From Nibricoccus aquaticus (GTDB taxonomy: Bacteria; Verrucomicrobiota; Verrucomicrobiia; Opitutales; Opitutaceae), in contig NZ_CP023344.1 in NCBI RefSeq assembly GCF_002310495.1, forward strand, positions 1,302,001-1,366,000: a DNA stretch of 64,000 bases, in the 5' to 3' direction. The stretch's first letter is position 1. Each line of letters begins with the position of its first letter. The position numbers were made by a program, and so were the translations under genes. Below the pieces are notes generated by a model. That model did no database searches and was not told the origin of the DNA. It was given only the letters and a program-made list of their open reading frames with translations. Positions 1 to 64,000 of the stretch are shown here, piece by piece.

Positions 1-68
1 GTACCGGCCTGGGCCGACAATGCGGCAGCACAGAACGCGGCCAGCAGGGTGATGCGATGCGTGGTCAT
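1..68 (-). CDS. Partial exported protein, signal peptide only
   Basis: Only the first 22 codons are inside the window. The ATG is followed by a basic start (MTTHR), a hydrophobic stretch (ITLLAAFCAAALS) and a likely signal-peptidase site near AQA-G, so the product is probably exported. The start lies 6 bp after the stop of the rhamnogalacturonan lyase gene on the same strand, which suggests one transcription unit and perhaps a shared role in plant polysaccharide use. The function cannot be read from this fragment. Confidence 0.6.
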   Translation of the reverse strand, partial: MTTHRITLLAAFCAAALSAQAG

Positions 69-74
69 GTTAAT

Positions 75-3000
75 TTAGGGAAGGGTAACGAAGAGGCGGA
101 GAAATTGACGGGGTTCCTGCGTGAAGGACACCGAAGAACGAACGATCACGAGTTCCGTGCCGTCGCCCTGCGGCGTAACCGACACTTCGACGGAGCCAAG
201 CGATGTGGCGAAGTCAAGAGCCGTGGCGGCACGTGACTCAATCTTCACATCGCCGCGCGCGATGCGGCGGGCGTAGCGAAGCGCCGGATATTCCTGGCCG
301 GCGTCGGTGACTTTCACGAGCGAGACGGCATCGGGGCCGGCAAGCGTCGCGTCTCCGCCGAGGATGAACTCGAGCAGGTTGCTGGAGCCGTCGCTGTCAA
401 AGTCGTCGGACGGTCCGTTGAAACCGGCGGGCAGGCCGCTCGTCGCAACCCAGGTATTAAAGGCGTTCCAGCCGGAGCCATCGCTCGTGATGGTAAAGGT
501 GAGCGCGCTGCCCGTGACGGCGAAATCGCCGCGCACATAACCGAGGCCGGTCGCGGTGAAATCCGAGGCGGCAAAGTTGGTGGAGCCGAAAGTCGCGAGC
601 GTGCGAACGTCGCCGACCGCTGGGGCGGAAAGCGGTGTGAAGGCAAACGTGTACGCGCCGGCCGAGCCTTTCGTGAGCGCGCCGGTGAGCGCGAGCAGGT
701 CGCCGGAAGCACCGAGATCGAGGGCGATCCGGCCGCCGCCGTTCCAGGTGAGCGAGGAACCACCGAGCGTGCCCGCGTCGCTGATACCGGGCGACACGGA
801 GCCGCCGGAGTTGAGCGCAATGGCTTTCGCCGTCGCCCCGTTGCCTGCGAGCTGGCCGCCGTTGATGGTGACGCTGCCGCCTGCGGCCAGGCTGGAACCC
901 GTGCCGAGGACGAGCGTGCCGTCGTTGATCGCGACGCTGCCGGCAAAGGTGTTCGTCGCAGTCAGTGTCAGCGCACCCGCGCCAGTTTTCGTGAAACCGC
1001 CAGCGCCGGAGAGCACACCGTTGAGGGTGATCGCACGCGCGGTGCCGACGGAATCAGCAGCGTTGATCACGGGCACATTGGTCAAGGTCATGGGCAGCGT
1101 GGTGGACCAGGAAGATTTTGCTCCAAGGGTGCCGCCGGTGAGGTTGATCGCGGTGGTGTAGGTGGTGGAGGTCGTGCCTTTGACGAGGCCGCCCGCGCCG
1201 ATGTAGAGCGCGCCGGAGCCGCTGAGGTTGAGCGTGCCGGAGCCGGCGACGACCGCGTTATCGAAGCCGAAGGTGAATTTCTCCACCTCGCTCACGCCAC
1301 CGCTGAAGTTGGCGTTACTCGGATTGCCCGAGGCCCGGGTGAGGATGATGCCGGAGACGGCGTTGGTGGAGCTGAATGTTCCGCCGGTGACCCGCATGCC
1401 GCCGCCGCGCGTGGAGCTGGCGTTATTGCCGACGGTGATCGCGCCGGTGGCGGTGAGGGAGCCTCCTTCGACGGACATGGCTCCGGTCGAGTTGTTATTA
1501 CCCAGGAAGATCGTGCCGACGGTCGAGGTGCCGCCGCTGACGATGAAGCCGCTGTTGTAGTCGACAGTGGCCGCAGCGTTGCGGCGGATGTTGACGTCGG
1601 TCGCGGTGAAAGTGCCGCCGGTGATGCGGACGGTGCTGCCGCTGTCGTTGTTGGTGCGGATGCCGCCATTGAGCGCGACCGTACCGGCATCCACACGAAG
1701 GATACCGGGGATGGTGTTGCCGCCGCCAAGGGTGACAAGGCCGCCAGAGGTGAAGCTGCCGCCGTTCACGAGAAGAGTGGAACCGCTGGTGGTGGTGACG
1801 TTGGCGGTGTTGGTGCCGCCAAGCGCGAGCGCGCCTCCGTTGTCGATGCGCAGGGTGCCGCCGGTGACGTTAAGAACTCCGGTGACGGAATTGGCCTTGT
1901 TCAACACGAGCGTGCCGGCGCCGGTCTTCGTGAAGCCATCGGTGCCGCCAAGGGCGGTCGAGAGCGTGGCCGTCGCGCCAGTGCCAAGCGTGCCGACGGT
2001 GATGGCCGGGCTGCCGCTGGTGACATCGAGCGTGAGGACGTTGGCGGAGTCGGCGTTATCGTCGATGATCCAGCTCGCGGGAGAGGTGATGTCGGTGTCG
2101 CCAAACGTCAGGCCGCTGAGTGTGCGTGGCGCGTCGAGCCGCGCGGTGTTGTTGGCGGTGAGATTGAAGTTACCGAAGATCGGGATGGCTCCGACGCCGC
2201 TGGCGACGACACCGCCGTCCCAATTAGCCGCATCGCTCCAGAGGCCGCCGGTGGCCTGGTTTATCCAGGCGAGAGTCGCGCGGTTGTAAATCTGTCCGGA
2301 GGTGAAACCGCCGACGATCGGGGTGGCGTCCGCGAGAGAAACAATCCCCGTGCCACTGGCGGCAAGGTCGAGGCGGATCGTACCGGTGCCGGTGATACTG
2401 CCGACGGTGACATTGTACGCGACGGCGCTGAGCGGCGTGACCGTCGTGACGCTGCCGGCGATATTGCCGGTCGTGGAAACAATGAAGTCCGCCGTGTTCA
2501 CACCACTGACAGGCGTGTTAAACGTGACACGGAAGGTCACACTGGAGGCACCGGTGCCGGCGGGAAGTGGATCGTGACGATTGATGGAGTTGATCGCAGG
2601 CACGGGTGAACCCAGCGCAGCCAGCGAGGTGACAATGTCCGGCGCGGGCGGCGGAGTCATACCGTCGCCGAGGAAGAAGCTGGGGTGCGGGGGCTGGTTG
2701 TATCCGACATTCTGCCACGCGATGGCCGTACGGTACTGACGGTCGTGCATGAGCGTGACTAACCGATGAACGGTCGGGATCGTCGTCGTGTAGATGCGAA
2801 GCTCGGTATTGTCGTTTGAGCGCAGGACGAGTTCCTCGCGCCAGTCGCCGAGGATATCGGCAGAGAGATTGGGCGTGGCCTTCGTGCTGTTATTGGAGCC
2901 TGCGCCGGTGGCCGAAAGCAGCGTGGTGCTGTTGTTGGTGGTCCAGTTCCATTTGCTGATGGTGGTGCCATCGAGGATCTCGCGAAGTAGGTCGCCATCC

Positions 3001-4568
3001 CACCAGGACATGAAATTCATCTGGCCGGGGCGGGAGGCACTGATCTGGGTGCCGTTGGCAGCCATGAGTCCGCCGCGCGAGGCCCACATTTCATATCCGA
3101 GGTAACGCGGATCGATGTCGCCAGCGACACCGCGGCCGATGTCCACGCCCTGCCCGCTCACACCGAAGATGAGCGCGCCAGTGCGTGCATCGCGAAACTC
3201 GCCGCCGTTCCCGCCGTAGCTGCCTGGATCTTCGTGAACCATCCAGACTTCGAGGCCGGGACGGGTCGGGTCCATATCGCTCAGGTGAAGCGCGTCGCCA
3301 TGGCCGAGCTGCGTGGAATAAAGACCGGTGCCGTCGTCGTTGATCGCGGCGGCGCCGTAAGTGATCTCGTCGCGACCATCGCCATCGACATCGCCGACCG
3401 TAAGCGAGTGAGCACCCTGCCCTCTCCACGCGGCATAAGGCGCATTTGGAGCGCCGGCATCCGTGTCGAAGGTCCAGCGTTGCGTGAGTTGCCCGCCCCG
3501 CCAGTCCCAAGCGACGATAACTGCACGCGTGTAGTAGCCGCGGCACAGCACAATGCTCGGCCGCTGGCCGTCGAGATAGGCGACACCTGCAAGGAAGCGG
3601 TCCACGCGATTGCCGTAGTCGTCGCCCCAAGCGGTGACATCGCCGCTCGCAGGGTTGTTGTTACGCGGCACGACATAGTTGGTCGTCGCCAGTTCGCCGC
3701 CAGTGAGACCATCGAATACGGTGAAAAACTCCGGCCCCGTCAGCACGTAGCCGCCCGCGTTGCGGTAGTCGGCGTTGTGGTCGATCGCGGCGGTCGGCGT
3801 GCCGAGGAACTTTCCTGCCTGGCCGATGAACGTGCCCGTGCCGTCCTTTGTGTTCGGCGCGGTTTTGCAGACGAGTTCGGCGCGGCCGTCGCCGTCGAAG
3901 TCATACACGAGAAACTGCGTGTAATGGGCGCCTGCGCGGATATTGCGGCCGAGATCGATCCGCCAGAGTCGCGTGCCATCGAGCTTGTACCCATCGAGGT
4001 AAACGTTGCCGGTGTAGCCCGACTGGGAGTTGTCCTTCGAATTGGACGGCTCCCACTTCACAATCATCTCGTACTCGCCGTCGCCGTCCAGGTCGCCGAC
4101 CGAAGAATCACTGGCAGTATAATCGTAAGCCTCGCCCGAAGGCGTGGTGCCGCCCGCCGGAATTTGCAACGGCAGCGAGAGGTAAGGCTTCACCACAGCG
4201 TTAGCCGCGAGCATGAAGACAGAACCGGCCGCCTGCTCGACACCGCCGACGATCGGCGCGATCGAGTATGCGTTCGTCTGCGTGAGGTCTGCCGTGCTGT
4301 CCACCAGGTGCGTGGGCGCGGTCAGCGGCGAACTATTGACCAGCACCGCAGCACCGCCGCCCGTGGAGCGATAGACGTTAAACGACACATCCGCCGCATC
4401 CGTGCCGAGCATACGCCAGCTCACGAACACATCGGTCGAACTGGTGCGGAGCGCGACCGTGCCGCGCCCTAGATTTTCCATTAGAGAAGGCGCCGCCGTG
4501 AGCGACAGCGCGAGGAGCGAAAATCCGCACAACCGGCGGAACGCGACAAACCAGGACGAGGTTTTCAT
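75..4568 (-). CDS. Secreted rhamnogalacturonan endolyase (PL11-type) with beta-strand repeats
   Basis: A 1497-residue exported protein that probably cleaves the rhamnogalacturonan I backbone of pectin by beta-elimination. A signal peptide (about 1-28) is followed by a PL11-like eight-bladed propeller region (about 30-640) with repeated Ca-binding-like DxDGDGxxE motifs (GDLDGDGEYEM, YDFDGDGRAEL, GDVDGDGRDEI). Next come an Ig-like domain (about 670-775), a WSDAANWDGG module, and autotransporter-associated beta-strand repeats to about 1370 (GTLVLNKAN, GALTLTATNTFAG). The C-terminal module (about 1380-1497) has DDFDSDGSSNLLEFILGG and ends in QFLRLFVTLP. The start at MKTSSW was preferred to an upstream ATG because it gives a normal signal peptide; no strong Shine-Dalgarno was seen. 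PL11 enzymes are usually near 600 residues, so more than half of this protein is extra. Confidence 0.85.
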   Translation of the reverse strand: MKTSSWFVAFRRLCGFSLLALSLTAAPSLMENLGRGTVALRTSSTDVFVSWRMLGTDAADVSFNVYRSTGGGAAVLVNSSPLTAPTHLVDSTADLTQTNAYSIAPIVGGVEQAAGSVFMLAANAVVKPYLSLPLQIPAGGTTPSGEAYDYTASDSSVGDLDGDGEYEMIVKWEPSNSKDNSQSGYTGNVYLDGYKLDGTRLWRIDLGRNIRAGAHYTQFLVYDFDGDGRAELVCKTAPNTKDGTGTFIGQAGKFLGTPTAAIDHNADYRNAGGYVLTGPEFFTVFDGLTGGELATTNYVVPRNNNPASGDVTAWGDDYGNRVDRFLAGVAYLDGQRPSIVLCRGYYTRAVIVAWDWRGGQLTQRWTFDTDAGAPNAPYAAWRGQGAHSLTVGDVDGDGRDEITYGAAAINDDGTGLYSTQLGHGDALHLSDMDPTRPGLEVWMVHEDPGSYGGNGGEFRDARTGALIFGVSGQGVDIGRGVAGDIDPRYLGYEMWASRGGLMAANGTQISASRPGQMNFMSWWDGDLLREILDGTTISKWNWTTNNSTTLLSATGAGSNNSTKATPNLSADILGDWREELVLRSNDNTELRIYTTTIPTVHRLVTLMHDRQYRTAIAWQNVGYNQPPHPSFFLGDGMTPPPAPDIVTSLAALGSPVPAINSINRHDPLPAGTGASSVTFRVTFNTPVSGVNTADFIVSTTGNIAGSVTTVTPLSAVAYNVTVGSITGTGTIRLDLAASGTGIVSLADATPIVGGFTSGQIYNRATLAWINQATGGLWSDAANWDGGVVASGVGAIPIFGNFNLTANNTARLDAPRTLSGLTFGDTDITSPASWIIDDNADSANVLTLDVTSGSPAITVGTLGTGATATLSTALGGTDGFTKTGAGTLVLNKANSVTGVLNVTGGTLRIDNGGALALGGTNTANVTTTSGSTLLVNGGSFTSGGLVTLGGGNTIPGILRVDAGTVALNGGIRTNNDSGSTVRITGGTFTATDVNIRRNAAATVDYNSGFIVSGGTSTVGTIFLGNNNSTGAMSVEGGSLTATGAITVGNNASSTRGGGMRVTGGTFSSTNAVSGIILTRASGNPSNANFSGGVSEVEKFTFGFDNAVVAGSGTLNLSGSGALYIGAGGLVKGTTSTTYTTAINLTGGTLGAKSSWSTTLPMTLTNVPVINAADSVGTARAITLNGVLSGAGGFTKTGAGALTLTATNTFAGSVAINDGTLVLGTGSSLAAGGSVTINGGQLAGNGATAKAIALNSGGSVSPGISDAGTLGGSSLTWNGGGRIALDLGASGDLLALTGALTKGSAGAYTFAFTPLSAPAVGDVRTLATFGSTNFAASDFTATGLGYVRGDFAVTGSALTFTITSDGSGWNAFNTWVATSGLPAGFNGPSDDFDSDGSSNLLEFILGGDATLAGPDAVSLVKVTDAGQEYPALRYARRIARGDVKIESRAATALDFATSLGSVEVSVTPQGDGTELVIVRSSVSFTQEPRQFLRLFVTLP

Positions 4569-4904
4569 AAAAGCGAAAGGGAGGAGGGACTCCTGCAGGC
4601 ACACGCGATGCGGCCAGCCGGAACATGGAAGCGAGAAACGAAGCGGGGTTGGGTGATCTGAAAAATGTCTCCAAACAAACCATGGCGGTCCGAAAGGAGA
4701 TTAAGAAAAAGCTGCGGACCTTTTTGCCTGCCACCTGCGCCACACAACCAAGCCAGCGTCTTACAGTCAGTAGTTGCTGACTTGTACGCGTGCCCCGCGA
4801 AAGCCTCGAACAACTTTCTCGCTGCAACCGCCCGCAAACACAGCTGTCTCTGCCGCTTCGAACCATCGTCAACCGACACGCCACCCAGCTCGCTCCACGC
4901 CCTC
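4569..4904. other. Divergent intergenic region
   Basis: This 336-bp stretch separates the lyase gene from the lipoprotein gene and must hold promoters for both. An inverted repeat AGTCAG-6 bp-CTGACT lies at 4765-4782 and could be an operator. A weak GGTCCG/CGGACC hairpin followed by five T lies near 4685-4723. No gene was recognised. Confidence 0.4.
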
Positions 4905-5633
4905 ATGACACGCCCCACGCTTCGCTTCAGCTCCACGCCCTCTCTCTTTGCCGCGCTTGCCGCTGCACTTCTCCTGCTCGCTGGATGCGCCGCGCCCTCA
5001 TACCTCGTCCGCGTCGATGCGATTAACGACCCCGCTTCCGCGCCCGCGCTCCGCACCTATACGCTCGCCTCCGGCTCGAAGGATCTCGATCCCGCCACCC
5101 TCCAGTTTCGCGAAGCCTCCGCCTTGCTCCGCAACGCCCTCAACCGCCGTGGCTACACCGAGGCCCCCCTCCCCGCCGACGCCGCCCTGAACATCACCAT
5201 CGCCTACGGTATCGGCCAGCCGGAGACGCGCACCGTCACCTTCTCCACGCCTGTTTACGCCGAGCTCGGCGGCGGACGCGTGCAAACCGTCACCAAAACC
5301 ACCGACGCCACCGGCAAAACCTCCACCAGCACCCAGACGCGCATCATCCCCGGCCGCTACGAACGCGTCGGCAACGACGTCACCACGAGCACCTACACAC
5401 TCTATCCCAAACACCTCGCCCTCTCCGCCCGCGAAGCCAACTCCCTCACCGCCAGCACGCCTGAGATCTGGAACGTCACCGCCTATTACCAGAGCGCGAG
5501 CCCTGACCTCCGCGGCGATCTCCCCATCCTCGTCACTGCGATCGAGCCCTCCATCGGCGAAAACACCGGCCGCGTCATCAACGTGCGGATCATCGAGCAA
5601 GAAGGCCGCCTCGTCCGCGAACCCGCGAAATAA
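4905..5633 (+). CDS. Putative lipoprotein of unknown function
   Basis: A 242-residue protein with a lipoprotein signal peptide: a basic start (MTRPTLR), a hydrophobic core and a lipobox LLLAGC, so Cys at about 27 should be lipidated and the protein attached to the inner or outer membrane. The rest is mixed alpha/beta with a repeated YxL/YPK pattern (STYTLYPKHLALSAREA) and recalls DUF4136-like lipoproteins, but no family was assigned with confidence. The ATG just before MTRPTLR was chosen because it places the lipobox correctly; the frame is open for about 80 more codons upstream without signal-like sequence. It converges on the next small gene. Confidence 0.75.
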   Translation: MTRPTLRFSSTPSLFAALAAALLLLAGCAAPSYLVRVDAINDPASAPALRTYTLASGSKDLDPATLQFREASALLRNALNRRGYTEAPLPADAALNITIAYGIGQPETRTVTFSTPVYAELGGGRVQTVTKTTDATGKTSTSTQTRIIPGRYERVGNDVTTSTYTLYPKHLALSAREANSLTASTPEIWNVTAYYQSASPDLRGDLPILVTAIEPSIGENTGRVINVRIIEQEGRLVREPAK

Positions 5634-5702
5634 TTTCGCCCCCTCTGCCACTCACCGCCATCGCGCAACGCCCACCGCGTCGCCCGGATCACCTCGCCGC
5701 AC

Positions 5703-5984
5703 TCACGCCTGGAACCGCCGCGTCTCCGCCTTCGACACCGGCTCGGCAAACGACTCCCGGAAAAACTCCTGCGCCGCCGTCACGAACGCCGCGCACTTGC
5801 TGTAATCTCCCACGCACGAATTCGGCACGCACAGCCGCTTGATCACCCCTTTGCCGATCTTGTCCGCCGCCTCCGCGTCCGGCACCAGCTCAACGGAAAA
5901 TTTCGGGTCGCGCGTATGCACGACATAGTGGTGGGTTTTCCCACGCACCTCCCGCTCGATCCGCATGAAATGAGCGAAGTCCAT
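5703..5984 (-). CDS. Small conserved-looking hypothetical protein
   Basis: A 93-residue soluble protein with no signal peptide or membrane segment. It opens MDFAHFMRIEREVRGKTHH and has a central VELVPDAEAADKIGKGVIK stretch, then three cysteines (RLCVPNSCVGDYSKC) that could bind metal or form disulfides. The composition is balanced and protein-like, unlike the Arg/Pro-rich spurious frames nearby, so it is probably real. It is convergent with the lipoprotein and divergent from the coiled-coil membrane protein. Function unknown. Confidence 0.55.
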   Translation of the reverse strand: MDFAHFMRIEREVRGKTHHYVVHTRDPKFSVELVPDAEAADKIGKGVIKRLCVPNSCVGDYSKCAAFVTAAQEFFRESFAEPVSKAETRRFQA

Positions 5985-6138
5985 TGGCGTAACCAGAGCA
6001 CAACAAGCGCATGCCTCCTTGGAAACGCCAAACTCACCTCACCCCCACACCGATCCACCCGCCAGTTTCACACGCCCCGCCTTTGGCCTTGAGATAAAAA
6101 ATCTCCCGCCGCACAAAATCCTCACTCGCTGCGCGCCT

Positions 6139-7560
6139 ATGAATCTCACCGACGAGGCCCCGAAATTAAACCCCTGGCCCTTCATCGTCGGCGACGCCGT
6201 CCTCCTCGGGACCGCCGCCCTCATCGCGAGCCAGTCACCCGCCCCGCTCACCGGCGCGCCGCTCATCGCCACCGCCGGCTGCGTCGCCCTCGGTGCCGTG
6301 CTCGCCTGCGTCCCTTTTCTTCTAAACTACACACGCCGCCAGGATCTAGCCCTAGCCGAGCGCCAGAGCGAAATCGCCGCCCTCGCCCGCACCACCGCCG
6401 AGTCCGCCGAACAACTCGGCATCGCCGCCCAGGGCCTCCACGCCATCGCCGACACCGCGAACAAAGCCCTCAAACACGCCGACCAGCTCCCGCAGAAACT
6501 TCAGGAAAAAATCAACGACTTCAAAACCCAGCTCAACGAAGTCGCCGTCACCGAAAACGAAGTCCTCGCCCAGGAGGTCAACACCCTGCGCACCTCCGAG
6601 ATCGAGCGCCTCGAAACCGCCTTCGCCTCCGTGCGCAAAACCGCCGCCGAGCTCACCGCCCTCGAGACCGCCACCCGCCAGCACCTCGCCGACCTCAACC
6701 AATCCCTCACCCGCTTCTCCGCCACCGCCGAGCGCACCGCGACCGACACCACCGCCGCGCTCGCCGCCAGCCGCGCCGACGCTGAACGCTCCCTCGCCTC
6801 CGCTCAAAAATCCGCCACCGCCGCCTTCGAACGCGCCGTCTCCACCGCCCTAGCCTCCCTCGAAACCCGCCTCACCGCACTTCCGCTTCTCGCCGCGCCC
6901 GCCGCATCCAGCATCGCGATACCCACAAATACAGACGCTCCAGCCGCCACCGTCCCCACGCTCGCCCCCTTTACCCCGGCCACCACCCCACCGATCTCCG
7001 TCCCCGAAGAAACGCCCCCGCCCTCCGCGCAACCCACCGACTTCGAACACGCGCCCGAGGTCTCCCTCGCCACCTCCCACCCGCCTTTCTCTGCGCCAGC
7101 GCGTTCCGTCAGCCCTCCCACGCTCGCCGTCACTACCGACGACCCCGCCGCGCCTGCCCGTAAACGCCTGCCGCGCAAATCCCTCCTCCGCGACGACGAC
7201 CAGCCCTCCCTCGGCCTAGACCTCGCCGACCCAGCTCCACATAACGAATACAGCCAGCTCGCCCCCGACGACACCGCGCCCCCCGCCGCAGTCTCCTCCG
7301 ACGGTTTCACCCGCCTGCTCGTCACCGCTTACATCGGCATCGGCAACAAACTCTTCGTCCGCGGCGAAGGCCCCGGCCTGAGCTGGGAAAAAGGCTCCCC
7401 CCTCCAGTTCGTCTCCATCGGCAAATGGCGCTGGGAGACCCCCGACGCCACCGAGCCCCTCACACTCCGCCTCTACAAAAACGACGACCAGGAATGCACC
7501 GCCCTCGGCGAACTCACCCTAGCCCCCGGCCACCAGCAGGAAGTCCGCGCCAGCTTCTGA
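6139..7560 (+). CDS. Membrane-anchored coiled-coil protein
   Basis: A 473-residue protein with two N-terminal hydrophobic segments (about 14-31 and 40-60, PFIVGDAVLLGTAALIA and a following one), then a long Ala/Glu/Leu-rich coiled coil (about 68-250), a Pro/Ala/Thr-rich linker (about 255-390) and a compact C-terminal domain (about 393-473) rich in aromatic residues (GEGPGLSWEKG, GKWRWETPD). The layout suggests an inner-membrane anchor with a long reach, comparable in outline to RmuC or chemoreceptor-like proteins, but no catalytic or signalling motif was found. The start at MNLTDEAPK was preferred because upstream in-frame residues are low-complexity. Function unknown. Confidence 0.7.
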   Translation: MNLTDEAPKLNPWPFIVGDAVLLGTAALIASQSPAPLTGAPLIATAGCVALGAVLACVPFLLNYTRRQDLALAERQSEIAALARTTAESAEQLGIAAQGLHAIADTANKALKHADQLPQKLQEKINDFKTQLNEVAVTENEVLAQEVNTLRTSEIERLETAFASVRKTAAELTALETATRQHLADLNQSLTRFSATAERTATDTTAALAASRADAERSLASAQKSATAAFERAVSTALASLETRLTALPLLAAPAASSIAIPTNTDAPAATVPTLAPFTPATTPPISVPEETPPPSAQPTDFEHAPEVSLATSHPPFSAPARSVSPPTLAVTTDDPAAPARKRLPRKSLLRDDDQPSLGLDLADPAPHNEYSQLAPDDTAPPAAVSSDGFTRLLVTAYIGIGNKLFVRGEGPGLSWEKGSPLQFVSIGKWRWETPDATEPLTLRLYKNDDQECTALGELTLAPGHQQEVRASF

Positions 7561-7580
7561 TCTCCGCCTGGCACGCCTGC

Positions 7581-8330
7581 TCACCGCTCCACCGGCGCCA
7601 CACGGGATTTCTCCGACTCCCGCCCTGCGCCCATCTCACGATGCCTGCGCGTGATCCTCCGGATCAAAAACGCGCACACCACGAGCTTCACCACTAGGAT
7701 TCCCGCCAGCCACGCGAACCCCTCCCCGCTCGGATCTCCGCTCAGATCGCCCAGCGCCAGCGTCACATACGACCTCACCGTATAAACGCCGAGGCACACC
7801 CAGAAGTACTTCCTCAACGGCATCCCGGAAAGCGCCAGCCCGTAGTTTCTTAAAAAATACGGCGGCCCGGGCACCAGCGCCACCATCGCCGCCAGTGACT
7901 GCTCCGCCCCCGCGGGTGCCTCCGGCATCCGGAAATTCCTGCGCGCAAGAAACCGCTCGATCGGCCCGCGCAAAAAACTCCGCACGATCCAGTGCGTCCC
8001 GAGCAAGTGTACCGCAGTCACCCCCACGATCACCACCCCGCCCCACACCAGACCAAATTTCATTCCCGCCACGACATACACCACGCCGATCGAAAACCCC
8101 GCGAGCGGCAGCAACGCCATCAACACCACCGTCAGCACCGCGTTCACCCGCTCCATCGCGCCCACCAGATCGCTCCACCAGCCATATTCCAACGCGAGCG
8201 CCACCACCACGCCCGCCACGACCAACGCGCCCGCACCGATCAACCACCACTGCCGTTTGAAGTGCGCACGCTTCCATCCACCTGCGGATTGCATCGCAGT
8301 CAAAGGGCGCGCGGAAGATTCCGGTTTCAT
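7581..8330 (-). CDS. VTT/DedA-superfamily membrane protein (TVP38/TMEM64-like)
   Basis: A 249-residue integral membrane protein with hydrophobic segments at about 29-48, 62-88, 92-112, 160-190 and 208-228. The central block, with two glycine-rich re-entrant-like segments around GFSIGVVYVVAGMKFG and GPPYFLRNYGLALSGMPL, is the signature of the VTT (SNARE-associated) family. Members are thought to help lipid scrambling or transport; the substrate here is unknown. A second ATG 12 codons in is possible. It is divergent from the cardiolipin-synthase-like gene, which fits a lipid role but does not prove it. Confidence 0.75.
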   Translation of the reverse strand: MKPESSARPLTAMQSAGGWKRAHFKRQWWLIGAGALVVAGVVVALALEYGWWSDLVGAMERVNAVLTVVLMALLPLAGFSIGVVYVVAGMKFGLVWGGVVIVGVTAVHLLGTHWIVRSFLRGPIERFLARRNFRMPEAPAGAEQSLAAMVALVPGPPYFLRNYGLALSGMPLRKYFWVCLGVYTVRSYVTLALGDLSGDPSGEGFAWLAGILVVKLVVCAFLIRRITRRHREMGAGRESEKSRVAPVER

Positions 8331-8469
8331 GTGGGAAAAAATATTTGAGACGAAGCCCCGCCTCTGACCCCAAAATCTCCCTCCGGTTTTCCTAAATAAT
8401 CACCCGCCACTCCGCCCGAAACCGCCCCCACCATGCTCGGCCTAGCGCGTCACCTGCTCAAACGACGCC

Positions 8470-9819
8470 ATGCTCCCCTTCCTCTCCAGACTTCGCCGCC
8501 GTCACGCCTCCACCGCGATTTCCAAACCCCATAAATCCCCCGCGCCCCGCATGAGCCCGCGTCGCTACTGGCTCACCGTCACCGCCTGTGTCATCACCGC
8601 ACTCGGGGCATATTTCTGGATCACCTCCGCGAAAATTCTCCGCGAGCCCGTCGAGGTTTCCTACGGCCCCCTCGATCCTGTTTTCCCCGACACCCTCGGG
8701 CCTCTCCTCGGCGCGGAATTTTCCGGCGGCAACAAAATCACCACCCTCATTAACGGCGAACGCTTCTTCCCCGTCATGCTCGACGCCATCCGCCGCGCGC
8801 AAAAAACCGTCACCCTCGAAACCTACATCTGGTCCTCCGGAAAAATCAGCGACCAGTTCATCGACGCCCTCTGCGAACGCGCCCGTGCCGGCATCAAAGT
8901 CCACGTCCTCGCCGACGGCATGGGATCTCTCAAATTCGATCACGACGAACAGGAGCGCATGAAAAAGTGCGGCGTCGAATTCCTCATCTACGCCCGCGAG
9001 CACTGGTGGAATATCAAGCCCAACATCAACCACCGCACCCACCGCAAGATCCTCGTCGTCGACGGCAAGGTCGGCTTCACCGGCGGCATGTGCATCGACG
9101 ACCGCTGGCTCGGCGACGCCGACTCCGAAAAAGTCTGGCGCGAAACCCAGATCCGCGTCGAAGGCCCCGCCGTCCGCCAGATGCAGGCCGTCTTTGTCTC
9201 CAACTGGCTCCAGACCACCTCGCGCCTCCTCGTCGGCCCCGATTATTTTCCCGAGTCCAAAGGCGTCGGCGACACCCTCGCCCAATGCTACAAAAGCGGT
9301 CGCAACGAAAACCCCGAAAACGCCCGCATCGCCCACCTCCTCGCCATCGCCTCCGCCCGTAAATCCATCAAGATCGCCCAGGCTTACTTCGTCCCCGACG
9401 ACCTCGCCATCGACATGCTCCTCGCCGCCCGCAAACGCGGCATCGAGGTCGATGTGATCGTTCCCGCCATCAACGACTCCCGCTTCGGCCGCGCCGCCTC
9501 CCGCTCCCGCTGGGGCAAACTCCTCGAGGCCGGCGTGCGTATCCACCAATACTTACCCGCCATGTATCACTGCAAAGTCATGATCGTCGACGACGTCTTC
9601 TCCACTGTGGGCTCCGTGAACTTCGACAATCGCTCCTTCGCCATCAACGACGAGATCGCCGTTAACATCATCGACGAAGTCGCCACCCGCGATCTCCTCA
9701 AAAGTTTCAACGCCGACCTGAAACGCTCCAAGCCCCTTCCTTTCGACGAGTTCACTTCCCGCCCTTGGTACATCAAAACCGCCGACCACCTGTGCGGCCT
9801 CTTCCGCTCCCAACTTTAG
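8470..9819 (+). CDS. cls: Cardiolipin synthase-like phospholipase D protein
   Basis: A 449-residue protein of the phospholipase D superfamily with two HxKxxxxD active-site motifs: HRKILVVDG in the N-terminal half and HCKVMIVDD near residue 361. This is the arrangement of bacterial cardiolipin synthases, which join two phosphatidylglycerols. One membrane segment lies near residues 33-50 (YWLTVTACVITALGAYFW). An alternative ATG at 8551 (MSPRRYWL) starts directly before that segment and is equally plausible; neither has a clear Shine-Dalgarno. Other PLD-type transphosphatidylases cannot be excluded. A dispersed palindromic repeat follows the stop codon. Confidence 0.82.
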   Translation: MLPFLSRLRRRHASTAISKPHKSPAPRMSPRRYWLTVTACVITALGAYFWITSAKILREPVEVSYGPLDPVFPDTLGPLLGAEFSGGNKITTLINGERFFPVMLDAIRRAQKTVTLETYIWSSGKISDQFIDALCERARAGIKVHVLADGMGSLKFDHDEQERMKKCGVEFLIYAREHWWNIKPNINHRTHRKILVVDGKVGFTGGMCIDDRWLGDADSEKVWRETQIRVEGPAVRQMQAVFVSNWLQTTSRLLVGPDYFPESKGVGDTLAQCYKSGRNENPENARIAHLLAIASARKSIKIAQAYFVPDDLAIDMLLAARKRGIEVDVIVPAINDSRFGRAASRSRWGKLLEAGVRIHQYLPAMYHCKVMIVDDVFSTVGSVNFDNRSFAINDEIAVNIIDEVATRDLLKSFNADLKRSKPLPFDEFTSRPWYIKTADHLCGLFRSQL

Positions 9820-9847
9820 AGTAGTTCAAAAAATGATGGCCGCATCC

Positions 9848-9873
9848 TGGAGGGAGGACCTTCGTGTCGTCCA
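9848..9873. repeat. GGACGAC/GTCGTCC-type palindromic repeat, copy 1
   Basis: A diverged copy of a 26-bp intergenic element that occurs four times here. The core is an inverted repeat GGACGAC-6 bp-GTCGTCC; in this copy the left arm is altered (GGAGGAC). It follows the cls stop by under 30 bp. Confidence 0.75.
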
Positions 9874-9974
9874 CAGTCGGCACGGAGTCCAGCTCTCCAT
9901 CCGAGCGGCCCTCGCTTCGCTGAAAAGGCTTTAACGCTACCCGGTCCGCGTCCCTCCGCCAACTCGCCCCGCAT

Positions 9975-10205
9975 TCAATAATGCGGCGGCCTCTCATCCA
10001 ACTCCGCTGCCCCCGCGTCACCCACACCACCCGCGCCGGCACTCCCCGCACTCCGCTCGCGCAGCGCCAGCACCTCGCGCCGCATCCGCTCCACCAGATC
10101 CGACAACTCCATCATCGCCTTATCCTGCTCCGCCACATGGCGCTCGAACCACGCCAGCCGCTCCTCCAGCCGCGCCACCCGCGTATCCAGTTCCCCGGCA
10201 CTCAT
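9975..10205 (-). CDS. slyX: SlyX family protein
   Basis: A 76-residue protein that is almost entirely coiled coil (RVARLEERLAWFERHVAEQ) and ends in RPPHY, matching the SlyX family tail (PPHY). The biochemical role of SlyX is not known. The start is firm: AGGAGG lies 7 nt before the ATG. Its ATG overlaps the TGA of the upstream response-regulator gene as ATGA, so translation is probably coupled. It is the last gene of a minus-strand run of kinase, response regulator and slyX, an unusual setting for this family. Confidence 0.85.
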   Translation of the reverse strand: MSAGELDTRVARLEERLAWFERHVAEQDKAMMELSDLVERMRREVLALRERSAGSAGAGGVGDAGAAELDERPPHY

Positions 10206-10807
10206 GGCTGACCCTCCTTTTTGCACTCGGGATATTTGATCTGCTTCAATCCCAGCGCCTTCAGCTCCGGCGTAACATGCTTTTCATAACAGTCCGGGCA
10301 GATCGAGTGGCTGAACTCCGACCCCGTCCGCTGGTTGATGTAGCTCTCGATCTGCTGCCAGTAACTGCGGTCATCACGCACCTTTTTGCAGTACGAACAG
10401 ATCGGTATGAACGTCTCCAACGTCTGGATCTGCGAGGTGAATCCCAGGATGCGCTCGGCCACATGCAGCCGCGTTTTCAGATCCTGGTGATCGACTGGCT
10501 TGCTCAGAAAATCGTCCACCCCCGCCGCGAACGCCACATCCTGGTTCTCCACCGTCGGCGTGCGATTCGTGACCAGGATAAAGTAAACGTAATCGCCCGG
10601 CCGTCCCCGCACGCGGCCGCACAGCTCCAGTCCATCGACTTTCGGCATCAGCCAGTCGCACACCACCACGCGGATCGGTTCGCGCTGCAACAGATCCCAC
10701 GCCGCCAGCCCATCCGTCGCCTGGACAACATCGTGCCCCAGCGCAGCGAGCGAGGCGGCCAGCACGGCGCTCGCAATAGGATCATCTTCTACAGCCAGGA
10801 TTTTCAT
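10202..10807 (-). CDS. Response regulator with C-terminal four-cysteine domain
   Basis: A 201-residue protein. Residues 1-125 are a CheY-like receiver with acidic pocket E7-D8-D9, phospho-acceptor D51 (VVVCDWLMPKVDG) and Lys103 (FLSKPV). A linker leads to a small domain with C137-x2-C140 and C170-x2-C173 (IPICSYCKKVRDD, SHSICPDC), probably a zinc site; a fifth Cys is at 195. This tail is found at the ends of many signalling proteins but its function is unknown. There is no DNA-binding domain. The ATG overlaps the kinase TGA as ATGA, and its own TGA overlaps slyX in the same way. It is a paralogue of the regulator upstream of the kinase. Confidence 0.9.
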   Translation of the reverse strand: MKILAVEDDPIASAVLAASLAALGHDVVQATDGLAAWDLLQREPIRVVVCDWLMPKVDGLELCGRVRGRPGDYVYFILVTNRTPTVENQDVAFAAGVDDFLSKPVDHQDLKTRLHVAERILGFTSQIQTLETFIPICSYCKKVRDDRSYWQQIESYINQRTGSEFSHSICPDCYEKHVTPELKALGLKQIKYPECKKEGQP

Positions 10808-13800
10808 GGGAAAGATTGGGGGAACCGTCGCACCAGCTCGGCGCGCAGACGATCCCACTCGTTCACAACGCGGGTCAAGCAGCCCGATGCCTCCGCCCAG
10901 CCCTCCCGCTTCACCTCGCTCTCTATCTCACGCGCGACCACCTCCAGCGCCGCCGCCCCCAGATTCGCGCCACTGCCCGCCAGCGTATGCGCCAGCCGCC
11001 CCAGCAACTCCGCATCGCGCGATTCCAGTGCCGCCGCCATCGCCGCCAGCCGGCCCGGCATCTCGCCCGCCAGCAGCTTGAACAAATGCTCCGTGAGCGG
11101 CTCCCCCGTCGGCGATTTTAACTGCGCCAGCCGCCCCAGCTGCTCCTCGTCCAGCACCGCGCGCGACCCGGCCGGCATCGGCGGCATCGTCCCCATCGGC
11201 GGTGCCGTCCGCGACTTCCCCGGATCGATCCCGCAACGCGCCAGCGCCTGCCTCAGCGCCTCCGCACCCAGCGGCTTCGTCACATACTCGTCCATGCCCG
11301 CCGCCAGGCACCGCGCCCTGTCTCCGGGTAACGCATACGCCGTCAGCGCGATCACCGGCGTCGCCACATCCGCGCCCGCCGCCAGCCCGTCCCGCAGCCG
11401 CCGCGTCGCCTCATAGCCATCCATCTCCGGCATCTGGCAATCCATCAGCACCGCGTCAAAACGCCCCGCCGCGAGCCTCTCCAGCGCCTCCCGTCCATTG
11501 CTCGCCAGCACGACCTGATGCCCCATGCGCTCCAGCGTCATCCGCGCGACGAGTTGATTCGCCGGATTATCCTCGGCGACCAGCAACGTCAGCCCTCCTG
11601 GCGCGCGCGCCACTTTCACCGGCCGTCCCATTTCCTCCTCCTCGGGCCGCCACACCGGCAGCTGCAGGTGAAACCAAAAACGCGAACCCGTGCCCTCCCC
11701 GCTTTCGCAGCCGATCCGCCCGCCCATCAACTCCACCAGCTGCCGGCAGATCGCCAGCCCCAGCCCCGTCCCGCCATATTTGCGCCCCCGCGCCTCCGCC
11801 TGCATGAACGGCTGGAAAAGCCGCGCCTGCACCTCCGGCGAGATCCCGATGCCCGTGTCACTCACCGTGATCGAGATCCGCCGCTCGCCGCCCTCTTCAT
11901 CCCCGATCCGCAGCATGATCTCGACCCGCCCCTGCTCCGTGAACTTCAGCGCATTGCCCGTCAGATTCGTCAGCACCTGCCGGATACGCCCCGAGTCACC
12001 CACCAGCCCGCACGTTTTCTCCACACCCGTCTCGCAAACAAGCGCCACACCCTTCGCCTGCGCCTGCGCCGCCAGCAGCTCCGAGGTCTCCCTCACCAGC
12101 TTCACCAGGTCGAAACCATGCGGATCGATCCGCATCTTCCCCGCCTCGATCTTCGAAAAATCCAGGATGTCGTCGATGATCGTGAGCAGATTCTCCGCGC
12201 TGCTCAGCACCACCTGCCCCATCCGCTTCTGCTCCTGCCCCAGCCGCGTCTCCATGAGCAACCGCGCCATCCCCAGCACCCCGTTCATCGGCGTGCGGAT
12301 CTCATGGCTCATGTTCGCCAGGAACTCCGACTTCAGCCGCGCCGCCGCCACCGCCTCGTCGCGCGCCCGCGCCAGGTTTTCCTCCAGCTCCTTGCGCCCG
12401 CCGATATCCTCGATCTGCGACACGAAATGCACCGGCGCTCCATCCGCCTGCCTCACCAACGTCACCGTCAGCCGCCCCCACACGATCCGCCCGTCGCGAT
12501 GCAGATACCGCTTCTCCATCTGATAAAACGACCGCTCCCCCGCCACCAGCTGCCGCAGCAACGTCAGGTCGTTCTCCAGATCATCCCGATGCGTGATGTC
12601 ATGAAACGTTTTCCTGAAAAGCTCCTCCGGCGAGTATCCGAGAATCTGGCACACCGCCGGATTCACCTGCAGCCACCGCCCGTCCAGCCCCACCAGCGCC
12701 ATCCCGATGCCCGCAAACTGGAACGACTGCCGGAACCGCTCCTCACTGTCCCGCAACGCCGACTCCGCCGCCTTGCTCCGCGTCAGATCATGCCCGATCC
12801 CCATGAACCCCGTGATCGTCCCCGCCTGGTCCCTCAGCGCCGTGACCGTTAACATCACCGGCAGCCGCCCGCCATCCTTGCGCACATACGTCCACTCCCG
12901 CTCATCCACCTCGCCCAGCCGCGCACGCGCGACAAACACCTCGAACCCCGGCTCGATCACCCGCCCCAGCTCGAGGCTGAGCTCAGCCGCGCGCACAGCC
13001 ACTTCCTGCGGATCGTGAAAAACCTGCGGCGTCTCCCGCCCCACCAATTCCTCGCGCTTCCACCCCGTCATCCGCTCCGCACCGGAATTAAAAATCTGGA
13101 TCACACCCTCGGTATTCGCCGCCACGACGTTTAACACCGTCCCGTCCAGCACCGCACGCTGCAGCCGGTTCGACTCCTCCAGCTGCACCTTCGCCGCCGC
13201 CAGTTCCGCTGTCCGCTCGCCCACCGCGCGCTCCAGCGCCTGCGACGCCGCCTTCTGATCATGGATGTCCGTCGAAGTCCCCACCCACCGCACCACCTTC
13301 CCCAACCGGTCCCGCTGCGGACGCGCCCGCCATAAATGCCAGCGCATCATCCCATCCACCCTCCGGCGCAACCGGTACTCTCCGCGCCCCTCCCGCCCCG
13401 CCTTCAACGCCTCCGCCCACTCCACCCCGAAACCCGCCACATCATCCGCATGCACCGCCCCCGCCCAATTCTCCAACGACTCCTCACCGCTCATCCCCGT
13501 GTACTCATTCCACCCCCGGTTAAACGTCTCCACCACCCCGTCCGGCCGCGCCGTCCACACCATCTGCGGCATCGTATCAGCCAGGAAACGCAGACTCTCC
13601 TCGCTCCGCTGGAGCTCCGCCGTCCGCTCATTCACCCGCCGCTCCAGCGCCATGTGCGAAAGCTGCAACGCCCGCCTCGCCCGGTGGACCAGATAAAAAG
13701 CCGCCGCCAGTAACAACGCCGCCACGACCACACCCGCCGCCAGCACCAGCCCCGCATTGCGCTCGATCCGCTCCATCGCGCCCTCCCGCTCCTTCAACAA

Positions 13801-14931
13801 CGCGTCCTCCTCCGCCTCCATCTCCGCCGCCAGCGCCGTGACCAGACGCGCCGAAGGCTGCATCAACCGCAACTGCTCCGCGATGTCGCCCGCCCTGCGC
13901 GCGCGCATCATCGCCTCACTCTCCGCGATCCTCTGATCCGTCAACCCCCTCAACCGCTCGATCCTTCCCCGCCGGAACTCACTCCTCTCCGCATGCCACT
14001 CCAACGCCGCCATCGCCGCCCTCAACTCCGACACATAAACCACCTGCCGCGCCGCATAGTGCTCGTCACCCGTTAGCGCATACGCCCGGTCCGATGACTG
14101 CATCCGCGTCAACGCCAGCAAGTGTCGGTTCAACGTCTCGCGAAACTCATACGCCCCCACCACTTCCCGGCCCGCCGCGCCCACCCCCTCGTTCATCACA
14201 TGGCTCATCCGCCCGCACGCCACCAGCAACACCAGCGCCACCGTGAACAACGCCGGCGGCGAATTAAACCCCAGCCCCCGGTGAAACCGCGCCATCACCT
14301 CGATCGCCGTCGCCCCCAGCACCAAAAACAACAGCGCCGTCGGCAACGCCATCCCCGTGTACGCCCCCCAGCTATGCGCCGCCCTCAACCCCGACGCGTA
14401 CCCCAGCAACGTAAGCAACGCCAGGCACAGCGTCACCCCCGCCGGGACCAGCACCAGCCACCGCTTCCGCGCAAACAACACCGTCCCCAGCAACGCCAGC
14501 GCCGTGCATAAAAAACAAACCGCCGCATTCAGCGACATCCGCCCCGGCGCGCTTGTCGGCACCGCCAGATCCTGCTTCCAAAAAAATTCATCCAGCCCCA
14601 GCGAAACCCCCGCGAGATTCTCCACCAGCACCGCCACCGAGATCAACCCGGTCATCAGCCACAGCCAGCATGCCCACCGAGACTGATCCCACGACCACGC
14701 CAGCAACCCCGCCGCCATCAGCAAAAAGCAAACCGCCGTATTAACCACCATCGGCGCCCCTCCGGGCATGATCGACACCAGCAACGGCACCCGGAAACCC
14801 CATCCGCACAACACCGACACAGCCACCGCCGCGATCACGCCACCCGCCACCCGCACCCACGCCCGTAAAAATTCATCCATCGCCGCAGGCTGCGCTCCAA
14901 TCGGCAAAGGTGAGTAGTCGTTGGTTTCCAC
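10804..14931 (-). CDS. Hybrid sensor histidine kinase (CHASE3-PAS3-HisKA-HATPase-REC-HPt)
   Basis: A 1375-residue inner-membrane kinase. About six to seven membrane helices fill residues 25-240, then a CHASE3-like extracytoplasmic domain (about 250-390), another helix (about 393-415), and three PAS/PAC domains (about 445-560, 590-720, 725-850). HisKA has SHEIRTPMNG with His876. The ATPase has N box NALKF, DTGIGIS and GGTGLGLAIC. A receiver (about 1112-1230) has Asp1164 in LMDCQMPEMDG and Lys in YVTKPL. A C-terminal HPt has AHTLAGSGANLGA with His1315. The full His-Asp-His relay could feed the receivers encoded beside it. The first codon is GTG; an ATG at 14880 (MDEFLRAW) is an alternative. The stop overlaps the next regulator's start. 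Confidence 0.93.
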   Translation of the reverse strand: METNDYSPLPIGAQPAAMDEFLRAWVRVAGGVIAAVAVSVLCGWGFRVPLLVSIMPGGAPMVVNTAVCFLLMAAGLLAWSWDQSRWACWLWLMTGLISVAVLVENLAGVSLGLDEFFWKQDLAVPTSAPGRMSLNAAVCFLCTALALLGTVLFARKRWLVLVPAGVTLCLALLTLLGYASGLRAAHSWGAYTGMALPTALLFLVLGATAIEVMARFHRGLGFNSPPALFTVALVLLVACGRMSHVMNEGVGAAGREVVGAYEFRETLNRHLLALTRMQSSDRAYALTGDEHYAARQVVYVSELRAAMAALEWHAERSEFRRGRIERLRGLTDQRIAESEAMMRARRAGDIAEQLRLMQPSARLVTALAAEMEAEEDALLKEREGAMERIERNAGLVLAAGVVVAALLLAAAFYLVHRARRALQLSHMALERRVNERTAELQRSEESLRFLADTMPQMVWTARPDGVVETFNRGWNEYTGMSGEESLENWAGAVHADDVAGFGVEWAEALKAGREGRGEYRLRRRVDGMMRWHLWRARPQRDRLGKVVRWVGTSTDIHDQKAASQALERAVGERTAELAAAKVQLEESNRLQRAVLDGTVLNVVAANTEGVIQIFNSGAERMTGWKREELVGRETPQVFHDPQEVAVRAAELSLELGRVIEPGFEVFVARARLGEVDEREWTYVRKDGGRLPVMLTVTALRDQAGTITGFMGIGHDLTRSKAAESALRDSEERFRQSFQFAGIGMALVGLDGRWLQVNPAVCQILGYSPEELFRKTFHDITHRDDLENDLTLLRQLVAGERSFYQMEKRYLHRDGRIVWGRLTVTLVRQADGAPVHFVSQIEDIGGRKELEENLARARDEAVAAARLKSEFLANMSHEIRTPMNGVLGMARLLMETRLGQEQKRMGQVVLSSAENLLTIIDDILDFSKIEAGKMRIDPHGFDLVKLVRETSELLAAQAQAKGVALVCETGVEKTCGLVGDSGRIRQVLTNLTGNALKFTEQGRVEIMLRIGDEEGGERRISITVSDTGIGISPEVQARLFQPFMQAEARGRKYGGTGLGLAICRQLVELMGGRIGCESGEGTGSRFWFHLQLPVWRPEEEEMGRPVKVARAPGGLTLLVAEDNPANQLVARMTLERMGHQVVLASNGREALERLAAGRFDAVLMDCQMPEMDGYEATRRLRDGLAAGADVATPVIALTAYALPGDRARCLAAGMDEYVTKPLGAEALRQALARCGIDPGKSRTAPPMGTMPPMPAGSRAVLDEEQLGRLAQLKSPTGEPLTEHLFKLLAGEMPGRLAAMAAALESRDAELLGRLAHTLAGSGANLGAAALEVVAREIESEVKREGWAEASGCLTRVVNEWDRLRAELVRRFPQSFP

Positions 14932-15023
14932 GTGTTATCCAGCTAACCACATCGGACCGCCACTCCCGCTCTTAAGCCGTGACCGCCATGAACATGCCCG
15001 CACCCATCGAGTCACGCACCGCC

Positions 15024-15623
15024 CTATTGCCGCTCCACCGCCGGTTTCACCGCCTTCCTCTTTAACTCCTCCAGCTCCGGCACGATCAACCGCTGATAAC
15101 AATCCGGACACACCGAGTGGCTGAACTCCGACCCCGTCCGCGCGTTGATATACCCTTCGATCTGCTGCCAGTAATTTTGATCGTCCCTCACCTTCTTGCA
15201 GTACGAACAGATCGGCAAAAACGCCTCCAGCTGCTGCACCTGCGTCGCATACCTCAGGATACGCTCCGCCACCCGCAACCGCATCCACAACTCCTGCAGA
15301 TCGAGCGGCTTCACCAGAAAATCATCCACCCCCGCTTCGATCGCCTCCCGCTGATTCTCGATGTCCGCCTCGCGGCTCGTCAGCAGGATGAAATAAACAT
15401 AATCGCTCTTCAACCGCGCCCGCACCTGCCGGCACAACTCCAGCCCATCGATCCCCGGCATGATCCAGTCACTCACGATCACCCGCGCCGGCTCCTTCTC
15501 CAGCTGCGCCAGCGCCTCCATCCCATCACGGACCTCTGTCACATCCTCGTAGCCCAGACGCCGCAGCGCCTGCACCAGGACTTTTCGCGCCACCGGATCG
15601 TCTTCAACAGCCAGGATTTTCAA
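15024..15623 (-). CDS. Response regulator with C-terminal four-cysteine domain, paralogue
   Basis: A 199-residue paralogue of the regulator downstream of the kinase. The receiver has D8-D9, phospho-acceptor D52 (VSDWIMPGIDG) and Lys105 (FLVKPL); the tail has C139-x2-C142 and C172-x2-C175 (PICSYCKKVRDD, SHSVCPDC). By alignment with its partner the start is a TTG at MKILAVEDDP, preceded by AAAGG at a fitting distance; the frame is open upstream but without similarity. It ends 92 bp before the hybrid kinase start. Likely role: a phospho-signal carrier acting through protein contacts, since no output enzyme or DNA-binding domain is present. Confidence 0.85.
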   Translation of the reverse strand: MKILAVEDDPVARKVLVQALRRLGYEDVTEVRDGMEALAQLEKEPARVIVSDWIMPGIDGLELCRQVRARLKSDYVYFILLTSREADIENQREAIEAGVDDFLVKPLDLQELWMRLRVAERILRYATQVQQLEAFLPICSYCKKVRDDQNYWQQIEGYINARTGSEFSHSVCPDCYQRLIVPELEELKRKAVKPAVERQ

Positions 15624-15734
15624 AACGCAGCCTTTGTTGTGGGTTTCAAGCACTCCCGGCGGACAGCCAGGAACCTGCCCGCAACCCTGCGACAACCCCC
15701 TCCGCCACGGCAAGTTTTCCCTGCTCCCTCGCCC

Positions 15735-16115
15735 TCACCGCCCCGCCACCCCACCCGCCAGATACGCGCCGACCTTCCTCAACAAACTGTCCCGCTCAAA
15801 CGGCTTCGCCAGCAGATCCACCGCCCCCACCGCCTGCGCCCGCGCCGGCACCCCCGCGATCGGCCGCCCCGTCATGATCACCACCGGTACCGACGCCAGC
15901 GCCGTATCCGTTTTTATCAGACTGCACACATCGAAACCATTCATCCCCGGCATCTCGATATCCAGCAGCACCAGATCCGGCCGCCTCGCATGAGCCAGCT
16001 TCAACCCCTCCACGCCCCCGCCACCCGCCGCCACATCATACCCGGCGCGCTCCAGCATCGCCTTCAAAACACCCCGCACACCCGGGTCATCATCAATGAT
16101 CAAAATGTGCGCCAT
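15735..16115 (-). CDS. Single-domain response regulator (CheY-like)
   Basis: A 126-residue stand-alone receiver: acidic residues in LIIDDDPG, phospho-acceptor D52 (VLLDIEMPGMNG), conserved Thr in VVIMTGRP and Lys in LLAKPF. Such proteins pass or drain phosphoryl groups in relays. It is the first gene of the minus-strand signalling run (receiver, receiver with Cys tail, hybrid kinase, receiver with Cys tail, slyX). The start at MAHILIID was chosen because it begins directly with the first receiver strand. Promoter signals should lie in the 260-bp gap shared with the divergent XRE gene. Confidence 0.9.
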   Translation of the reverse strand: MAHILIIDDDPGVRGVLKAMLERAGYDVAAGGGGVEGLKLAHARRPDLVLLDIEMPGMNGFDVCSLIKTDTALASVPVVIMTGRPIAGVPARAQAVGAVDLLAKPFERDSLLRKVGAYLAGGVAGR

Positions 16116-16254
16116 GTTACAGAGCCTCAACCACTCGGGTTATCAACCTGCCCAACCCCAAACGGGCTGTGCAATAACGGGCGGATTCCATGATGCACAC
16201 GCTCCGTGTTGAGACAGCTTCTTGTCAACCGGCAAACCCGCTCCCACCAGTCGT

Positions 16255-16341
16255 ATTTTCCCTGATCTCATACAGGTATCATATGCAAAAAATCTCTTAA
16301 ATTTTTAGAAAGTTCAGCATGGCAGGTCCGGTGCATTGACA
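16255..16341. promoter_or_regulatory. AT-rich divergent promoter region with palindromes
   Basis: Between the divergent receiver and XRE genes lies a distinctly AT-rich patch. It contains ATAC-ag-GTAT at about 16274 and a CATATG palindrome just after it, both possible operator sites. A TTGACA at 16336-16341 points towards the XRE gene, but only a poor -10 (TACTCC) follows at the expected distance. The XRE protein itself is a natural candidate to bind here. Confidence 0.35.
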
Positions 16342-16376
16342 ACTGCATTTCACCTCCGACTACTCCGCGCCAACGC

Positions 16377-16868
16377 ATGAATTACACGCAGCTTTTTCGC
16401 ACATTGAGGGAGGCAAAAGCGCTCACTCATGACGGTCTCGCCAAACTATCCGCCTGTCATCGCAACACCGTGATCAACGTCGAAAGCGGACGTCCGGTGA
16501 AATTCAAAACCATCGCCGAGCTCATGCTCAAGATGGGCTACGATTCCGGCTCCTCCGAGATGAAGAGCGTCGCCCTTCTCTGGCTCGAATCGATCAGCGG
16601 TATCAACCTCACGCACGAAGAGAGCACCTCCGAAGCGCGTGATCGCATCGACAAATACCGCGCCACCGAACGCGAAGCCGCCCAGCTCCTCGTCGAGGCC
16701 GTCACCTCCAACCACCTCACCGTCGATCAGATCCGCACCCTCCTCTTCGCCGCCGGCCGCCCCGAGATCATCTCCATTCTCGAAAACATCCGCCACGTCG
16801 TCACGACCGCAGAGATCGCGCCCGTCGTGAACACCGCCGCCCCGATGCCCATCGCCCAAAACGGCTGA
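16377..16868 (+). CDS. XRE-family transcriptional regulator
   Basis: A 163-residue protein with an N-terminal helix-turn-helix of the XRE/Cro type (about 5-55): FRTLREAKALTHDGLAKLS, then RNTVINVESGRPVKFKTIAEL. The remaining 110 residues are mostly helical, with no recognised ligand-binding or enzymatic domain, and may serve for dimerisation. It is divergent from the signalling cluster and followed by a strong terminator, so it is monocistronic. It may control the two-component genes, itself, or both; this rests only on position. Confidence 0.8.
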   Translation: MNYTQLFRTLREAKALTHDGLAKLSACHRNTVINVESGRPVKFKTIAELMLKMGYDSGSSEMKSVALLWLESISGINLTHEESTSEARDRIDKYRATEREAAQLLVEAVTSNHLTVDQIRTLLFAAGRPEIISILENIRHVVTTAEIAPVVNTAAPMPIAQNG

Positions 16869-16909
16869 CGTCCACTTCCGGCACATCACCAAAACCCTTC
16901 TCTTCTCCC

Positions 16910-16940
16910 AAAGGCGCGTCCTACCCGACGCGCCTTTTTT
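16910..16940 (+). terminator. Rho-independent terminator after the XRE gene
   Basis: Stem AAGGCGCGTC / GACGCGCCTT with a short loop, followed by six T. The arms resemble the terminator at 57899 and belong to the same style of hairpins as the intergenic repeats. Confidence 0.85.
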
Positions 16941-16957
16941 GCGCCCGCCGTCTTTCC

Positions 16958-16984
16958 GATGGAGGCGCGGTGCCCCCACCGCGC
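16958..16984. repeat. GATGGAGG-type hairpin repeat
   Basis: GATGGAG leader followed by stem GCGCGGTG / CACCGCGC with a four-base C loop. The same leader and layout with a changed stem occurs at 29801. It lies between the XRE terminator and the end of the YyaL gene. Confidence 0.7.
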
Positions 16985-17027
16985 ATAATCATCGCCCACC
17001 GCACGATCGCCACACCGCTCCTCGCCC

Positions 17028-19214
17028 TCACCCCGCCGCCAGCACCGACCGCAACTCCGCTACGCTCGTCACCGGCGGCCGACACGTGAAGTGCTCACAA
17101 ACATACGCGGTCGCTTTGCGTCCCTCCGCTTTCATCTCCGCCATCCACGGCGCCCGCTCCGCCAGCCACCGCTGCCCCTCTCCACCATTAGCCGCCAGCA
17201 ACGAACGCCGCGCCCCCGCGCGCTCGTGTAGCACCGCCGACAGCGCGCGAAACTCCGCCGACTTCGGATCACCCGCAATGACCACCTGCCGCGCCGGCTC
17301 CAGCGCCAGCTCCACCGCGCACAACAACTGCGGCAACGCATGAGGCGCCTGGGTCCACTGCCCGCGCAACGACTCGATCACTCTCACCCCGCGCGCCCGC
17401 ACTGCGTCGCCATCCTTCGCGACCACCGCCAGCCGCAACAAATTCATCGCCGCCACCGACCCCGCCGTCGGCTCCGCGCCGTCGTAATCGTCCTTCAACC
17501 GCAGCACGAGATTCGCATCGCCCGCCGCAGAGTTGAAATACCCGCCGCGCTCCTCATCCCAAAACAGCGCGTCCATCGTCCCCTGCAACTGCTCCGCCCA
17601 CTGCAACCAGCGCACCTCAAAGGTCGCCTCGTAAAGATCGATCAGCCCCTGCACGAGAAACGCATAATCCTCCGCAAACCCTTCCGTGGTCCCGCGCCCG
17701 TCTCGAAAACTCCGGTACAACACGCCGCGCTCCGCATCGAACAACTCGCGCCGCAAAAACTCCGCCGCCTTCACCGCGCTCTCCGCGTACTCGCGTTCCC
17801 CGAGCACCTGCGCGCCCTTCGCCAGCGCCGAAATCATCAGCCCGTTCCACGCCGTCACGATCTTGTCGTCCAGATGCGGACGCGCCCGCCCCGCTCTCGC
17901 ATCGCGCAACCGCCCGAGCGCCGTCACGAGCCGGTCACTCGCCGTCTGCACATCCAGCCCGCACAACTGCGCCGTCGCCGCCAGCGCCTGCCGCTGCATC
18001 AACACATTCTTCCCGCCAAAATCCCCGTGCGGATCTGACTGCGCCGGCACGTTCCCGCTCCCGATCACGCCAAAGTGCGCACACACGAGCAACGATCCCG
18101 GCCCGCACACCGCGTCGATCTCCTCCTTCGTCCAAACATAAAATGCGCCCTCCACCCCATGCGCCTTCGCGCCACCCGCGTGTCCGCTCGGCGCGCTATC
18201 TGCATCTTCTGCCGAATAAAATCCACCCAGCGGACTCGTCAGCTCGCGCTTCACGTATTCAAAAATATCCCGTGCCACCCACGCGTGGATTTCCTGCCCC
18301 GTCGTCACGCGCGCATCGAGGTAGTTGATCGCGATCTGCGCCTGATCGTAGAGCATCTTCTCAAAATGCGGCACGAACCACGCGTCATCCACCGAGTACC
18401 GGTGAAACCCGCCGCCCACATGATCGCGAATCCCGCCTTCAGCCATTTTGCGCAGAGTCGTCGTCGCCATCTTCACCGCCGCCACGCCCGCCTCTGACTG
18501 CGGCCCCTGAATCGCCGCCACGCGAAAAAGAAAACTCAAATTCGACGCCCGCGGAAACTTCGGCGCGCCCCCAAATCCACCTTTCTCCGCATCGAACGTC
18601 TCAAAAAAATACTGGAAACACTTCTCGAACGCTTCCCCACCCGACTCCGTCAAATCTATCGCCGCACCAGCATCCGCAGCCGCGTTCTTCTCCGCACCTT
18701 CTACCTCTCCGCTCACGCGCGTCTTGAGCAGCTCGATTACCCGCGCACTCTCCGCCACCAGCTTCTCGCGCTCATCCCGCCAGCCCTTCGCGATCGCCCG
18801 CAACACCGCCGGAAAACCCGCGCGCCCCTGCCGATCCTCCGGCGGAAAATAAGTCCCGCCAAAAAACGGTTTCAGCTCCGGCGTCAGCCACACGCTCATC
18901 GGCCACCCGCCATGCCCCGTCATCGCCTGCACGTAGTGCATGTACACGCGATCCACATCCGGCCGCTCCTCCCGATCCACTTTGATCGACACGAAACTCT
19001 CATTCAGCAGCGCCGCGCTCTCTGCGTTCTCGAACGACTCATGCGCCATCACATGACACCAATGGCACGTCGAGTAACCGATGCTCAAAAACACCGGCTT
19101 CTGCTCCGCCCGCGCCTTCGCAAACGCCGCCTCACCCCACGGAAGCCAGTTCACCGGATTGTCAGCGTGCTGGAGCAGATAAGGCGATTTTTCGTGAGCG
19201 AGCGCGTTGGCCAT
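17028..19214 (-). CDS. Thioredoxin-like DUF255 protein (YyaL/SPATA20 family)
   Basis: A 728-residue protein that starts [20 protein letters not shown], the hallmark start of the YyaL/SPATA20 family. A thioredoxin-like N-terminal domain carries C50-H-W-C53 ([10 protein letters not shown]); the C-terminal two thirds form an (alpha/alpha)6-barrel-like domain similar to glycan-processing enzymes ([11 protein letters not shown]). The biochemical reaction is unknown. It has no signal peptide from this start, although the frame extends 16 residues upstream with a hydrophobic stretch ([17 protein letters not shown]), so an exported longer form cannot be excluded. Length fits the family. Confidence 0.85.
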
Positions 19215-19290
19215 GGAAAAGACGAGAAACGCAAACCCCCACGGCCGCAAAGACCAGAGCAAAGAAACCGTGCCCGCCCGTTACCCACAA

Positions 19291-19378
19291 AAAGCCGGAC
19301 GCGAAAACTCATCCGGCTTCGCAGTCTAAAAATCTCTTCGCGCCACCTTCGCGTCTTTGCGTCTTCGCGATTCAAAAT
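19291..19378. repeat. Composite repeat: AAGCCGGA hairpin plus TTCGCGTCTT element
   Basis: A hairpin AAGCCGGA / TCCGGCTT is followed by CAGTCTAAAAATCTCTTCGC and then a TTCGCGTCTT...CTTCGCGATTCAAAA element. The same two parts in the same order occur at 25378-25463 with a few changes. Here the unit sits between divergent genes, where a terminator would serve neither, which favours a mobile or duplicated repeat. Confidence 0.7.
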
Positions 19379-19495
19379 AAAGCCGCCAGCTAACCGGCAG
19401 CTCCGATCGCTCACACGCTCCGTCCATTGAGCGTCCAGCGTTAAACGTTAAGCGTTGAGCGTTCCCAACTCTTTCCAAACATATCGCATCCCGAC

Positions 19496-20413
19496 ATGAT
19501 CGTCCGTCCAAAGCCCAGCACCCTCCGCCTCTTCTTCATCCTCCAAGGCTCGATCCTCCCCACGATCGCGCCGCGCCTGCTGATGATTGCCGCCCTCGCG
19601 ACCGCCGTCGCCGCCGTGCACCACTTCCATCCCGGCCTCTTCGGTGATGTCCCCGTCGCTCCCTTCACGCTGCTCGGCCTCTCGCTCTCCCTCTTCCTCG
19701 GCTTCCGCAACAACGCCTGCTACGACCGCTGGTGGGAAGCCCGCAAACTCTGGGGCCAGCTCATCTTCGAGATGCGCTCCTTCGCCCGCGAAACCGCCGC
19801 CCTCCTCCCGCCCGAGGAAGCCGCCACCCGCCAGCGCCTGCTCTACCGCGCCATCGGTTTCGCCCACGTCCTCAGCGCCCGCCTCCGCGGCGAAAACGTC
19901 CCCGCCGTATTAAAACCTTGGATCTCCGAAACCGAGTTCGCCGCCACCGCCACCCGCCCCAACCCCAACAACACCCTCCTCGAAACCTCCACCCGCGAAC
20001 TCGCCGACTGCGTCCGTCGCCGCACCCTCAGCGAATTTCTTTTCCCGACCATCGAAGCCCGCCTCACGTCCTTCTCCTTTCTCCAGACCGCCTGCGAACG
20101 CATCCTCAACACCCCGCTGCCCTTCGCCTACACGCTGCTCCTCCACCGCACCGCGCTGCTCTTCTGCGTCTGCCTCCCGTTCGCCGTCGTCGGCGCCTTC
20201 GGCTGGTTCACGCCGCTCATCACCGCGCTGCTCGCCTACGCCTTCTTCGGCCTCGACGCCCTCGGCGACGAACTCGAAGACCCCTTCGGCCTCACGCAAA
20301 ACGACCTCCCGCTCCACGCCATGGCCCGCACCATCGAGATCGATCTCCGCGACTCCCTCGGCGAAAAGGATCTCCCCACCCAGCTCCAGCCCGTGAACTT
20401 CTTGCTCCAATAA
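19496..20413 (+). CDS. Bestrophin family channel protein
   Basis: A 305-residue membrane protein of the bestrophin/YneE family. The diagnostic block FRNNACYDRWWEARKLWG lies at about 71-88, after a first pair of membrane helices (about 24-41 and 54-70). Two more helices are at about 216-250 (TALLFCVCLPFAVVGAFGWF), followed by the conserved acidic GDELEDPFG. Bacterial members form pentameric anion- or cation-permeable pores. No partner gene is evident. The length matches bacterial homologues (about 300). Confidence 0.88.
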   Translation: MIVRPKPSTLRLFFILQGSILPTIAPRLLMIAALATAVAAVHHFHPGLFGDVPVAPFTLLGLSLSLFLGFRNNACYDRWWEARKLWGQLIFEMRSFARETAALLPPEEAATRQRLLYRAIGFAHVLSARLRGENVPAVLKPWISETEFAATATRPNPNNTLLETSTRELADCVRRRTLSEFLFPTIEARLTSFSFLQTACERILNTPLPFAYTLLLHRTALLFCVCLPFAVVGAFGWFTPLITALLAYAFFGLDALGDELEDPFGLTQNDLPLHAMARTIEIDLRDSLGEKDLPTQLQPVNFLLQ

Positions 20414-20453
20414 CGTCCCGCGTCCCTCCGCCCGCCCGCGTTCCCCGCTCCTT

Positions 20454-20479
20454 TGGAGGGACGACCTCCGTGTCGTCCA
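20454..20479. repeat. GGACGAC/GTCGTCC-type palindromic repeat, copy 2
   Basis: Core GGACGAC-CTCCGT-GTCGTCC within a 26-bp element that is identical, except at its edge, to the copies at 39268 and 59053. Located about 40 bp after the bestrophin stop. Confidence 0.85.
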
Positions 20480-20593
20480 CGGCCCGGTGCGAAACACCGA
20501 CCTCTAGAAAAAGTTAAACCCGTCCGTCCCCCACTGCGGCCATTGGCCGTCTCCGCCCTCCAGCGAAGGCCATTGGCCGAAGCCCCACTTCGA

Positions 20594-20650
20594 AAAACCG
20601 CCCCATTGGCGGTTTTCATTAGTGGTTAAAAAATCCGTCCCTCCGTCCTC
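20594..20650. repeat. Hairpin plus GTGGTTAAAAAATCCGT element
   Basis: A perfect nine-base-pair stem AAAACCGCC / GGCGGTTTT with loop CCATT could end transcription in either direction. It is joined to TTAGTGGTTAAAAAATCCGT and a CTCCGTCCTCCG tail. A second copy of this arrangement, with an entirely different stem, is at 23587. Confidence 0.7.
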
Positions 20651-20716
20651 CGTATCCGCGCGGCCCCCTCCGGCCTTGCCCCATCGCCCCCTTCCGCCAG
20701 AAACACCGCGCCCTCC

Positions 20717-23182
20717 ATGCGCTCCTTTTCCCCGCTGCTTCGCGCCTCCGCACGCGCACTTTCCCTGACCCTCGCGCTCGCCTCCGTCGCCCACGCATCG
20801 CCCCAAGACGCGAACGCCGCGCTCCAGGCCCACGACTACCCCGCCGCCCTCTCGCTCGCCGAAGCCGCCGTCAAAGAAGAGCCGATCCCCTTCGCCCACT
20901 TCGTCCTCGGCTCCGCCCAACTCCACCTAGGCCAGATCGACGCCGCCGAAAAATCCGCCGCCGCCATCGCCCGCCTCGATCCTACCGACACCTTCGCCAT
21001 CACGCTCCGCGCGCAAATCGCCGCCGCCCGCGGCCAGACCCAGCCAGCCCTCGCGCTCTTCGACCAACTCCTCACCGCCTCCCCCGACGACACCGAAGCC
21101 CTCACCAACCGCGGCGCCGCCAAACTCCTCCTCAAAACCGCCGACCGCGGCCTCGCCGATTTCAACCGCGCCATCGAACTTAGCGACTACAGCGCCGAAC
21201 CCTTCTTCCTCCGCAGCCAGCTCCTCGCCGCCTCCGGCGACATCCCCGCCGCCACCGCCGATCTTTCCCGCGTCCTCGAAATAATCCCCGCCCACCTCGA
21301 AGCCCGCCCGCTCCGCGCCGCCCACTTCATCACCCTCAAACTCCGCCGCCTCGCCCTCGCGGATATCGAAATCGCCCTCGAATCCGCACCCACCAGCCAG
21401 CCTCTCCTCGCCCTCCGCACCCGCGCCGAAGCCCTGCCCGAGATTTTCCCGGCCGACGCTCAACGCCAGGTCACCGCCCTCCTCCGCGAAAGCGCCACCG
21501 CTCTCGCCAAAAACGACCCCGCCACCGCCGCGAAAAAACTCCAGCTCGCCACCCTCACCGCGCAAAACAACACCCCCGCCTCCACCGTCGAACCGCAGCT
21601 CTACCTCGAGCGCGGCGACCTCCTCTTATCCTCCGGCCTCACCGACCTCGCCAAAGACGACTACCGCAACGCCCGCTACAGCGGCGACCTCGTCCCACCT
21701 GCGCTCCTCCGCCTCGCCCGTCTCGAATTCGCCGACAAAAAATTCTCCGACGCCCTCGAACTCATCGCCGCCATCGATCCCGGCGTGAGCCCGCACAACG
21801 CGGCCGAGGGCCTCGTCCTCGGCACCCGCGCCCGCATCGCCCTCGCCGAAGAATCCTCCGACGCCGGTGAACTCACGCCCGCCGTCGACTTCCTGAAAAC
21901 CGCCCGCCAGCTCGCCCCCGAACTCGCCGACATCGCCACCGCCGAGAAAGAACTCATCGCCGCCCGCCGCAAACTGCGCACCGCCAGCCCCTCAAAACTC
22001 CAGGGCGAAAACCTCCCCACCGCCCTCGCCAAAGCGCACGACCTCGCGAAGAACGCCGACTTCGCCGCCGCCCGCGCCCTCTACGATCGCATCCTCCAAC
22101 TCAACCCGGCCAACCCCGCCGTCTACGAAGCCCGCCTCGCGACCGCCGCCGAGTTCGGCATCAACGACCCACGCGCCGCCGCCTTCAAGACCATCGCCGC
22201 CGAACTCCGCGCGCCCGCTCCCGTCATACCGACCACCGGCACGCCCGACGACCTCGCCCTCGCCCGTGCCAACCTCGCCGTCCACGAACGCCCGTATCTG
22301 AGCCGCCCGTACATCGCCCGCGCCCGCCTTCACGCCGCCCGCGCCGGTGCCGCCTACACCGCAGGCAAACCCGCCGTCACCTCCGAACTCGCCGCCGCAC
22401 TCAGCGACGCCCGCCTCGCCGTCCAGCTCGACGCCTACGATCCCCAGGCCCACGCCGCGCTCGCCGAAGCCCTCATCGTCCAAAGACGCACCACCGACAG
22501 CATCAACTTCTCCGCCCGCGACGCCGTGCTCACGCAGGCCTTCGCCTCCGCCAACCGCGCCCTCGCCCTCGCGCCCGACGACACCGGCCTCCTCCTCTGG
22601 CGCGGCGACCTCGAACGCGACCACGGCCCCGAAATCCTCCAGCGCGATTCCCGCGCCCTCCGCCTCTACGCCCGCGCCACCCGCAGCGACCCGCGCTCCA
22701 CCCGCGCCCTCTACGCCCACGCGACCGCCGCCTTCAAATCCGGCAACCACACCGCCGCCCTCGCCGACTACCGCCAGGTCCTCCACCTCGAGCCCGACAA
22801 CCTCTACGCCCGCTACGAACTCGGCGTCGCCCAACTCTACGCCCGCGCCTACACCGACGCCGCCGCCACCTTCTCCGGCCTCCAGCAAACGCAAGCAGCC
22901 GCGGGCGACAAAACCTCCGCCGACGCCATCGAAACCGAGCAACTCCACGCCATCGCCCTCGCCGCCGCCGGTGACGACCGCAGCGAAGCCCTCGCCAAAA
23001 ACGTCCTCACCCACTCCGAATGGATCGGCAACGCCGACGCCGCCCTGGAAAACCTCACCCAACTCCCGCTCCACGCTCCCCAACTCGACCGCCTGCAAAA
23101 ACTCCAAGGCACTCCCAACCCCGCCCTCCCCAAAACCCGCGCCAACCAACGCGAAACCACCCTCGACGCCTCCCCGCGTTGA
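20717..23182 (+). CDS. Exported TPR-repeat protein
   Basis: An 821-residue protein with a signal peptide (MRSFSPLLRASARALSLTLALASVAHA-S) and many tetratricopeptide repeats through its whole length, for example AEKSAAAIARLDPTDTFAIT, ALTNRGAAKLLLKTADRGLA and ALADYRQVLHLEPDNLYARY. It is probably a periplasmic scaffold for protein interactions; no enzymatic motif was found. A central stretch (about 230-300 and 390-460) has weaker repeats. It is flanked by repeat-rich DNA on its 5' side and a small AT-richer gene on its 3' side. Confidence 0.82.
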   Translation: MRSFSPLLRASARALSLTLALASVAHASPQDANAALQAHDYPAALSLAEAAVKEEPIPFAHFVLGSAQLHLGQIDAAEKSAAAIARLDPTDTFAITLRAQIAAARGQTQPALALFDQLLTASPDDTEALTNRGAAKLLLKTADRGLADFNRAIELSDYSAEPFFLRSQLLAASGDIPAATADLSRVLEIIPAHLEARPLRAAHFITLKLRRLALADIEIALESAPTSQPLLALRTRAEALPEIFPADAQRQVTALLRESATALAKNDPATAAKKLQLATLTAQNNTPASTVEPQLYLERGDLLLSSGLTDLAKDDYRNARYSGDLVPPALLRLARLEFADKKFSDALELIAAIDPGVSPHNAAEGLVLGTRARIALAEESSDAGELTPAVDFLKTARQLAPELADIATAEKELIAARRKLRTASPSKLQGENLPTALAKAHDLAKNADFAAARALYDRILQLNPANPAVYEARLATAAEFGINDPRAAAFKTIAAELRAPAPVIPTTGTPDDLALARANLAVHERPYLSRPYIARARLHAARAGAAYTAGKPAVTSELAAALSDARLAVQLDAYDPQAHAALAEALIVQRRTTDSINFSARDAVLTQAFASANRALALAPDDTGLLLWRGDLERDHGPEILQRDSRALRLYARATRSDPRSTRALYAHATAAFKSGNHTAALADYRQVLHLEPDNLYARYELGVAQLYARAYTDAAATFSGLQQTQAAAGDKTSADAIETEQLHAIALAAAGDDRSEALAKNVLTHSEWIGNADAALENLTQLPLHAPQLDRLQKLQGTPNPALPKTRANQRETTLDASPR

Positions 23183-23219
23183 CCGCCTCACACTGCTCAA
23201 CTCTGTTCGCCTAACAAAG

Positions 23220-23534
23220 ATGAAGCGCCTTTTGAAGATCGCCATCCTTAGCGCCGGTGGAGTTGTTACCGCAGCCGGATGGTTTTTTACCCGACCAGTG
23301 ATCGTTGTCACAGAAGAGTCGCCGCTTTGGGCCAGCGAGTATGACGCCTCTAGGCAGGGATCTATCTATCCCGGTTCAGCTGTGCCCAAAACGCGTCTGC
23401 AAGTTGGCGAACGCATGAGAGTGATTTGGACACCAGAAGGAAAAGATTATCGGGCTGTTTGTGTTGTTCGCAGAAATTGTGAGAGCGGGTGGCTGCTTCT
23501 CTGGCAGCCAGGCATATCCCCGGCGCGCGATTAG
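23220..23534 (+). CDS. Small membrane-anchored hypothetical protein
   Basis: A 104-residue protein with an N-terminal hydrophobic anchor or signal (MKRLLKIAILSAGGVVTAAG) and a short extracytoplasmic domain (VVTEESPLWASEYDASRQGS, YPGSAVPKTRL, RMRVIWTPEGKDYRAVCVV). Its codons are visibly AT-richer than those of its neighbours (GAA, AGA, TTG, GTT), which suggests recent acquisition. The last residues (PGISPARD) and the TAG stop are encoded by an intergenic-type hairpin, so the natural end may have been changed by that insertion. Function unknown. Confidence 0.6.
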   Translation: MKRLLKIAILSAGGVVTAAGWFFTRPVIVVTEESPLWASEYDASRQGSIYPGSAVPKTRLQVGERMRVIWTPEGKDYRAVCVVRRNCESGWLLLWQPGISPARD

Positions 23535-23540
23535 CGCGCC
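23522..23540. repeat. Hairpin repeat overlapping a stop codon
   Basis: Stem GGCGCGC / GCGCGCC with loop GATTA. The loop and right arm contain the TAG stop of the upstream small gene. Confidence 0.7.
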
Positions 23541-23586
23541 CCTCCGCCCGACCGTCGCAGGCGATCAGCCGAAGACACACTCCCAA

Positions 23587-23650
23587 GTTTCGGCCTTTGG
23601 CCGAAACCCTTTAGTGGTTAAAAAAATTCCGTCTTCCGCCCTCCGTCTGA
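23587..23650. repeat. Hairpin plus GTGGTTAAAAAAATTCCGT element
   Basis: Perfect nine-base-pair stem GTTTCGGCC / GGCCGAAAC with loop TTT, followed by TTTAGTGGTTAAAAAAATTC and CGTCTTCCGCCCTCCG. The tail matches that at 20618-20650 while the stem does not, showing that the hairpin part varies and the tail is conserved. Confidence 0.7.
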
Positions 23651-23724
23651 GGATCGACATCTTCTTCGCGTCTCTGCACCTCAGCGCCTTCGCGTGAGCC
23701 CCGCCTTCTTCGCGTCGCGCTCAC

Positions 23725-25317
23725 TCAAAGCCCCGCCGCCCGCGCTCCCCAAGCCTTCGCCTCTGCCGCATCCACCGCCACACCCGCGACACCGTTGTTA
23801 TAAATCGACGCCAGCCGTTGCGCCGCGCCCACGCTCCCGCGCTCAAACGCCAGCTTCAAAATCCGCACACCCTCGACCGGCTTCTCCCGCAACCCGTACT
23901 CGCCGCCCACATACGACTGCCCGATGAACTCCAGCACATCGGGATCGTTCGGGTAACGCTGGATCGCCATCGAGAAAAACTGCAGCGCCTCCTCCTGATC
24001 GCGCGCGACGCCATACACGCCCGCCGCCAGCACGCGCCCATACGCGATCATCGCCTTCGGCGTCCGCTTCGCCGCCTTCGCGAGCCACTCCAGCCCACGC
24101 GCCTCATCATACTCCGCCGCGTCATCCTGCAGATAAATAGACGCCAGCAACTCCGCCGCCTGCGCACTGTCCTTGTCCGCCGCCTTTTCCAGCCAGCCAA
24201 TCCCCTGCTCCGTATTCGCGCCTACGCCTTTCCCCAGCAGACAACTCCGCCCCAACATCACCATCGCGTCCACGTCGCCCGCAGCCGCCGCCACCTGCAA
24301 CAACGCCACACCCGCCTCCGGCTCCGCCACCACCCCGCGACCATCGAGCAACATCGTGCCCGCCAGTACCGCCGCCCTCACCTGCATCCCGCGCTCCGCC
24401 TCACTCAATTTCTCCGGAGCCAGCGCCGCCACTCCGCGCAACAACCTTACCGCTTCCTCCGGCTTCTTCTCGATCTCGCCGCCCAACGCCAACGCCCGCC
24501 CATAAACCCACTGCGACGCCACCTCGCCCTTGCCTGCAAACTCCCGCGCCCAGCCATAAAATACCTCCGGCGCCACCGTCACCGCATCGGTCCGATCCTC
24601 CGCGACCAACCGGATCGCCTCTTTGCGCGCCGCCACATCGCCCATCGCCCCCGCCTGCGCGAAATAATTTCCCGCCAGATAAAAATCCTCCCACTTCAAC
24701 TCAAACTGCGCCAGCTCCCCCGCCGCCTTTGCATCCCCGCTATCGGCCAGCTCCTTCAAGAAACTGTCCACCGAGCGAAACTCACCAAAGCCCCGCGCAT
24801 CGTCCCCGTGCTCGCGTATGAGCGTGATGATCCGCCACAACGCCTCCCGACGCAGCGGACCCCGCACGCGCTGGTATTCACGAATCCCCCACCGCGAAAA
24901 ACTATCCTCATTGCGTTTGCCGAGCGTCATGAGCGCATCCGCATCGCCCGCCTCCGCTGCACTATAAAGTCGATCAAGCGCCCGCCGCTCCGCCTCACGC
25001 GCCCGCTCCGCTGCCTCACGCGCCTCGCGTCGTTCACGCATCCGCCGTTCACCGGCCTCCCACGCCTCGCGTGATTCGCGTTCAAGCCGCGCCTGCGGTC
25101 CACCCGCGGTCCACTCCTGTTTCGGCGGCGTTGCCCACAACTGCTTCATCCGCGCCTCCTGGGCCCGCGCCGCCTGCCCATCCGCAATCCACCCATCATA
25201 AACCGTCCGCTGGTCCGGCGGTCGATAAGCCTGCAACGCCACCGGCAATGCCAGTGCGCACACAGACGCGACACACCAACTAACACGCAGAGCTGAAGCC
25301 GAAAAAGAAAGCGACAT
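23725..25317 (-). CDS. Exported Sel1-like repeat protein
   Basis: A 530-residue protein with a signal peptide (MSLSFSASALRVSWCVASVC ... LQA), a charged Arg/Glu/Ala-rich helix (about 75-125, RRMRERREAREAAERAREAE) and then Sel1-like repeats, for example AGDVDAMVMLGRSCLLGKGV, EQGIGWLEKAADKDSAQAAE and VGAAQRLASIYNNGVAGVAV. Sel1 proteins act as solenoid scaffolds for protein complexes. The ATG chosen gives a normal signal peptide; an upstream in-frame ATG adds 12 residues. It lies downstream of the deoxyhypusine-synthase-like gene on the same strand, but a hairpin terminator separates them. Confidence 0.82.
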   Translation of the reverse strand: MSLSFSASALRVSWCVASVCALALPVALQAYRPPDQRTVYDGWIADGQAARAQEARMKQLWATPPKQEWTAGGPQARLERESREAWEAGERRMRERREAREAAERAREAERRALDRLYSAAEAGDADALMTLGKRNEDSFSRWGIREYQRVRGPLRREALWRIITLIREHGDDARGFGEFRSVDSFLKELADSGDAKAAGELAQFELKWEDFYLAGNYFAQAGAMGDVAARKEAIRLVAEDRTDAVTVAPEVFYGWAREFAGKGEVASQWVYGRALALGGEIEKKPEEAVRLLRGVAALAPEKLSEAERGMQVRAAVLAGTMLLDGRGVVAEPEAGVALLQVAAAAGDVDAMVMLGRSCLLGKGVGANTEQGIGWLEKAADKDSAQAAELLASIYLQDDAAEYDEARGLEWLAKAAKRTPKAMIAYGRVLAAGVYGVARDQEEALQFFSMAIQRYPNDPDVLEFIGQSYVGGEYGLREKPVEGVRILKLAFERGSVGAAQRLASIYNNGVAGVAVDAAEAKAWGARAAGL

Positions 25318-25375
25318 GGATGGCGCGCCAGCTTGCCCACCCCACCTCCGCATTCAAGCGCTCGAAACCAAAAAC

Positions 25376-25405
25376 AAAAAAGCCGGACGAAAAACTCGTC
25401 CGGCT
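25376..25405 (-). terminator. Rho-independent terminator after the DHS-like gene
   Basis: On the minus strand a perfect ten-base-pair stem AGCCGGACGA / TCGTCCGGCT with loop GTTTT is followed by TTTTTTGTTTTT. It is the hairpin half of the composite repeat also seen at 19291. Confidence 0.85.
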
Positions 25406-25463
25406 CATCAGTCCAAAAACCTCTTCGCCCCACCTTCGCGTCTTAGCGTCTTCGCGATTCAAC
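25378..25463. repeat. Composite repeat, second copy
   Basis: The same order as at 19291: AGCCGGAC hairpin, CAGTC-AAAAA-CCTCTTCG, CCACCTTCGCGTCTTAGCGT and CTTCGCGATTCAA. The two copies differ at a few positions only. Confidence 0.7.
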
Positions 25464-25514
25464 AAAACCGCCGACAACCAGCGGTTCCTATCGCTTCTAC
25501 GCTTCGCCGCGAAC

Positions 25515-26561
25515 TCACTGACCCAAGATCCACGAAAAGATCAACGGCGCCACGATCGTCGCATCACTCTCCACGATGAATTTCGGCGTCTTCGCGCCGA
25601 GCTTGCCCCAGGTGATCTTCTCGTTCGGCACCGCGCCCGAGTACGAACCGTAGCTCGTGGTCGAGTCGCTGATCTGCGAGAAATAACCCCACAGCGGCAC
25701 GCTCGTGCGACCAAGATCTTGGTGAAGCATCGGCACCACACAGATCGGGAAATCGCCCGCGATACCGCCGCCGATTTGGAAGAAGCCGATCGAGCCTTCG
25801 CCCGTCTTGAGGAGCTTCGCCGTCTTCGTGTACCACTCGGCAAGCCAAGTCATGTACTCGATGCCCGTGCGCACGGTGTGCACGTTCTTGATTTCGCCCG
25901 TGATCACGCGGCCCGCGAACATATTGCCGAGCGTCGCGTCTTCCCAACCGGGAACGATGATCGGGAGATTCTTCTCCGCCGCCGCCAGCATCCAGGAATT
26001 CTTCGGATCGATCTGGTAGTACTTCTTAATTTTTCCAGATCGCAGAATCTTGTACATGAACTCGTGCGGGAAAAAACGCTGCCCGGCCTTGTCCGCCGCC
26101 AGCCACTCCTCCGCCACCGCCGCTTCGATGCGACGCATCGCTTCGCCTTCGGGAATGCAGGTGTCGGTCACGCGGTTCATGTGGCGGTCGAGCAGCTTCT
26201 GTTCGTCGTCCGCCGTGAGATCGCGGTAGTTCGGCACGCGCTCGTAGTAATCGTGCGCCACAAGATTGAAAATATCCTCTTCGAGATTCGCGCCCGTGCA
26301 GACGATCGCGTGGATCTTATCCTGACGGATCATCTCGGCGAGCGTGAGCCCGAGCTCTGCCGTGGACATCGCGCCCGCGAGCGTGACGAGCATCTTGCCG
26401 CCCGCCTTCAGATGCGCCTCGTAACCCTTCGCAGAGTCGAGGAGCGCCGCCGCATTAAAGTGACGATAGTTATGTGCGATGAACTGCGAGACCGGCCCTT
26501 TTTTGGCGGCGAGTTTCGCGTTGATGTCTTCGGGACGCTGCTTGGCGCGTTTAGCTTTCAT
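25515..26561 (-). CDS. Deoxyhypusine synthase-like protein
   Basis: A 348-residue protein of the deoxyhypusine synthase superfamily. These NAD-dependent enzymes move the aminobutyl group of spermidine to a lysine of eIF5A or to another amine (homospermidine synthesis). Motifs include TLAGAMSTAELG, CTGANLEEDIFN, GGGIAGDFPI and, near the C terminus, ITWGKL with Lys320, corresponding to the lysine that forms the enzyme-spermidine intermediate. Bacteria lack eIF5A, so the true substrate is open; homospermidine synthase activity is one possibility. The start at MKAKRAK was preferred to an ATG seven codons upstream. Length fits the family. Confidence 0.85.
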   Translation of the reverse strand: MKAKRAKQRPEDINAKLAAKKGPVSQFIAHNYRHFNAAALLDSAKGYEAHLKAGGKMLVTLAGAMSTAELGLTLAEMIRQDKIHAIVCTGANLEEDIFNLVAHDYYERVPNYRDLTADDEQKLLDRHMNRVTDTCIPEGEAMRRIEAAVAEEWLAADKAGQRFFPHEFMYKILRSGKIKKYYQIDPKNSWMLAAAEKNLPIIVPGWEDATLGNMFAGRVITGEIKNVHTVRTGIEYMTWLAEWYTKTAKLLKTGEGSIGFFQIGGGIAGDFPICVVPMLHQDLGRTSVPLWGYFSQISDSTTSYGSYSGAVPNEKITWGKLGAKTPKFIVESDATIVAPLIFSWILGQ

Positions 26562-26641
26562 AGAAAAATAAGAAGCGCCCAACTGAGCCGCCCCACACGC
26601 TTAGGTCAGCAAAAAACCTTCGCCGTCTTGGCAACGTCACC

Positions 26642-26669
26642 TAGGCCAGCGTGCTCGCACGCGCTCCGA
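26642..26669. repeat. TAGGCCAGCG hairpin repeat, intergenic copy
   Basis: A 28-bp element with stem GCGTGC / GCACGC and a two-base loop. It is identical to a copy 783 bp downstream that lies inside the EamA coding region, in the same orientation. Confidence 0.8.
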
Positions 26670-26715
26670 AAACTCCGATCTTCGCCCGCTCGCATCTCCA
26701 TTTCGCATCGTTCCC

Positions 26716-27705
26716 ATGACCGGCGCCTTCCTCACCACCCTCCTCTTCTCGCTCTCGGTCATCTTCGCCAACCGCAGCATAGCCGCGCTCGGCCCCATGC
26801 GCGCCAACCTCGGCCGCCTCACCCTCGCCGTCCTCGTGCTCGGCTCCTTCGCGCACACCCTCGGCAACGGCCTGCACGGCGCCGGCCTCACGTGGTTCCT
26901 CCTCAGCGGCGTCATCGGCATGGGCCTCGGCGACCTCGCCCTCTACGGCGCACTCCCGCGACTTGGCTCGCGCCTCAGCCTGCTCATGACGCAATGCCTC
27001 GCCGCCCCCATCGCCGCCCTCGCCGAGTGGCTCTGGCTCGATGTCGCCCTCACGCCCGCGCAGCTCCTCGCCGGCCTCATCATCCTCGCCGGCGTCGCCC
27101 TCGCACTCGCGCCGAAAAAGACCGATCTCACCAAAAACAAAAACCTCCCGCCCTCCTCTGCTCCCTCTTCCCCGTCGCGCATCGTCCCCACGATCACCGC
27201 CCTCGGCCTCACCTTCGGCCTCCTCTCCGCCGCCGGCCAGGGCCTCGGTGCCGTGATGAGCCGCAAAGCCAACCTCGCCGCCGCGCTCGCAGGCGAGCCC
27301 ACCGGCGGCATCGCCCTCGGCATCACCGCCGCCTACCAGCGCATCCTCGCCGGCTTCGTCATCACCGCCGCCTGGTTCCTCCTCCAACACCTCCTCACTT
27401 CCCGCACGCCCGCCGTCACCGCCGTAGGCCAGCGTGCTCGCACGCGCTCCGACGCTCCACCACGCACCTGGCGCTCCTACGCGTGGATCCCCTTCAACGC
27501 CTTCAGCGGCCCGATCCTCGGCGTGAGCTGCTACCAATGGGCGCTCGCAACGACCGCCAGCGGCATCGTCCTCCCCATCGTCGCCTGCACGCCTCTCGTG
27601 ATCATCCCCTTCAGCTACTGGCTCGAAGGCGAACGCCCCACGCCTCGCTCAATCCTCGGCGCCCTCCTCGCCGTCGCCGGCGTGATCGCGCTCAGCCAGT
27701 TTTAG
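26716..27705 (+). CDS. EamA/DMT-family transporter with an in-frame repeat insertion
   Basis: A 329-residue inner-membrane protein with about ten hydrophobic segments and two EamA-like halves (about 3-130 and 155-329), as in drug/metabolite exporters; the substrate is unknown. The halves are joined by a polar loop (KKTDLTKNKNLPPSS). A second loop (about 225-250) contains VGQRARTRSD, which is the translation of a 28-bp intergenic hairpin repeat also present just upstream of the gene. The insertion keeps the reading frame and sits between membrane segments, so the protein may still work. The ATG 47 bp after the intergenic copy was taken as the start. Confidence 0.82.
   Translation: MTGAFLTTLLFSLSVIFANRSIAALGPMRANLGRLTLAVLVLGSFAHTLGNGLHGAGLTWFLLSGVIGMGLGDLALYGALPRLGSRLSLLMTQCLAAPIAALAEWLWLDVALTPAQLLAGLIILAGVALALAPKKTDLTKNKNLPPSSAPSSPSRIVPTITALGLTFGLLSAAGQGLGAVMSRKANLAAALAGEPTGGIALGITAAYQRILAGFVITAAWFLLQHLLTSRTPAVTAVGQRARTRSDAPPRTWRSYAWIPFNAFSGPILGVSCYQWALATTASGIVLPIVACTPLVIIPFSYWLEGERPTPRSILGALLAVAGVIALSQF
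27425..27452. repeat. TAGGCCAGCG hairpin repeat inside a coding region
   Basis: An exact 28-bp copy of the element at 26642, here preceded by G so that the full GTAGG leader is present. It lies in frame within the EamA transporter gene and encodes about nine extra loop residues. Confidence 0.85.
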
Positions 27706-27734
27706 CCCCGCCTGCTCGCCTCCTCCGCCTCTCC

Positions 27735-27785
27735 CTATCTGTGCTCATCAGTGCCCATCCGTGGTTAAAAAATTCCGTTTCTCCA
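27735..27785. repeat. Dispersed repeat of the GTGGTTAAAAAATTCCGT type
   Basis: CTGTGCTCATCAGTGCCCAT is followed by CCGTGGTTAAAAAATTCCGT. The second part matches elements at 20618, 23610 and, more loosely, 38050 and 47995. Located between the EamA and ABC-F genes. Confidence 0.6.
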
Positions 27786-27893
27786 TCCTCTCGTACTTGA
27801 GCGGTTTCCCTCTCCGTTCCGTCCCGTCCGCGTTCATGACCATTCCCCGCCCTTGACCCTCACCGCGCCCGCAGGCTTTGTTGACCCTTTGTC

Positions 27894-29762
27894 ATGCTCA
27901 CGATCGCCGACGTCTCCAAGTCCTATGGCACCCGCGAACTCTTCTCGGATGTCTCCCTCTTCATCGCCCGCACCGACCGCCTCGGCCTCATCGGTCCCAA
28001 CGGCGCCGGCAAATCCACGCTCTTCGGCCTGATCCTCGGCGAAGAAAAGCCCGACACCGGCACCATCGAGTGGGAGCGCGGCGCCGACTTCGGCTACCTC
28101 CCGCAGGAAAGCGCCCCCGCCGGCGACGAGACCATCCTCCACATCGCCACCAGCGGCAAAAAACTCGAGCCCACCGATGACGACTACGACATCGACTACA
28201 CGCTCGAACCCCGCGCCCGCAAAATCCTCGACGGCCTCGGCTTCAAAACCGACGACGCCGACAAACTCGCGAAAACTTTCTCCGGCGGCTGGGTCATGCG
28301 CGCCCACCTCGCCCGCCTCCTCGTCGCCGAACCCGCCCTCCTCCTCCTCGACGAACCAACCAACCATCTCGATCTCCAGGCGCTCCTCTGGTTTCAGGAT
28401 TATCTCACACGCTATCCCGGCGGCCTCGTCGTCATCTCGCACGATCGCGCCTTCCTGAACGCCCTCTGCACCGGCATGTTGGAGCTCCGCGCCGGCACGC
28501 TCCATTACTACCACGGCAACTACGACAACTTCCTCGTCGAGAAAGAAGCCCGCAAAGCCCAGCAGGCCGCCGCCTTCAAAAACCAGCAGCGCGAGATCGC
28601 CCACCTCCAGGTCTTCGTCGATCGCTTCGGCGCCAAAGCCTCGATGGCATCGCGCGCGAAATCGAAGGAGAAACAAATCGAGCGCCTCAAGGAAGTCGCC
28701 GTCGAAGAACCGACCGAAGAGCTGCGCAAAATGAACTTCAAGTTCCCGCAGCCCCCGCGCTCCGGTCTGAAAGTCATCGAGCTCAAAAACATCAAGCAGG
28801 CCTACGGCAATCACGTCGTCTATAACGACCTCAACTTCACCGCCGAACGCGGCCAGCGCATCGTCCTCATCGGACCCAACGGCGCGGGCAAATCCACGCT
28901 CCTCAAAATCCTCGCCGACGCCATTCCCACTCAGGGCGGCGTGCGCGAACTCGGCAGCAACGTCATCTCCGGCTACTTTGCCCAAAACCGCCTCGATAAC
29001 CTCGATGCCGAGGCGACCGTCTTCGACAACGTCATGTCGCTCCGCACCGTCGAGAATCAACTCACCGAGCAGCAAGCCCGTGCGATTCTCGGCGCGTTTC
29101 TCTTCCGCAAAGACGACGTCAAGAAACCCGTCTCTGTCCTCTCCGGTGGCGAAAAATCCCGCCTCGCTCTCGCCCGCATCCTCGTGAAGCCGCCGAATCT
29201 CCTCCTCATGGACGAGCCGACGACCCACCTGGACATCCAGTCGATCGACTCCCTCGTCAGCGCGCTGAAAAACTACGAAGGCACGCTGATCTTCATCAGC
29301 CACGACGTTCACTTCATCAAGTCCCTCGCCGAGTCCGTCCTCCACGTCAGCAGCGGCCGCCTCACGCCGTACGCGGGTAACTACGAGTACTTCCTCGAAA
29401 AATCCAAAGCGACCGACGCCCGCGCCGCGCTCACTGCCGGCTTCACCGACGGCCGCCCCAAACAAGTCGAAGCCGTCAAAGCCAAACCCGCCGCACCCGC
29501 TTCCTCTGGCGTGCGCAAACCAAGCCCCAGCGAACTCCGCAAATTCCGCGAAGAAGTCGGCGTCTTGGAAAAGAAAGTCTCCGAACTCGAAGCCAAGCAG
29601 TCCGAGATCACCTCCGCGCTCGAAGCTCCCGAGACCTACGCCGACAAAGGCAAATTCCATCACCTCAACAAAGAGCTCAGCACGATCGTCGATCAGATCA
29701 CCCACGCGACCGAAGCCTGGGAAAAAGCCACCGCCAAACTCGAAGAGATGGAACGCGCATAA
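27894..29762 (+). CDS. ABC-F family ATPase (Uup-like)
   Basis: A 622-residue soluble protein with two ABC ATPase domains and no membrane segments. Domain 1: Walker A GPNGAGKST (about 36-44), signature FSGGW, Walker B LLLLDEPTNHLD. Domain 2: Walker A GPNGAGKST, signature LSGGEKSRLALAR, Walker B LLLMDEPTTHLD. The linker between them is charged and helical (the P-site interaction motif region), and a C-terminal coiled coil (about 540-622, ELRKFREEVGVLEKKVSELE) resembles Uup. ABC-F proteins act on the ribosome in translation or antibiotic protection. Which subfamily cannot be settled from the sequence alone. A strong terminator follows. Confidence 0.9.
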   Translation: MLTIADVSKSYGTRELFSDVSLFIARTDRLGLIGPNGAGKSTLFGLILGEEKPDTGTIEWERGADFGYLPQESAPAGDETILHIATSGKKLEPTDDDYDIDYTLEPRARKILDGLGFKTDDADKLAKTFSGGWVMRAHLARLLVAEPALLLLDEPTNHLDLQALLWFQDYLTRYPGGLVVISHDRAFLNALCTGMLELRAGTLHYYHGNYDNFLVEKEARKAQQAAAFKNQQREIAHLQVFVDRFGAKASMASRAKSKEKQIERLKEVAVEEPTEELRKMNFKFPQPPRSGLKVIELKNIKQAYGNHVVYNDLNFTAERGQRIVLIGPNGAGKSTLLKILADAIPTQGGVRELGSNVISGYFAQNRLDNLDAEATVFDNVMSLRTVENQLTEQQARAILGAFLFRKDDVKKPVSVLSGGEKSRLALARILVKPPNLLLMDEPTTHLDIQSIDSLVSALKNYEGTLIFISHDVHFIKSLAESVLHVSSGRLTPYAGNYEYFLEKSKATDARAALTAGFTDGRPKQVEAVKAKPAAPASSGVRKPSPSELRKFREEVGVLEKKVSELEAKQSEITSALEAPETYADKGKFHHLNKELSTIVDQITHATEAWEKATAKLEEMERA

Positions 29763-29774
29763 ACCTCCGAGGTG

Positions 29775-29827
29775 GAACGCGCCGTCCCGGCGCGTTTCCG
29801 ATGGAGGTGCGGTGCCCTCACCGCACA
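29775..29827. repeat. Two adjacent hairpin repeats
   Basis: First GGAACGCGCC / GGCGCGTTTCC (one extra base in the right arm), then GATGGAGG with stem TGCGGTG / CACCGCA. The first recurs at 59195 with the same GAGGTGGAACGCGCC leader; the second is the partner of 16958 with a changed stem. Confidence 0.75.
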
Positions 29828-29839
29828 TTCACGCCCAGT

Positions 29840-30075
29840 CGAATCGCAAAGACGCCAAGCCGCGAAGTTCGGACGCAAAGAGTCCCAACTCACTTTCAAG
29901 CCCAGCCGCCACGCTGGGCTTTTTTATTTAGAACCACAGAGACACAGAGTTCACAGAGCCCAGATCGAACTCTGAAACTCTGGCTCCGCGTCCTCCGCGC
30001 CTCCGCGGTTAATTCATTTCCGATTCCGAACCTTCGCTCCGACCTTAGCGCCTTCGCGTCTTCGCGATTAAAAAG
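29840..30075. repeat. Cluster of dispersed repeats
   Basis: This gene-free stretch holds GAATCGCAAAGACGCCAAGC (the reverse orientation of the 31255 element), then after the terminator CCACAGAGACACAGAG, GCGTCCTCCGCGCCTCCGCG-GTTAATTC and CTTCGCGTCTTCGCGATTAA. Elements of this type occur at least six more times in the window. Confidence 0.6.
29898..29929 (+). terminator. Rho-independent terminator after the ABC-F gene
   Basis: Stem AAGCCCAGC / GCTGGGCTT with a six-base loop CGCCAC, followed by TTTTTATTT. It lies 135 bp after the stop. Confidence 0.85.
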
Positions 30076-30081
30076 ACGTGA

Positions 30082-30882
30082 TCATCCAGCCGCGCGCTTG
30101 AGCACCAGCATCTCATCCGCCCCCGCGAAGAACTCATAATCCACGCGAACGATCTCGCTCACGATCCTATCCGCCGCGAGTGCCGCCCGCAGCTCCTTCA
30201 ACTGCGCATAACGTTTTCCGCCCAGCCCGAGAACCGGATGTATCTTCACCTCATCCCGGCTCACCCGAACCAGCTCGCGACACGCCTCGACATGAAACGA
30301 CAAGTCGAACTGCTTCGCGTAGAGAAACAGGAAGTGCGCGCACAGCACCACGTCGAACGCGCGATCTAGAAACGGCAGCTGCGGCAGCGCCGTGCCGACA
30401 TAGCGGTTATGGACAAACTGCGCCTCATAGTCCGCGAGGAACCGCGCCGCCGCCGCACGCCGGCTCTCCTCCGCTTCGTCAATCGACGCAAAAGCCTTCC
30501 CCAGCCGAAACAACCCAGGCTTCGTCCGCATCTGCGCGAACATCGCGCGGTAGTCTATCGCCACATGAGCCGCCAGCGCGTCCGGCCTGCATCCATAAAG
30601 TGGATCAACCGCCACCGCATCGACGCCGCGCTTGCACGCCTCCGCCGTGAACGACGACGGCCCCGCCGCCACATCGAGCACCGACTTTCCTTTGAGCGCC
30701 GCAATATCCAGCGCGAAAAACTGCGCGTACTCCGCGAGCGTGCGGCCAAAGAAGGAAACTGAGCGCAGTTCCAGTGACGACGCAGACGAAGTTGCAGTCA
30801 CAGGACTGACTCTTGTCTGCGCGTATGATGGCGGGCGTTCGAGTGAGGTGATCGTTTCTAGCGAATTGAGCGTGGTATTCAT
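30082..30882 (-). CDS. SAM-dependent methyltransferase-like protein
   Basis: A 266-residue protein with a Rossmann-type class I methyltransferase core. SAM-binding motif I is SVLDVAAGPSSFTAEACKRG (about 65-84), followed by AVAVDPLYG for the acidic residue after strand 2 and FDVVLCAHFLFLY for motif IV/post-I. The N-terminal 55 residues are Thr/Ser-rich and poorly defined. The substrate is unknown. The ATG at MNTTLNSLETI was chosen; the frame stays open for 59 codons upstream but crosses a terminator-like hairpin and is unlikely to be translated. Confidence 0.75.
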   Translation of the reverse strand: MNTTLNSLETITSLERPPSYAQTRVSPVTATSSASSLELRSVSFFGRTLAEYAQFFALDIAALKGKSVLDVAAGPSSFTAEACKRGVDAVAVDPLYGCRPDALAAHVAIDYRAMFAQMRTKPGLFRLGKAFASIDEAEESRRAAAARFLADYEAQFVHNRYVGTALPQLPFLDRAFDVVLCAHFLFLYAKQFDLSFHVEACRELVRVSRDEVKIHPVLGLGGKRYAQLKELRAALAADRIVSEIVRVDYEFFAGADEMLVLKRAAG

Positions 30883-30943
30883 TTCATAATTTGCGCCTGG
30901 GTCGCTGGCGCGTGGCGGTGCTTCGGAGGAGAAATTCGGAAAA

Positions 30944-30973
30944 TAAAAAACCCGACTCAGGTTGGAGTCGGGC
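30944..30973 (-). terminator. Minus-strand terminator upstream of the methyltransferase
   Basis: On the minus strand the stem CCCGACTC / GAGTCGGG with a six-base loop is followed by TTTTTTATTTT. It lies 60 bp before the methyltransferase start, so it either ends a short upstream transcript (see the small frame next to it) or acts as an attenuator. Confidence 0.75.
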
Positions 30974-31036
30974 TTGGCGGGTCTCGTGCGGCGGATTGTT
31001 TTATCTTCGCCGGACGCAGTCTTTATTGAGAGCGCG

Positions 31037-31129
31037 TCACCATCGCCAAGCCGTCGCATGCCATGCGCGTGCGACCGTCGCTTTAAGAGCGACGACGGCT
31101 GCGGCTTTGACCTGTGCGGTGCGATTCAT
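31037..31129 (-). CDS. Possible 30-residue small protein or leader peptide
   Basis: ATG to TGA encodes MNRTAQVKAAAVVALKATVA followed by RAWHATAWRW: 30 residues, net positive, Ala-rich and Trp-tailed, able to form an amphipathic helix. It ends about 65 bp before the minus-strand terminator, and the DNA has internal hairpins (GTCGCT/AGCGAC at about 31078-31095). No Shine-Dalgarno was seen, and an in-frame ATG 24 codons upstream exists. It could be a small protein, a leader peptide or part of a non-coding RNA. Confidence 0.3.
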   Translation of the reverse strand: MNRTAQVKAAAVVALKATVARAWHATAWRW

Positions 31130-31254
31130 CTGTGCGCTTTGATGTCCGGCGCTCCGGTCACCGGCAAGCGCGAAAACCGGATCAACCGGACACCCGGGCA
31201 TTTGATTTTCGCCGTGCCCGTTCGCTCACGGCAGATTCATCGCAGTCGTTATTT

Positions 31255-31300
31255 TCTTTGCTCCATCCTTTGCGGCTTGGCGTCTTCGCGATTCAAAAAT
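31255..31300. repeat. Dispersed TTCGCGATTCAAAA-type repeat
   Basis: TCCTTTGCGGCTTGGCGTCT followed by TCGCGATTCAAAAAT. It is the reverse complement of the element near 29845 and related to those at 19340, 25430 and 30045. It lies upstream of the CPA2 antiporter gene. Confidence 0.6.
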
Positions 31301-31402
31301 CCCCGTGAGCAACACACCTGCACCCATCAGGTGAAAAAAAATTCCGCATTTCTGCTATGAGGGCTCGACGCATCCACCTCACGTCGCACGGTCACACTCA
31401 TC

Positions 31403-33187
31403 ATGCCGCACGACATCTCGCTCATCACCACCATCGCCTTCGGGTTCACCGCCGCATTGTTCTTTGGTCTGATAGCGAAGCGCTGCGGCCTCTCCCCCAT
31501 CGTCGGCTACCTCATCGCCGGCATCGCCGCCGGCCCGCACACCCCCGGCTTCGTCGGCGACGCGCACCTCGCCCCGCAGCTCGCCGAGATCGGCGTCATC
31601 CTGCTGATGTTCGGCGTCGGTCTCCACTTTCACCTCAAAGATCTGCTCGCCGTCCGCTCCATCGCCATTCCCGGTGCGCTCGGCCAGAGCATCGCCGCCA
31701 CCGTCGTCTCCATGGTCATTGCCATGGCCTGCGGTTGGTCCTGGTCCGCCGGTCTCGTCCTCGGCATCGCCACCGCCGTCGCCTCCACTGTCGTGCTTCT
31801 CCGAGTACTCATGGATAACAACGTTCTCGAAACCACCTCCGGCCACGTTGCCGTCGGCTGGCTCATCGTCGAAGACCTCATCACCGTCCTCGTCCTCGTC
31901 CTGTTGCCCGCCTTCGCTATTAAAGAAGGCGTGGAAAACGCGGGCGGATTTTTGCACATTCTCCAATCCGCCGGCTGGGCCGTCCTCAAACTCGCCATCC
32001 TCGTCGCACTCGTCGCCATCGCCGGCGCGAAATTCGTCCCCTGGCTTCTCCACCGCGTCGCCGCCCTCCGCTCGCGCGAACTCTTCACGCTCTCGATCCT
32101 CGTCATGTCGATCGCCGTCGCCACCGCCGCCTACAAAGCCTTCGACGCCTCCATGGCCCTCGGCGCTTTCCTCGCCGGCATGATGGTCGGCCAGTCCAAA
32201 TTCTCCCACCAGGCCGCCGCCGAGGCGCTCCCCATGCGCGACGCCTTCGCCGTCCTCTTCTTCGTCTCCGTCGGCATGTTGTTCGATTTCCGCGTCGTCA
32301 TCGACCAACCCTGGCTCGTCGCAGGCGTCACCGCCGTCATCCTCATCGTGAAACCGCTCACCGCGTTTCTCATCGTCCTCCTCTGCCGACACACCGTGCG
32401 CACCGGCCTCATGGTCGCTGGCGGCCTCGCCCAGATCGGCGAATTCTCCTTCATCCTCGCCGACGTCGCCAAAGCCCAGGGCCTCCTCCCCGGCGAATCC
32501 AGCGCCGTCCTCGTCGCTGGCGCCATCATCTCCATCAGCATCAACCCCGTCTTCTTCCGCGGCCTCATGGCTCTCGAACCCTGGATCGAACGCCACGGCA
32601 GCTGGATGAACTGGCTCACCAAACGCAGCGAAGTCAAAGGCGCCGCCATCAATTCATCCCTCCCCGCTGAAAAGAAAGAAGGCATCCAGGCCATCGTTGT
32701 CGGCCACGGCCCCGTCGGCGAAACCGTCAGCCGCCTCCTGCGCGAATTCGACATCGAGCCCATGATCATCGAGACCAACATCGACACCGTCGCCGAGCTC
32801 CGCGCCCAGGGCCACAGCGCCCTCTTCGGCGACGCCACCCGCCCCGACATCCTCAAAGAGGCCGCCATCAAAACCGCCCGCTACCTCGTCCTCACCATCC
32901 CCGACGCCATCGTGCGCCAGGGCGTCATCGCCACCGCCCGCGAACTGAACCCGCACATCCGCATCCTCACCCGCGCCCGCTACCTCGCCGAACGCGACTC
33001 CCTCAAGGACGCCGGTGTATCCGTTATTTGCTTCGACGAAGCCGAGGCCGCCGCCGGCCTCGCCGAAGGCCTCCTCGCCGACGTCGGTGTTCCCACCGAA
33101 CGCGTGAATCAAGAAGTCCTCCGCATCCGCGCTGAACTCGGCTCCGTCGTGAAACTCGAAAACAACGCCGCCGCCGCCCACCCCTGA
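31403..33187 (+). CDS. CPA2-family cation/proton antiporter with RCK domain (KefB/YbaL-like)
   Basis: A 594-residue inner-membrane protein. Residues about 5-400 form twelve or so membrane helices typical of monovalent cation:proton antiporter 2 proteins, with GLSPIVGYLIAGIAAGPHTP, LLMFGVGLHFHLKDL and GLAQIGEFSFILADVA. Residues about 430-550 form a TrkA-N/RCK NAD-binding domain with VVGHGPVGETVSRLL and an acidic residue at IIETN. Such proteins exchange K+ or Na+ for H+ and respond to nucleotides. It is closest in layout to YbaL/KefB; no KefF/KefG partner is beside it. Confidence 0.9.
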   Translation: MPHDISLITTIAFGFTAALFFGLIAKRCGLSPIVGYLIAGIAAGPHTPGFVGDAHLAPQLAEIGVILLMFGVGLHFHLKDLLAVRSIAIPGALGQSIAATVVSMVIAMACGWSWSAGLVLGIATAVASTVVLLRVLMDNNVLETTSGHVAVGWLIVEDLITVLVLVLLPAFAIKEGVENAGGFLHILQSAGWAVLKLAILVALVAIAGAKFVPWLLHRVAALRSRELFTLSILVMSIAVATAAYKAFDASMALGAFLAGMMVGQSKFSHQAAAEALPMRDAFAVLFFVSVGMLFDFRVVIDQPWLVAGVTAVILIVKPLTAFLIVLLCRHTVRTGLMVAGGLAQIGEFSFILADVAKAQGLLPGESSAVLVAGAIISISINPVFFRGLMALEPWIERHGSWMNWLTKRSEVKGAAINSSLPAEKKEGIQAIVVGHGPVGETVSRLLREFDIEPMIIETNIDTVAELRAQGHSALFGDATRPDILKEAAIKTARYLVLTIPDAIVRQGVIATARELNPHIRILTRARYLAERDSLKDAGVSVICFDEAEAAAGLAEGLLADVGVPTERVNQEVLRIRAELGSVVKLENNAAAAHP

Positions 33188-33266
33188 CCGTAAGCGCGCA
33201 GCAAGCCCTTGATCCAAGCTAGCACGCGCACCCCGTGCGCCTTGCTCCCACCGCCCGCTTCCCCAC

Positions 33267-33291
33267 GTAGGGCTCGACCTCGCGTCGAGCC
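33267..33291. repeat. GTAGGG hairpin repeat, copy A
   Basis: GTAG leader, stem GGCTCGAC / GTCGAGCC, loop CTCGC. Identical over 25 bp to 58010. A third element at 63158 keeps leader and loop but changes the stem. Confidence 0.85.
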
Positions 33292-33338
33292 TTCACGTCG
33301 CGCCCGCTTTATTCCTAAAACCGCCCACCTCTTTCCAA

Positions 33339-33360
33339 GTTAGGGCGGACTATCCCTAAC
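33339..33360. repeat. GTTAGGG hairpin repeat
   Basis: Inverted repeat GTTAGGG / CCCTAAC with an eight-base spacer. The right arm and context resemble the element at 41825 (TCCCTAACGCGCC). Confidence 0.6.
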
Positions 33361-33413
33361 CCGATGGCTGGACCCCGCCCTCCCTCCTGCTAACCGCGAC
33401 CTGCCTCATCTGT

Positions 33414-33468
33414 CATTGGTCATTGGTCATTGGTCATTGGTCATTGGTCATTGGTCATTGGTCATTGG
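33414..33468. repeat. Tandem repeat of CATTGGT, nearly eight units
   Basis: Seven exact 7-bp units of CATTGGT followed by CATTGG. One- to two-unit versions of the same element, with the same upstream CTAACCGC...CTGCC context, are at 58168 and 59266. Unit number is therefore variable between loci. Confidence 0.95.
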
Positions 33469-33487
33469 CGCGCGCTTCACGCGCGCC
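33467..33487. repeat. GGCGCGCG hairpin
   Basis: Perfect eight-base-pair stem GGCGCGCG / CGCGCGCC with loop CTTCA, joined directly to the end of the CATTGGT tandem array. A related CGCGCGCGCCTCACGCGCGT is at about 63231. Confidence 0.7.
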
Positions 33488-33605
33488 CGGTTTTTTGTTC
33501 GTCTCGCCCCACGCTCTCCGTTCGCATCCCCACACAGGCGGGGCCCACGGCCACGCGCTGTACCAACACACACACCACAACCCTGCCCATCCCGTCCCGT
33601 CTCCC

Positions 33606-34223
33606 ATGAAAAAGTACCTCGTCGAATTCATCGGCACCTTCTTCCTCGTCTTCACCGTCGGCATGTCCGTCCGCAGCGGCGCGCCACTCGCCCCGCTCGC
33701 CATCGGCGCCTCCCTCATGGTGATGATCTTCGCCGGCGGCCACATCTCCGGCGGCCACTTCAACCCCGCCGTCACCCTCGCCGTCTGGCTCCGTGGCAAA
33801 TGCGCCGCCAAAGACGTGCTCCCCTACTGGATTGCCCAGTTCATCGCCGGCACCATCGCCGCTCTCCTCGTCACCTTCCTCTTCGCCGGTAAACCACCCG
33901 CCCCCGCGCTGCACGGATCCATCGAGTCTCTGATCGTCGAATTCCTCTTCACCTTCGCCCTCGCCTGGGTCGTCCTCAACACCGCCACCGCCAAAGGCAC
34001 CGCCGGCAATTCCTTCTACGGCCTCGCCATCGGCTTCACCGTTCTCACCGGTGCCGTCGCCGTTGGCGGCGTATCCGGCGGAGCATTCAACCCCGCCGTC
34101 GGCCTCGGCGTCTTCGTCATGGGCCTCGAATCCATCAAGCAGCTCGGTATCTACGTCGTGGCCGATCTCCTCGGCGGAGCCGCCGCCGCGCTGGCCTTCA
34201 AAGCCGTCAACTCCGAGGAGTGA
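33606..34223 (+). CDS. MIP-family channel (aquaporin)
   Basis: A 205-residue membrane protein with six hydrophobic helices and two NPA loops: GGHFNPAVTL (NPA 53-55) and GGAFNPAVGL (NPA 162-164). This identifies a water or small-solute channel. The position after the second NPA, usually Arg of the selectivity filter in AqpZ and GlpF, is Val here, so the pore may pass larger or uncharged solutes. The start MKKYLVEFIG gives the normal first helix. The frame is open upstream through the CATTGGT array, which is not a credible start. Two hairpin terminators follow. Confidence 0.88.
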   Translation: MKKYLVEFIGTFFLVFTVGMSVRSGAPLAPLAIGASLMVMIFAGGHISGGHFNPAVTLAVWLRGKCAAKDVLPYWIAQFIAGTIAALLVTFLFAGKPPAPALHGSIESLIVEFLFTFALAWVVLNTATAKGTAGNSFYGLAIGFTVLTGAVAVGGVSGGAFNPAVGLGVFVMGLESIKQLGIYVVADLLGGAAAALAFKAVNSEE

Positions 34224-34235
34224 TCCTCCTCTTGA

Positions 34236-34270
34236 AAAAGGCCCGTCTCCCTCTGGAGCGCGGGCCTTTT
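34236..34270 (+). terminator. Terminator after aquaporin
   Basis: Stem AAAAGGCCCG / CGGGCCTTTT with a 15-base loop, 13 bp after the stop. Confidence 0.8.
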
Positions 34271-34280
34271 CCACAAAAGA

Positions 34281-34310
34281 AAACGGCGCACCTCGAAAGG
34301 TGCGCCGTTT
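34281..34310. terminator. Bidirectional terminator between aquaporin and H1-like gene
   Basis: Perfect thirteen-base-pair stem AAACGGCGCACCT / AGGTGCGCCGTTT with loop CGAA. The minus-strand reading continues TCTTTT, so it can end the H1-like transcript as well as back up the aquaporin terminator. Confidence 0.8.
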
Positions 34311-34335
34311 GAGTTTACCAGTATCGAAATACTGA

Positions 34336-34428
34336 TTACTTCTTCTTCGCTGCTTTTTTGACAGCCTTTTTGGCGGCTGGCTTTTTCGCTGCTTTTTTGA
34401 CGACTGCTTTTTTGGATTTGGTGGCCAT
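34336..34428 (-). CDS. Histone H1-like Lys/Ala-rich small protein
   Basis: A 30-residue protein: MATKSKKAVVKKAAKKPAAK followed by KAVKKAAKKK. It consists of Lys/Ala repeats with one Pro, like the C-terminal tail of histone H1 and bacterial H1-like proteins such as chlamydial Hc1/Hc2, so it should bind nucleic acid or other polyanions non-specifically. It is between a bidirectional terminator and the helicase gene on the same strand, with its own 131-bp leader. No Shine-Dalgarno precedes the ATG (CTAAACAAACAT). The unbroken frame, terminator and non-random composition argue that it is real. Confidence 0.7.
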   Translation of the reverse strand: MATKSKKAVVKKAAKKPAAKKAVKKAAKKK

Positions 34429-34452
34429 ATGTTTGTTTAGGGGTGATGTACG

Positions 34453-34480
34453 ACTCCGCAAAATGCGACGGAGTTTTTTT
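34453..34480 (+). terminator. Plus-strand terminator-like hairpin in the H1-like leader
   Basis: ACTCCG / CGGAGT with a ten-base loop and seven T on the plus strand. No plus-strand gene ends here, so it may block antisense transcription or form a 5' leader structure of the minus-strand H1-like mRNA. Confidence 0.45.
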
Positions 34481-34559
34481 CAGGGAAATTTTGTGTAACG
34501 CGAATGCGTCGCGGACAACATTTATCTTTCAGAGAGTTGCGTTTTCTGAAGACGCGCGA

Positions 34560-36185
34560 TCAGCGACGCGCGCCGCGATGAAGTCGGCTCGCGGGTTTTG
34601 GAGCGGCCGCGGGCTGCGCAGTTTCGTCGAAAAGCGCCGAGTAGATGTAGCTGAAACCATCGAGCTTCTTGCGCTCGATCGTCGCGTTGATGAAGCGCTC
34701 GATCGAGCGCGCATCGCGCACATCCTCCTCTGTAACCAGCGTGAACGCATCGCCCGTCGTCTGCGCGCGACCCGTGCGGCCGATACGATGCACGTAGTCT
34801 TCCGGGTTCTCCGGCACGTCGTAGTTGATCACGTGGGACACGCCCGCAATATCCAGGCCGCGTGCAGCGATGTCCGTCGCGACCAGCACCTCGAAGGTGC
34901 CTGCCTTGAATCCAGCCAGCGCCTCCGTGCGCTCACGTTGATTACGGTCGGCATGGATGACGCCGACGCTATGCCCCGCCTGCTGAAGGCGGCGCGCGAT
35001 GCGGTCCGCGCCAAATTTCGTGCGGCTGAAGACGATCACGCTCTTGTACTCCGTGCGCTTCATCAGCTCTTCCAGCAGATCGAACTTCTGCGACGCCACC
35101 ACCGGGTAGAACGCATGCGAGATCGTCTCCGCCGGCGAACGCCGCTGGCCGATCTTGATCTCTACCGGATTCGTCAGCGCCCAGCCCGCCAGCGACGCGA
35201 TCTCTGGCGGCAGCGTGGCCGTGAAGAATAACGTCTGTCTCGCCTTCGGGCATTGCTGCACGATGCGCTTCACGTCGGGAAGGAAACCCATGTCCAGCAT
35301 GCGGTCCACTTCGTCCAGGACGAGGATCTCGACATCGGCGAGCGAGCAATCGCCCTGCTCCATCAGATCGAGCAGACGCCCCGGCGTCGCCGCCAGGATG
35401 TCGATGCCCCGCGAAAGATCGTCGCGCTGCTTCCCGTAACCGACGCCACCATACACGACAGTCGTGCGAAGATCGGTGAAGAGGATATACTTGTTGAAAG
35501 CTTCCTCGACTTGCAGCGCGAGTTCGCGCGTCGGCTCCAGCACGAGACAGCGCAGCTTACCGTGACCACCGAGCCGCTGGATGATCGGCAGCGCAAACGC
35601 CGCCGTCTTTCCCGTGCCCGTTTGCGCCGAGCCGATCACATCGCCACCCGCCAGCACCACGGGAATGGCCTGCGCCTGGATCGGCGTCGGATCGTTGTAA
35701 CCCATCTTCTGCACCGCGAACGCGATCGTGTCGTCGAGACCGAGCTTCGAGAAAGCCGTGTCCATCTTCGGCACATCCGCCGGCGGCAACGGCGCGCGCT
35801 GCGGCGTTAACGCCGGCTCGTGCCGCTGTTCGGCTCGTTGCTGCGGCTTCGCGTGTACATCACGACCGCGCCCCTGTCCCTGGCCTTGTCCTTGTCCACG
35901 CGACGGCCTCGGCCCTGACGAGTGATCCTTCGCCTGCCCGTGCCCTTGGCCATGCGCCGGCTTCGCCGGACGCGCATCCTGCGAGGGCCCGCGACCTTTT
36001 TCAGAGCGCGGCTGCTGACCTCTGCCCTGGCCTTCGGTCGATTGAGATTTGTGAGACTTCGGCCCGCGCTGATCTTGAGCGCGGCGAGTGGTGGGATGCG
36101 CAGAGGGCTGGGCGGGTTTGCCTTTTTCAGGGGCAGGTTTTGAGCCGAGCGACGTGCGCAGTTTGGCGAAAAGCTTTCGCAGCAT
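34560..36185 (-). CDS. DEAD-box-type RNA helicase (RhlE-like, DEVD variant)
   Basis: A 541-residue helicase. A basic, disordered N-terminal tail (about 1-135) is rich in Gly, Gln and Lys (GQGQGQGQGRGRD). The core has Q motif GYNDPTPIQAQAIP, motif I AQTGTGKT, Ia PTRELA, motif II DEVD instead of DEAD, motif III TAT instead of SAT, and motif VI HRIGRTGR. Overall it is closest to RhlE-type helicases that remodel ribosomal or regulatory RNA; such proteins more often carry the basic tail at the C terminus. The ATG at MLRKLFAKL was chosen; upstream codons lack similarity. Divergent from the PilT-type gene. Confidence 0.9.
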   Translation of the reverse strand: MLRKLFAKLRTSLGSKPAPEKGKPAQPSAHPTTRRAQDQRGPKSHKSQSTEGQGRGQQPRSEKGRGPSQDARPAKPAHGQGHGQAKDHSSGPRPSRGQGQGQGQGRGRDVHAKPQQRAEQRHEPALTPQRAPLPPADVPKMDTAFSKLGLDDTIAFAVQKMGYNDPTPIQAQAIPVVLAGGDVIGSAQTGTGKTAAFALPIIQRLGGHGKLRCLVLEPTRELALQVEEAFNKYILFTDLRTTVVYGGVGYGKQRDDLSRGIDILAATPGRLLDLMEQGDCSLADVEILVLDEVDRMLDMGFLPDVKRIVQQCPKARQTLFFTATLPPEIASLAGWALTNPVEIKIGQRRSPAETISHAFYPVVASQKFDLLEELMKRTEYKSVIVFSRTKFGADRIARRLQQAGHSVGVIHADRNQRERTEALAGFKAGTFEVLVATDIAARGLDIAGVSHVINYDVPENPEDYVHRIGRTGRAQTTGDAFTLVTEEDVRDARSIERFINATIERKKLDGFSYIYSALFDETAQPAAAPKPASRLHRGARR

Positions 36186-36456
36186 ATAAGAGTGTGCGCC
36201 GAGATTTCTCCAAACACCCGTCTTTGCAACCTCTGATGTTGCCGCGCTCAGAGGAGAATCCACCTCCTCACGTCTTCTCATCGCACTCGCTTCGTTCGCT
36301 CAACCCATCCGCGCGCTCCACCCTGCGCGCGCAAAACATCCTCCGCATCGCCCGCCCGCGCCTCGTCAAAACTTCGGCAACTTTCGCTCCTCGCTCACAC
36401 CGCGCTTGGCACCAGCCCTCTCGCTTCACACGCTGCGCGCTTATCCCGCGTTCCCC

Positions 36457-37869
36457 ATGACTAACGAAATCCGCTGGCTCGTCCGTCTCCTCGCCGAACA
36501 AGGCCTCGCCACCCGCAGCCAGTCCATGGTCGCGCTCGAAACTCTCGGCGCCGATCCCCAGCTCATGGACTTCGCGCAAAAACTCATCGACGACGCCATC
36601 GTCGAAGACCTCGACCAGCTCGAACGCCTCGCCGCCGACGCCCACACCCGCGGCCAGTCCGGCCCGCCTCCCTCCGCCGACGGACAGATCCGCAACTCCT
36701 CCGCCACCACACCCGCGATTCCCCTTTCCGGCGTATCGACTCCGCCGATGCCGACGTCGCCCCCGCCCGCCTTCGACTTCGCCGCCGTCTCCGCCCTCGA
36801 CAACACCGCCCTCGCCGAGCGCGTCGGCAAACTCCTCCGCGAGTCTGCCGCCTATGGCGCGAGCGATCTCCACCTCACCGCCGGCGCCCCGCCCTTCATC
36901 CGCAAACACCGCGAGATTGTCCCTCTGTCCTCGGCGCCGCTACCGCAGGAAGACGCTCTCCGTCTCAACACCGTCCTCCTCGCGCCCCACCAACGCCAGA
37001 TCTTCACCGAGCGCCGCGACTTCGATTACGCCTTGGCCCTAGATGCTACCAACCGCTACCGCGTGAATCTCATGATTCACAAAGCCGGCGCCGCCGGTGC
37101 CTACCGCATGGTCCCCGCCAAAATCCCCAAGCTCGACGATCTCGGCCTGCGCAACATCGACACCGTCCGCAAACTCCTCAGCTACCACAACGGCCTCATC
37201 CTCGTCACGGGCCCTGTCGGCGCCGGGAAAACCACCACCCTCGCCGCCCTCGTCGCCGAGCTCAACGAGCAGCGCCAGGACCACATCATCACCGTCGAAG
37301 ATCCCATTGAGGTCGTCCAGCCACCGCGCGGCTGCAACGTCACCCAGCGCGAGGTCGGCCCCCACACCAAGTCCTTCGCCTCCGCCCTCAAAGGCGCCCT
37401 CCGTGAAGACCCCGACGTCATCGTCATCGGCGAACTCCGCGATCTCGAAACCATCGAGATGGCCATCACCGCCGCCGAGACCGGCCACTTGGTCATCGGC
37501 ACCATGCACACGAGCGACGCCGCCACCACGCTCAACCGCCTCCTCGACGTTTTCCCCGCCGCCCAGCAATCCCAGATCCGCGCCAGCGTCGCCGAAAGTC
37601 TCCGCGGCATCATCTGCCAGCGCCTTCTCCCCGGCCGCAAAGGCGGCCTCGTCCTCGCTTGCGAACTCCTCGTCGGTAACACCGCCATCTCCTCCCTCAT
37701 CCGCGACGGCAAAATCCAGGGCCTCCGCAACACCATGGAAACCGGCCTAAAAGACGGCATGTGCCTCATGGAATCCGTCGTATTCGAACTCTGGCAACAA
37801 AAGAAAATCTCCACCGACACCGCCAAAGCCAATATCACCAACCGCGTCCTCCGCGCCAAACTCACCTGA
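36457..37869 (+). CDS. PilT/PilU-type ATPase with N-terminal extension
   Basis: A 470-residue type IV pilus retraction-type ATPase. The first 125 residues are an extra helical and Pro/Ser/Thr-rich region not usual for PilT. The core starts near residue 130 (LLRESAAYGASDLHLTAGAP). Walker A is GPVGAGKTT, the Asp box is ITVEDPIEVV, Walker B is DPDVIVIGELRDLETI and the His box is GTMHTSDAA. It powers pilus disassembly and twitching or surface sensing in related bacteria. A second, standard-length paralogue lies 256 bp downstream on the same strand; this pair recalls PilT-PilU. Confidence 0.88.
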   Translation: MTNEIRWLVRLLAEQGLATRSQSMVALETLGADPQLMDFAQKLIDDAIVEDLDQLERLAADAHTRGQSGPPPSADGQIRNSSATTPAIPLSGVSTPPMPTSPPPAFDFAAVSALDNTALAERVGKLLRESAAYGASDLHLTAGAPPFIRKHREIVPLSSAPLPQEDALRLNTVLLAPHQRQIFTERRDFDYALALDATNRYRVNLMIHKAGAAGAYRMVPAKIPKLDDLGLRNIDTVRKLLSYHNGLILVTGPVGAGKTTTLAALVAELNEQRQDHIITVEDPIEVVQPPRGCNVTQREVGPHTKSFASALKGALREDPDVIVIGELRDLETIEMAITAAETGHLVIGTMHTSDAATTLNRLLDVFPAAQQSQIRASVAESLRGIICQRLLPGRKGGLVLACELLVGNTAISSLIRDGKIQGLRNTMETGLKDGMCLMESVVFELWQQKKISTDTAKANITNRVLRAKLT

Positions 37870-37884
37870 CCGCGCGCCCCGAAT

Positions 37885-37952
37885 CTTACTCTTTCTCCGG
37901 ATCGGAAGACCGAAGGACTGACGAAAGATTAAGAGTAAGAAGAAAGAGTAAG
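37885..37952. repeat. Long inverted repeat CTTACTCTTTCT
   Basis: Arms CTTACTCTTTCT and AGAAAGAGTAAG (12 bp, perfect) are 44 bp apart in the gap between the two PilT-type genes. AT-rich composition contrasts with the surroundings. Confidence 0.6.
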
Positions 37953-38019
37953 ACAAAGACCCCGCCCCACTCCTACTCCGTCTCCCCCCTGCTTCTTCCC
38001 CTTACAGCCTTCCTGAGTT

Positions 38020-38070
38020 CCACATGCCCCTCTCCGCGCCCTCCGCGTCTCCGCGGTAAAATTCCGTCCT
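38020..38070. repeat. Dispersed repeat of the CTCCGCGGTAAAATTCCGTC type
   Basis: CTCTCCGCGCCCTCCGCGTC followed by TCCGCGGTAAAATTCCGTCC. Related to the elements at 30000 and 27760. It lies 60 bp before the PilT start. Confidence 0.55.
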
Positions 38071-38124
38071 CCAGTCCTCTTCGAATTTCCACTCTTGCCT
38101 CTTCACCCATCACGCTTCCCCGAA

Positions 38125-39210
38125 ATGCCAGCCATCGACTCCCTCCTCCGCACCATGCTCGAACGCGGCGGCTCCGACCTCCACCTCACCGTAGGTCTTC
38201 CGCCCAAGGCCCGCATCTCCGGCTCCCTCACTCCCCTCGAGTCCACCGCCATCTCCGCCACGCAGATGGAAACGCTCCTCCAGGAAATCTGCCCGCCGCG
38301 CAAGTGGACCGAGTTCCTCGAACGCAAAGACCTCGACCTCGCCCACGAAATCCCCGGCCTCGCCCGCTTCCGCGCCAACTTCCTCTACAACCACTGGGGC
38401 CAGGGCGCCGTCCTCCGCCAGATTCCCTCGAAGATCCTCTCCTTCGACGACCTCAAGCTCCCCGAGGTCCTCAAAAAACTCTGCCACCTTCAAGAAGGCC
38501 TCGTCGTCGTCACCGGCCCCACCGGCTCCGGCAAAAGCACCACGCTCGCCGCGATGATCGACTACATAAATACCAACCTCGCCCGCCACATCATCACCAT
38601 CGAGGACCCCATCGAGTTCGTTCACCAAAATAAAAAGTCCGTCATCGTTCACCGCGAAGTCGGCGATCACACCGCCTCCTTCGCCGACGCGCTCAAAGGC
38701 GCCATGCGCCACGACCCCGACATCGTCCTCCTCGGCGAAATGCGCGAACTCGAAACCATCAAGCTCGCCCTCGGCTGCGCCTCGATGGGCATGCTCGTCT
38801 TCGGCACGCTCCACACCAACAACGCCCCGAAAACCATCGATCGTATCATCAACGCCTTTCCCGCCGAGGAGCAGAATCAAGTCCGCACCATGCTCTCCGG
38901 CTGCCTCGCCGGCGTCGTCTCCCAGCTCCTCTGCAAACGCGTCCCCAAAGGCCGCGTCGCCGTCCACGAAATCCTCCTCCCGCACGAAGCTCTGCCCAAT
39001 ACGATCCGCAGCGGCCAGATCGCCAATATCCGCCAGATCATCGAAAGCGGCGCGGCCGACGGCATGACCTCGATGGACCAAAGCCTCATGGCCCGCGTGA
39101 AGGACAATTCCGTCGAACCTTACGAAGCCTACATGAAGGGTGCCAACAAAGCCCTCTTCGCCCCGCTCCTGAAGCCCGGCGAACTCGAAGCCAAGTCCGC
39201 CGCTCACTGA
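38125..39210 (+). CDS. pilT: Type IV pilus twitching motility ATPase PilT
   Basis: A 361-residue ATPase of normal PilT length. The PAS-like N-terminal domain begins GGSDLHLTVGLPP. Walker A is GPTGSGKST, the Asp box ITIEDPIEFV, Walker B DPDIVLLGEMRELETI, the His box GTLHTNNAP, and TIRSGQIANIRQ corresponds to the C-terminal AIRNLIRE-like motif needed for retraction. It is a cytoplasmic hexamer at the base of the pilus. No pilin or assembly genes are in the window, so the pair of retraction ATPases is encoded apart from the rest. ATG at MPAIDSLLR was chosen over one ten codons upstream. Confidence 0.92.
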   Translation: MPAIDSLLRTMLERGGSDLHLTVGLPPKARISGSLTPLESTAISATQMETLLQEICPPRKWTEFLERKDLDLAHEIPGLARFRANFLYNHWGQGAVLRQIPSKILSFDDLKLPEVLKKLCHLQEGLVVVTGPTGSGKSTTLAAMIDYINTNLARHIITIEDPIEFVHQNKKSVIVHREVGDHTASFADALKGAMRHDPDIVLLGEMRELETIKLALGCASMGMLVFGTLHTNNAPKTIDRIINAFPAEEQNQVRTMLSGCLAGVVSQLLCKRVPKGRVAVHEILLPHEALPNTIRSGQIANIRQIIESGAADGMTSMDQSLMARVKDNSVEPYEAYMKGANKALFAPLLKPGELEAKSAAH

Positions 39211-39229
39211 GCGCGCACCGCATCCCATT

Positions 39230-39254
39230 GTAGGCGGGGTGCCCCCCACCCCGC
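39230..39254. repeat. GTAGGCGGGGTG hairpin repeat
   Basis: GTAG leader, stem GCGGGGTG / CACCCCGC, C-rich loop. Near-identical elements are at 47431 and 47943, and a diverged one at 59092. Confidence 0.85.
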
Positions 39255-39267
39255 TCCGGGACTCCCC

Positions 39268-39293
39268 TGGAGGGACGACCTCCGTGTCGTCCA
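39268..39293. repeat. GGACGAC/GTCGTCC-type palindromic repeat, copy 3
   Basis: Same 26-bp element as at 20454 and 59053, directly after a GTAGG hairpin. The tandem pairing of these two element types is also seen at 59053-59118 in the reverse order. Confidence 0.85.
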
Positions 39294-39354
39294 TGTCCGC
39301 GCGTTCTCTTTTCCGCCGTCCGCCCTCCGCCTCTCAACCCTCATCTCTCAACGT

Positions 39355-40044
39355 TCACTTCCGCGCCCCCCGCCCCACCCACTTCCGCTTTCGCGCAAAC
39401 AACGTCATCACCACGCCCGCGACAAATCCTCCCGCGTGCGCCCACCACGCCACCCCGCCGACACTCGCCGTTCCATCCATCAACGCGCCCACGCCGCTCA
39501 CCGCCTGAAACGCGAACCACACGAATAAAAACACAAACGCGGGCAACGGCACGATCGGCACGATCCACGGCACCAGCGTCACCACCCACGCCCTCGGCAA
39601 CAGCACGAAATACGCGCCCAGCACACCCGAGATCGCCCCGCTCGCTCCGATCATCGGCACCGCGGAAAACGGATGCGACACCACCTGCGCCCCCGCCGCC
39701 GCCACACCCGCGACGAGATAGAAAATCAAAAACTTAAACGGCCCCATCCGGTCTTCGACGTTCCCTCCGAAGATCCACAGGAACCAGCAATTCCCCAGCA
39801 CATGCGCGACACCCCCGTGCATGAACATCGAGCTCAGCACGGTCAGCCACTGCTCCCGCGTCGCGAGCCCATCCATCAACCGCCCCGGCACCAGCGCGTG
39901 CTCCATCAACCACGCCTCCGCCCCGCGCCCGCCCTTCGCCAGCAGCAGCAGTTGATAACCAAATACGCCCACATTCGCCGCGATCAACAGCCCCGTCACC
40001 ACCGGCGCCCGCCGATGCTTCTCCGTATCCCAAAGCGGCAGCAT
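39355..40044 (-). CDS. Rhomboid-family intramembrane serine protease
   Basis: A 229-residue membrane protein with six or so hydrophobic helices. The catalytic serine motif is GASGAISGVLGAYF, the L1-loop/helix-2 signature is FMHGGVAHVLGNCWFLWIFG and the catalytic histidine is in WWAHAGGFVAG. These residues define an active rhomboid protease that cuts membrane proteins within the bilayer. The substrate is unknown. It ends next to repeat-rich DNA and starts close to a GTAGGG hairpin. Confidence 0.9.
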   Translation of the reverse strand: MLPLWDTEKHRRAPVVTGLLIAANVGVFGYQLLLLAKGGRGAEAWLMEHALVPGRLMDGLATREQWLTVLSSMFMHGGVAHVLGNCWFLWIFGGNVEDRMGPFKFLIFYLVAGVAAAGAQVVSHPFSAVPMIGASGAISGVLGAYFVLLPRAWVVTLVPWIVPIVPLPAFVFLFVWFAFQAVSGVGALMDGTASVGGVAWWAHAGGFVAGVVMTLFARKRKWVGRGARK

Positions 40045-40063
40045 TAGCTCGGCACGCCTCCTC

Positions 40064-40117
40064 GTAGGGCCTGCGCTTGCGCAGCGCCGTCGCCGGGAGC
40101 GCCGGCGGCCCGCCGGC
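40064..40117. repeat. GTAGGG hairpin followed by GCCGGCG palindrome
   Basis: GTAGGGC leader, stem CTGCGC / GCGCAG with loop TT, then GCCGGCG / CGCCGGC with a three-base loop. Located between the rhomboid start and the esterase end. Confidence 0.65.
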
Positions 40118-40198
40118 CCTCACCGATCATACGCCTCCTCTCCCAGAGTTTCCGAGTTCCAGATTCTCTTCTCCGAACCCTCCGCGCCTTTGCCATCT

Positions 40199-41704
40199 TC
40201 ACTTCTTAACCTCCATCACCCCGCGCACCGTCGCCCCGCCCGAATCCGTCCGAAACGCCCACGCCGGCAACCCCTCCGCATTCTTCAAATTCGGCTGCGC
40301 CGCCTCATCCCACGCGAATCGCACCACCACCGGCTGCTTCACATACGGACTCGATACGATCACCTTGTCCGCGCCTTCGATCGTCGCCTCCGCCGCGAAA
40401 AACCGCCCGTCCGCCCCCGCGACTTCGAACCACGTCAGCGCCTTCCCATCGCTGCTCTTCAAACCGCCCGCCACATCGCCAAACGTCACCACGACCTTCC
40501 CGTCGCGCACACGCCAGCCTGCCATCACCGGCCCCGAATCAACAAGGTCGCTCTTCCCATAAGTCCGCTTGAGCGCCACGCGCGCCAGCCGCTCGCCCAC
40601 GCTCTTCTTGTCGCGCGGATGGATGTCGAAGAGGTCGTCCACGAGATCCACCGTGCCCACCATCGCGGTGTTCTTCACCCGCAACGCCTCCGTCTGCGCC
40701 TCCCAAAACTCCGGCAGGATCGTCGGCGACACATGCACCCGCCGCCGGATCACGTGATAAAAATGCGGCGCGATCTGCACATAATAAAAAGGCGCCTCCT
40801 CCGCGCCAAACGCCGCGCGCCAACCCGTGATGAGCGCCTCCATCTTATCCCCGTACGTCGCCCGATCGTGCGTATCCATCAGATTACTCTCCCCCTGATA
40901 CCAAAGAAACCCGTGCAGCGCATACGGCGCCAGTGGCTGGATCATCCCATAGTACAAATTGCTCGGCGTGCTATTGTCCGCCTTCACGTCCGGCGTCTGC
41001 GCCGCCACCGCAAACGCCGCGAGCGACGGCATCCGCGCAAAAGCCTCCGGCGGCGTCCACGGCTCAATCCGCGTCCCGCCCCACGTCGAATCGATCAACC
41101 CCACCGGCACGCCAACTTCCTGATGAATTTTCTTCCCAAAAAAATACCCCACCGCCGAAAACTCCGAACTCAACAACGTCTCCGGCGAACACACCGCCCA
41201 CGCCGCCTCCACATCCTTCCCCGGGACCGACAGCTTTTGCTTCTTCACCTTGAACAACCGCATCTGCGGTAAGTTCGCCGCCGCGATCTCCGCCTCCGCA
41301 TCCGGCAACGGCTTCTGCCCCTTCCTCTCGCCCACCTGCCGCTCCATATTCGACTGCCCCGAGCACAACCATACGTCGCCGACCAAAACATCCCGCAACG
41401 TCACCACATTCGTCCCCCGCACAATCAACTCCGTCCCTGTCGCATTCGCCGCCAACGCATCGAGCGACACCCGCCACTTCCCCGCCGCATCCGCCACCAC
41501 CTCTTTCCGCTGCGCCCCAAAAACAACTTCAACCCTCTCACCAACATCCGCCGTCCCCCAAACCGGCACCGCCCGGTCGCGCTGAAACACAGCATGATCC
41601 GAAAACACCGCCGCCACCTTCACCTCACCGCGGGCTCCACCCGCAGAAATCGCAAACGCCAAAACCCAAACGCCAAACCAAGGGGCACGAATCGAAAGCT
41701 TCAT
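40199..41704 (-). CDS. Sialate O-acetylesterase-like secreted esterase
   Basis: A 501-residue exported protein: signal peptide (MKLSIRAPWFGVWVLAFAIS ... ARG) and a SASA-type SGNH-hydrolase fold. Diagnostic motifs are VWLCSGQSNM (nucleophile Ser, about 107-116), IDSTWGGTRIEPW, FLWYQGESN and DLFDIHPRDK for the Asp/His pair. Family members remove acetyl groups from sialic acids or from plant polysaccharides such as xylan and pectin; the latter would fit the pectin lyase in this genome. The substrate cannot be read from sequence. A start nine codons upstream was rejected because it breaks the signal peptide. Confidence 0.87.
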   Translation of the reverse strand: MKLSIRAPWFGVWVLAFAISAGGARGEVKVAAVFSDHAVFQRDRAVPVWGTADVGERVEVVFGAQRKEVVADAAGKWRVSLDALAANATGTELIVRGTNVVTLRDVLVGDVWLCSGQSNMERQVGERKGQKPLPDAEAEIAAANLPQMRLFKVKKQKLSVPGKDVEAAWAVCSPETLLSSEFSAVGYFFGKKIHQEVGVPVGLIDSTWGGTRIEPWTPPEAFARMPSLAAFAVAAQTPDVKADNSTPSNLYYGMIQPLAPYALHGFLWYQGESNLMDTHDRATYGDKMEALITGWRAAFGAEEAPFYYVQIAPHFYHVIRRRVHVSPTILPEFWEAQTEALRVKNTAMVGTVDLVDDLFDIHPRDKKSVGERLARVALKRTYGKSDLVDSGPVMAGWRVRDGKVVVTFGDVAGGLKSSDGKALTWFEVAGADGRFFAAEATIEGADKVIVSSPYVKQPVVVRFAWDEAAQPNLKNAEGLPAWAFRTDSGGATVRGVMEVKK

Positions 41705-41762
41705 CGCACGAGTTGAACGATCAACGCACAAAAATAAAGCCGCGTCTCATCGGCCCGTCCTC

Positions 41763-41784
41763 GTAGGACCGCACCTCTGGTGCG
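41763..41784. repeat. GTAGGACC hairpin repeat
   Basis: GTAGGAC leader, stem CGCACC / GGTGCG with loop TCT. Located 59 bp upstream of the esterase start. Confidence 0.6.
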
Positions 41785-41824
41785 TGCCTCCAAGGTTGCA
41801 CTCCATCGAGGCACATTTTTCGAG

Positions 41825-41850
41825 GTAGGGCGCGTTGTCCCTAACGCGCC
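41825..41850. repeat. GTAGGGCGCGTT hairpin overlapping a stop codon
   Basis: GTAG leader, stem GGCGCGTT / AACGCGCC with a six-base loop. The right arm and loop encode the last residues and TAG stop of the minus-strand gene. Confidence 0.8.
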
Positions 41851-42461
41851 TGCTTAAAAACCCTCATTCGGATCTCGTCGAATAACTCGGCATACGGCTT
41901 CGAACTAAGTGATGCATGAACACCTCTGGCGATGCACTCGAAAGTGCTTTCATGAAAAGTGACGATAAAATGGCGCTCGTTTGATTCAGGCGTGCCTGGA
42001 AATGCGACGCGATTCTGCTCCGTCATCAATCTGATCCATGTGGAGTTTTTGACCTCGAACACCCCGTAACAACTAAGCCCCCGCTCATAGAGCGGATGAC
42101 CCGCAAGCGCTTCGTCGTTCGGGTAACCGAACTTAGTGAGCGAACATGAATCAAACTCTAGAACACCGTAGCCGACATCTTCATACGTTCCATCCGCCTT
42201 CTCACGCACCGCACTGAAAGACAGAATCGCTGCGTAGTCGGTTTGAAGTAGAACGGGCTCCGACACGGCTGCTTCTGGCATGAATCCGATATCGAGACAG
42301 TCCGCATACTCTTCCTTCTTTTCCGCGGCCAATGCGCGTTGAGCAGCCGAAACTGCTTCAAAAGCAGCCATCGAAGCAGGCACGCTCAAGGACGGATGTA
42401 ACACTTCAGCGAGCCGCGTCCGGGCATCAGCTAGATTCTTTTCGAGTTCAGGAATGGACAT
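41841..42461 (-). CDS. Hypothetical protein, AT-richer than neighbours
   Basis: A 206-residue soluble protein with an N-terminal helical part (MSIPELEKNLADARTRLAEV) and a mixed C-terminal domain (GYGVLEFDSCSLTKFGYPND, YGVFEVKNSTWIRLMTEQNR, ERHFIVTFHESTFECIARGV). No family was recognised. Codon use is clearly less GC-biased than in the genes on either side, which suggests acquisition by transfer. The C-terminal QAR and the stop are supplied by a dispersed hairpin repeat, so the end may be secondary. The gene is in the same direction as ribokinase and the esterase. Confidence 0.65.
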   Translation of the reverse strand: MSIPELEKNLADARTRLAEVLHPSLSVPASMAAFEAVSAAQRALAAEKKEEYADCLDIGFMPEAAVSEPVLLQTDYAAILSFSAVREKADGTYEDVGYGVLEFDSCSLTKFGYPNDEALAGHPLYERGLSCYGVFEVKNSTWIRLMTEQNRVAFPGTPESNERHFIVTFHESTFECIARGVHASLSSKPYAELFDEIRMRVFKQAR

Positions 42462-42488
42462 GAATCCAGATAATAGCGCGCCACATAC

Positions 42489-43448
42489 TCACCCGCCCCG
42501 CTTCCTCAAAAACCCCGCGATCTCCGCCTTCGTCGGCATCGACGGCGCCGTCCCCATCTTCGTCACCGACAACGCCGCCACCGCATTCGCGAAACGCGCC
42601 GCCGCCAGCACATCGCCCTCAAACTTCACCAACCCAGCCGCAAACCCGCCGACAAACGCATCGCCCGCACCCGTCGTATCGACGACCCGGATGCCCGTGT
42701 ACGCCGCGATGCTCGCGTGCCCGCTCTTCTGCGACACGAAGCACCCCTTCTTCCCGAGCGTCACAATCACCGTCCCCGGCCCGAGCGTGCGGCACAACGC
42801 GTGGAGCGCCGCCGGCGCCAGCGCATGAAGAGCCGCCTCCGTGAAATCCGTCCGCCCCGCGATCCGCAGCCGGTTCACCAACGCCGTGAACTCCGTCTCG
42901 TTCGGGATCAACACATCGACCGACGCCAGCATCGAAGGATCGAAGTCCGGCCGCATCGGCGCCGGATTGAGCACCGTCGTCACCCCCGCGCGCCTCGCCG
43001 TCTTCAAGACATGCGCCGCCGTCGTCAGATTCGATTCGAGCTGCACCACCGCCACCTTCGCCTGCGTCAACGCCTTCGCCGGCACATCCGTTTTCAAGAG
43101 CGCCGCATTCGCCCCCAGCGCCACCACGATTTCGTTCTGCCCGGAGTCCTCGACGAGGATCGCCGCCGTCCCCGTCGCATGTTGCGCCTTCTCCACAAAC
43201 GTCGCGCCAATCCCCTCCGCCTTATAAAACGCCTTCGCCTCCTTCGCGAACGCATCCTTCCCGACCGCGCCGACAAACAACGTCGGCACGCCCGTCCGCC
43301 CCGACGCCACCGCCTGATTCGATCCCTTCCCGCCCGGCCCCGTCGCGAACTGCCCCACGATCGTCTGCCCCGCCTGGGGGAACCGCTCGCACTTCCAACA
43401 AAGATCCTGCACGTAGCTGCCGACGACCACAACCTGGGGAGAAGCCAT
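42489..43448 (-). CDS. rbsK: Ribokinase (PfkB family)
   Basis: A 319-residue sugar kinase. PfkB signature 1 is GPGGKGSNQAVASGRTG (about 36-52) and signature 2 is DTTGAGDAFVGGFAAG with the catalytic Asp in GAGD. LNPAPMRPD and PNETEF are typical of ribokinases. It phosphorylates ribose at O5 in the cytoplasm; a related sugar substrate is possible. No ribose transporter lies beside it. The start MASPQVVVVGSYVQDL gives the usual first strand; a start 20 codons upstream has no support. Confidence 0.88.
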   Translation of the reverse strand: MASPQVVVVGSYVQDLCWKCERFPQAGQTIVGQFATGPGGKGSNQAVASGRTGVPTLFVGAVGKDAFAKEAKAFYKAEGIGATFVEKAQHATGTAAILVEDSGQNEIVVALGANAALLKTDVPAKALTQAKVAVVQLESNLTTAAHVLKTARRAGVTTVLNPAPMRPDFDPSMLASVDVLIPNETEFTALVNRLRIAGRTDFTEAALHALAPAALHALCRTLGPGTVIVTLGKKGCFVSQKSGHASIAAYTGIRVVDTTGAGDAFVGGFAAGLVKFEGDVLAAARFANAVAALSVTKMGTAPSMPTKAEIAGFLRKRGG

Positions 43449-43623
43449 GCCCGCGACCGTGAGCAAACTCCGCCCCCGATTCAAGCAACAGGTAAAGCGC
43501 ACCCTCACATCTACGTTCTCCGCCTCCCAATCCTGTTCATTCTCTTAATCTCCAAAACTCCGGCCTGCTGCCCCGACCGCTTTCCCCTCGTCACTCGCCC
43601 CTCCTCACTCATCACTTCCGCTC

Positions 43624-44397
43624 ATGATCGAAGCCCGCGGCCTCACCAAACTCTTCCACGATAAAAAACGCGGCGAGATCCGCGCCGCCGACAACATCAG
43701 CTTCACCCTCGCGCCCGGCCAGATCTACGGACTCCTCGGCGCCAACGGCGCGGGCAAGACCACTACGCTCCGTATGTTGGCGACCCTCCTCAAACCCACC
43801 AGCGGCACCGCCACCGTCGCCGGCTTCGACGTCGCCACTTCCCCCGATAAAGTCCGCGCCAACGTGGGCTTCCTCGCCGCCAGCACCGCCCTCTACGGCC
43901 GACTCACCGCCCGCGAACTCATCGCCTACTTCGGCCGCCTCAACGGCCTCTCCGACCCCGAAATCGCCGTGCGCACCGCCCGCCTCTCCGCCGAACTCGA
44001 CATGGATGAATTCCTCGACCGCCGCATCGAAAAATTCTCCACCGGCATGAAGCAAAAAACCTCCATCGCCCGCACCCTCATCCACGATCCCGCCGTGATG
44101 ATCTTCGACGAGCCCACCCTCGGCCTCGATGTCATGGCCGCCCGCACCATCGTCCGCTTCATCCGCGACTGCCGCGCCCGCGGCAAAACCGTCATCTACT
44201 CCACCCACGTCATGTCCGAGGTCGAAAAACTCTGCGACACCATCGGCATCGTCCACGGCGGCCGCCTCCTCGACGCAGGCACCCTCGCCGACCTCCGCGC
44301 CCGTCACGGCGAAACGGATATGGAGGAAATCTTCGTCCGCGTCGTCACCTCCGTCACCGCACTCTCCTCCTCTGCGACCCCGGAGGCCCGCGCATGA
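43624..44397 (+). CDS. natA: ABC transporter ATP-binding protein (NatA-like)
   Basis: A 257-residue ATPase: Walker A GANGAGKTT (about 39-47), signature FSTGMKQKTSIARTL, Walker B VMIFDEPTLGLD and switch His in YSTHVMSEVEKL. It energises the permease encoded directly downstream, with which it shares an ATGA overlap, so the two are translationally coupled. NatA-type pairs export Na+ in Bacillus, but sequence-similar exporters move other compounds, so the symbol is tentative. It is divergent from ribokinase; no clear promoter motif was found in the 175-bp gap. Confidence 0.85.
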   Translation: MIEARGLTKLFHDKKRGEIRAADNISFTLAPGQIYGLLGANGAGKTTTLRMLATLLKPTSGTATVAGFDVATSPDKVRANVGFLAASTALYGRLTARELIAYFGRLNGLSDPEIAVRTARLSAELDMDEFLDRRIEKFSTGMKQKTSIARTLIHDPAVMIFDEPTLGLDVMAARTIVRFIRDCRARGKTVIYSTHVMSEVEKLCDTIGIVHGGRLLDAGTLADLRARHGETDMEEIFVRVVTSVTALSSSATPEARA

Positions 44398-45608
44398 ACG
44401 CCCGCAACATTCTCACCGTCTTCGTCAAAGAGCTCCGCGACACCCTCCGCGACCGCCGAGCCATCATCTCGATGTTCCTCGTGCCCACGCTGCTCATGCC
44501 GCTGCTCACCTTCGGCTTCGCCGCCGTCTCGATCAAAATGGTCAAAAAAGCCGGCCGTGAAATCCCCACCGTCATGATCATCGGCGGCGAAGATTCTCCC
44601 GCCATCCGCCAGGCTATCGAAAAACAACCCGACCTCAAAATCGTCCCCTTCTCCGCCGACTACGCCGAGCAGATCTCCCAAAAAAAACTCCGCGCCGCCG
44701 TCGAGATTCCGCCCGAGTTCGATAAAGCCCTCCGCAACGGCGTGCGCCGCTCCGTCAAAATCTACACGCACGACGGCGAGATGCGCTCCGGCTTCGCCAC
44801 CGGCACCCTCGAGCGCACCCTGCGCGAGTACAGCAAAGCCATCGTCCTCGAACGCCTCACCGCCGCCAACCTCCCCGCCGATCTCATCACCCCGTTCGAC
44901 ACGCGCCGCCAGAATGTCGCCCCACCCGAAAAAGTCGGCGGCAATTCCTTCGGCGGCATGATCCCGTACATCCTCATCATCCTCTGCTTCACCGGCGCAA
45001 TGTACCCCGCCATCGATCTCACCGCCGGCGAAAAAGAACGCGGCACCATGGAAACAATTCTCTGCAGCCCCGCCGCCCGCAGCGAACTCGTCCTCGGCAA
45101 ATTCCTCGTCGTCCTCGCCGCCTCCCTCACCACTGTCGCCTGCTCCGTCGCTTCAATGGGCCTCACCGCATTCGCCGCGAGCCACTGGCTGCGCGGCACC
45201 TTGAACTCCGTCGCCACTGCCACCGCCTCGCTCCCCACAGTGAGTATTCCCGGCGTTCTCAGCGTGCTCCTCCTCGTCCTCCCGCTCGCCGTCCTCTTCG
45301 CCGCGCTCCTCATGACGATCTCGCTCTTCGCAAAAAGCTACAAAGAGGCCCAGACCTACGTCTCCCCGCTCCTCATCATCGTCATCCTCCCCGCCGTCGG
45401 CGCCGTCCTCCCCGGCGTAGAACTCACCACCACGCTCTCGCTCATCCCCATTCTCAACATCGCCCTCGTGAGCAAAGAACTCGTCGCCGGTTCCTTCCCG
45501 CTTCTACCGCTCGCACTCATCTTCCTCTCCACCTGCGCCTACGCCGCCGCCGCCCTCGCCCTCGCCGTCCGTATGTTCAACCGCGAAGACGTCATCTTCC
45601 GCGCCTGA
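44394..45608 (+). CDS. natB: ABC-2 type permease (NatB-like)
   Basis: A 404-residue membrane protein: one helix at about 22-45 (IISMFLVPTLLMPLLTFGFA), a large extracytoplasmic domain (about 55-190), then five or six helices (about 195-400). The conserved DLTAGEKERGTMETILCSPA block is typical of ABC-2 permeases of the NatB/YhaP type, where it couples to the ATPase. Its ATG overlaps the natA stop. Together they form a complete exporter, probably for Na+ or a toxic compound. A GTAG hairpin follows the stop and may end transcription. Confidence 0.85.
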   Translation: MNARNILTVFVKELRDTLRDRRAIISMFLVPTLLMPLLTFGFAAVSIKMVKKAGREIPTVMIIGGEDSPAIRQAIEKQPDLKIVPFSADYAEQISQKKLRAAVEIPPEFDKALRNGVRRSVKIYTHDGEMRSGFATGTLERTLREYSKAIVLERLTAANLPADLITPFDTRRQNVAPPEKVGGNSFGGMIPYILIILCFTGAMYPAIDLTAGEKERGTMETILCSPAARSELVLGKFLVVLAASLTTVACSVASMGLTAFAASHWLRGTLNSVATATASLPTVSIPGVLSVLLLVLPLAVLFAALLMTISLFAKSYKEAQTYVSPLLIIVILPAVGAVLPGVELTTTLSLIPILNIALVSKELVAGSFPLLPLALIFLSTCAYAAAALALAVRMFNREDVIFRA

Positions 45609-45618
45609 GCTTTCTCTT

Positions 45619-45639
45619 GTAGAGTGCGAGCTTGCTCGC
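45619..45639. repeat. GTAGAGT hairpin repeat
   Basis: GTAGAGT leader, stem GCGAGC / GCTCGC with loop TT, 11 bp after the natB stop. It resembles the TAGGCCAGCG element in loop size and style. Confidence 0.6.
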
Positions 45640-45762
45640 GCCGTTTGCGGCCGTCCGCTTTCTCGCCCTGCGCATTTCGCACGCGATTCCTCGCCCCCTT
45701 TTCGTGTGCGTCGGCGAACGCTTTTCATACCGCCTAGGGTGTTCACTTCAGCCAGGGTAAAG

Positions 45763-45780
45763 ATCGGGTAAATACCCGAT
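45763..45780. promoter_or_regulatory. Perfect palindrome ATCGGGTA-AA-TACCCGAT
   Basis: Eight-base arms with a two-base spacer, 79 bp before the start of the receiver/coiled-coil gene. Size and symmetry fit a dimeric regulator's operator. A half-like GGGTAAAG lies just upstream. Confidence 0.5.
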
Positions 45781-45858
45781 TTCTCCTCTCAAATGCGTCG
45801 CGGAACAGGATGCCCGTCATACGGTCCGTCCCAAGGACACAAAGAGGAATTTCCGACA

Positions 45859-47316
45859 ATGAATCTGGTTAAAAAAATACTGGTCGTGCACAGCGACGCG
45901 AAGATGAAACGCAAGCTCGTGCTCATGCTCGCCGACGCAAGCTACGACATCCGCGCGTTCACCGAATGTGAGCCCGCCCTCGAGACCGCCCGCAACGAGT
46001 GGTTCGATCTCGCGCTCATCGACGCCCGCCTCCCCGGAGCCACCGAATTCGAATTCGTCGAGGCTCTGAAAAAAATTCAGCCCACCGTCCCCGTCGTCCT
46101 CGTCGTCCAGCAGCTCGAGCTCCCGCTCATCGTCAAAGGCATCCGCATGGGCCTCAGCGACGTCCTCCCCGCCGGCACCGACCTCCGTCCCCTCCTTCGC
46201 CGCGTCAACAGCATCCTCCGCCCCAATTCCCAACACGCCACCGACGACGGCGCGCTCACCCCGACCGAACTCGCCGAAGCCGAAGCCGTCCTCCAAGTCC
46301 TCGCCAATCCCGACATTGGCCAGAGTAACGACCCCTTCAATACCCCCGACTTCCGCCAGGAACTCCTCCGCGGTGCCAAAGAGCGCGCCATGCTCGAACA
46401 AAAATCCGAGCGCCTCGAACACGAGAAACTCGCCCTCGAAGCCGAGCTCAAAACACTCCTCTCCCAAAACGCCGACGCCCTCCGCGTCCAAGGCGATTTC
46501 GACGAACTCCGCAGCCAGCGCGAGACCGCCGCCTCCGCGCAGTCGCTCATCGACCAGAAAGCCCGCGCCCTCGCCGAAGCCCGCTCCGAACTCGCCCGCG
46601 AGCGCACCGCCCTCGAAGAAGAGCGCCGCAAACTCGCCGAGACTTCCCAGACCGTTTCACCCTACGCCAAGTCCGCCGACGAGATCGCCCGTGAACGCAC
46701 CGATCTGGAAACCCAGCGCGCCAAACTCTCCGCCGCCGAGGCCCGCCTGCACGACGAAGAAACCCGCCTCCAGCGCGAAGCCACTCAGATCGCCCAGGAG
46801 CGCCGCCGCTGGCACGAAGACCTCGATCTCATCCGCGAACAAGAAACCAATCTCCGCGAATACGAAGCCCGCCTCCGTCAACTCCAGGCCCAGCTCGAAG
46901 CCGACCGCGTTCTCTGGTTCAGCTCCCGCCCGCAGTCGCGCTCCCCTTTCCAGGACGACGCCGCCGTCAAAGCCGCCTGGGAAAAACTCCAGCGCGCCAC
47001 CGATCTCCTCGAAGCCGAGCGCGCCATCTTCCGCGACGAACGCATGTCCTTCCGCGAACAGGAAGGCGACCTCAAGCGCCGCGAAGCCAAGCTCGAAGAG
47101 CTTCAGGGCAAACTCGACGACCAGGAAAAACGCCTTCGCGGTCTCCCGCCCGCTCCGCTACCCGCCACTGCCCTGCCTTTCGCCACTGCGCCCATGCCCC
47201 AGACGCCCGCTCAATCCACCGCGTCGAAGGCCACGATGAAAACCATCTCCCGCGCCCCGTTCGAAATGGCGAAATCCCTTCTCGGTCGCAACAAAACCAA
47301 CGACGACGACCTCTGA
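45859..47316 (+). CDS. Degenerate receiver fused to a long coiled coil
   Basis: A 485-residue cytoplasmic protein. Residues 1-125 resemble a response-regulator receiver (KKILVVHSDAKMKRKLVLML, DLALIDARLPG with the acceptor-position Asp), but the conserved Thr/Ser and Lys positions read VVLVV and DVLPAGTD, so phosphorylation switching is doubtful. Residues about 175-440 are an uninterrupted Glu/Arg/Leu coiled coil (LARERTALEEERRKLAE); the tail is Pro/Ala-rich. AGAGGA precedes the ATG at a good distance, which fixes the start. It could be a scaffold or a motility- or polarity-related protein; no partner is indicated by its neighbours. A strong terminator follows. Confidence 0.78.
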   Translation: MNLVKKILVVHSDAKMKRKLVLMLADASYDIRAFTECEPALETARNEWFDLALIDARLPGATEFEFVEALKKIQPTVPVVLVVQQLELPLIVKGIRMGLSDVLPAGTDLRPLLRRVNSILRPNSQHATDDGALTPTELAEAEAVLQVLANPDIGQSNDPFNTPDFRQELLRGAKERAMLEQKSERLEHEKLALEAELKTLLSQNADALRVQGDFDELRSQRETAASAQSLIDQKARALAEARSELARERTALEEERRKLAETSQTVSPYAKSADEIARERTDLETQRAKLSAAEARLHDEETRLQREATQIAQERRRWHEDLDLIREQETNLREYEARLRQLQAQLEADRVLWFSSRPQSRSPFQDDAAVKAAWEKLQRATDLLEAERAIFRDERMSFREQEGDLKRREAKLEELQGKLDDQEKRLRGLPPAPLPATALPFATAPMPQTPAQSTASKATMKTISRAPFEMAKSLLGRNKTNDDDL

Positions 47317-47353
47317 TCTTCCCGCTAGTGCCAAGTTAGGTTCATCAGGTGTG

Positions 47354-47390
47354 TTGAGGCGGACCCCAAACGGTCCGCCTCAACTGCTTT
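47354..47390 (+). terminator. Terminator after the receiver/coiled-coil gene
   Basis: Perfect twelve-base-pair stem TTGAGGCGGACC / GGTCCGCCTCAA with loop CCAAAC, then CTGCTTTTC. Confidence 0.8.
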
Positions 47391-47430
47391 TCATCCCGTA
47401 GGACTCGCGCTCGAGCGACGCCTCCGAGTT

Positions 47431-47454
47431 GTAGGCGGGGTGCCCTCACCCCGC
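47431..47454. repeat. GTAGGCGGGGTG hairpin repeat
   Basis: GTAG leader, stem GCGGGGTG / CACCCCGC, loop CCCT. Just upstream (47403-47425) a CGCTCGAGCG palindrome also has a GTAGGAC leader. It lies upstream of the arsR promoter. Confidence 0.85.
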
Positions 47455-47506
47455 GTTCCCCTCGCGCCGCGCCTCCGTTACATTCGCGTCACACCACACA
47501 TTCCCC

Positions 47507-47536
47507 TTGAGGCATATTCCTTCATAGGAATACAAA
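47507..47536 (+). promoter_or_regulatory. Predicted arsR promoter and ArsR operator
   Basis: TTGAGG (-35), 18-bp spacer and TACAAA (-10) lie so close to the ATG that the mRNA leader would be only a few bases. The inverted repeat TATTCC-6 bp-GGAATA (47515-47532) fills the spacer and touches the -10 box, the usual place for an ArsR repressor site that is released by arsenite. Confidence 0.6.
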
Positions 47537-47545
47537 TGCCGCCTC

Positions 47546-47929
47546 ATGGAACTCGTCCGCATCTACGAATCCCTCTGCGACATCACCCGCCTGCGCCTCA
47601 TCCATCTCCTCGCACAAGGCCCGCTCTGCGTCTGCCATTTCCAGGACGTCCTCGGCGAACCCCAGGTGAAAATCTCCAAACACCTCGCCTACCTCCGCGC
47701 CCGCGGCCTCGTCGAAGTCGAGCGCGAGGGCCAGTGGATGGTTTACCACCTCCCTGAAAAACCCTCCGCCGAACTCACCGCCAATCTCCGCTGCCTCCAG
47801 GACTGCGCCCGCGAAAACCCGCAGTTCCAAAAAGACCTCGCCCGCCTCAAACGCACCGACCTCTCCTGCGGCCCCGTGCAACACGCCCCCGGCAAAACCA
47901 GCACCAAAACCCGCCGCTGCGCCTGCTGA
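47546..47929 (+). CDS. arsR: ArsR-family metalloregulatory repressor
   Basis: A 127-residue winged-helix repressor. The start MELVRIYESLCDITRLRLIH is typical of ArsR proteins. C28-V-C30 in GPLCVCHFQDVL lies in the DNA-binding region where As(III) binds in classical ArsR (ELCVCDL). Additional cysteines at 83, 87 and in the CAC tail could take part. Recognition helix: PQVKISKHLAYLRARGLVEV. It probably represses its own operon (arsR-gapdh-arsJ) through the inverted repeat in the promoter and is released by arsenite. The gap to gapdh is 95 bp and is occupied by a hairpin repeat and a GCGGTTGAAAAATC element. Confidence 0.88.
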   Translation: MELVRIYESLCDITRLRLIHLLAQGPLCVCHFQDVLGEPQVKISKHLAYLRARGLVEVEREGQWMVYHLPEKPSAELTANLRCLQDCARENPQFQKDLARLKRTDLSCGPVQHAPGKTSTKTRRCAC

Positions 47930-47942
47930 GCATCTTCTTGAT

Positions 47943-48016
47943 GTAGGCGGGGTGCCCTCGCCCCGCGTTCACCCCTCCGTCATTCGCATCCATTCGCGTC
48001 CATTCGCGGTTGAAAA
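47943..48016. repeat. Hairpin and dispersed repeat within the ars operon
   Basis: GTAG leader, stem GCGGGGTG / CGCCCCGC (one G-U pair), loop CCCT; then TCCATTCGCGTCCATTCGCG and GTTGAAAAATCTTC, a relative of the GGTTAAAAAATTCC elements. Together they make up nearly all of the arsR-gapdh gap. Confidence 0.75.
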
Positions 48017-48024
48017 ATCTTCTC

Positions 48025-49041
<1,017 letters not shown>

Positions 49042-49066
49042 TCGTCCAGCAACCGCTGCATCCCTC

Positions 49067-50308
49067 GTGAACATCCGTAACTACATCCTGGTTACCGCCG
49101 CCTACTGGGCCTTCACGCTCACCGACGGCGCGCTGCGGATGCTCGTCCTCCTGCACTTCTTCAACCTCGGCTACAGCCCCATCACGCTCGCGTTCCTGTT
49201 TCTCCTCTACGAATTCTTCGGCATCGTCACCAACCTCCTCGGCGGCTGGCTCGCCTCCCGCCTCGGCCTGCGCTTCACGCTCGTCGCCGGCCTCGCCCTC
49301 CAGGTCGTCGCCCTCGGCCTCCTCGCATTGCTCAACCCCGCCTGGCCCGAGTGGGCCTCCGTCGCCTACGTGATGCTCACCCAGGCGCTCTCCGGCATCG
49401 CGAAAGATCTCACCAAGATGAGCTCCAAGAGCGCCATCAAAGTCCTCGTCCCGGCCGACGCCCAAGGCGCGCTCTTCAAATGGGTCGCCCTCCTCACCGG
49501 CTCGAAGAACGCCCTCAAAGGCGCCGGCTTCTTCCTCGGCGGCTTCCTCCTCGCCGCCGCCGGTTTCTCCGGCGCGCTCGCCCTCATGGCCGCCGCCCTC
49601 GCCCTCGTCTGGCTCCTCTCCTGGACCGCCCTCCCCGACGATCTCGGCCGCGCCAAAGCCAAAACAAAGTTCAACGAACTCTTCTCAAAAAGCCGCGAAA
49701 TCAACGTCCTCTGCGCCGCCCGCTTCTTCCTCTTCGGCGCGCGCGACATCTGGTTCGTCGTCGGCGTCCCCGTCTTCCTGCGCGGCGTGCTCGGCTGGAG
49801 CTTCACCCAGGTCGGCACCTTCATGGCGTTCTGGGTGATCGGATACGGCCTCATCCAATCCGCCGCCCCGCTCTTCCTCCGCGGCCGCGCCCCCGCCGGC
49901 GGCAGCGCCTCGACCGTCGCCTGCATCCTCGCCGCCGTCTCCGCCGCCATCCCGCTCGCCCTCTCTCTCAACCTTCCCGCCAGCGCCGTCATCATCGGCG
50001 GTCTCTTCCTCTTCGGCGCCGTCTTCGCGCTCAACTCCGCCATCCACTCGTACCTGATTCTCGACTACACCGACGGCGACAAGGTCGCCCTCAACGTCGG
50101 CTTCTACTACATGGCCAACGCCGGCGGCCGCCTCACCGGCTGCCTCCTCTCCGGCCTCCTCTTCCAACGCTTCGGCCTCGCCGGCTGCCTCTGGGGCGCG
50201 TTCGCCTTCGCCACCGCCGCCGCCCTCATCGCCCTCCGCCTCCCGCGCCACGCCCTCCACGCCAGTAAACTCGCCGCCTCCTCCGTCAAATCCTCCGACG
50301 GCGACTGA
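49067..50308 (+). CDS. arsJ: Organoarsenical efflux MFS transporter ArsJ
   Basis: A 413-residue major-facilitator protein with about eleven to twelve helices. It starts (GTG) MNIRNYILVTAAYWAFTLTD followed by GALRMLVLLHFF, the characteristic N terminus of ArsJ, and has FFGIVTNLLGGWLASRLGL as the helix 2-3 loop. ArsJ exports 1-arseno-3-phosphoglycerate, which breaks down outside to arsenate and 3-phosphoglycerate. The gene begins 25 bp after gapdh in the same direction. No arsC or acr3 is in the window, so detoxification here depends on the organoarsenical route or on genes elsewhere. Confidence 0.9.
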   Translation: MNIRNYILVTAAYWAFTLTDGALRMLVLLHFFNLGYSPITLAFLFLLYEFFGIVTNLLGGWLASRLGLRFTLVAGLALQVVALGLLALLNPAWPEWASVAYVMLTQALSGIAKDLTKMSSKSAIKVLVPADAQGALFKWVALLTGSKNALKGAGFFLGGFLLAAAGFSGALALMAAALALVWLLSWTALPDDLGRAKAKTKFNELFSKSREINVLCAARFFLFGARDIWFVVGVPVFLRGVLGWSFTQVGTFMAFWVIGYGLIQSAAPLFLRGRAPAGGSASTVACILAAVSAAIPLALSLNLPASAVIIGGLFLFGAVFALNSAIHSYLILDYTDGDKVALNVGFYYMANAGGRLTGCLLSGLLFQRFGLAGCLWGAFAFATAAALIALRLPRHALHASKLAASSVKSSDGD

Positions 50309-50438
50309 CGGCTCTCTCCGCTCTCATCCCTCGGAGCGCCGAGGCCGCCCCGTTTTCCGCATCGACAGGCCTGCCATGTTTCCGCGCCATGACCGCCACA
50401 CGTCGGCGGGAGCATTCCCGACTGCGTTCCAGCCATCC

Positions 50439-52565
50439 ATGTCTTCGCACTCTCTGTTCCGCATCATCGGCGCGCTCACCCTCGGCCTCGCCTGCACGAT
50501 CACCTCGCCTCTCCGCGCGCAGACTCCGGCGATCCACACCGCCCGCACCTATCCCGCCATCACCGCCGAGTGGCTCTACGCCGCCGCTTCCAGTTCCGCA
50601 GGCACCGTCATCGCCGGCAGCAACCGCGAACTCCTTGTCTCCACAAATACTCATCAATGGTCCCGCATCGTCACCGCCGGCTCTAAATACGAGAGTTTCA
50701 CCAGCGCTCACCACTCGGATGGCCACTTCCTCGTAGCCGGTGACGAAGGCACCATCCTCATCAGCACCGATCTGATCGCGTGGCGACAAATCCACCCGCC
50801 CTCGCCCCCGCTCAATTACGCCCGCCCCTCCATACACTACGGCAATGGACTCCACGTAATCACTCGCAACGCCTCGCCGCTGCTCGTGTCCTCCGACACC
50901 GAAAACTGGCAGGAAATCACTTCGGCCAATTCCTTCCGCGCCCTCGTCTTCGGCAATGGGCGCTGGGTCGCCATCGGCTCCACCACCGGCCCCCATGTCT
51001 GGCTCGGCCTCTACACCTCCACCGATCTGGTCAACTGGACTCTCTCCCGCCCTTGGGTGACTCAGCCTCCGGACCCTATCGAGCCGCTCGCCGGCATCGG
51101 CGCCTCCTTCATCGACACCATGCCTTCATACGAGCCGCAGCTGACCGCCCTCAGCTTTGGCCACGGCCGGTTCGTCGCCGCAGGTGCCACCACCGCCGAC
51201 TTCCTCGGCACAAGCGGCGCCAGCCGCATCTACCATTCGACCGATGGCACCACATGGAGCCTCGCAACCATCGGCCCCGGCTCCCCGCCCTTCGGCGAAA
51301 TCAAAAGCGTCGTCTTCGACGGCACTCACTTTCTCGCCGTCGGCGCCGCTCAAAATTTCCGCTCCAGCGACGGCATCTTCTGGGACGTCCTTCCGTATCC
51401 GATACCCGGCGACCTTCGCGCCGTCTCCCTCCTCCCCGGCGGCGGCTTCATCGCCGCAGGCGCTTACGGCACGATCAGCACCTCCGCCTACGGCACCACC
51501 TGGCAATACCAGTCCCTTCACCACGGCGGATCCATCAACGCCGTCACTCATGCCGGCGGCCGGTTCGTCGCCATCTATGGCAAAGCCATTCGCTCCGACG
51601 ATCCGCTCGGCACCGGCGGCATCCTCGTCTCCCCCGACGGCCACTCCTGGCAGTCCGTGCTCACCCCCGTCGATGACTCCCTCAACGGCATCATCCACAC
51701 GCACGGCCTCTGGATCGCCACCGGCCACCAAGGCCGCATCCTTACCTCCACCGACGCGCTCTCGTGGCAGGATCGCTCGCTGGTGAACAACCCCCGCCAG
51801 CTCGACGACCCCGTCAGCGACGGTCAGCGCATCATCGTCCGCGCCCGCCTTCGCGACCTCGTTTTCCACAGCATCAACGGCACTGATTGGACTGAACTCG
51901 CCGTCCCCGGCATGGCCCAGGCCAACGGACTTCACTTCATAAACAACCGCTTCATCGCTCCCTGCTCTCAAGGAAAAATCCTCGTCTCCACCGACGGCCT
52001 GTCATGGGAAACCCACGACACCCCCGCCACCGACGATCTCAACTGCGCCCTCTACGCGAAAGGCCGCTACATCATCGGCGGCTACCTCACCTTCCTCACA
52101 TCGACCGACGCCATCCACTGGACCGCCCACCCCGCTCCTTTCCATATTCAATCGCTCCACCTGATCGACGGCTGGCTCCTCGCCGGCGGAAACACCGGTG
52201 AACTCCTCGCCTCTCGCGACGGCCTTCGCTGGGAACGCATTCAAGATCCCGCCATCACCGGCTACGGAACGACCTCGTTCACCTCCAGCAACGACACCCT
52301 CCTCATCGCCGCCGGCGACAATCTCCACACCGCCACCTTCACGACGCCCCCCAGCTTCCGCGAACAACTCCACCCACTCGGCACCGGCGAACTCGAATGC
52401 TACGGCGACCCGCAAAAAGACTACCTCCTCGAAGGCAGCAATGACCTCGTCACGTGGACGCCCGACTCCACCTGGACCTCCGGCGACGGCACCTGGCTCC
52501 GCTGGGCACGCCCCGCCTCCACCGCCCCCGCCCGCTTCTGGCGCGTCCGCTCACGAGACCGCTGA
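50439..52565 (+). CDS. Secreted BNR-like beta-propeller protein
   Basis: A 708-residue exported protein: signal peptide (MSSHSLFRIIGALTLGLACT ... RA-Q) followed by about thirteen BNR-like units of the form (L/I)xxSTDxxxW, such as LLVSTNTHQW, ILISTDLIAW, LYTSTDLVNW, ILTSTDALSW and FLTSTDAIHW. Two seven-bladed propellers or one large one are possible. The last 65 residues (YLLEGSNDLVTWTP ... FWRVRSRDR) form a C-terminal module often seen in secreted verrucomicrobial proteins. No sialidase catalytic residues were identified, so a binding or surface role is as likely as an enzymatic one. A strong terminator follows. Confidence 0.8.
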   Translation: MSSHSLFRIIGALTLGLACTITSPLRAQTPAIHTARTYPAITAEWLYAAASSSAGTVIAGSNRELLVSTNTHQWSRIVTAGSKYESFTSAHHSDGHFLVAGDEGTILISTDLIAWRQIHPPSPPLNYARPSIHYGNGLHVITRNASPLLVSSDTENWQEITSANSFRALVFGNGRWVAIGSTTGPHVWLGLYTSTDLVNWTLSRPWVTQPPDPIEPLAGIGASFIDTMPSYEPQLTALSFGHGRFVAAGATTADFLGTSGASRIYHSTDGTTWSLATIGPGSPPFGEIKSVVFDGTHFLAVGAAQNFRSSDGIFWDVLPYPIPGDLRAVSLLPGGGFIAAGAYGTISTSAYGTTWQYQSLHHGGSINAVTHAGGRFVAIYGKAIRSDDPLGTGGILVSPDGHSWQSVLTPVDDSLNGIIHTHGLWIATGHQGRILTSTDALSWQDRSLVNNPRQLDDPVSDGQRIIVRARLRDLVFHSINGTDWTELAVPGMAQANGLHFINNRFIAPCSQGKILVSTDGLSWETHDTPATDDLNCALYAKGRYIIGGYLTFLTSTDAIHWTAHPAPFHIQSLHLIDGWLLAGGNTGELLASRDGLRWERIQDPAITGYGTTSFTSSNDTLLIAAGDNLHTATFTTPPSFREQLHPLGTGELECYGDPQKDYLLEGSNDLVTWTPDSTWTSGDGTWLRWARPASTAPARFWRVRSRDR

Positions 52566-52596
52566 AAGCCCGGCCGGCCGCTATCCTCAGGCTCCT

Positions 52597-52628
52597 GCCC
52601 GCCCGCTCAAAACCGGGCGGGCTTTTTT
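52597..52628 (+). terminator. Terminator after the beta-propeller gene
   Basis: Perfect nine-base-pair stem GCCCGCCCG / CGGGCGGGC with an eight-base loop and six T. Confidence 0.88.
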
Positions 52629-52763
52629 GTCTGCATTAAAACGAAAGCATCGGAAGCACACCCGTTTGTTACAGCCGCGTGTCCGCGTCGTTAAGATTCG
52701 GCTACACGCCGCCTCACTCGTTGACGGTGAAAATCCCGTGGCCCACGGCTCCTGTCCCAAGCC

Positions 52764-55568
52764 ATGCAACCGTCATCCGCTCGCTCCGCATTCAACCAAT
52801 TCCGCCGCCGGCTGCGCCTCAAGCTGCTCGCTCTCGCCGCACTCTCGCTCGCGTCCTCCGCCATCGCGCAGACCGGCGCCATCACCGGCCGCGTCACGGA
52901 CGCCTCGACCGGCCTCGCCCTCGGCGGAGCCCGCGTCTCCATCCCAGGCACCGCGCTCTCCACCTTCGCCAGCCCTTCCGGCGACTACACCCTCTCCAAC
53001 ATCCCAGCCGGCTCCCTCTCCATCGAGATCAGTTACGTCGGCTATCCCGCCCGCACCGAGCCCGTCACCGTCACCGATGGCGGCTCCGTCCAGCTCGACA
53101 TCCTCTTCGGCGAAGACGTCGTCACGCTCGATACGCTCACCATCCAGGGTGCCGCCGTCGGCTCCGCCCGCGCCATCAATCAACAACGCGCCGCCGACAC
53201 CCTCACCAATATCGTCGCCGCCGACGCCATCGGCCGCTTCCCCGACCAGAATGCCGCCGAGTCCCTCCAGCGCCTTCCCGGCGTCGCCCTCTACCGCGAT
53301 CAAGGCGAAGGCCGCTTCGTCGATCTGCGCGGCCTCAATTACATCTATACCTCCGTCACCCTCAACAACACCAAGCTCGCCAGCCCCGAGGTCGGCGGCC
53401 GCTTCCTCGCCCTCGACGTCGTCCCCGCCGATTCCCTCGCCTCGCTCGAAGTCATCAAAGTCAAAACCCCCGACCAGGACGGCGAAGGCCTCGGCGGCAC
53501 CGTGAACATCCGCACCAAAAGCGCCTTCGACTCCGATGGCCGCGCCGCCAGCGCCACCGCGCAAGGCATCTACAGCGGCCTCACCGAAAAATTCGGCTCC
53601 AAGTTCAACGCCTCCTACTCCGACATCATCGATGGCAAATTCGGTTTCCTCGTCGCCGCCACCTGGCAGGCCCGCAAGTTCGGCTCTCAAAATTATGAAG
53701 TCGATGACGGCTGGGCCCTCCGCACCTCGCCCACCGACGGCCGCCCGTATTACTATCTTCAGGACATCACCTACCGCGACTACGAGATCGAGCGCACCCG
53801 CTACGGTGCCAACCTGAGCTTCGATTACCGCCCTGACTCCGCCACGTCCCTCGGCTTCAAAGCCACCTACAACCGCTTCACCGACGAGGAAAACCGCCAC
53901 GCCCTCTTCATCCCGTTCACCCGCGGCACCGTCACTCAACTCGACCAAAACTCCGCGACCTCCACCGGCGTCTCCCGCCCCCGTCGCGATCTGCGCAACC
54001 GCAAAAAAGACCAGGAGCTCACCGCCTTCTCCATCGACGGAAAAAAGAAAATCGACGCCTGGACCCTCGACGCACAACTCGCCACCTCCCGCGGCCACGA
54101 GGAAAAACCCGCCGAGCTCGTCACCCGCTTCCGCCGCAACGCCTCCGACGGCACCTACCGCTACACCATCACCGACACCTACGACATCACCGTCGATCAA
54201 CTCGCCGGCGCCACCATCGCCAATCCCGCCAGCTACACCACCACCGACCGCGTCGAGCTCACCAGCGAAGACGGCCGCGAGACCGATACCAACGCCGCCC
54301 TCAACGCCCGCTACGACTTCGACTCCGCGCTTCCCACCTACGTGAAGTTCGGCACCGCCTGGCACACGAAAGAAAAGAAAAGCGCCGTGGACGTCACCCG
54401 CTTTACCACACCCGCCAGCTTCAACTTCGCCAACTTCGCCGGCGCGCTCAGCGACTACCCCTACGGACCGCGCGTCCCCCAGATCTCCCCCGAACTCGCC
54501 GTCGGCACCTTCAACGCCAACCGCGCCAGCTACACCGCCTCCCCCGAAGTCGCCGACAGCCAGCTCGAAGACTGGATCACCCACGAAGATGTATTTTCCG
54601 GATATGCCATGGGCGGCCTCACCATCAACCGCACCCAGTTTATCGCCGGCGTCCGTGTCGAGCGGACCGAATTCGAAACCCAGGGCAACCAGCTCCGTGG
54701 CTCCGCCATCACCCCGACCTCCGCCAGCCGTGATTACGACAACGTCCTCCCCATGATCTCCCTCCGCCACGACTTCACCCCGAAGCTCGTCGGCCGTGCC
54801 TCGTACTCCACATCGATCATGCGCCCCGAATTCGGCGAAACCGCCTTCTACCGCGCAGTGGACGACAGCTCCACCAGTGTCGAAACCGGCAACCCCAACC
54901 TCGACACTCTCGAATCAAAAAACTGGGACGCCTCCATCGAATACTACCTGCCCTCCCTCGGCGTCGTCTCCGCCGCCGTCTTCCTTAAACAAGTCGATAA
55001 CTTCAGCTACGCCGACACCGTCGCCAACGGCGACCCGCTCCTCCCCGGCTACAACGCCATCACCTTCCGCAACGGCAGCGACGGCGAAGTCAAAGGCCTC
55101 GAGCTCGCCTGGCAGCAACAGCTCCGCATGTTGCCCCGTCCCTTCGACGGCCTCGGCTTCCTCACCACGCTCACCTTTGTGGACAGCGAAGCAAAATACC
55201 CCACGCGCCCGGGCGAAACCATCCCGCTCATCGGCCAGTCCGATCTTACCGGCAATGCCGCCCTCACGTATGAGAAGTTCGGATTCTTCGCCCGCATCGC
55301 CCTCAACTGGCGCTCCGAGCACCTCCGCGAAGACGAACCCATCGGCGCCAACGCCACCGAAGATCGCTGGATCGACAAACACGCCCAGCTCGACGCCACC
55401 CTCGCCTACAAAATCGGCAGGCAATGGGAGCTCTTCGTCGAAGCCACCAACCTCACCAACGAACCCTTCCTCGTCTATCAACAAGGCGGCGGCACCCCAG
55501 CCAAACGCTTCGTTCAATTCGAAGAATACGACTGGACCGCCAACGTCGGCCTCCGCTGGAAACTCTAA
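52764..55568 (+). CDS. TonB-dependent outer-membrane receptor
   Basis: A 934-residue protein. Signal peptide about 1-36 (LKLLALAALSLASSAIA-Q), then a carboxypeptidase-regulatory-like domain (about 37-115, GAITGRVTDASTGLALGGAR), a plug domain (about 125-235, FPDQNAAESLQRLPGV, GEGRFVDLRGLNYIYTSV) and a 22-strand barrel ending in WTANVGLRWKL with the expected terminal aromatic/hydrophobic pattern. The CarboxypepD-reg plus plug layout is common in receptors for glycans or siderophores; the substrate is unknown. Two exported TonB C-domain proteins are encoded 1-3 kb downstream, but the intervening methyltransferase is on the opposite strand. A terminator follows. Confidence 0.9.
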   Translation: MQPSSARSAFNQFRRRLRLKLLALAALSLASSAIAQTGAITGRVTDASTGLALGGARVSIPGTALSTFASPSGDYTLSNIPAGSLSIEISYVGYPARTEPVTVTDGGSVQLDILFGEDVVTLDTLTIQGAAVGSARAINQQRAADTLTNIVAADAIGRFPDQNAAESLQRLPGVALYRDQGEGRFVDLRGLNYIYTSVTLNNTKLASPEVGGRFLALDVVPADSLASLEVIKVKTPDQDGEGLGGTVNIRTKSAFDSDGRAASATAQGIYSGLTEKFGSKFNASYSDIIDGKFGFLVAATWQARKFGSQNYEVDDGWALRTSPTDGRPYYYLQDITYRDYEIERTRYGANLSFDYRPDSATSLGFKATYNRFTDEENRHALFIPFTRGTVTQLDQNSATSTGVSRPRRDLRNRKKDQELTAFSIDGKKKIDAWTLDAQLATSRGHEEKPAELVTRFRRNASDGTYRYTITDTYDITVDQLAGATIANPASYTTTDRVELTSEDGRETDTNAALNARYDFDSALPTYVKFGTAWHTKEKKSAVDVTRFTTPASFNFANFAGALSDYPYGPRVPQISPELAVGTFNANRASYTASPEVADSQLEDWITHEDVFSGYAMGGLTINRTQFIAGVRVERTEFETQGNQLRGSAITPTSASRDYDNVLPMISLRHDFTPKLVGRASYSTSIMRPEFGETAFYRAVDDSSTSVETGNPNLDTLESKNWDASIEYYLPSLGVVSAAVFLKQVDNFSYADTVANGDPLLPGYNAITFRNGSDGEVKGLELAWQQQLRMLPRPFDGLGFLTTLTFVDSEAKYPTRPGETIPLIGQSDLTGNAALTYEKFGFFARIALNWRSEHLREDEPIGANATEDRWIDKHAQLDATLAYKIGRQWELFVEATNLTNEPFLVYQQGGGTPAKRFVQFEEYDWTANVGLRWKL

Positions 55569-55594
55569 TCCGAATTCACCAAGTTCCTCGCCCA

Positions 55595-55627
55595 AGGCCG
55601 CACAAAAATGTGCGGCCTTTTTATTTA
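55595..55627. terminator. Terminator shared by the receptor and the convergent methyltransferase
   Basis: Stem AAGGCCGCAC / GTGCGGCCTT with loop AAAAAT, then TTTTATTT. It runs into the stop codon of the minus-strand methyltransferase. Confidence 0.85.
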
Positions 55628-56355
55628 GTCCCGGCCAGCCGTCGCAAATTATCGCAGACAATCGCCGCCGCCACGCCCGCGTTGAGCGACTCCGCCCGCC
55701 CGAACCGCGGGATCGTCACCCGCTCCGTCAGCCGCGCCTTCACCGCCTCCGAAAGCCCGCGCCCCTCGCTCCCGATCACCACTACCGCCGCCTCCAGCTT
55801 CGTCAGCGAGTGTACATCACGCCCATCCAGATCGCAGCCGAGCACCGGTACCTGCACGCCAGCCAGCGCCTCCGCCAGCTGCGCCGTGAAAACCATCACG
55901 CGACTGAATGATCCCATGCTCGCGTTGATCACCTTCTGCCCAAACACATCCGCGCAATCCGGCGAGCATACCACCCGGTCAAACGCGTACCAGTCCGCGA
56001 TCCGCAGCAGCGTCCCCACATTCCCCGCATCCTGCACCCCATCCAGCGCCAGCGTGAACCCGCGATTCAATTCCCCCGCCGCCAGCACCGGCCGCACGAT
56101 CCTCCCCACCGCCAGCACACTCGACGGCGTCGGATAATTGCTGATACGCCCCATCTCCTCCTCCGATACTTCCCGCACGGCAACATCCCCGCGCCCATGC
56201 CACGCCGCCGTCGCATAAATCTCCACCAGCTCAAACCCCTCCGCGATCAACTCGCCCACCACCTTCTCCCCTTCGACCGCGAACACCCCCGCCGCCTCGC
56301 GGTGTTTCTTTTCCTGGAGCGAACGCAGTCGTTGGATCTCAGCCTTGGTCAACAT
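55621..56355 (-). CDS. SpoU/TrmH-family RNA 2'-O-methyltransferase
   Basis: A 244-residue enzyme with the SPOUT fold. An N-terminal RNA-binding substrate domain (about 1-80, REAAGVFAVEGEKVVGELI) precedes the catalytic domain with motif 1 LDGVQDAGNVGTLLRIADW, motif 2 VVIGSEGRGLSEAV and motif 3 RAESLNAGVAAAIVCDNL, which build the knotted SAM site. Targets in the family are 2'-O-methylated riboses of tRNA or 23S rRNA; which one cannot be decided here. Convergent with the TonB receptor. Confidence 0.88.
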   Translation of the reverse strand: MLTKAEIQRLRSLQEKKHREAAGVFAVEGEKVVGELIAEGFELVEIYATAAWHGRGDVAVREVSEEEMGRISNYPTPSSVLAVGRIVRPVLAAGELNRGFTLALDGVQDAGNVGTLLRIADWYAFDRVVCSPDCADVFGQKVINASMGSFSRVMVFTAQLAEALAGVQVPVLGCDLDGRDVHSLTKLEAAVVVIGSEGRGLSEAVKARLTERVTIPRFGRAESLNAGVAAAIVCDNLRRLAGTK

Positions 56356-56779
56356 TTCGCCAGCTCAACGCCCGCCCGCACCAAAAGCAAAACCTCCCCG
56401 CAACCTCCGCCATCACCACGCCGCACCACCAAACACACCTTCCTCACCGCACTCACCGCGATACCTGTCCGCGCCAGCCCTCGCCCCACACCGCAACCCG
56501 CCCGTGCTCATTCGCGCCCTCCGACAGACTCGCCTCTCCCACCTCACATCCTCTCTCCATTTTACTCGTCTGCTCACGCCGCCCGCACGCGTATCCAGTT
56601 TCATAATAATCATATTTTTCCGCCTTCGCTCGTTGTGCAAAACACGCCCGGATTTTTTCTAGGGAACTCTCCTTTCAAAAAAAATCATCAAAGCCTTTAT
56701 TCACTGGCACTGGTGTCCGAATGAACTGTCAGGCGGAGCGCTTCCAGTTAACACGGAACCCGTGTCTGCCCCACTAACC
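56356..56779. other. Intergenic region upstream of the TonB C-domain gene
   Basis: No gene was recognised in these 424 bp. The stretch 56640-56705 is AT-rich and could hold a promoter. A palindrome follows directly before the next start (see separate entry). Confidence 0.4.
56751..56765. promoter_or_regulatory. Palindrome ACACGG-AAC-CCGTGT before the TonB C-domain gene
   Basis: Perfect six-base arms with a three-base spacer, ending 14 bp before the ATG. It could be an operator or, in the mRNA, a hairpin that masks the start. Confidence 0.45.
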
Positions 56780-57820
56780 ATGAATCCTACTCGCATGACC
56801 CAAAGTAGCCTCGCCGCGATCGTTCTCACCGCCTTCGCCTGCCTCACCCTCCCCGCTCTCCACGCCGCGCCCCAGCCGCTGATAGATGAAGTCGAGACCT
56901 CCCCCCTCAACTCCAACGCCATCCTCCCGAAAATCATTTCCCAGACCGCCGCCCTCTACCCCGCCGCTCTCGCCCGCACCGGCACCGAGGCCGTCGTCGT
57001 CAGCTTCACCGTCACTAGCGACGGCAAAGTCGAGAACCCCAAAATCATCAGCACGCCCGCCACCCAGCTCGAAGCCCCGGCCAAAAAAGCCGTCCTCGCC
57101 TGGAAATTTCAACCCGGCTCCCGCCTCGGCAAACCCGCCGACTTTCGCCTCAAAGCCCCCGTCACCTTCTCCGTGAACGGCGACGGCATCGAAGACGCCC
57201 CCGCCGCCAGCCGCAAAGTCGCCGCCGTCTATCCCTACGAGCAACTCGTCAAAAACCAGACCGGTTGGGGCGAGGTCGCCTTTGTCGTGGATTACTCAGG
57301 CCGCGCCATCCTCGCCTCCTCCACCGGCGCCAGCGACGCCGCCTTCTCCAAGTCCGTCATCGCCATGCTCGAAGCCACCGAGTTCTCCCCGGCCAAAAAA
57401 GATAAACGCACCGTCATGGCCCCCTCCACCAACCGCGAAAACTTCCGCCCCGACGCCGACCTCGACTTCACCGCCCGCCACGTCCTCTCCGAACTCCGCA
57501 AACCCAAACCTGCCATCTTCAACCTCGCCGACCTCGATGACCGCCCCAAAGCCGTCTCCCAACGCAGCGCCGTCTACCCCCGCTCCATGAAGTCCGACGG
57601 CCTCACCGGCCAGGCCGAGATCGAGTTCATCGTCGACCGCGACGGCCGCGTCCTCTTCCCCCGCATCGTCTCCTCTTCCCACGAAGACTTCGGCTGGGCC
57701 GCCGCCACCGCCGTCGCTCAATGGAAATTTAATCCCCCCATGCGCAACGGCCAGCGCGTCGACGTCCGCATGACTGTCCCCGTCATGTTCGACGCCCAAA
57801 AACTCGCCTCCTCCGACTGA
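56780..57820 (+). CDS. Exported protein with three TonB C-terminal domains
   Basis: A 346-residue protein with a cleavable signal peptide (MNPTRMTQSSLAAIVLTAFA ... ALHA-A) and three TonB C-terminal-like domains: about 55-140 (YPAALARTGTEAVVVSFTVT), 150-215 (YPYEQLVKNQTGWGEVAFVV) and 265-340 (YPRSMKSDGLTGQAEIEFIV, ending WKFNPPMRNGQRV). Real TonB has one such domain, a membrane anchor and a Pro-rich spacer; none of the latter is present. It is therefore probably a free periplasmic or outer-membrane protein. An ATG five codons later (MTQSSLA) and an upstream GTG are possible starts. Its terminator is a hairpin of the GGCGCGTCC type. Confidence 0.8.
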   Translation: MNPTRMTQSSLAAIVLTAFACLTLPALHAAPQPLIDEVETSPLNSNAILPKIISQTAALYPAALARTGTEAVVVSFTVTSDGKVENPKIISTPATQLEAPAKKAVLAWKFQPGSRLGKPADFRLKAPVTFSVNGDGIEDAPAASRKVAAVYPYEQLVKNQTGWGEVAFVVDYSGRAILASSTGASDAAFSKSVIAMLEATEFSPAKKDKRTVMAPSTNRENFRPDADLDFTARHVLSELRKPKPAIFNLADLDDRPKAVSQRSAVYPRSMKSDGLTGQAEIEFIVDRDGRVLFPRIVSSSHEDFGWAAATAVAQWKFNPPMRNGQRVDVRMTVPVMFDAQKLASSD

Positions 57821-57898
57821 TCCCCTCGCACGCGGCCTCAAAACGACCGCTCACTCACCCGCGCACCGCCCATCTCCCGGCGGCTCAGCGCTTCGCCC

Positions 57899-57929
57899 CA
57901 GGCGCGTCCCACCCGGACGCGCCTTTTTC
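57899..57929 (+). terminator. Terminator after the triple TonB C-domain gene
   Basis: Perfect stem GGCGCGTCC / GGACGCGCC with a short loop and five T. Similar arms occur in the XRE terminator. Confidence 0.85.
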
Positions 57930-58009
57930 ATAAAACAGCGCGCGCACCCTAGACGCTCCCACTCCGTTTTCCGATGGAGGCGCGACGCCCCAGGCCCGCT
58001 TTTCCCCTT

Positions 58010-58034
58010 GTAGGGCTCGACCTCGCGTCGAGCC
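58010..58034. repeat. GTAGGG hairpin repeat, copy B
   Basis: Identical over 25 bp to 33267: GTAG, stem GGCTCGAC / GTCGAGCC, loop CTCGC. Confidence 0.85.
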
Positions 58035-58126
58035 GTTCTCGTCAAACTCACCCTCCGACCAAAAAACGCCCCCTGTCCCTTCCGAGGCAGTTCGGCTTGC
58101 CCTCACCCGCGACTCCCCCCTTCCGA

Positions 58127-58182
58127 CTAACCGCCCCTGCCGCATCTGGCTCCTGGCATCTGCCTTCTGGTCATTGGTCACT
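58127..58182. repeat. CTAACCGCCCCTGCC ... TCATTGGTCA element
   Basis: CTAACCGCCCCTGCCGCATC, a short degenerate TGGCATCTGCC stretch, and one and a half CATTGGT units. Same flanks as the array at 33390-33468 and the copy at 59247. Confidence 0.7.
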
Positions 58183-58333
58183 CACCCGCGCCCCAACGCA
58201 TGCGCCGCCCTCTCCGTTTGCGCCCACGCCCGAATGAAAAACACCATCAAGAACCCCCTCCATGAGCCGATACTCATAAACACCTCCCTTACCCACCAGC
58301 TTTCACTCTCAACGCCCCTCACCTCCTACCGTC

Positions 58334-59044
58334 ATGCGCTCCCTTCCCTCCCTCCTCTTATCCCTCACGATCGCATTCGGCACCACCCTCACCGCCCAGA
58401 CCCCCGCTACCGATCGTATCGCGGCCAAATCCGTCCGTAATACCGCCCCCGTTTATCCCTACGAGTTGCTCGTCCAAGGCAAAGAAGGCAGCGCCGAGAT
58501 CCAGTTCACCATCGAGTACTCCGGCAAAGCCATCCTCGCCTCCGTCGTCAGCGCCACCGACCCCGCCTTCGCCAAAGCCCTCCTCGCCGACATCGAGGCC
58601 AACGAATTCCTCCCCCCCCGTGTCAACGGCCAGCCCAAGCTCGCCCAGGCCCAGCTCCGCTACAGCTTCAACAGCACCGCCGGCCTGGACCCCGCCGCCC
58701 GCCTGATCCTCACCGAGCTCCGCAAGCCCATGCCCGGCATCCCCCACGCCGACCTCCTCGATAAAAAACCCGTCCCCGCCCGCCAGGACCAGCCCGTTTA
58801 CCCGTATTCGCTTCTCAGCGACGGCGTCTCCGGCAAAGCGGAAATCGAAGTCGTCATCGACCGCACCGGCCGCGTCCTCTTCCCCCGCATCGTCTCCGCC
58901 ACCAACGACGACATCGGCTACGCCGCCGCCGCCGCCGTCACCCGCTGGCGCTACCTGCCCGGCCAGAAAGCCGGCCAGCCCGTCGATTCCCGCGTCACCG
59001 TCACCATCCATTACGACCAGGCCAAAATGGCCGCCTCCTGGTAA
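58334..59044 (+). CDS. Exported protein with two TonB C-terminal domains
   Basis: A 236-residue protein with a signal peptide (MRSLPSLLLSLTIAFGTTLT-AQ) and two TonB C-terminal-like domains: about 40-110 (YPYELLVQGKEGSAEIQFTI) and 155-230 (YPYSLLSDGVSGKAEIEVVI, VTRWRYLPGQKAGQPV). It is a paralogue of domains 2 and 3 of the neighbouring larger protein: the linker ILTELRKPMPGIPHADLLD matches LSELRKPKPAIFNLADLDD. There is no membrane anchor or Pro-rich spacer. The pair probably arose by duplication with loss or gain of one domain. Function unknown. Confidence 0.8.
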   Translation: MRSLPSLLLSLTIAFGTTLTAQTPATDRIAAKSVRNTAPVYPYELLVQGKEGSAEIQFTIEYSGKAILASVVSATDPAFAKALLADIEANEFLPPRVNGQPKLAQAQLRYSFNSTAGLDPAARLILTELRKPMPGIPHADLLDKKPVPARQDQPVYPYSLLSDGVSGKAEIEVVIDRTGRVLFPRIVSATNDDIGYAAAAAVTRWRYLPGQKAGQPVDSRVTVTIHYDQAKMAASW

Positions 59045-59052
59045 CGCTCCGC

Positions 59053-59078
59053 TGGAGGGACGACCTCCGTGTCGTCCG
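59053..59078. repeat. GGACGAC/GTCGTCC-type palindromic repeat, copy 4
   Basis: Same core as 20454 and 39268, nine bases after the stop of the double TonB C-domain gene. Confidence 0.85.
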
Positions 59079-59091
59079 TTCCGTTTCCGAT

Positions 59092-59118
59092 GTAGGCGGG
59101 CTTCCCTCACCCCGCGAT
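59092..59118. repeat. Diverged GTAGGCGGG hairpin repeat
   Basis: GTAG leader, stem shortened to GCGGG / CCCGC, loop containing CCCTCA. Related to 39230, 47431 and 47943. Confidence 0.65.
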
Positions 59119-59163
59119 TGACCGTTCCCGCCATGCCCGCCCCAAAATCGCGCACAAACCGCC

Positions 59164-59221
59164 TGTAGCCGCGCTTGTCAACGCGTGGCTCCGAGGTGGA
59201 ACGCGCCTCCCCAGGCGCGTT
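59164..59221. repeat. GTAGCC element and AACGCGCCT hairpin
   Basis: GTAGCCGCGCTTGTCAACGC is followed by GAGGTGG and a perfect nine-base-pair stem AACGCGCCT / AGGCGCGTT with loop CCCC. The second hairpin pairs with that at 29775. Confidence 0.7.
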
Positions 59222-59246
59222 GCTCGACGCGGCCCGCTTTCCTGCT

Positions 59247-59282
59247 AACCGCCCCTGCCGCTTCCGGTCATTGGTCATTGGA
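59247..59282. repeat. CTAACCGCCCCTGCC ... CATTGGTCATTGG element
   Basis: Same leader as 58127 and two CATTGG units. The third copy of the element whose array is expanded at 33414. Confidence 0.75.
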
Positions 59283-59349
59283 GAACACGCCGCCCCGGCG
59301 CGCTCTCCAGACTTCCCTCGCCTGCAAAAAGCCCCTTAGCGTCGCGCCG

Positions 59350-60567
59350 ATGAAACGCCTCGCCTCGCTCGTCCTGCTCTTCGCTTTCGCCGCCGCGCTC
59401 GTCACGCCGCTCCTCGCCGCGACCACAGCCGCCCCAGCCAAGACCACCGACGCCTCCCCCGCCGGCGGCATCGCCACCGCCGTGACCACCCTCACCGGCA
59501 TCGCCATCTCCCCGCTCCTCGGCACAGGCGGGTTTGGACTCTATAAATGGTACAAGGCCGAGACCGACGCCGAGAAGTCCGCCCTCCCTTGGTTCGCCAA
59601 ACCCTCCTTCTTCCTCCCCGCTCTCCTCATCGCCGCCCTCTGCGCCCTCAAAGACACTTTCGGCGCCATGGTCCCTCCCGGCTTCAAAAAACCCCTCGAT
59701 GTCCTGGAGACCGTCGAAAACAAAGCCTCCGGCCTCGTCGCCGCCGGTGCCATTGTCCCGTTCACCATGGGCGCACTGAGTTCCTGGATACTCAACTCCG
59801 GTGACTCGACCGCCACCGCCACCCGCAACTTCGCCGACTCCGGCCTCGCCATGATGCACCTCGGTGCCGCCGACCTCTCCTGGCTCCTCAACATCCTCAC
59901 CGTCCCCTTCGGCCTCGCCGTCTTCGCCGTCGTCTGGATGGCCTCGCACGCCATCAACGTCCTCATCCTCCTCAGCCCCTGGGGCGCGATCGATGCCGTC
60001 CTGAAAGCCGCCCGCACCGCCGTCCTCGGCCTCCTCACGATCACCGCCACGCTCGATCCAAAAATCGCCGCCATCGGCTCCCTCATCGTGATCGTCATCG
60101 CCTGGCTCATCGCCGGCTGGGCCTTCCGCCTCACCATCTTCGGCTCACTCTTCTGCTGGGACTTTTTCACCCTCCGCAAAAAACGCTTCACGCCGCAGCC
60201 CACGACCAACCGCCTCTTCAGCGGCGGCGCCCTCAAAGGCGTCCCCATCCGCACCTACGGCAACCTCCTCAACCAGCCCGAAAACGGCCGCCTCATCTTC
60301 ACCTACAAACCCTGGCTCGTCCTCCCCCAACGCACCGCCGAGGTCACCCTCACCGCGCCCTACGTCGCCAAAGGCCTCTTCTTTTCGAGCATCTCCGACG
60401 GCGCCTACACGCTCTTCCTCTTGCCGCCGCGCTACCGCGACCACGAGGAAGAGATCGCAAAGATCTACAAACTCGAAGGCGGCGTCAAAGACGCCGGCCT
60501 TCTCAAAGCCTGGGCCTCCCTCCGCGAACTCTTCGGCGGCAGCGCCACCAAAGCCCAGATCGTGTGA
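59350..60567 (+). CDS. Polytopic membrane protein of unknown function
   Basis: A 405-residue protein: signal peptide or first helix (MKRLASLVLLFAFAAALVTP), then hydrophobic segments at about 35-60, 80-98, 130-152, 178-205 and 230-275, and a cytoplasmic or periplasmic C-terminal domain (about 290-405) with FTYKPWLVLPQRTAEV, LFLLPPRYRDHEEEIAKIYK and LREL. No transport or enzymatic motif was recognised. It follows the two TonB C-domain genes in the same direction after 305 bp of repeats, so co-transcription is uncertain. The start was set at the ATG that opens the signal sequence. Confidence 0.7.
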   Translation: MKRLASLVLLFAFAAALVTPLLAATTAAPAKTTDASPAGGIATAVTTLTGIAISPLLGTGGFGLYKWYKAETDAEKSALPWFAKPSFFLPALLIAALCALKDTFGAMVPPGFKKPLDVLETVENKASGLVAAGAIVPFTMGALSSWILNSGDSTATATRNFADSGLAMMHLGAADLSWLLNILTVPFGLAVFAVVWMASHAINVLILLSPWGAIDAVLKAARTAVLGLLTITATLDPKIAAIGSLIVIVIAWLIAGWAFRLTIFGSLFCWDFFTLRKKRFTPQPTTNRLFSGGALKGVPIRTYGNLLNQPENGRLIFTYKPWLVLPQRTAEVTLTAPYVAKGLFFSSISDGAYTLFLLPPRYRDHEEEIAKIYKLEGGVKDAGLLKAWASLRELFGGSATKAQIV

Positions 60568-60648
60568 CTTCGGGAAAATTCGGTGACAATCGCTAGAGCA
60601 ATTGCGCAACCAACCCAGCACTGCATTCACATCAATTGAGCGGGAAAA

Positions 60649-61146
60649 ATGAGTGCCTACTTCATCAAGCTAGCGCCAAAGAAAATCTCTTCGGCGCTCG
60701 AAGCTTGGTCGTGGCTTCTTGTCGCTGAAAAAAAGCTTATTCTCGTAACCGCGTTTGCTGATGTCTTCTTTGAGTCCGCCGATGGCATTTGGTTTCTCGA
60801 TACCCTTGAGGGCGATTTGAAGCATGTGTGTCAGTCGAGCGAGGATTTGGACGCCATCCTCTCCTCTGATGAAGGAAAAGATCATTACCTCCTGTCTGGC
60901 TTTGTTGATCGGGCCATTCGTGAGGGCAGAATTCTAGGCGAGGAGGAGTGCTACGATTTTCGTCTTCATCCAGTCGTCGGTGGTGCAATCGATTATTCCA
61001 ACATTGAGAAAATTAGCGCTGTGGTGGCGCTTCACATCCGGGGCCAGCTCCACGAGCAAGTTCGGCATCTAGAACCCGGAACGAAAATTTCTAACTTCGT
61101 TTTTGAGCCCGTAAAAACTCCTAAGCCGTGGTGGAAATTATGGTAG
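60649..61146 (+). CDS. DUF1851 / Tdi1-like immunity protein
   Basis: A 165-residue soluble protein. The C-terminal half (about 100-150), with GEEECYDFRLHPVVGGAIDY and ALHIRGQLHEQVRHLEPGTK, matches the pattern of the DUF1851/T6SS immunity protein Tdi1 C-terminal family as I recall it. The N-terminal half has KLILVTAFADVFFESADGIW and FLDTLEGDLKHV. Codon use is much AT-richer than in neighbours, so it was probably acquired. No toxin gene is beside it, which makes it an orphan immunity-type gene. ATG follows GCGGGAAAA rather than a clear Shine-Dalgarno. Confidence 0.65.
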   Translation: MSAYFIKLAPKKISSALEAWSWLLVAEKKLILVTAFADVFFESADGIWFLDTLEGDLKHVCQSSEDLDAILSSDEGKDHYLLSGFVDRAIREGRILGEEECYDFRLHPVVGGAIDYSNIEKISAVVALHIRGQLHEQVRHLEPGTKISNFVFEPVKTPKPWWKLW

Positions 61147-61287
61147 GCATATCTCCACAAACCCAACCCAACCCTGCCCCGCAGAAATCTCCGACTTCCC
61201 TTCCGCCCATGACGCCCAATCAGAAAACTCTTCAGGCGCTGAGATAGAGAAAGTGCCTGGCCTCAATGCTCGCGGCCTCCCCTCCGA

Positions 61288-61325
61288 AATCCTGTTAATC
61301 CCGTTAATCCTGTCCAAAATTCCGA
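61288..61325. repeat. CCTGTTAATCCCGTTAATCC-type dispersed repeat
   Basis: CCTGTTAATCCCGTTAATCC followed by TGTCCAAAATTCCG. Its internal 10-bp period and AT-rich tail resemble short dispersed repeats seen in other bacterial genomes. Single copy in this window. Confidence 0.5.
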
Positions 61326-61409
61326 CGCCTTCGCGTTCAGCTTCGTCTCCCCGGGCCGCACCCTCCCGCCAATCCTCGCTTCCTACTAAACGCGGCGAAC
61401 TACCAACGC

Positions 61410-61799
61410 TCAATGCCCGCACGCCTCACCCGCCGCGTGCGCATGCGCCTTCCGCTTGTGAATCGTCAGCCCGTTCCCATCCGGATCACACACCACCGCC
61501 AGCCGGCACACCGGACTGTCGATCGGCTCCAGCGTAAATTTCGCCCCGGCCTTCTTAAGCACCGCGATCGCCGCATCGAAATCCTCCACCTCCAGCGCCA
61601 CCGACGGCCCCTCACTCGACGGCTTCCACCCCTCCATGCAACCGAGCGCCAGCGTCGCCGCACCCACTTCGTACTCCGTCCAGGTTTCGCCCCACACATT
61701 CGCCGGCTTTAAGCCCAGCGCCCCTTCATAAAACGCCCGCGCGCGGGCCATGTCTTTGACGGGATATCCGGTAAACGCGATTTCAAGGACTTTGATCAT
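61410..61799 (-). CDS. VOC-family (glyoxalase-like) protein
   Basis: A 129-residue single-domain protein with two beta-alpha-beta-beta-beta modules of the vicinal oxygen chelate fold: FTGYPVKDMARARAFYEGAL GL at the start and VCDPDGNGLTIHKRKAH near the end, the latter with the usual DPDGN turn. Members include glyoxalases, dioxygenases and antibiotic-binding proteins; the reaction is unknown. The tail KAHAHAAGEACGH is His-rich and could bind metal. ATG at MIKVLEIAFTGYPV was chosen; upstream codons are not similar. Confidence 0.8.
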   Translation of the reverse strand: MIKVLEIAFTGYPVKDMARARAFYEGALGLKPANVWGETWTEYEVGAATLALGCMEGWKPSSEGPSVALEVEDFDAAIAVLKKAGAKFTLEPIDSPVCRLAVVCDPDGNGLTIHKRKAHAHAAGEACGH

Positions 61800-62009
61800 G
61801 ATAAGAGGGAGTTGAGGATTAAGTTTCGTGCGGCTCACGGAAACTCGTTGAGCCGTTCGCCCACACTCTGCCACGCCCCGCTGACAACCCTATGTCAGGA
61901 AACTTCTGCCGTCATCCAAGGTCAGCCCTGCTCCGCGCCTCAGGCTTCCGCCGGATAAATTAATCCGCAGCTCGACAGCTCAACTGTGCGCGCCGAAAAA
62001 GTCCTTTTC

Positions 62010-63149
62010 ATGCTCCGCCCGTTCCGCCCATTCCTTCTGCTCATTTTCATGACGACTCTCGCCGCAGCCTCCACGACCGACTCCACCCGCCTTGTCTACT
62101 TTGGCACCTACACCAAAAAAGAAAGCAAAGGCCTCTACGCCGCCCGCTTCGACACCGCCACCGGCACCTTCACGCCCGCCACCCTCGTCGCTCCCGCCGG
62201 CAATCCCACCTTCATCGCCCTCCATCCGCGCCTCCCGATCCTCTACGCACTCCACGACCTCAAAAACGACCAGGGCGGCAACGACGGCGCCGTCACCGCC
62301 TACATGATCGATCCCGCCACCGGCGCCCTCACGGTCCTCAACTCCCGCCCCGCCGGCGGCCCGCCGCTCTGCTACATCCACGCCGACCCTGCCGGCCGCG
62401 CTCTCCTCATCTCCAGCTACCACGGCGGCTACGTCGCTTCGTATCCGCTTCTTGCCGACGGCAGCATCGGCGAGCGCGCCTCCTTCATCAAACACACCGG
62501 CAAAGGCCCGCAACCCGCTCAGGACGCGCCTCACGCCCATTGCTTCGATTTCGTCCCCGGCACGTCCTTCGCCTTCTCCGCCGATCTCGGTGCCGACAAA
62601 ATCGTCCCCTACCGCGTCGACCCCGCCACCGCCGCGCTCACACCCAACGGCACTCCCTACGCCGCCCACCCCGGCTCCGGTCCCCGCCACCTCGCATTTC
62701 ATCCCAACAAGCGCTTCGCGTACGCCATCAACGAGCTCACCGCCACCGTCACCGCCTTCACCCTCGACGCGTCCACCGGCTCGCTCGGCGAAATTGAAAC
62801 CGTCGATGCCATCCCCGGCGATTTCATCGGCCGGCGCTGGGGCGCCGAGATCGCCATCCACCCCAACGGCCAATTCCTCTACGCCTCCCTCCGCGCCGAC
62901 CACGAAAGCATCGCCCTCTTCTCGATCGACGAAAAATCCGGCCGCCTGACCTTCATCGCCCACACCCACGAAGGCATCAAACACCCGCGCCACTTCATCA
63001 TCGACCCCACTGGCCGCTGGCTCCTCTGCGCCAATCACGACACCAACAACGTCAACGTCTTCGCCATCGATCAGAGCACCGGCCTCCTCACACCCAACGG
63101 CCACACCCTCCCAGTCCTCTCCCCCGTCTGCATCCTCTTCGCGCACTAA
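62010..63149 (+). CDS. Secreted lactonase-type beta-propeller (6-phosphogluconolactonase family)
   Basis: A 379-residue protein with a signal peptide (MLRPFRPFLLLIFMTTLAAA-S) and a seven-bladed propeller of the Lactonase (Pgl, YbhE) family. Typical blocks are YFGTYTKKESKGLYAARFD, NPTFIALHPRLPILYAL, GSGPRHLAFHPNKRFAYAIN, AEIAIHPNGQFLYASLR and PRHFIIDPTGRWLLCANHDT. Cytosolic Pgl hydrolyses 6-phosphogluconolactone; an exported form more likely opens other sugar lactones. A GTG eight codons upstream is an alternative start, but the ATG gives the better signal peptide. Confidence 0.85.
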   Translation: MLRPFRPFLLLIFMTTLAAASTTDSTRLVYFGTYTKKESKGLYAARFDTATGTFTPATLVAPAGNPTFIALHPRLPILYALHDLKNDQGGNDGAVTAYMIDPATGALTVLNSRPAGGPPLCYIHADPAGRALLISSYHGGYVASYPLLADGSIGERASFIKHTGKGPQPAQDAPHAHCFDFVPGTSFAFSADLGADKIVPYRVDPATAALTPNGTPYAAHPGSGPRHLAFHPNKRFAYAINELTATVTAFTLDASTGSLGEIETVDAIPGDFIGRRWGAEIAIHPNGQFLYASLRADHESIALFSIDEKSGRLTFIAHTHEGIKHPRHFIIDPTGRWLLCANHDTNNVNVFAIDQSTGLLTPNGHTLPVLSPVCILFAH

Positions 63150-63157
63150 TTTCCAAC

Positions 63158-63183
63158 GTAGGGCCTCACCTCGCGTGAGACCG
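63158..63183. repeat. GTAGGG hairpin repeat, changed stem
   Basis: GTAG leader and CTCGC loop are as at 33267 and 58010, but the arms read GGCCTCAC / GTGAGACC (one mismatch). Both arms changed together, the clearest covariation in the window. Confidence 0.8.
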
Positions 63184-63200
63184 TTGTACTCTCTCCGGTT

Positions 63201-63222
63201 GTAGGGGCGGCTTTACGCCGCG
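63201..63222. repeat. GTAGGGGCGGC hairpin repeat
   Basis: GTAGGG leader, stem GCGGC / GCCGC with loop TTTAC. Followed by CGCGCGCGCCTCACGCGCGT, a second imperfect hairpin. Confidence 0.65.
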
Positions 63223-63249
63223 ATCAACCCCGCGCGCGCCTCACGCGCG

Positions 63250-63999
63250 TCACCCCGCCGCGCCCCGCACCACTAGCTCGATCCCATCCGTAGTCCGTAA
63301 CGTCGCGCCGCTCTTATCCCGTCGCACCACACGCCCCGCCGCCTCCGCCGCCGCGATCACCCGCGCCAGCTCGGCCTTCTCCGCGAAGTTCACCGTGAAC
63401 CGCGCCAGCCCCAACGCACCCGCCACCGCCGGGGAACGACTCCGCCACACATTCGCTCCGAAGTGATGGTGATACCCATCGCGCCCCAGAAACAGCGCCC
63501 CCGGATAACTCCGCTGCCGTACTGGAAAACCCAGCACGCCCGCGAAAAACCCCTCCGCCTCCGCCAGCCCCGCGACGCACAGGTGCAAGTGCCCGATCCG
63601 TACTCCCGCCCCCATCGCACCTTCCCGGGCACCCTCCCGTCCGCCCGCCTCCGCCGCGAGCAACGCCCGCACATCCACCGCCTCCGTGTACATGGTCACC
63701 TGCCCATCCGCTCCCGCCGGCGGCCACTCGCTCACCGCGCGATCCGCATAAAGCTCCACGCCATTCCCCTCCGGATCGTCGAGATAAAGCGCCTCGCTCA
63801 CCCCGTGATCCCCCGTCCCAAACGCCACCTCCCGCTCGATCAACCGCCTCGCCACCCGCCCCAGCGCCGCCCGCCCCGGAAATAAAAACGCCGTGTGAAA
63901 AAGCCCCGCCGTCCCTGGCAGCCTCTCCTTCGCTTCCGCCACGCGCTCCAACACGATCAACGGCGCCTTTCCGTCCACTGCCAGTGCCGCCAGCGCCAC
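63250..63999 (-). CDS. Two-domain VOC protein, CatE-like, truncated by the window edge
   Basis: At least 249 residues; the N terminus is probably beyond the window, because the first VOC module begins incompletely. Module 1 shows PGTAGLFHTAFLFPGRAALG, GTGDHGVSEALYLDDPEGNG and VELYADR; module 2 shows IGHLHLCVAGLAEAEGFFAG, GFPVRQRSYPGALFLG and YHHHFGANVW. This doublet is the pattern of CatE-type catechol 2,3-dioxygenase-like proteins, metal-dependent ring-cleaving enzymes or relatives. His of HLHL, HHH and Glu of GVELY are candidate metal ligands. The substrate is unknown. Confidence 0.8.
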   Translation of the reverse strand: MALAALAVDGKAPLIVLERVAEAKERLPGTAGLFHTAFLFPGRAALGRVARRLIEREVAFGTGDHGVSEALYLDDPEGNGVELYADRAVSEWPPAGADGQVTMYTEAVDVRALLAAEAGGREGAREGAMGAGVRIGHLHLCVAGLAEAEGFFAGVLGFPVRQRSYPGALFLGRDGYHHHFGANVWRSRSPAVAGALGLARFTVNFAEKAELARVIAAAEAAGRVVRRDKSGATLRTTDGIELVVRGAAG

Positions 64000-64000
64000 C

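Follow-up and report, generated by a model that had tools for sequence, protein, structure and literature searches.

How did one short repeat come to stand both in front of a transporter gene and, in frame, within its coding sequence, and is the repeat an element that can spread? The question is raised by a stretch of 64,000 nucleotides of the Nibricoccus aquaticus genome (the window; positions 1,302,001 to 1,366,000 of contig NZ_CP023344.1), in which a 28-bp sequence, TAGGCCAGCGTGCTCGCACGCGCTCCGA, occurs at 26642–26669 and again at 27425–27452 (Table 1). The two copies are identical, lie on the same strand and are 783 bp apart, as an earlier note on this DNA had reported; that note also placed the first copy 47 bp before the gene, and the copy is indeed upstream, with 46 bases between it and the ATG of the EamA gene at 26716. 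The element itself begins one base before the 28-bp match, with GTAG at 27424 and CTAG at 26641. A 20-mer of the repeat has two matches in the window at up to three mismatches, with 0.01 expected and none of 100 shuffled sequences reaching two, so that the 28-bp pair is far beyond chance. As a single-stranded hairpin the element folds no better than shuffled sequences (112, 98 and 83 of 200 were at least as good for three forward-strand versions). Elsewhere in the window, at 63201–63222, there is another GTAG repeat, GTAGGGGCGGCTTTACGCCGCG, which has one mismatch to a sequence beside the REP at C1:1236359 (C1 being the contig).

Table 1. Positions of the repeat copies and their host gene in the window.
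Feature	Position	Strand	Remarks
REP copy 1	26641..26669	+	Between the EamA gene and opposite-strand ORF 25515-26582; CTAG, not GTAG, head; covariance model 49.2 bits
REP copy 2	27424..27453	+	In frame inside the EamA gene; intact GTAG head; encodes VGQRARTRSD; covariance model 53.9 bits, the genome's best
Hairpin core of copy 2	27433..27446	+	5 bp around a 4-nt loop, GCGTG-CTCG-CACGC, predicted for the single strand
EamA-family transporter gene	26716..27705	+	329 aa; PF00892, E 7.6e-18; ten predicted long helices; hosts copy 2

The genome, a single contig of 4,730,447 bases (4.73 Mb), contains 21 matches to the 28-mer at up to three mismatches. A 27-mer carrying the GTAG head and Y in the loop finds 33 at the same threshold, and the reversed control pattern finds none; these genome-wide counts led us to reject a pair of chance repeats. 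A covariance model built from the 33 copies, with which 150 of 6738 first-look candidates were scored, returned 37 places at E ≤ 1, comprising the 33, two at E of about 1e-4 and two weak ones; 35 copies are retained at E ≤ 1e-3, and the best score in the genome belongs to the copy inside the EamA gene. Conservation extends from GTAG to about TCCG, with sharp edges, and the stem pairs are standard in 97.6% of cells, covariation being seen at one pair, in two copies, a pair count that 62 of 500 shuffles reach. GTAG REPs are defined by a GT(A/G)G head 5' of a GC-rich imperfect palindrome. The GTAG head is found in 29 of the 33 copies, copy 2 included, the others having GCAG (two), TTAG (one) and CTAG (one, copy 1). 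The copies are many and dispersed, although 33 to 35 is fewer than the more than 100 given as usual in the accessible part of PMC2817692. In a set of 56 relatives, of which 36 share the family, 20 the order and none the genus, two have a single three-mismatch match each to the 27-mer pattern, and in this sample the repeat family is close to private to the lineage.

A candidate enzyme is encoded between two of the copies. Three Y1_Tnp matches are present in the genome, one of them at C1:425740-426303, flanked by REP copies at C1:425713 and 426311. Its product contains PDHTHLL and LQYIFLNPYRAGL, read by eye, which we take to be the HUH motif and the tyrosine. It matches the NCBIfam model NF047646 for REP-associated tyrosine transposases (RAYT; 87.4 bits, cut-off 80) and PF01797 (26.8 bits, cut-off 23), and resembles the E. 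coli TnpArep structure 4er8 (E 8.2e-7). The ORF, left uncalled by our home-made codon-usage model, opens with a GTG in contact with the upstream REP, and translation probably begins at a codon further in. The full copies on either side are both on the + strand, and a degenerate inverted copy (7 mismatches, E 0.51) lies at 426404; inverted REPs are the RAYT flanks described in the accessible text of PMC2817692, an arrangement that only this degenerate copy would restore here. The other two RAYT-like genes adjoin copies of two other GTAG repeats, with 10 and 17 copies in the genome. The three genes (L001/L237, L002 and L003) are located at C1:425.7 kb, 2306.0 kb and 2828.3 kb, each adjoining its own GTAG repeat family, GTAGGCCAGCGTGC..., GTAGGGCYGGCACGCCGTGCC... 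and GTAGGGACGNTGCTCCGCANCGTCC, respectively. The RAYT at C1:425740-426303 is likely the cognate transposase of the window's family. We consider it very probable that the two window copies belong to one GTAG-type REP family served by a RAYT, and that a copy was joined into the loop-coding DNA of the EamA gene. The earlier note's suggestion that the element is, or recently was, able to spread is thus borne out as far as a dispersed, RAYT-linked family of 33 to 35 copies goes; the movement itself, recent or otherwise, is presumed.

Local copying between the window copies, by gene conversion or duplication in either direction, would produce the pair with no transposition. The copies are close and in the same orientation, identical over 28 bp with the last base in common, and each has CGTCACC before it, though not at quite the same distance. 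However, the remaining flanks differ beyond the element, as do the heads (CTAG in copy 1, GTAG in copy 2); a TCACC-like, C-rich sequence also precedes other copies, for instance those at 1743169 and 2770089, and a third copy, identical over the 28 bp, is found at C1:4703644, at a distance of 1.36 Mb or more around the circle. We therefore regard local copying as very unlikely.

The surroundings of the other copies were assessed with a home-made ORF caller, trained on the codon usage of the window, together with reading of translations, and the calls are approximate. The family is mostly extragenic: the EamA copy is the only one of the 33 found in mid-gene. In six of the 33, the head's TAG serves as the stop codon for a same-strand gene upstream, nine further copies start within 20 nt after the end of such a gene, and some lie in 5' extensions of ORFs, ahead of a plausible start. 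Transcribed hairpins often act at gene ends, and these 15 of 33 copies overlapping or closely following a same-strand gene end (in our own ORF model) would suit a repeat that is a selected regulatory hairpin, for example an RNA element or a protein-binding site, placed by selection and not mobile. Functional roles of REPs are discussed in the accessible part of PMC3733652. Against a purely regulatory origin, the mid-gene copy, the copy between divergent genes, the restriction of the family to the one genome and the neighbouring RAYT gene are all in keeping with a mobile element, and a scan of 26450-26800 found no terminator at the element itself; just outside it, at 26620-26636, the minus strand has two terminator-like sites. 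A simple scan gave no promoter in front of the EamA gene, and the opposite-strand ORF on the other side of copy 1 may encode a protein like deoxyhypusine synthase, which it resembles by eye. We hold placement by selection to be highly improbable, and a mobile origin does not exclude later functional use of the repeat.

Stop codons supplied by REPs as TAG are already published, according to the accessible text of PMC3733652. For ParA, 26 of 29 homologues end within three residues of the REP-supplied stop, and the genes for the epimerase-like and the substrate-binding protein stop some 2 to 4 residues beyond the end of their nearest homologue (10 loci compared for the former, L149 among them running off its contig, and 15 for the latter, out of 30 listed for each). 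The possibility that GTAG was a pre-existing target, with xxG-TAG stops as landing sites, was dropped; the comparison, made for three of the six genes, favours neither a target-derived nor an element-derived TAG. In other genera, the TAG that ends a ParA homologue (L126, homologue of G002) and a substrate-binding protein homologue (L180, homologue of G012) begins a different GTAG-hairpin-like sequence, as if gene ends attracted REPs repeatedly. A further repeat, of the form GTAGGGCGGGTTAGCC...CCCCGCC, follows or adjoins the REP just downstream in several places (L006, L029, L108); it has no match in the window at three mismatches.

Within the EamA gene, copy 2 occupies the ten codons 27424–27453, corresponding to residues 237–246, VGQRARTRSD, and the earlier note's description of an in-frame copy in a loop agrees with the predicted structure. 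The AlphaFold model (mean pLDDT 90.0) shows a linker at residues 231–251, with a pLDDT of about 64, between helices 199–230 and 252–279; a short helix at 236–244 is contained within this low-confidence linker. The alignment of homologues proposed in that note was carried out on 36 rows, made up of 27 loci (of 30, self excluded) and nine others, with possible overlap of species between the two sets. One row (L059) ends before the loop, and the ten residues are absent from all 35 informative rows; a word check over 31 alignment homologues did not find them either. The nearest homologue (L043, 64% identical) has a gap of ten aligned columns at the insert, which taken alone is only suggestive, since loop length varies among homologues of 64% identity or less. 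The gene looks intact, as 36 columns are invariant over 32 sequences including the EamA protein of the window, which argues against a dead gene. Read from its sequence, the element is stop-free in five of six reading frames, so that insertion of a multiple of three bases should be easily tolerated. The comparison with homologues points most likely to an in-frame REP insertion in this lineage that added ten residues to the EamA protein, in keeping with the earlier proposal that the element can extend a protein. A second EamA loop (window 27110-27180, residues ~132-161) exceeds its counterparts in the homologues shown by about 17 residues, and is not a REP. That VGQRARTRSD is ancestral EamA coding sequence resembling the repeat by chance, with no insertion, has next to no probability and was rejected on the homologue rows: a variable loop might be expected to hold some residues at this place, but none of the 35 rows has these, and nothing else in the genome matches the family of 33 to 35 copies so well, at a chance expectation of 0.01 matches to the 20-mer in the window.

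Insertion of a mobile REP can be pictured as follows. The RAYT, an enzyme of the Y1/HUH kind, would recognise the single-stranded GTAG-plus-hairpin, cut and rejoin single-stranded DNA, and so join a REP copy to C-rich DNA where the EamA gene encodes the loop, with a net gain compatible with 30 bp, or 10 codons. Stop-free frames, a variable linker as the site and a gain of ten codons would together have spared the transporter. We infer RAYT catalysis of the movement, the exact ends and length of the insertion, and a working protein. The strand is rich in C just before the element: upstream of the head, C is found at 92 of 132 positions from −4 to −1, compared with 73 of 198 from −15 to −10, and the internal copy is preceded by CACCGCC, as in intergenic copies. 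In the accessible part of PMC8266576, the TnpAREP proteins of E. coli and Stenotrophomonas cut single-stranded REPs at CT sites, and GTAG serves in recognition, probably as a guide; with a CTAG head, activity is abolished in E. coli, as with any substitution, and reduced in S. maltophilia. By analogy with these enzymes, the internal copy may be a competent RAYT substrate and the upstream one, with its CTAG head, is probably a poor one.

The orientation of the copies follows the composition of the chromosome. GC skew switches near 2.10 and 4.46–4.48 Mb, half a chromosome apart, with local exceptions, for example at 1.07, 1.60, 2.16 and 4.36–4.38 Mb. With 2.10 and 4.47 Mb as the switch points, 56 of 62 copies of the three REP families, not all of them independent, are on the locally C-rich strand: 31 of 35 for the window's family (A), 10 of 10 for the second (B) and 15 of 17 for the third (C). 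Gene direction provides no explanation in the negative-skew half: the + strand there carries 21 of 23 copies but 48% of the coding bases sampled. The corresponding sample from the other half has 69% of its coding bases on the minus strand. Counts of CCCC over twenty 8-kb samples show it to be 8.5 times as frequent on the C-rich strand (1219 versus 144, an expected fraction of 0.894), and the fraction for CCC is 0.816. Since the CCCC fraction matches 31 of 35, a landing site with a run of C in a skewed genome suffices for family A. For the other two, the bases upstream mostly end in AG or GG (seven places in family B, five distinct ones in family C). At the replication fork, the insertion sequence IS608 goes into one particular template strand. 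That RAYTs insert REPs in the same manner is a tentative idea, and we judge it unlikely; if true, REP orientation would be a fossil record of fork direction and the copies inside genes a by-product.

Fork direction itself depends on the position of the origin. The dnaA gene is at C1:376, with two DnaA-box-like sites in the 2 kb before position 1, parA is at 4.703 Mb, and neither skew switch point is at dnaA. By the usual rule, under which the G-rich strand indicates the origin, this would be at 2.10 Mb; dnaA and parA argue for the other side. Either the origin is far from dnaA, or the skew runs, with respect to dnaA and parA, counter to the rule. Seven stretches around the skew switches and dnaA were searched against Rfam with nothing at gathering score, and these stretches thus offer no rRNA gene to fix fork direction. 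A literature search for REP orientation by replichore, with a narrow combination of terms, returned no match. The accessible part of PMC3116915 mentions tandem REP arrays that point in opposite directions on the two sides of a genome, so that REP orientation by chromosome half may be partly known already.

The EamA copy offers a clean single-copy example of a transposase-linked hairpin turned into part of a protein, with its likely cognate RAYT in the same genome. The copies and the RAYT form a defined substrate set for RAYT landing-site choice and for how frequently REPs become coding, and the orientation of the three families yields a testable prediction on strand choice. As the accessible text of PMC3733652 already contains intragenic REPs, TAG stops and RAYT genes flanked by REPs, the EamA copy adds one more instance of an event already known. 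The repeat resembles the GTAG-type REP/RAYT (TnpAREP) families of PMC3733652, PMC2817692 and PMC8266576, as far as their accessible parts describe them, in its GTAG head, short GC-rich hairpin, tens of copies, RAYT between copies, location mostly at gene ends, some inverted pairs, TAG stops and some intragenic copies. It departs from known families in having only about 33–35 copies and a sequence absent from 54 of 56 relatives at three mismatches, and from the described REPtron in that the full copies flanking the RAYT are direct, not inverted. Rickettsia palindromic elements, as cited in the accessible part of PMC3733652, are likewise short palindromic repeats found in frame inside protein genes; they are filed there with the CGTC type or as longer elements, and belong to another phylum. 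The closest parallel is with the intragenic GTAG REPs that the same source reports from several species, Opitutus terrae having the highest number: there, as here, the host is verrucomicrobial and REP-encoded residues occur in working-looking genes, whereas in the present genome only one of 33 copies (by our own calls) is in mid-gene, and the gene is an EamA transporter.
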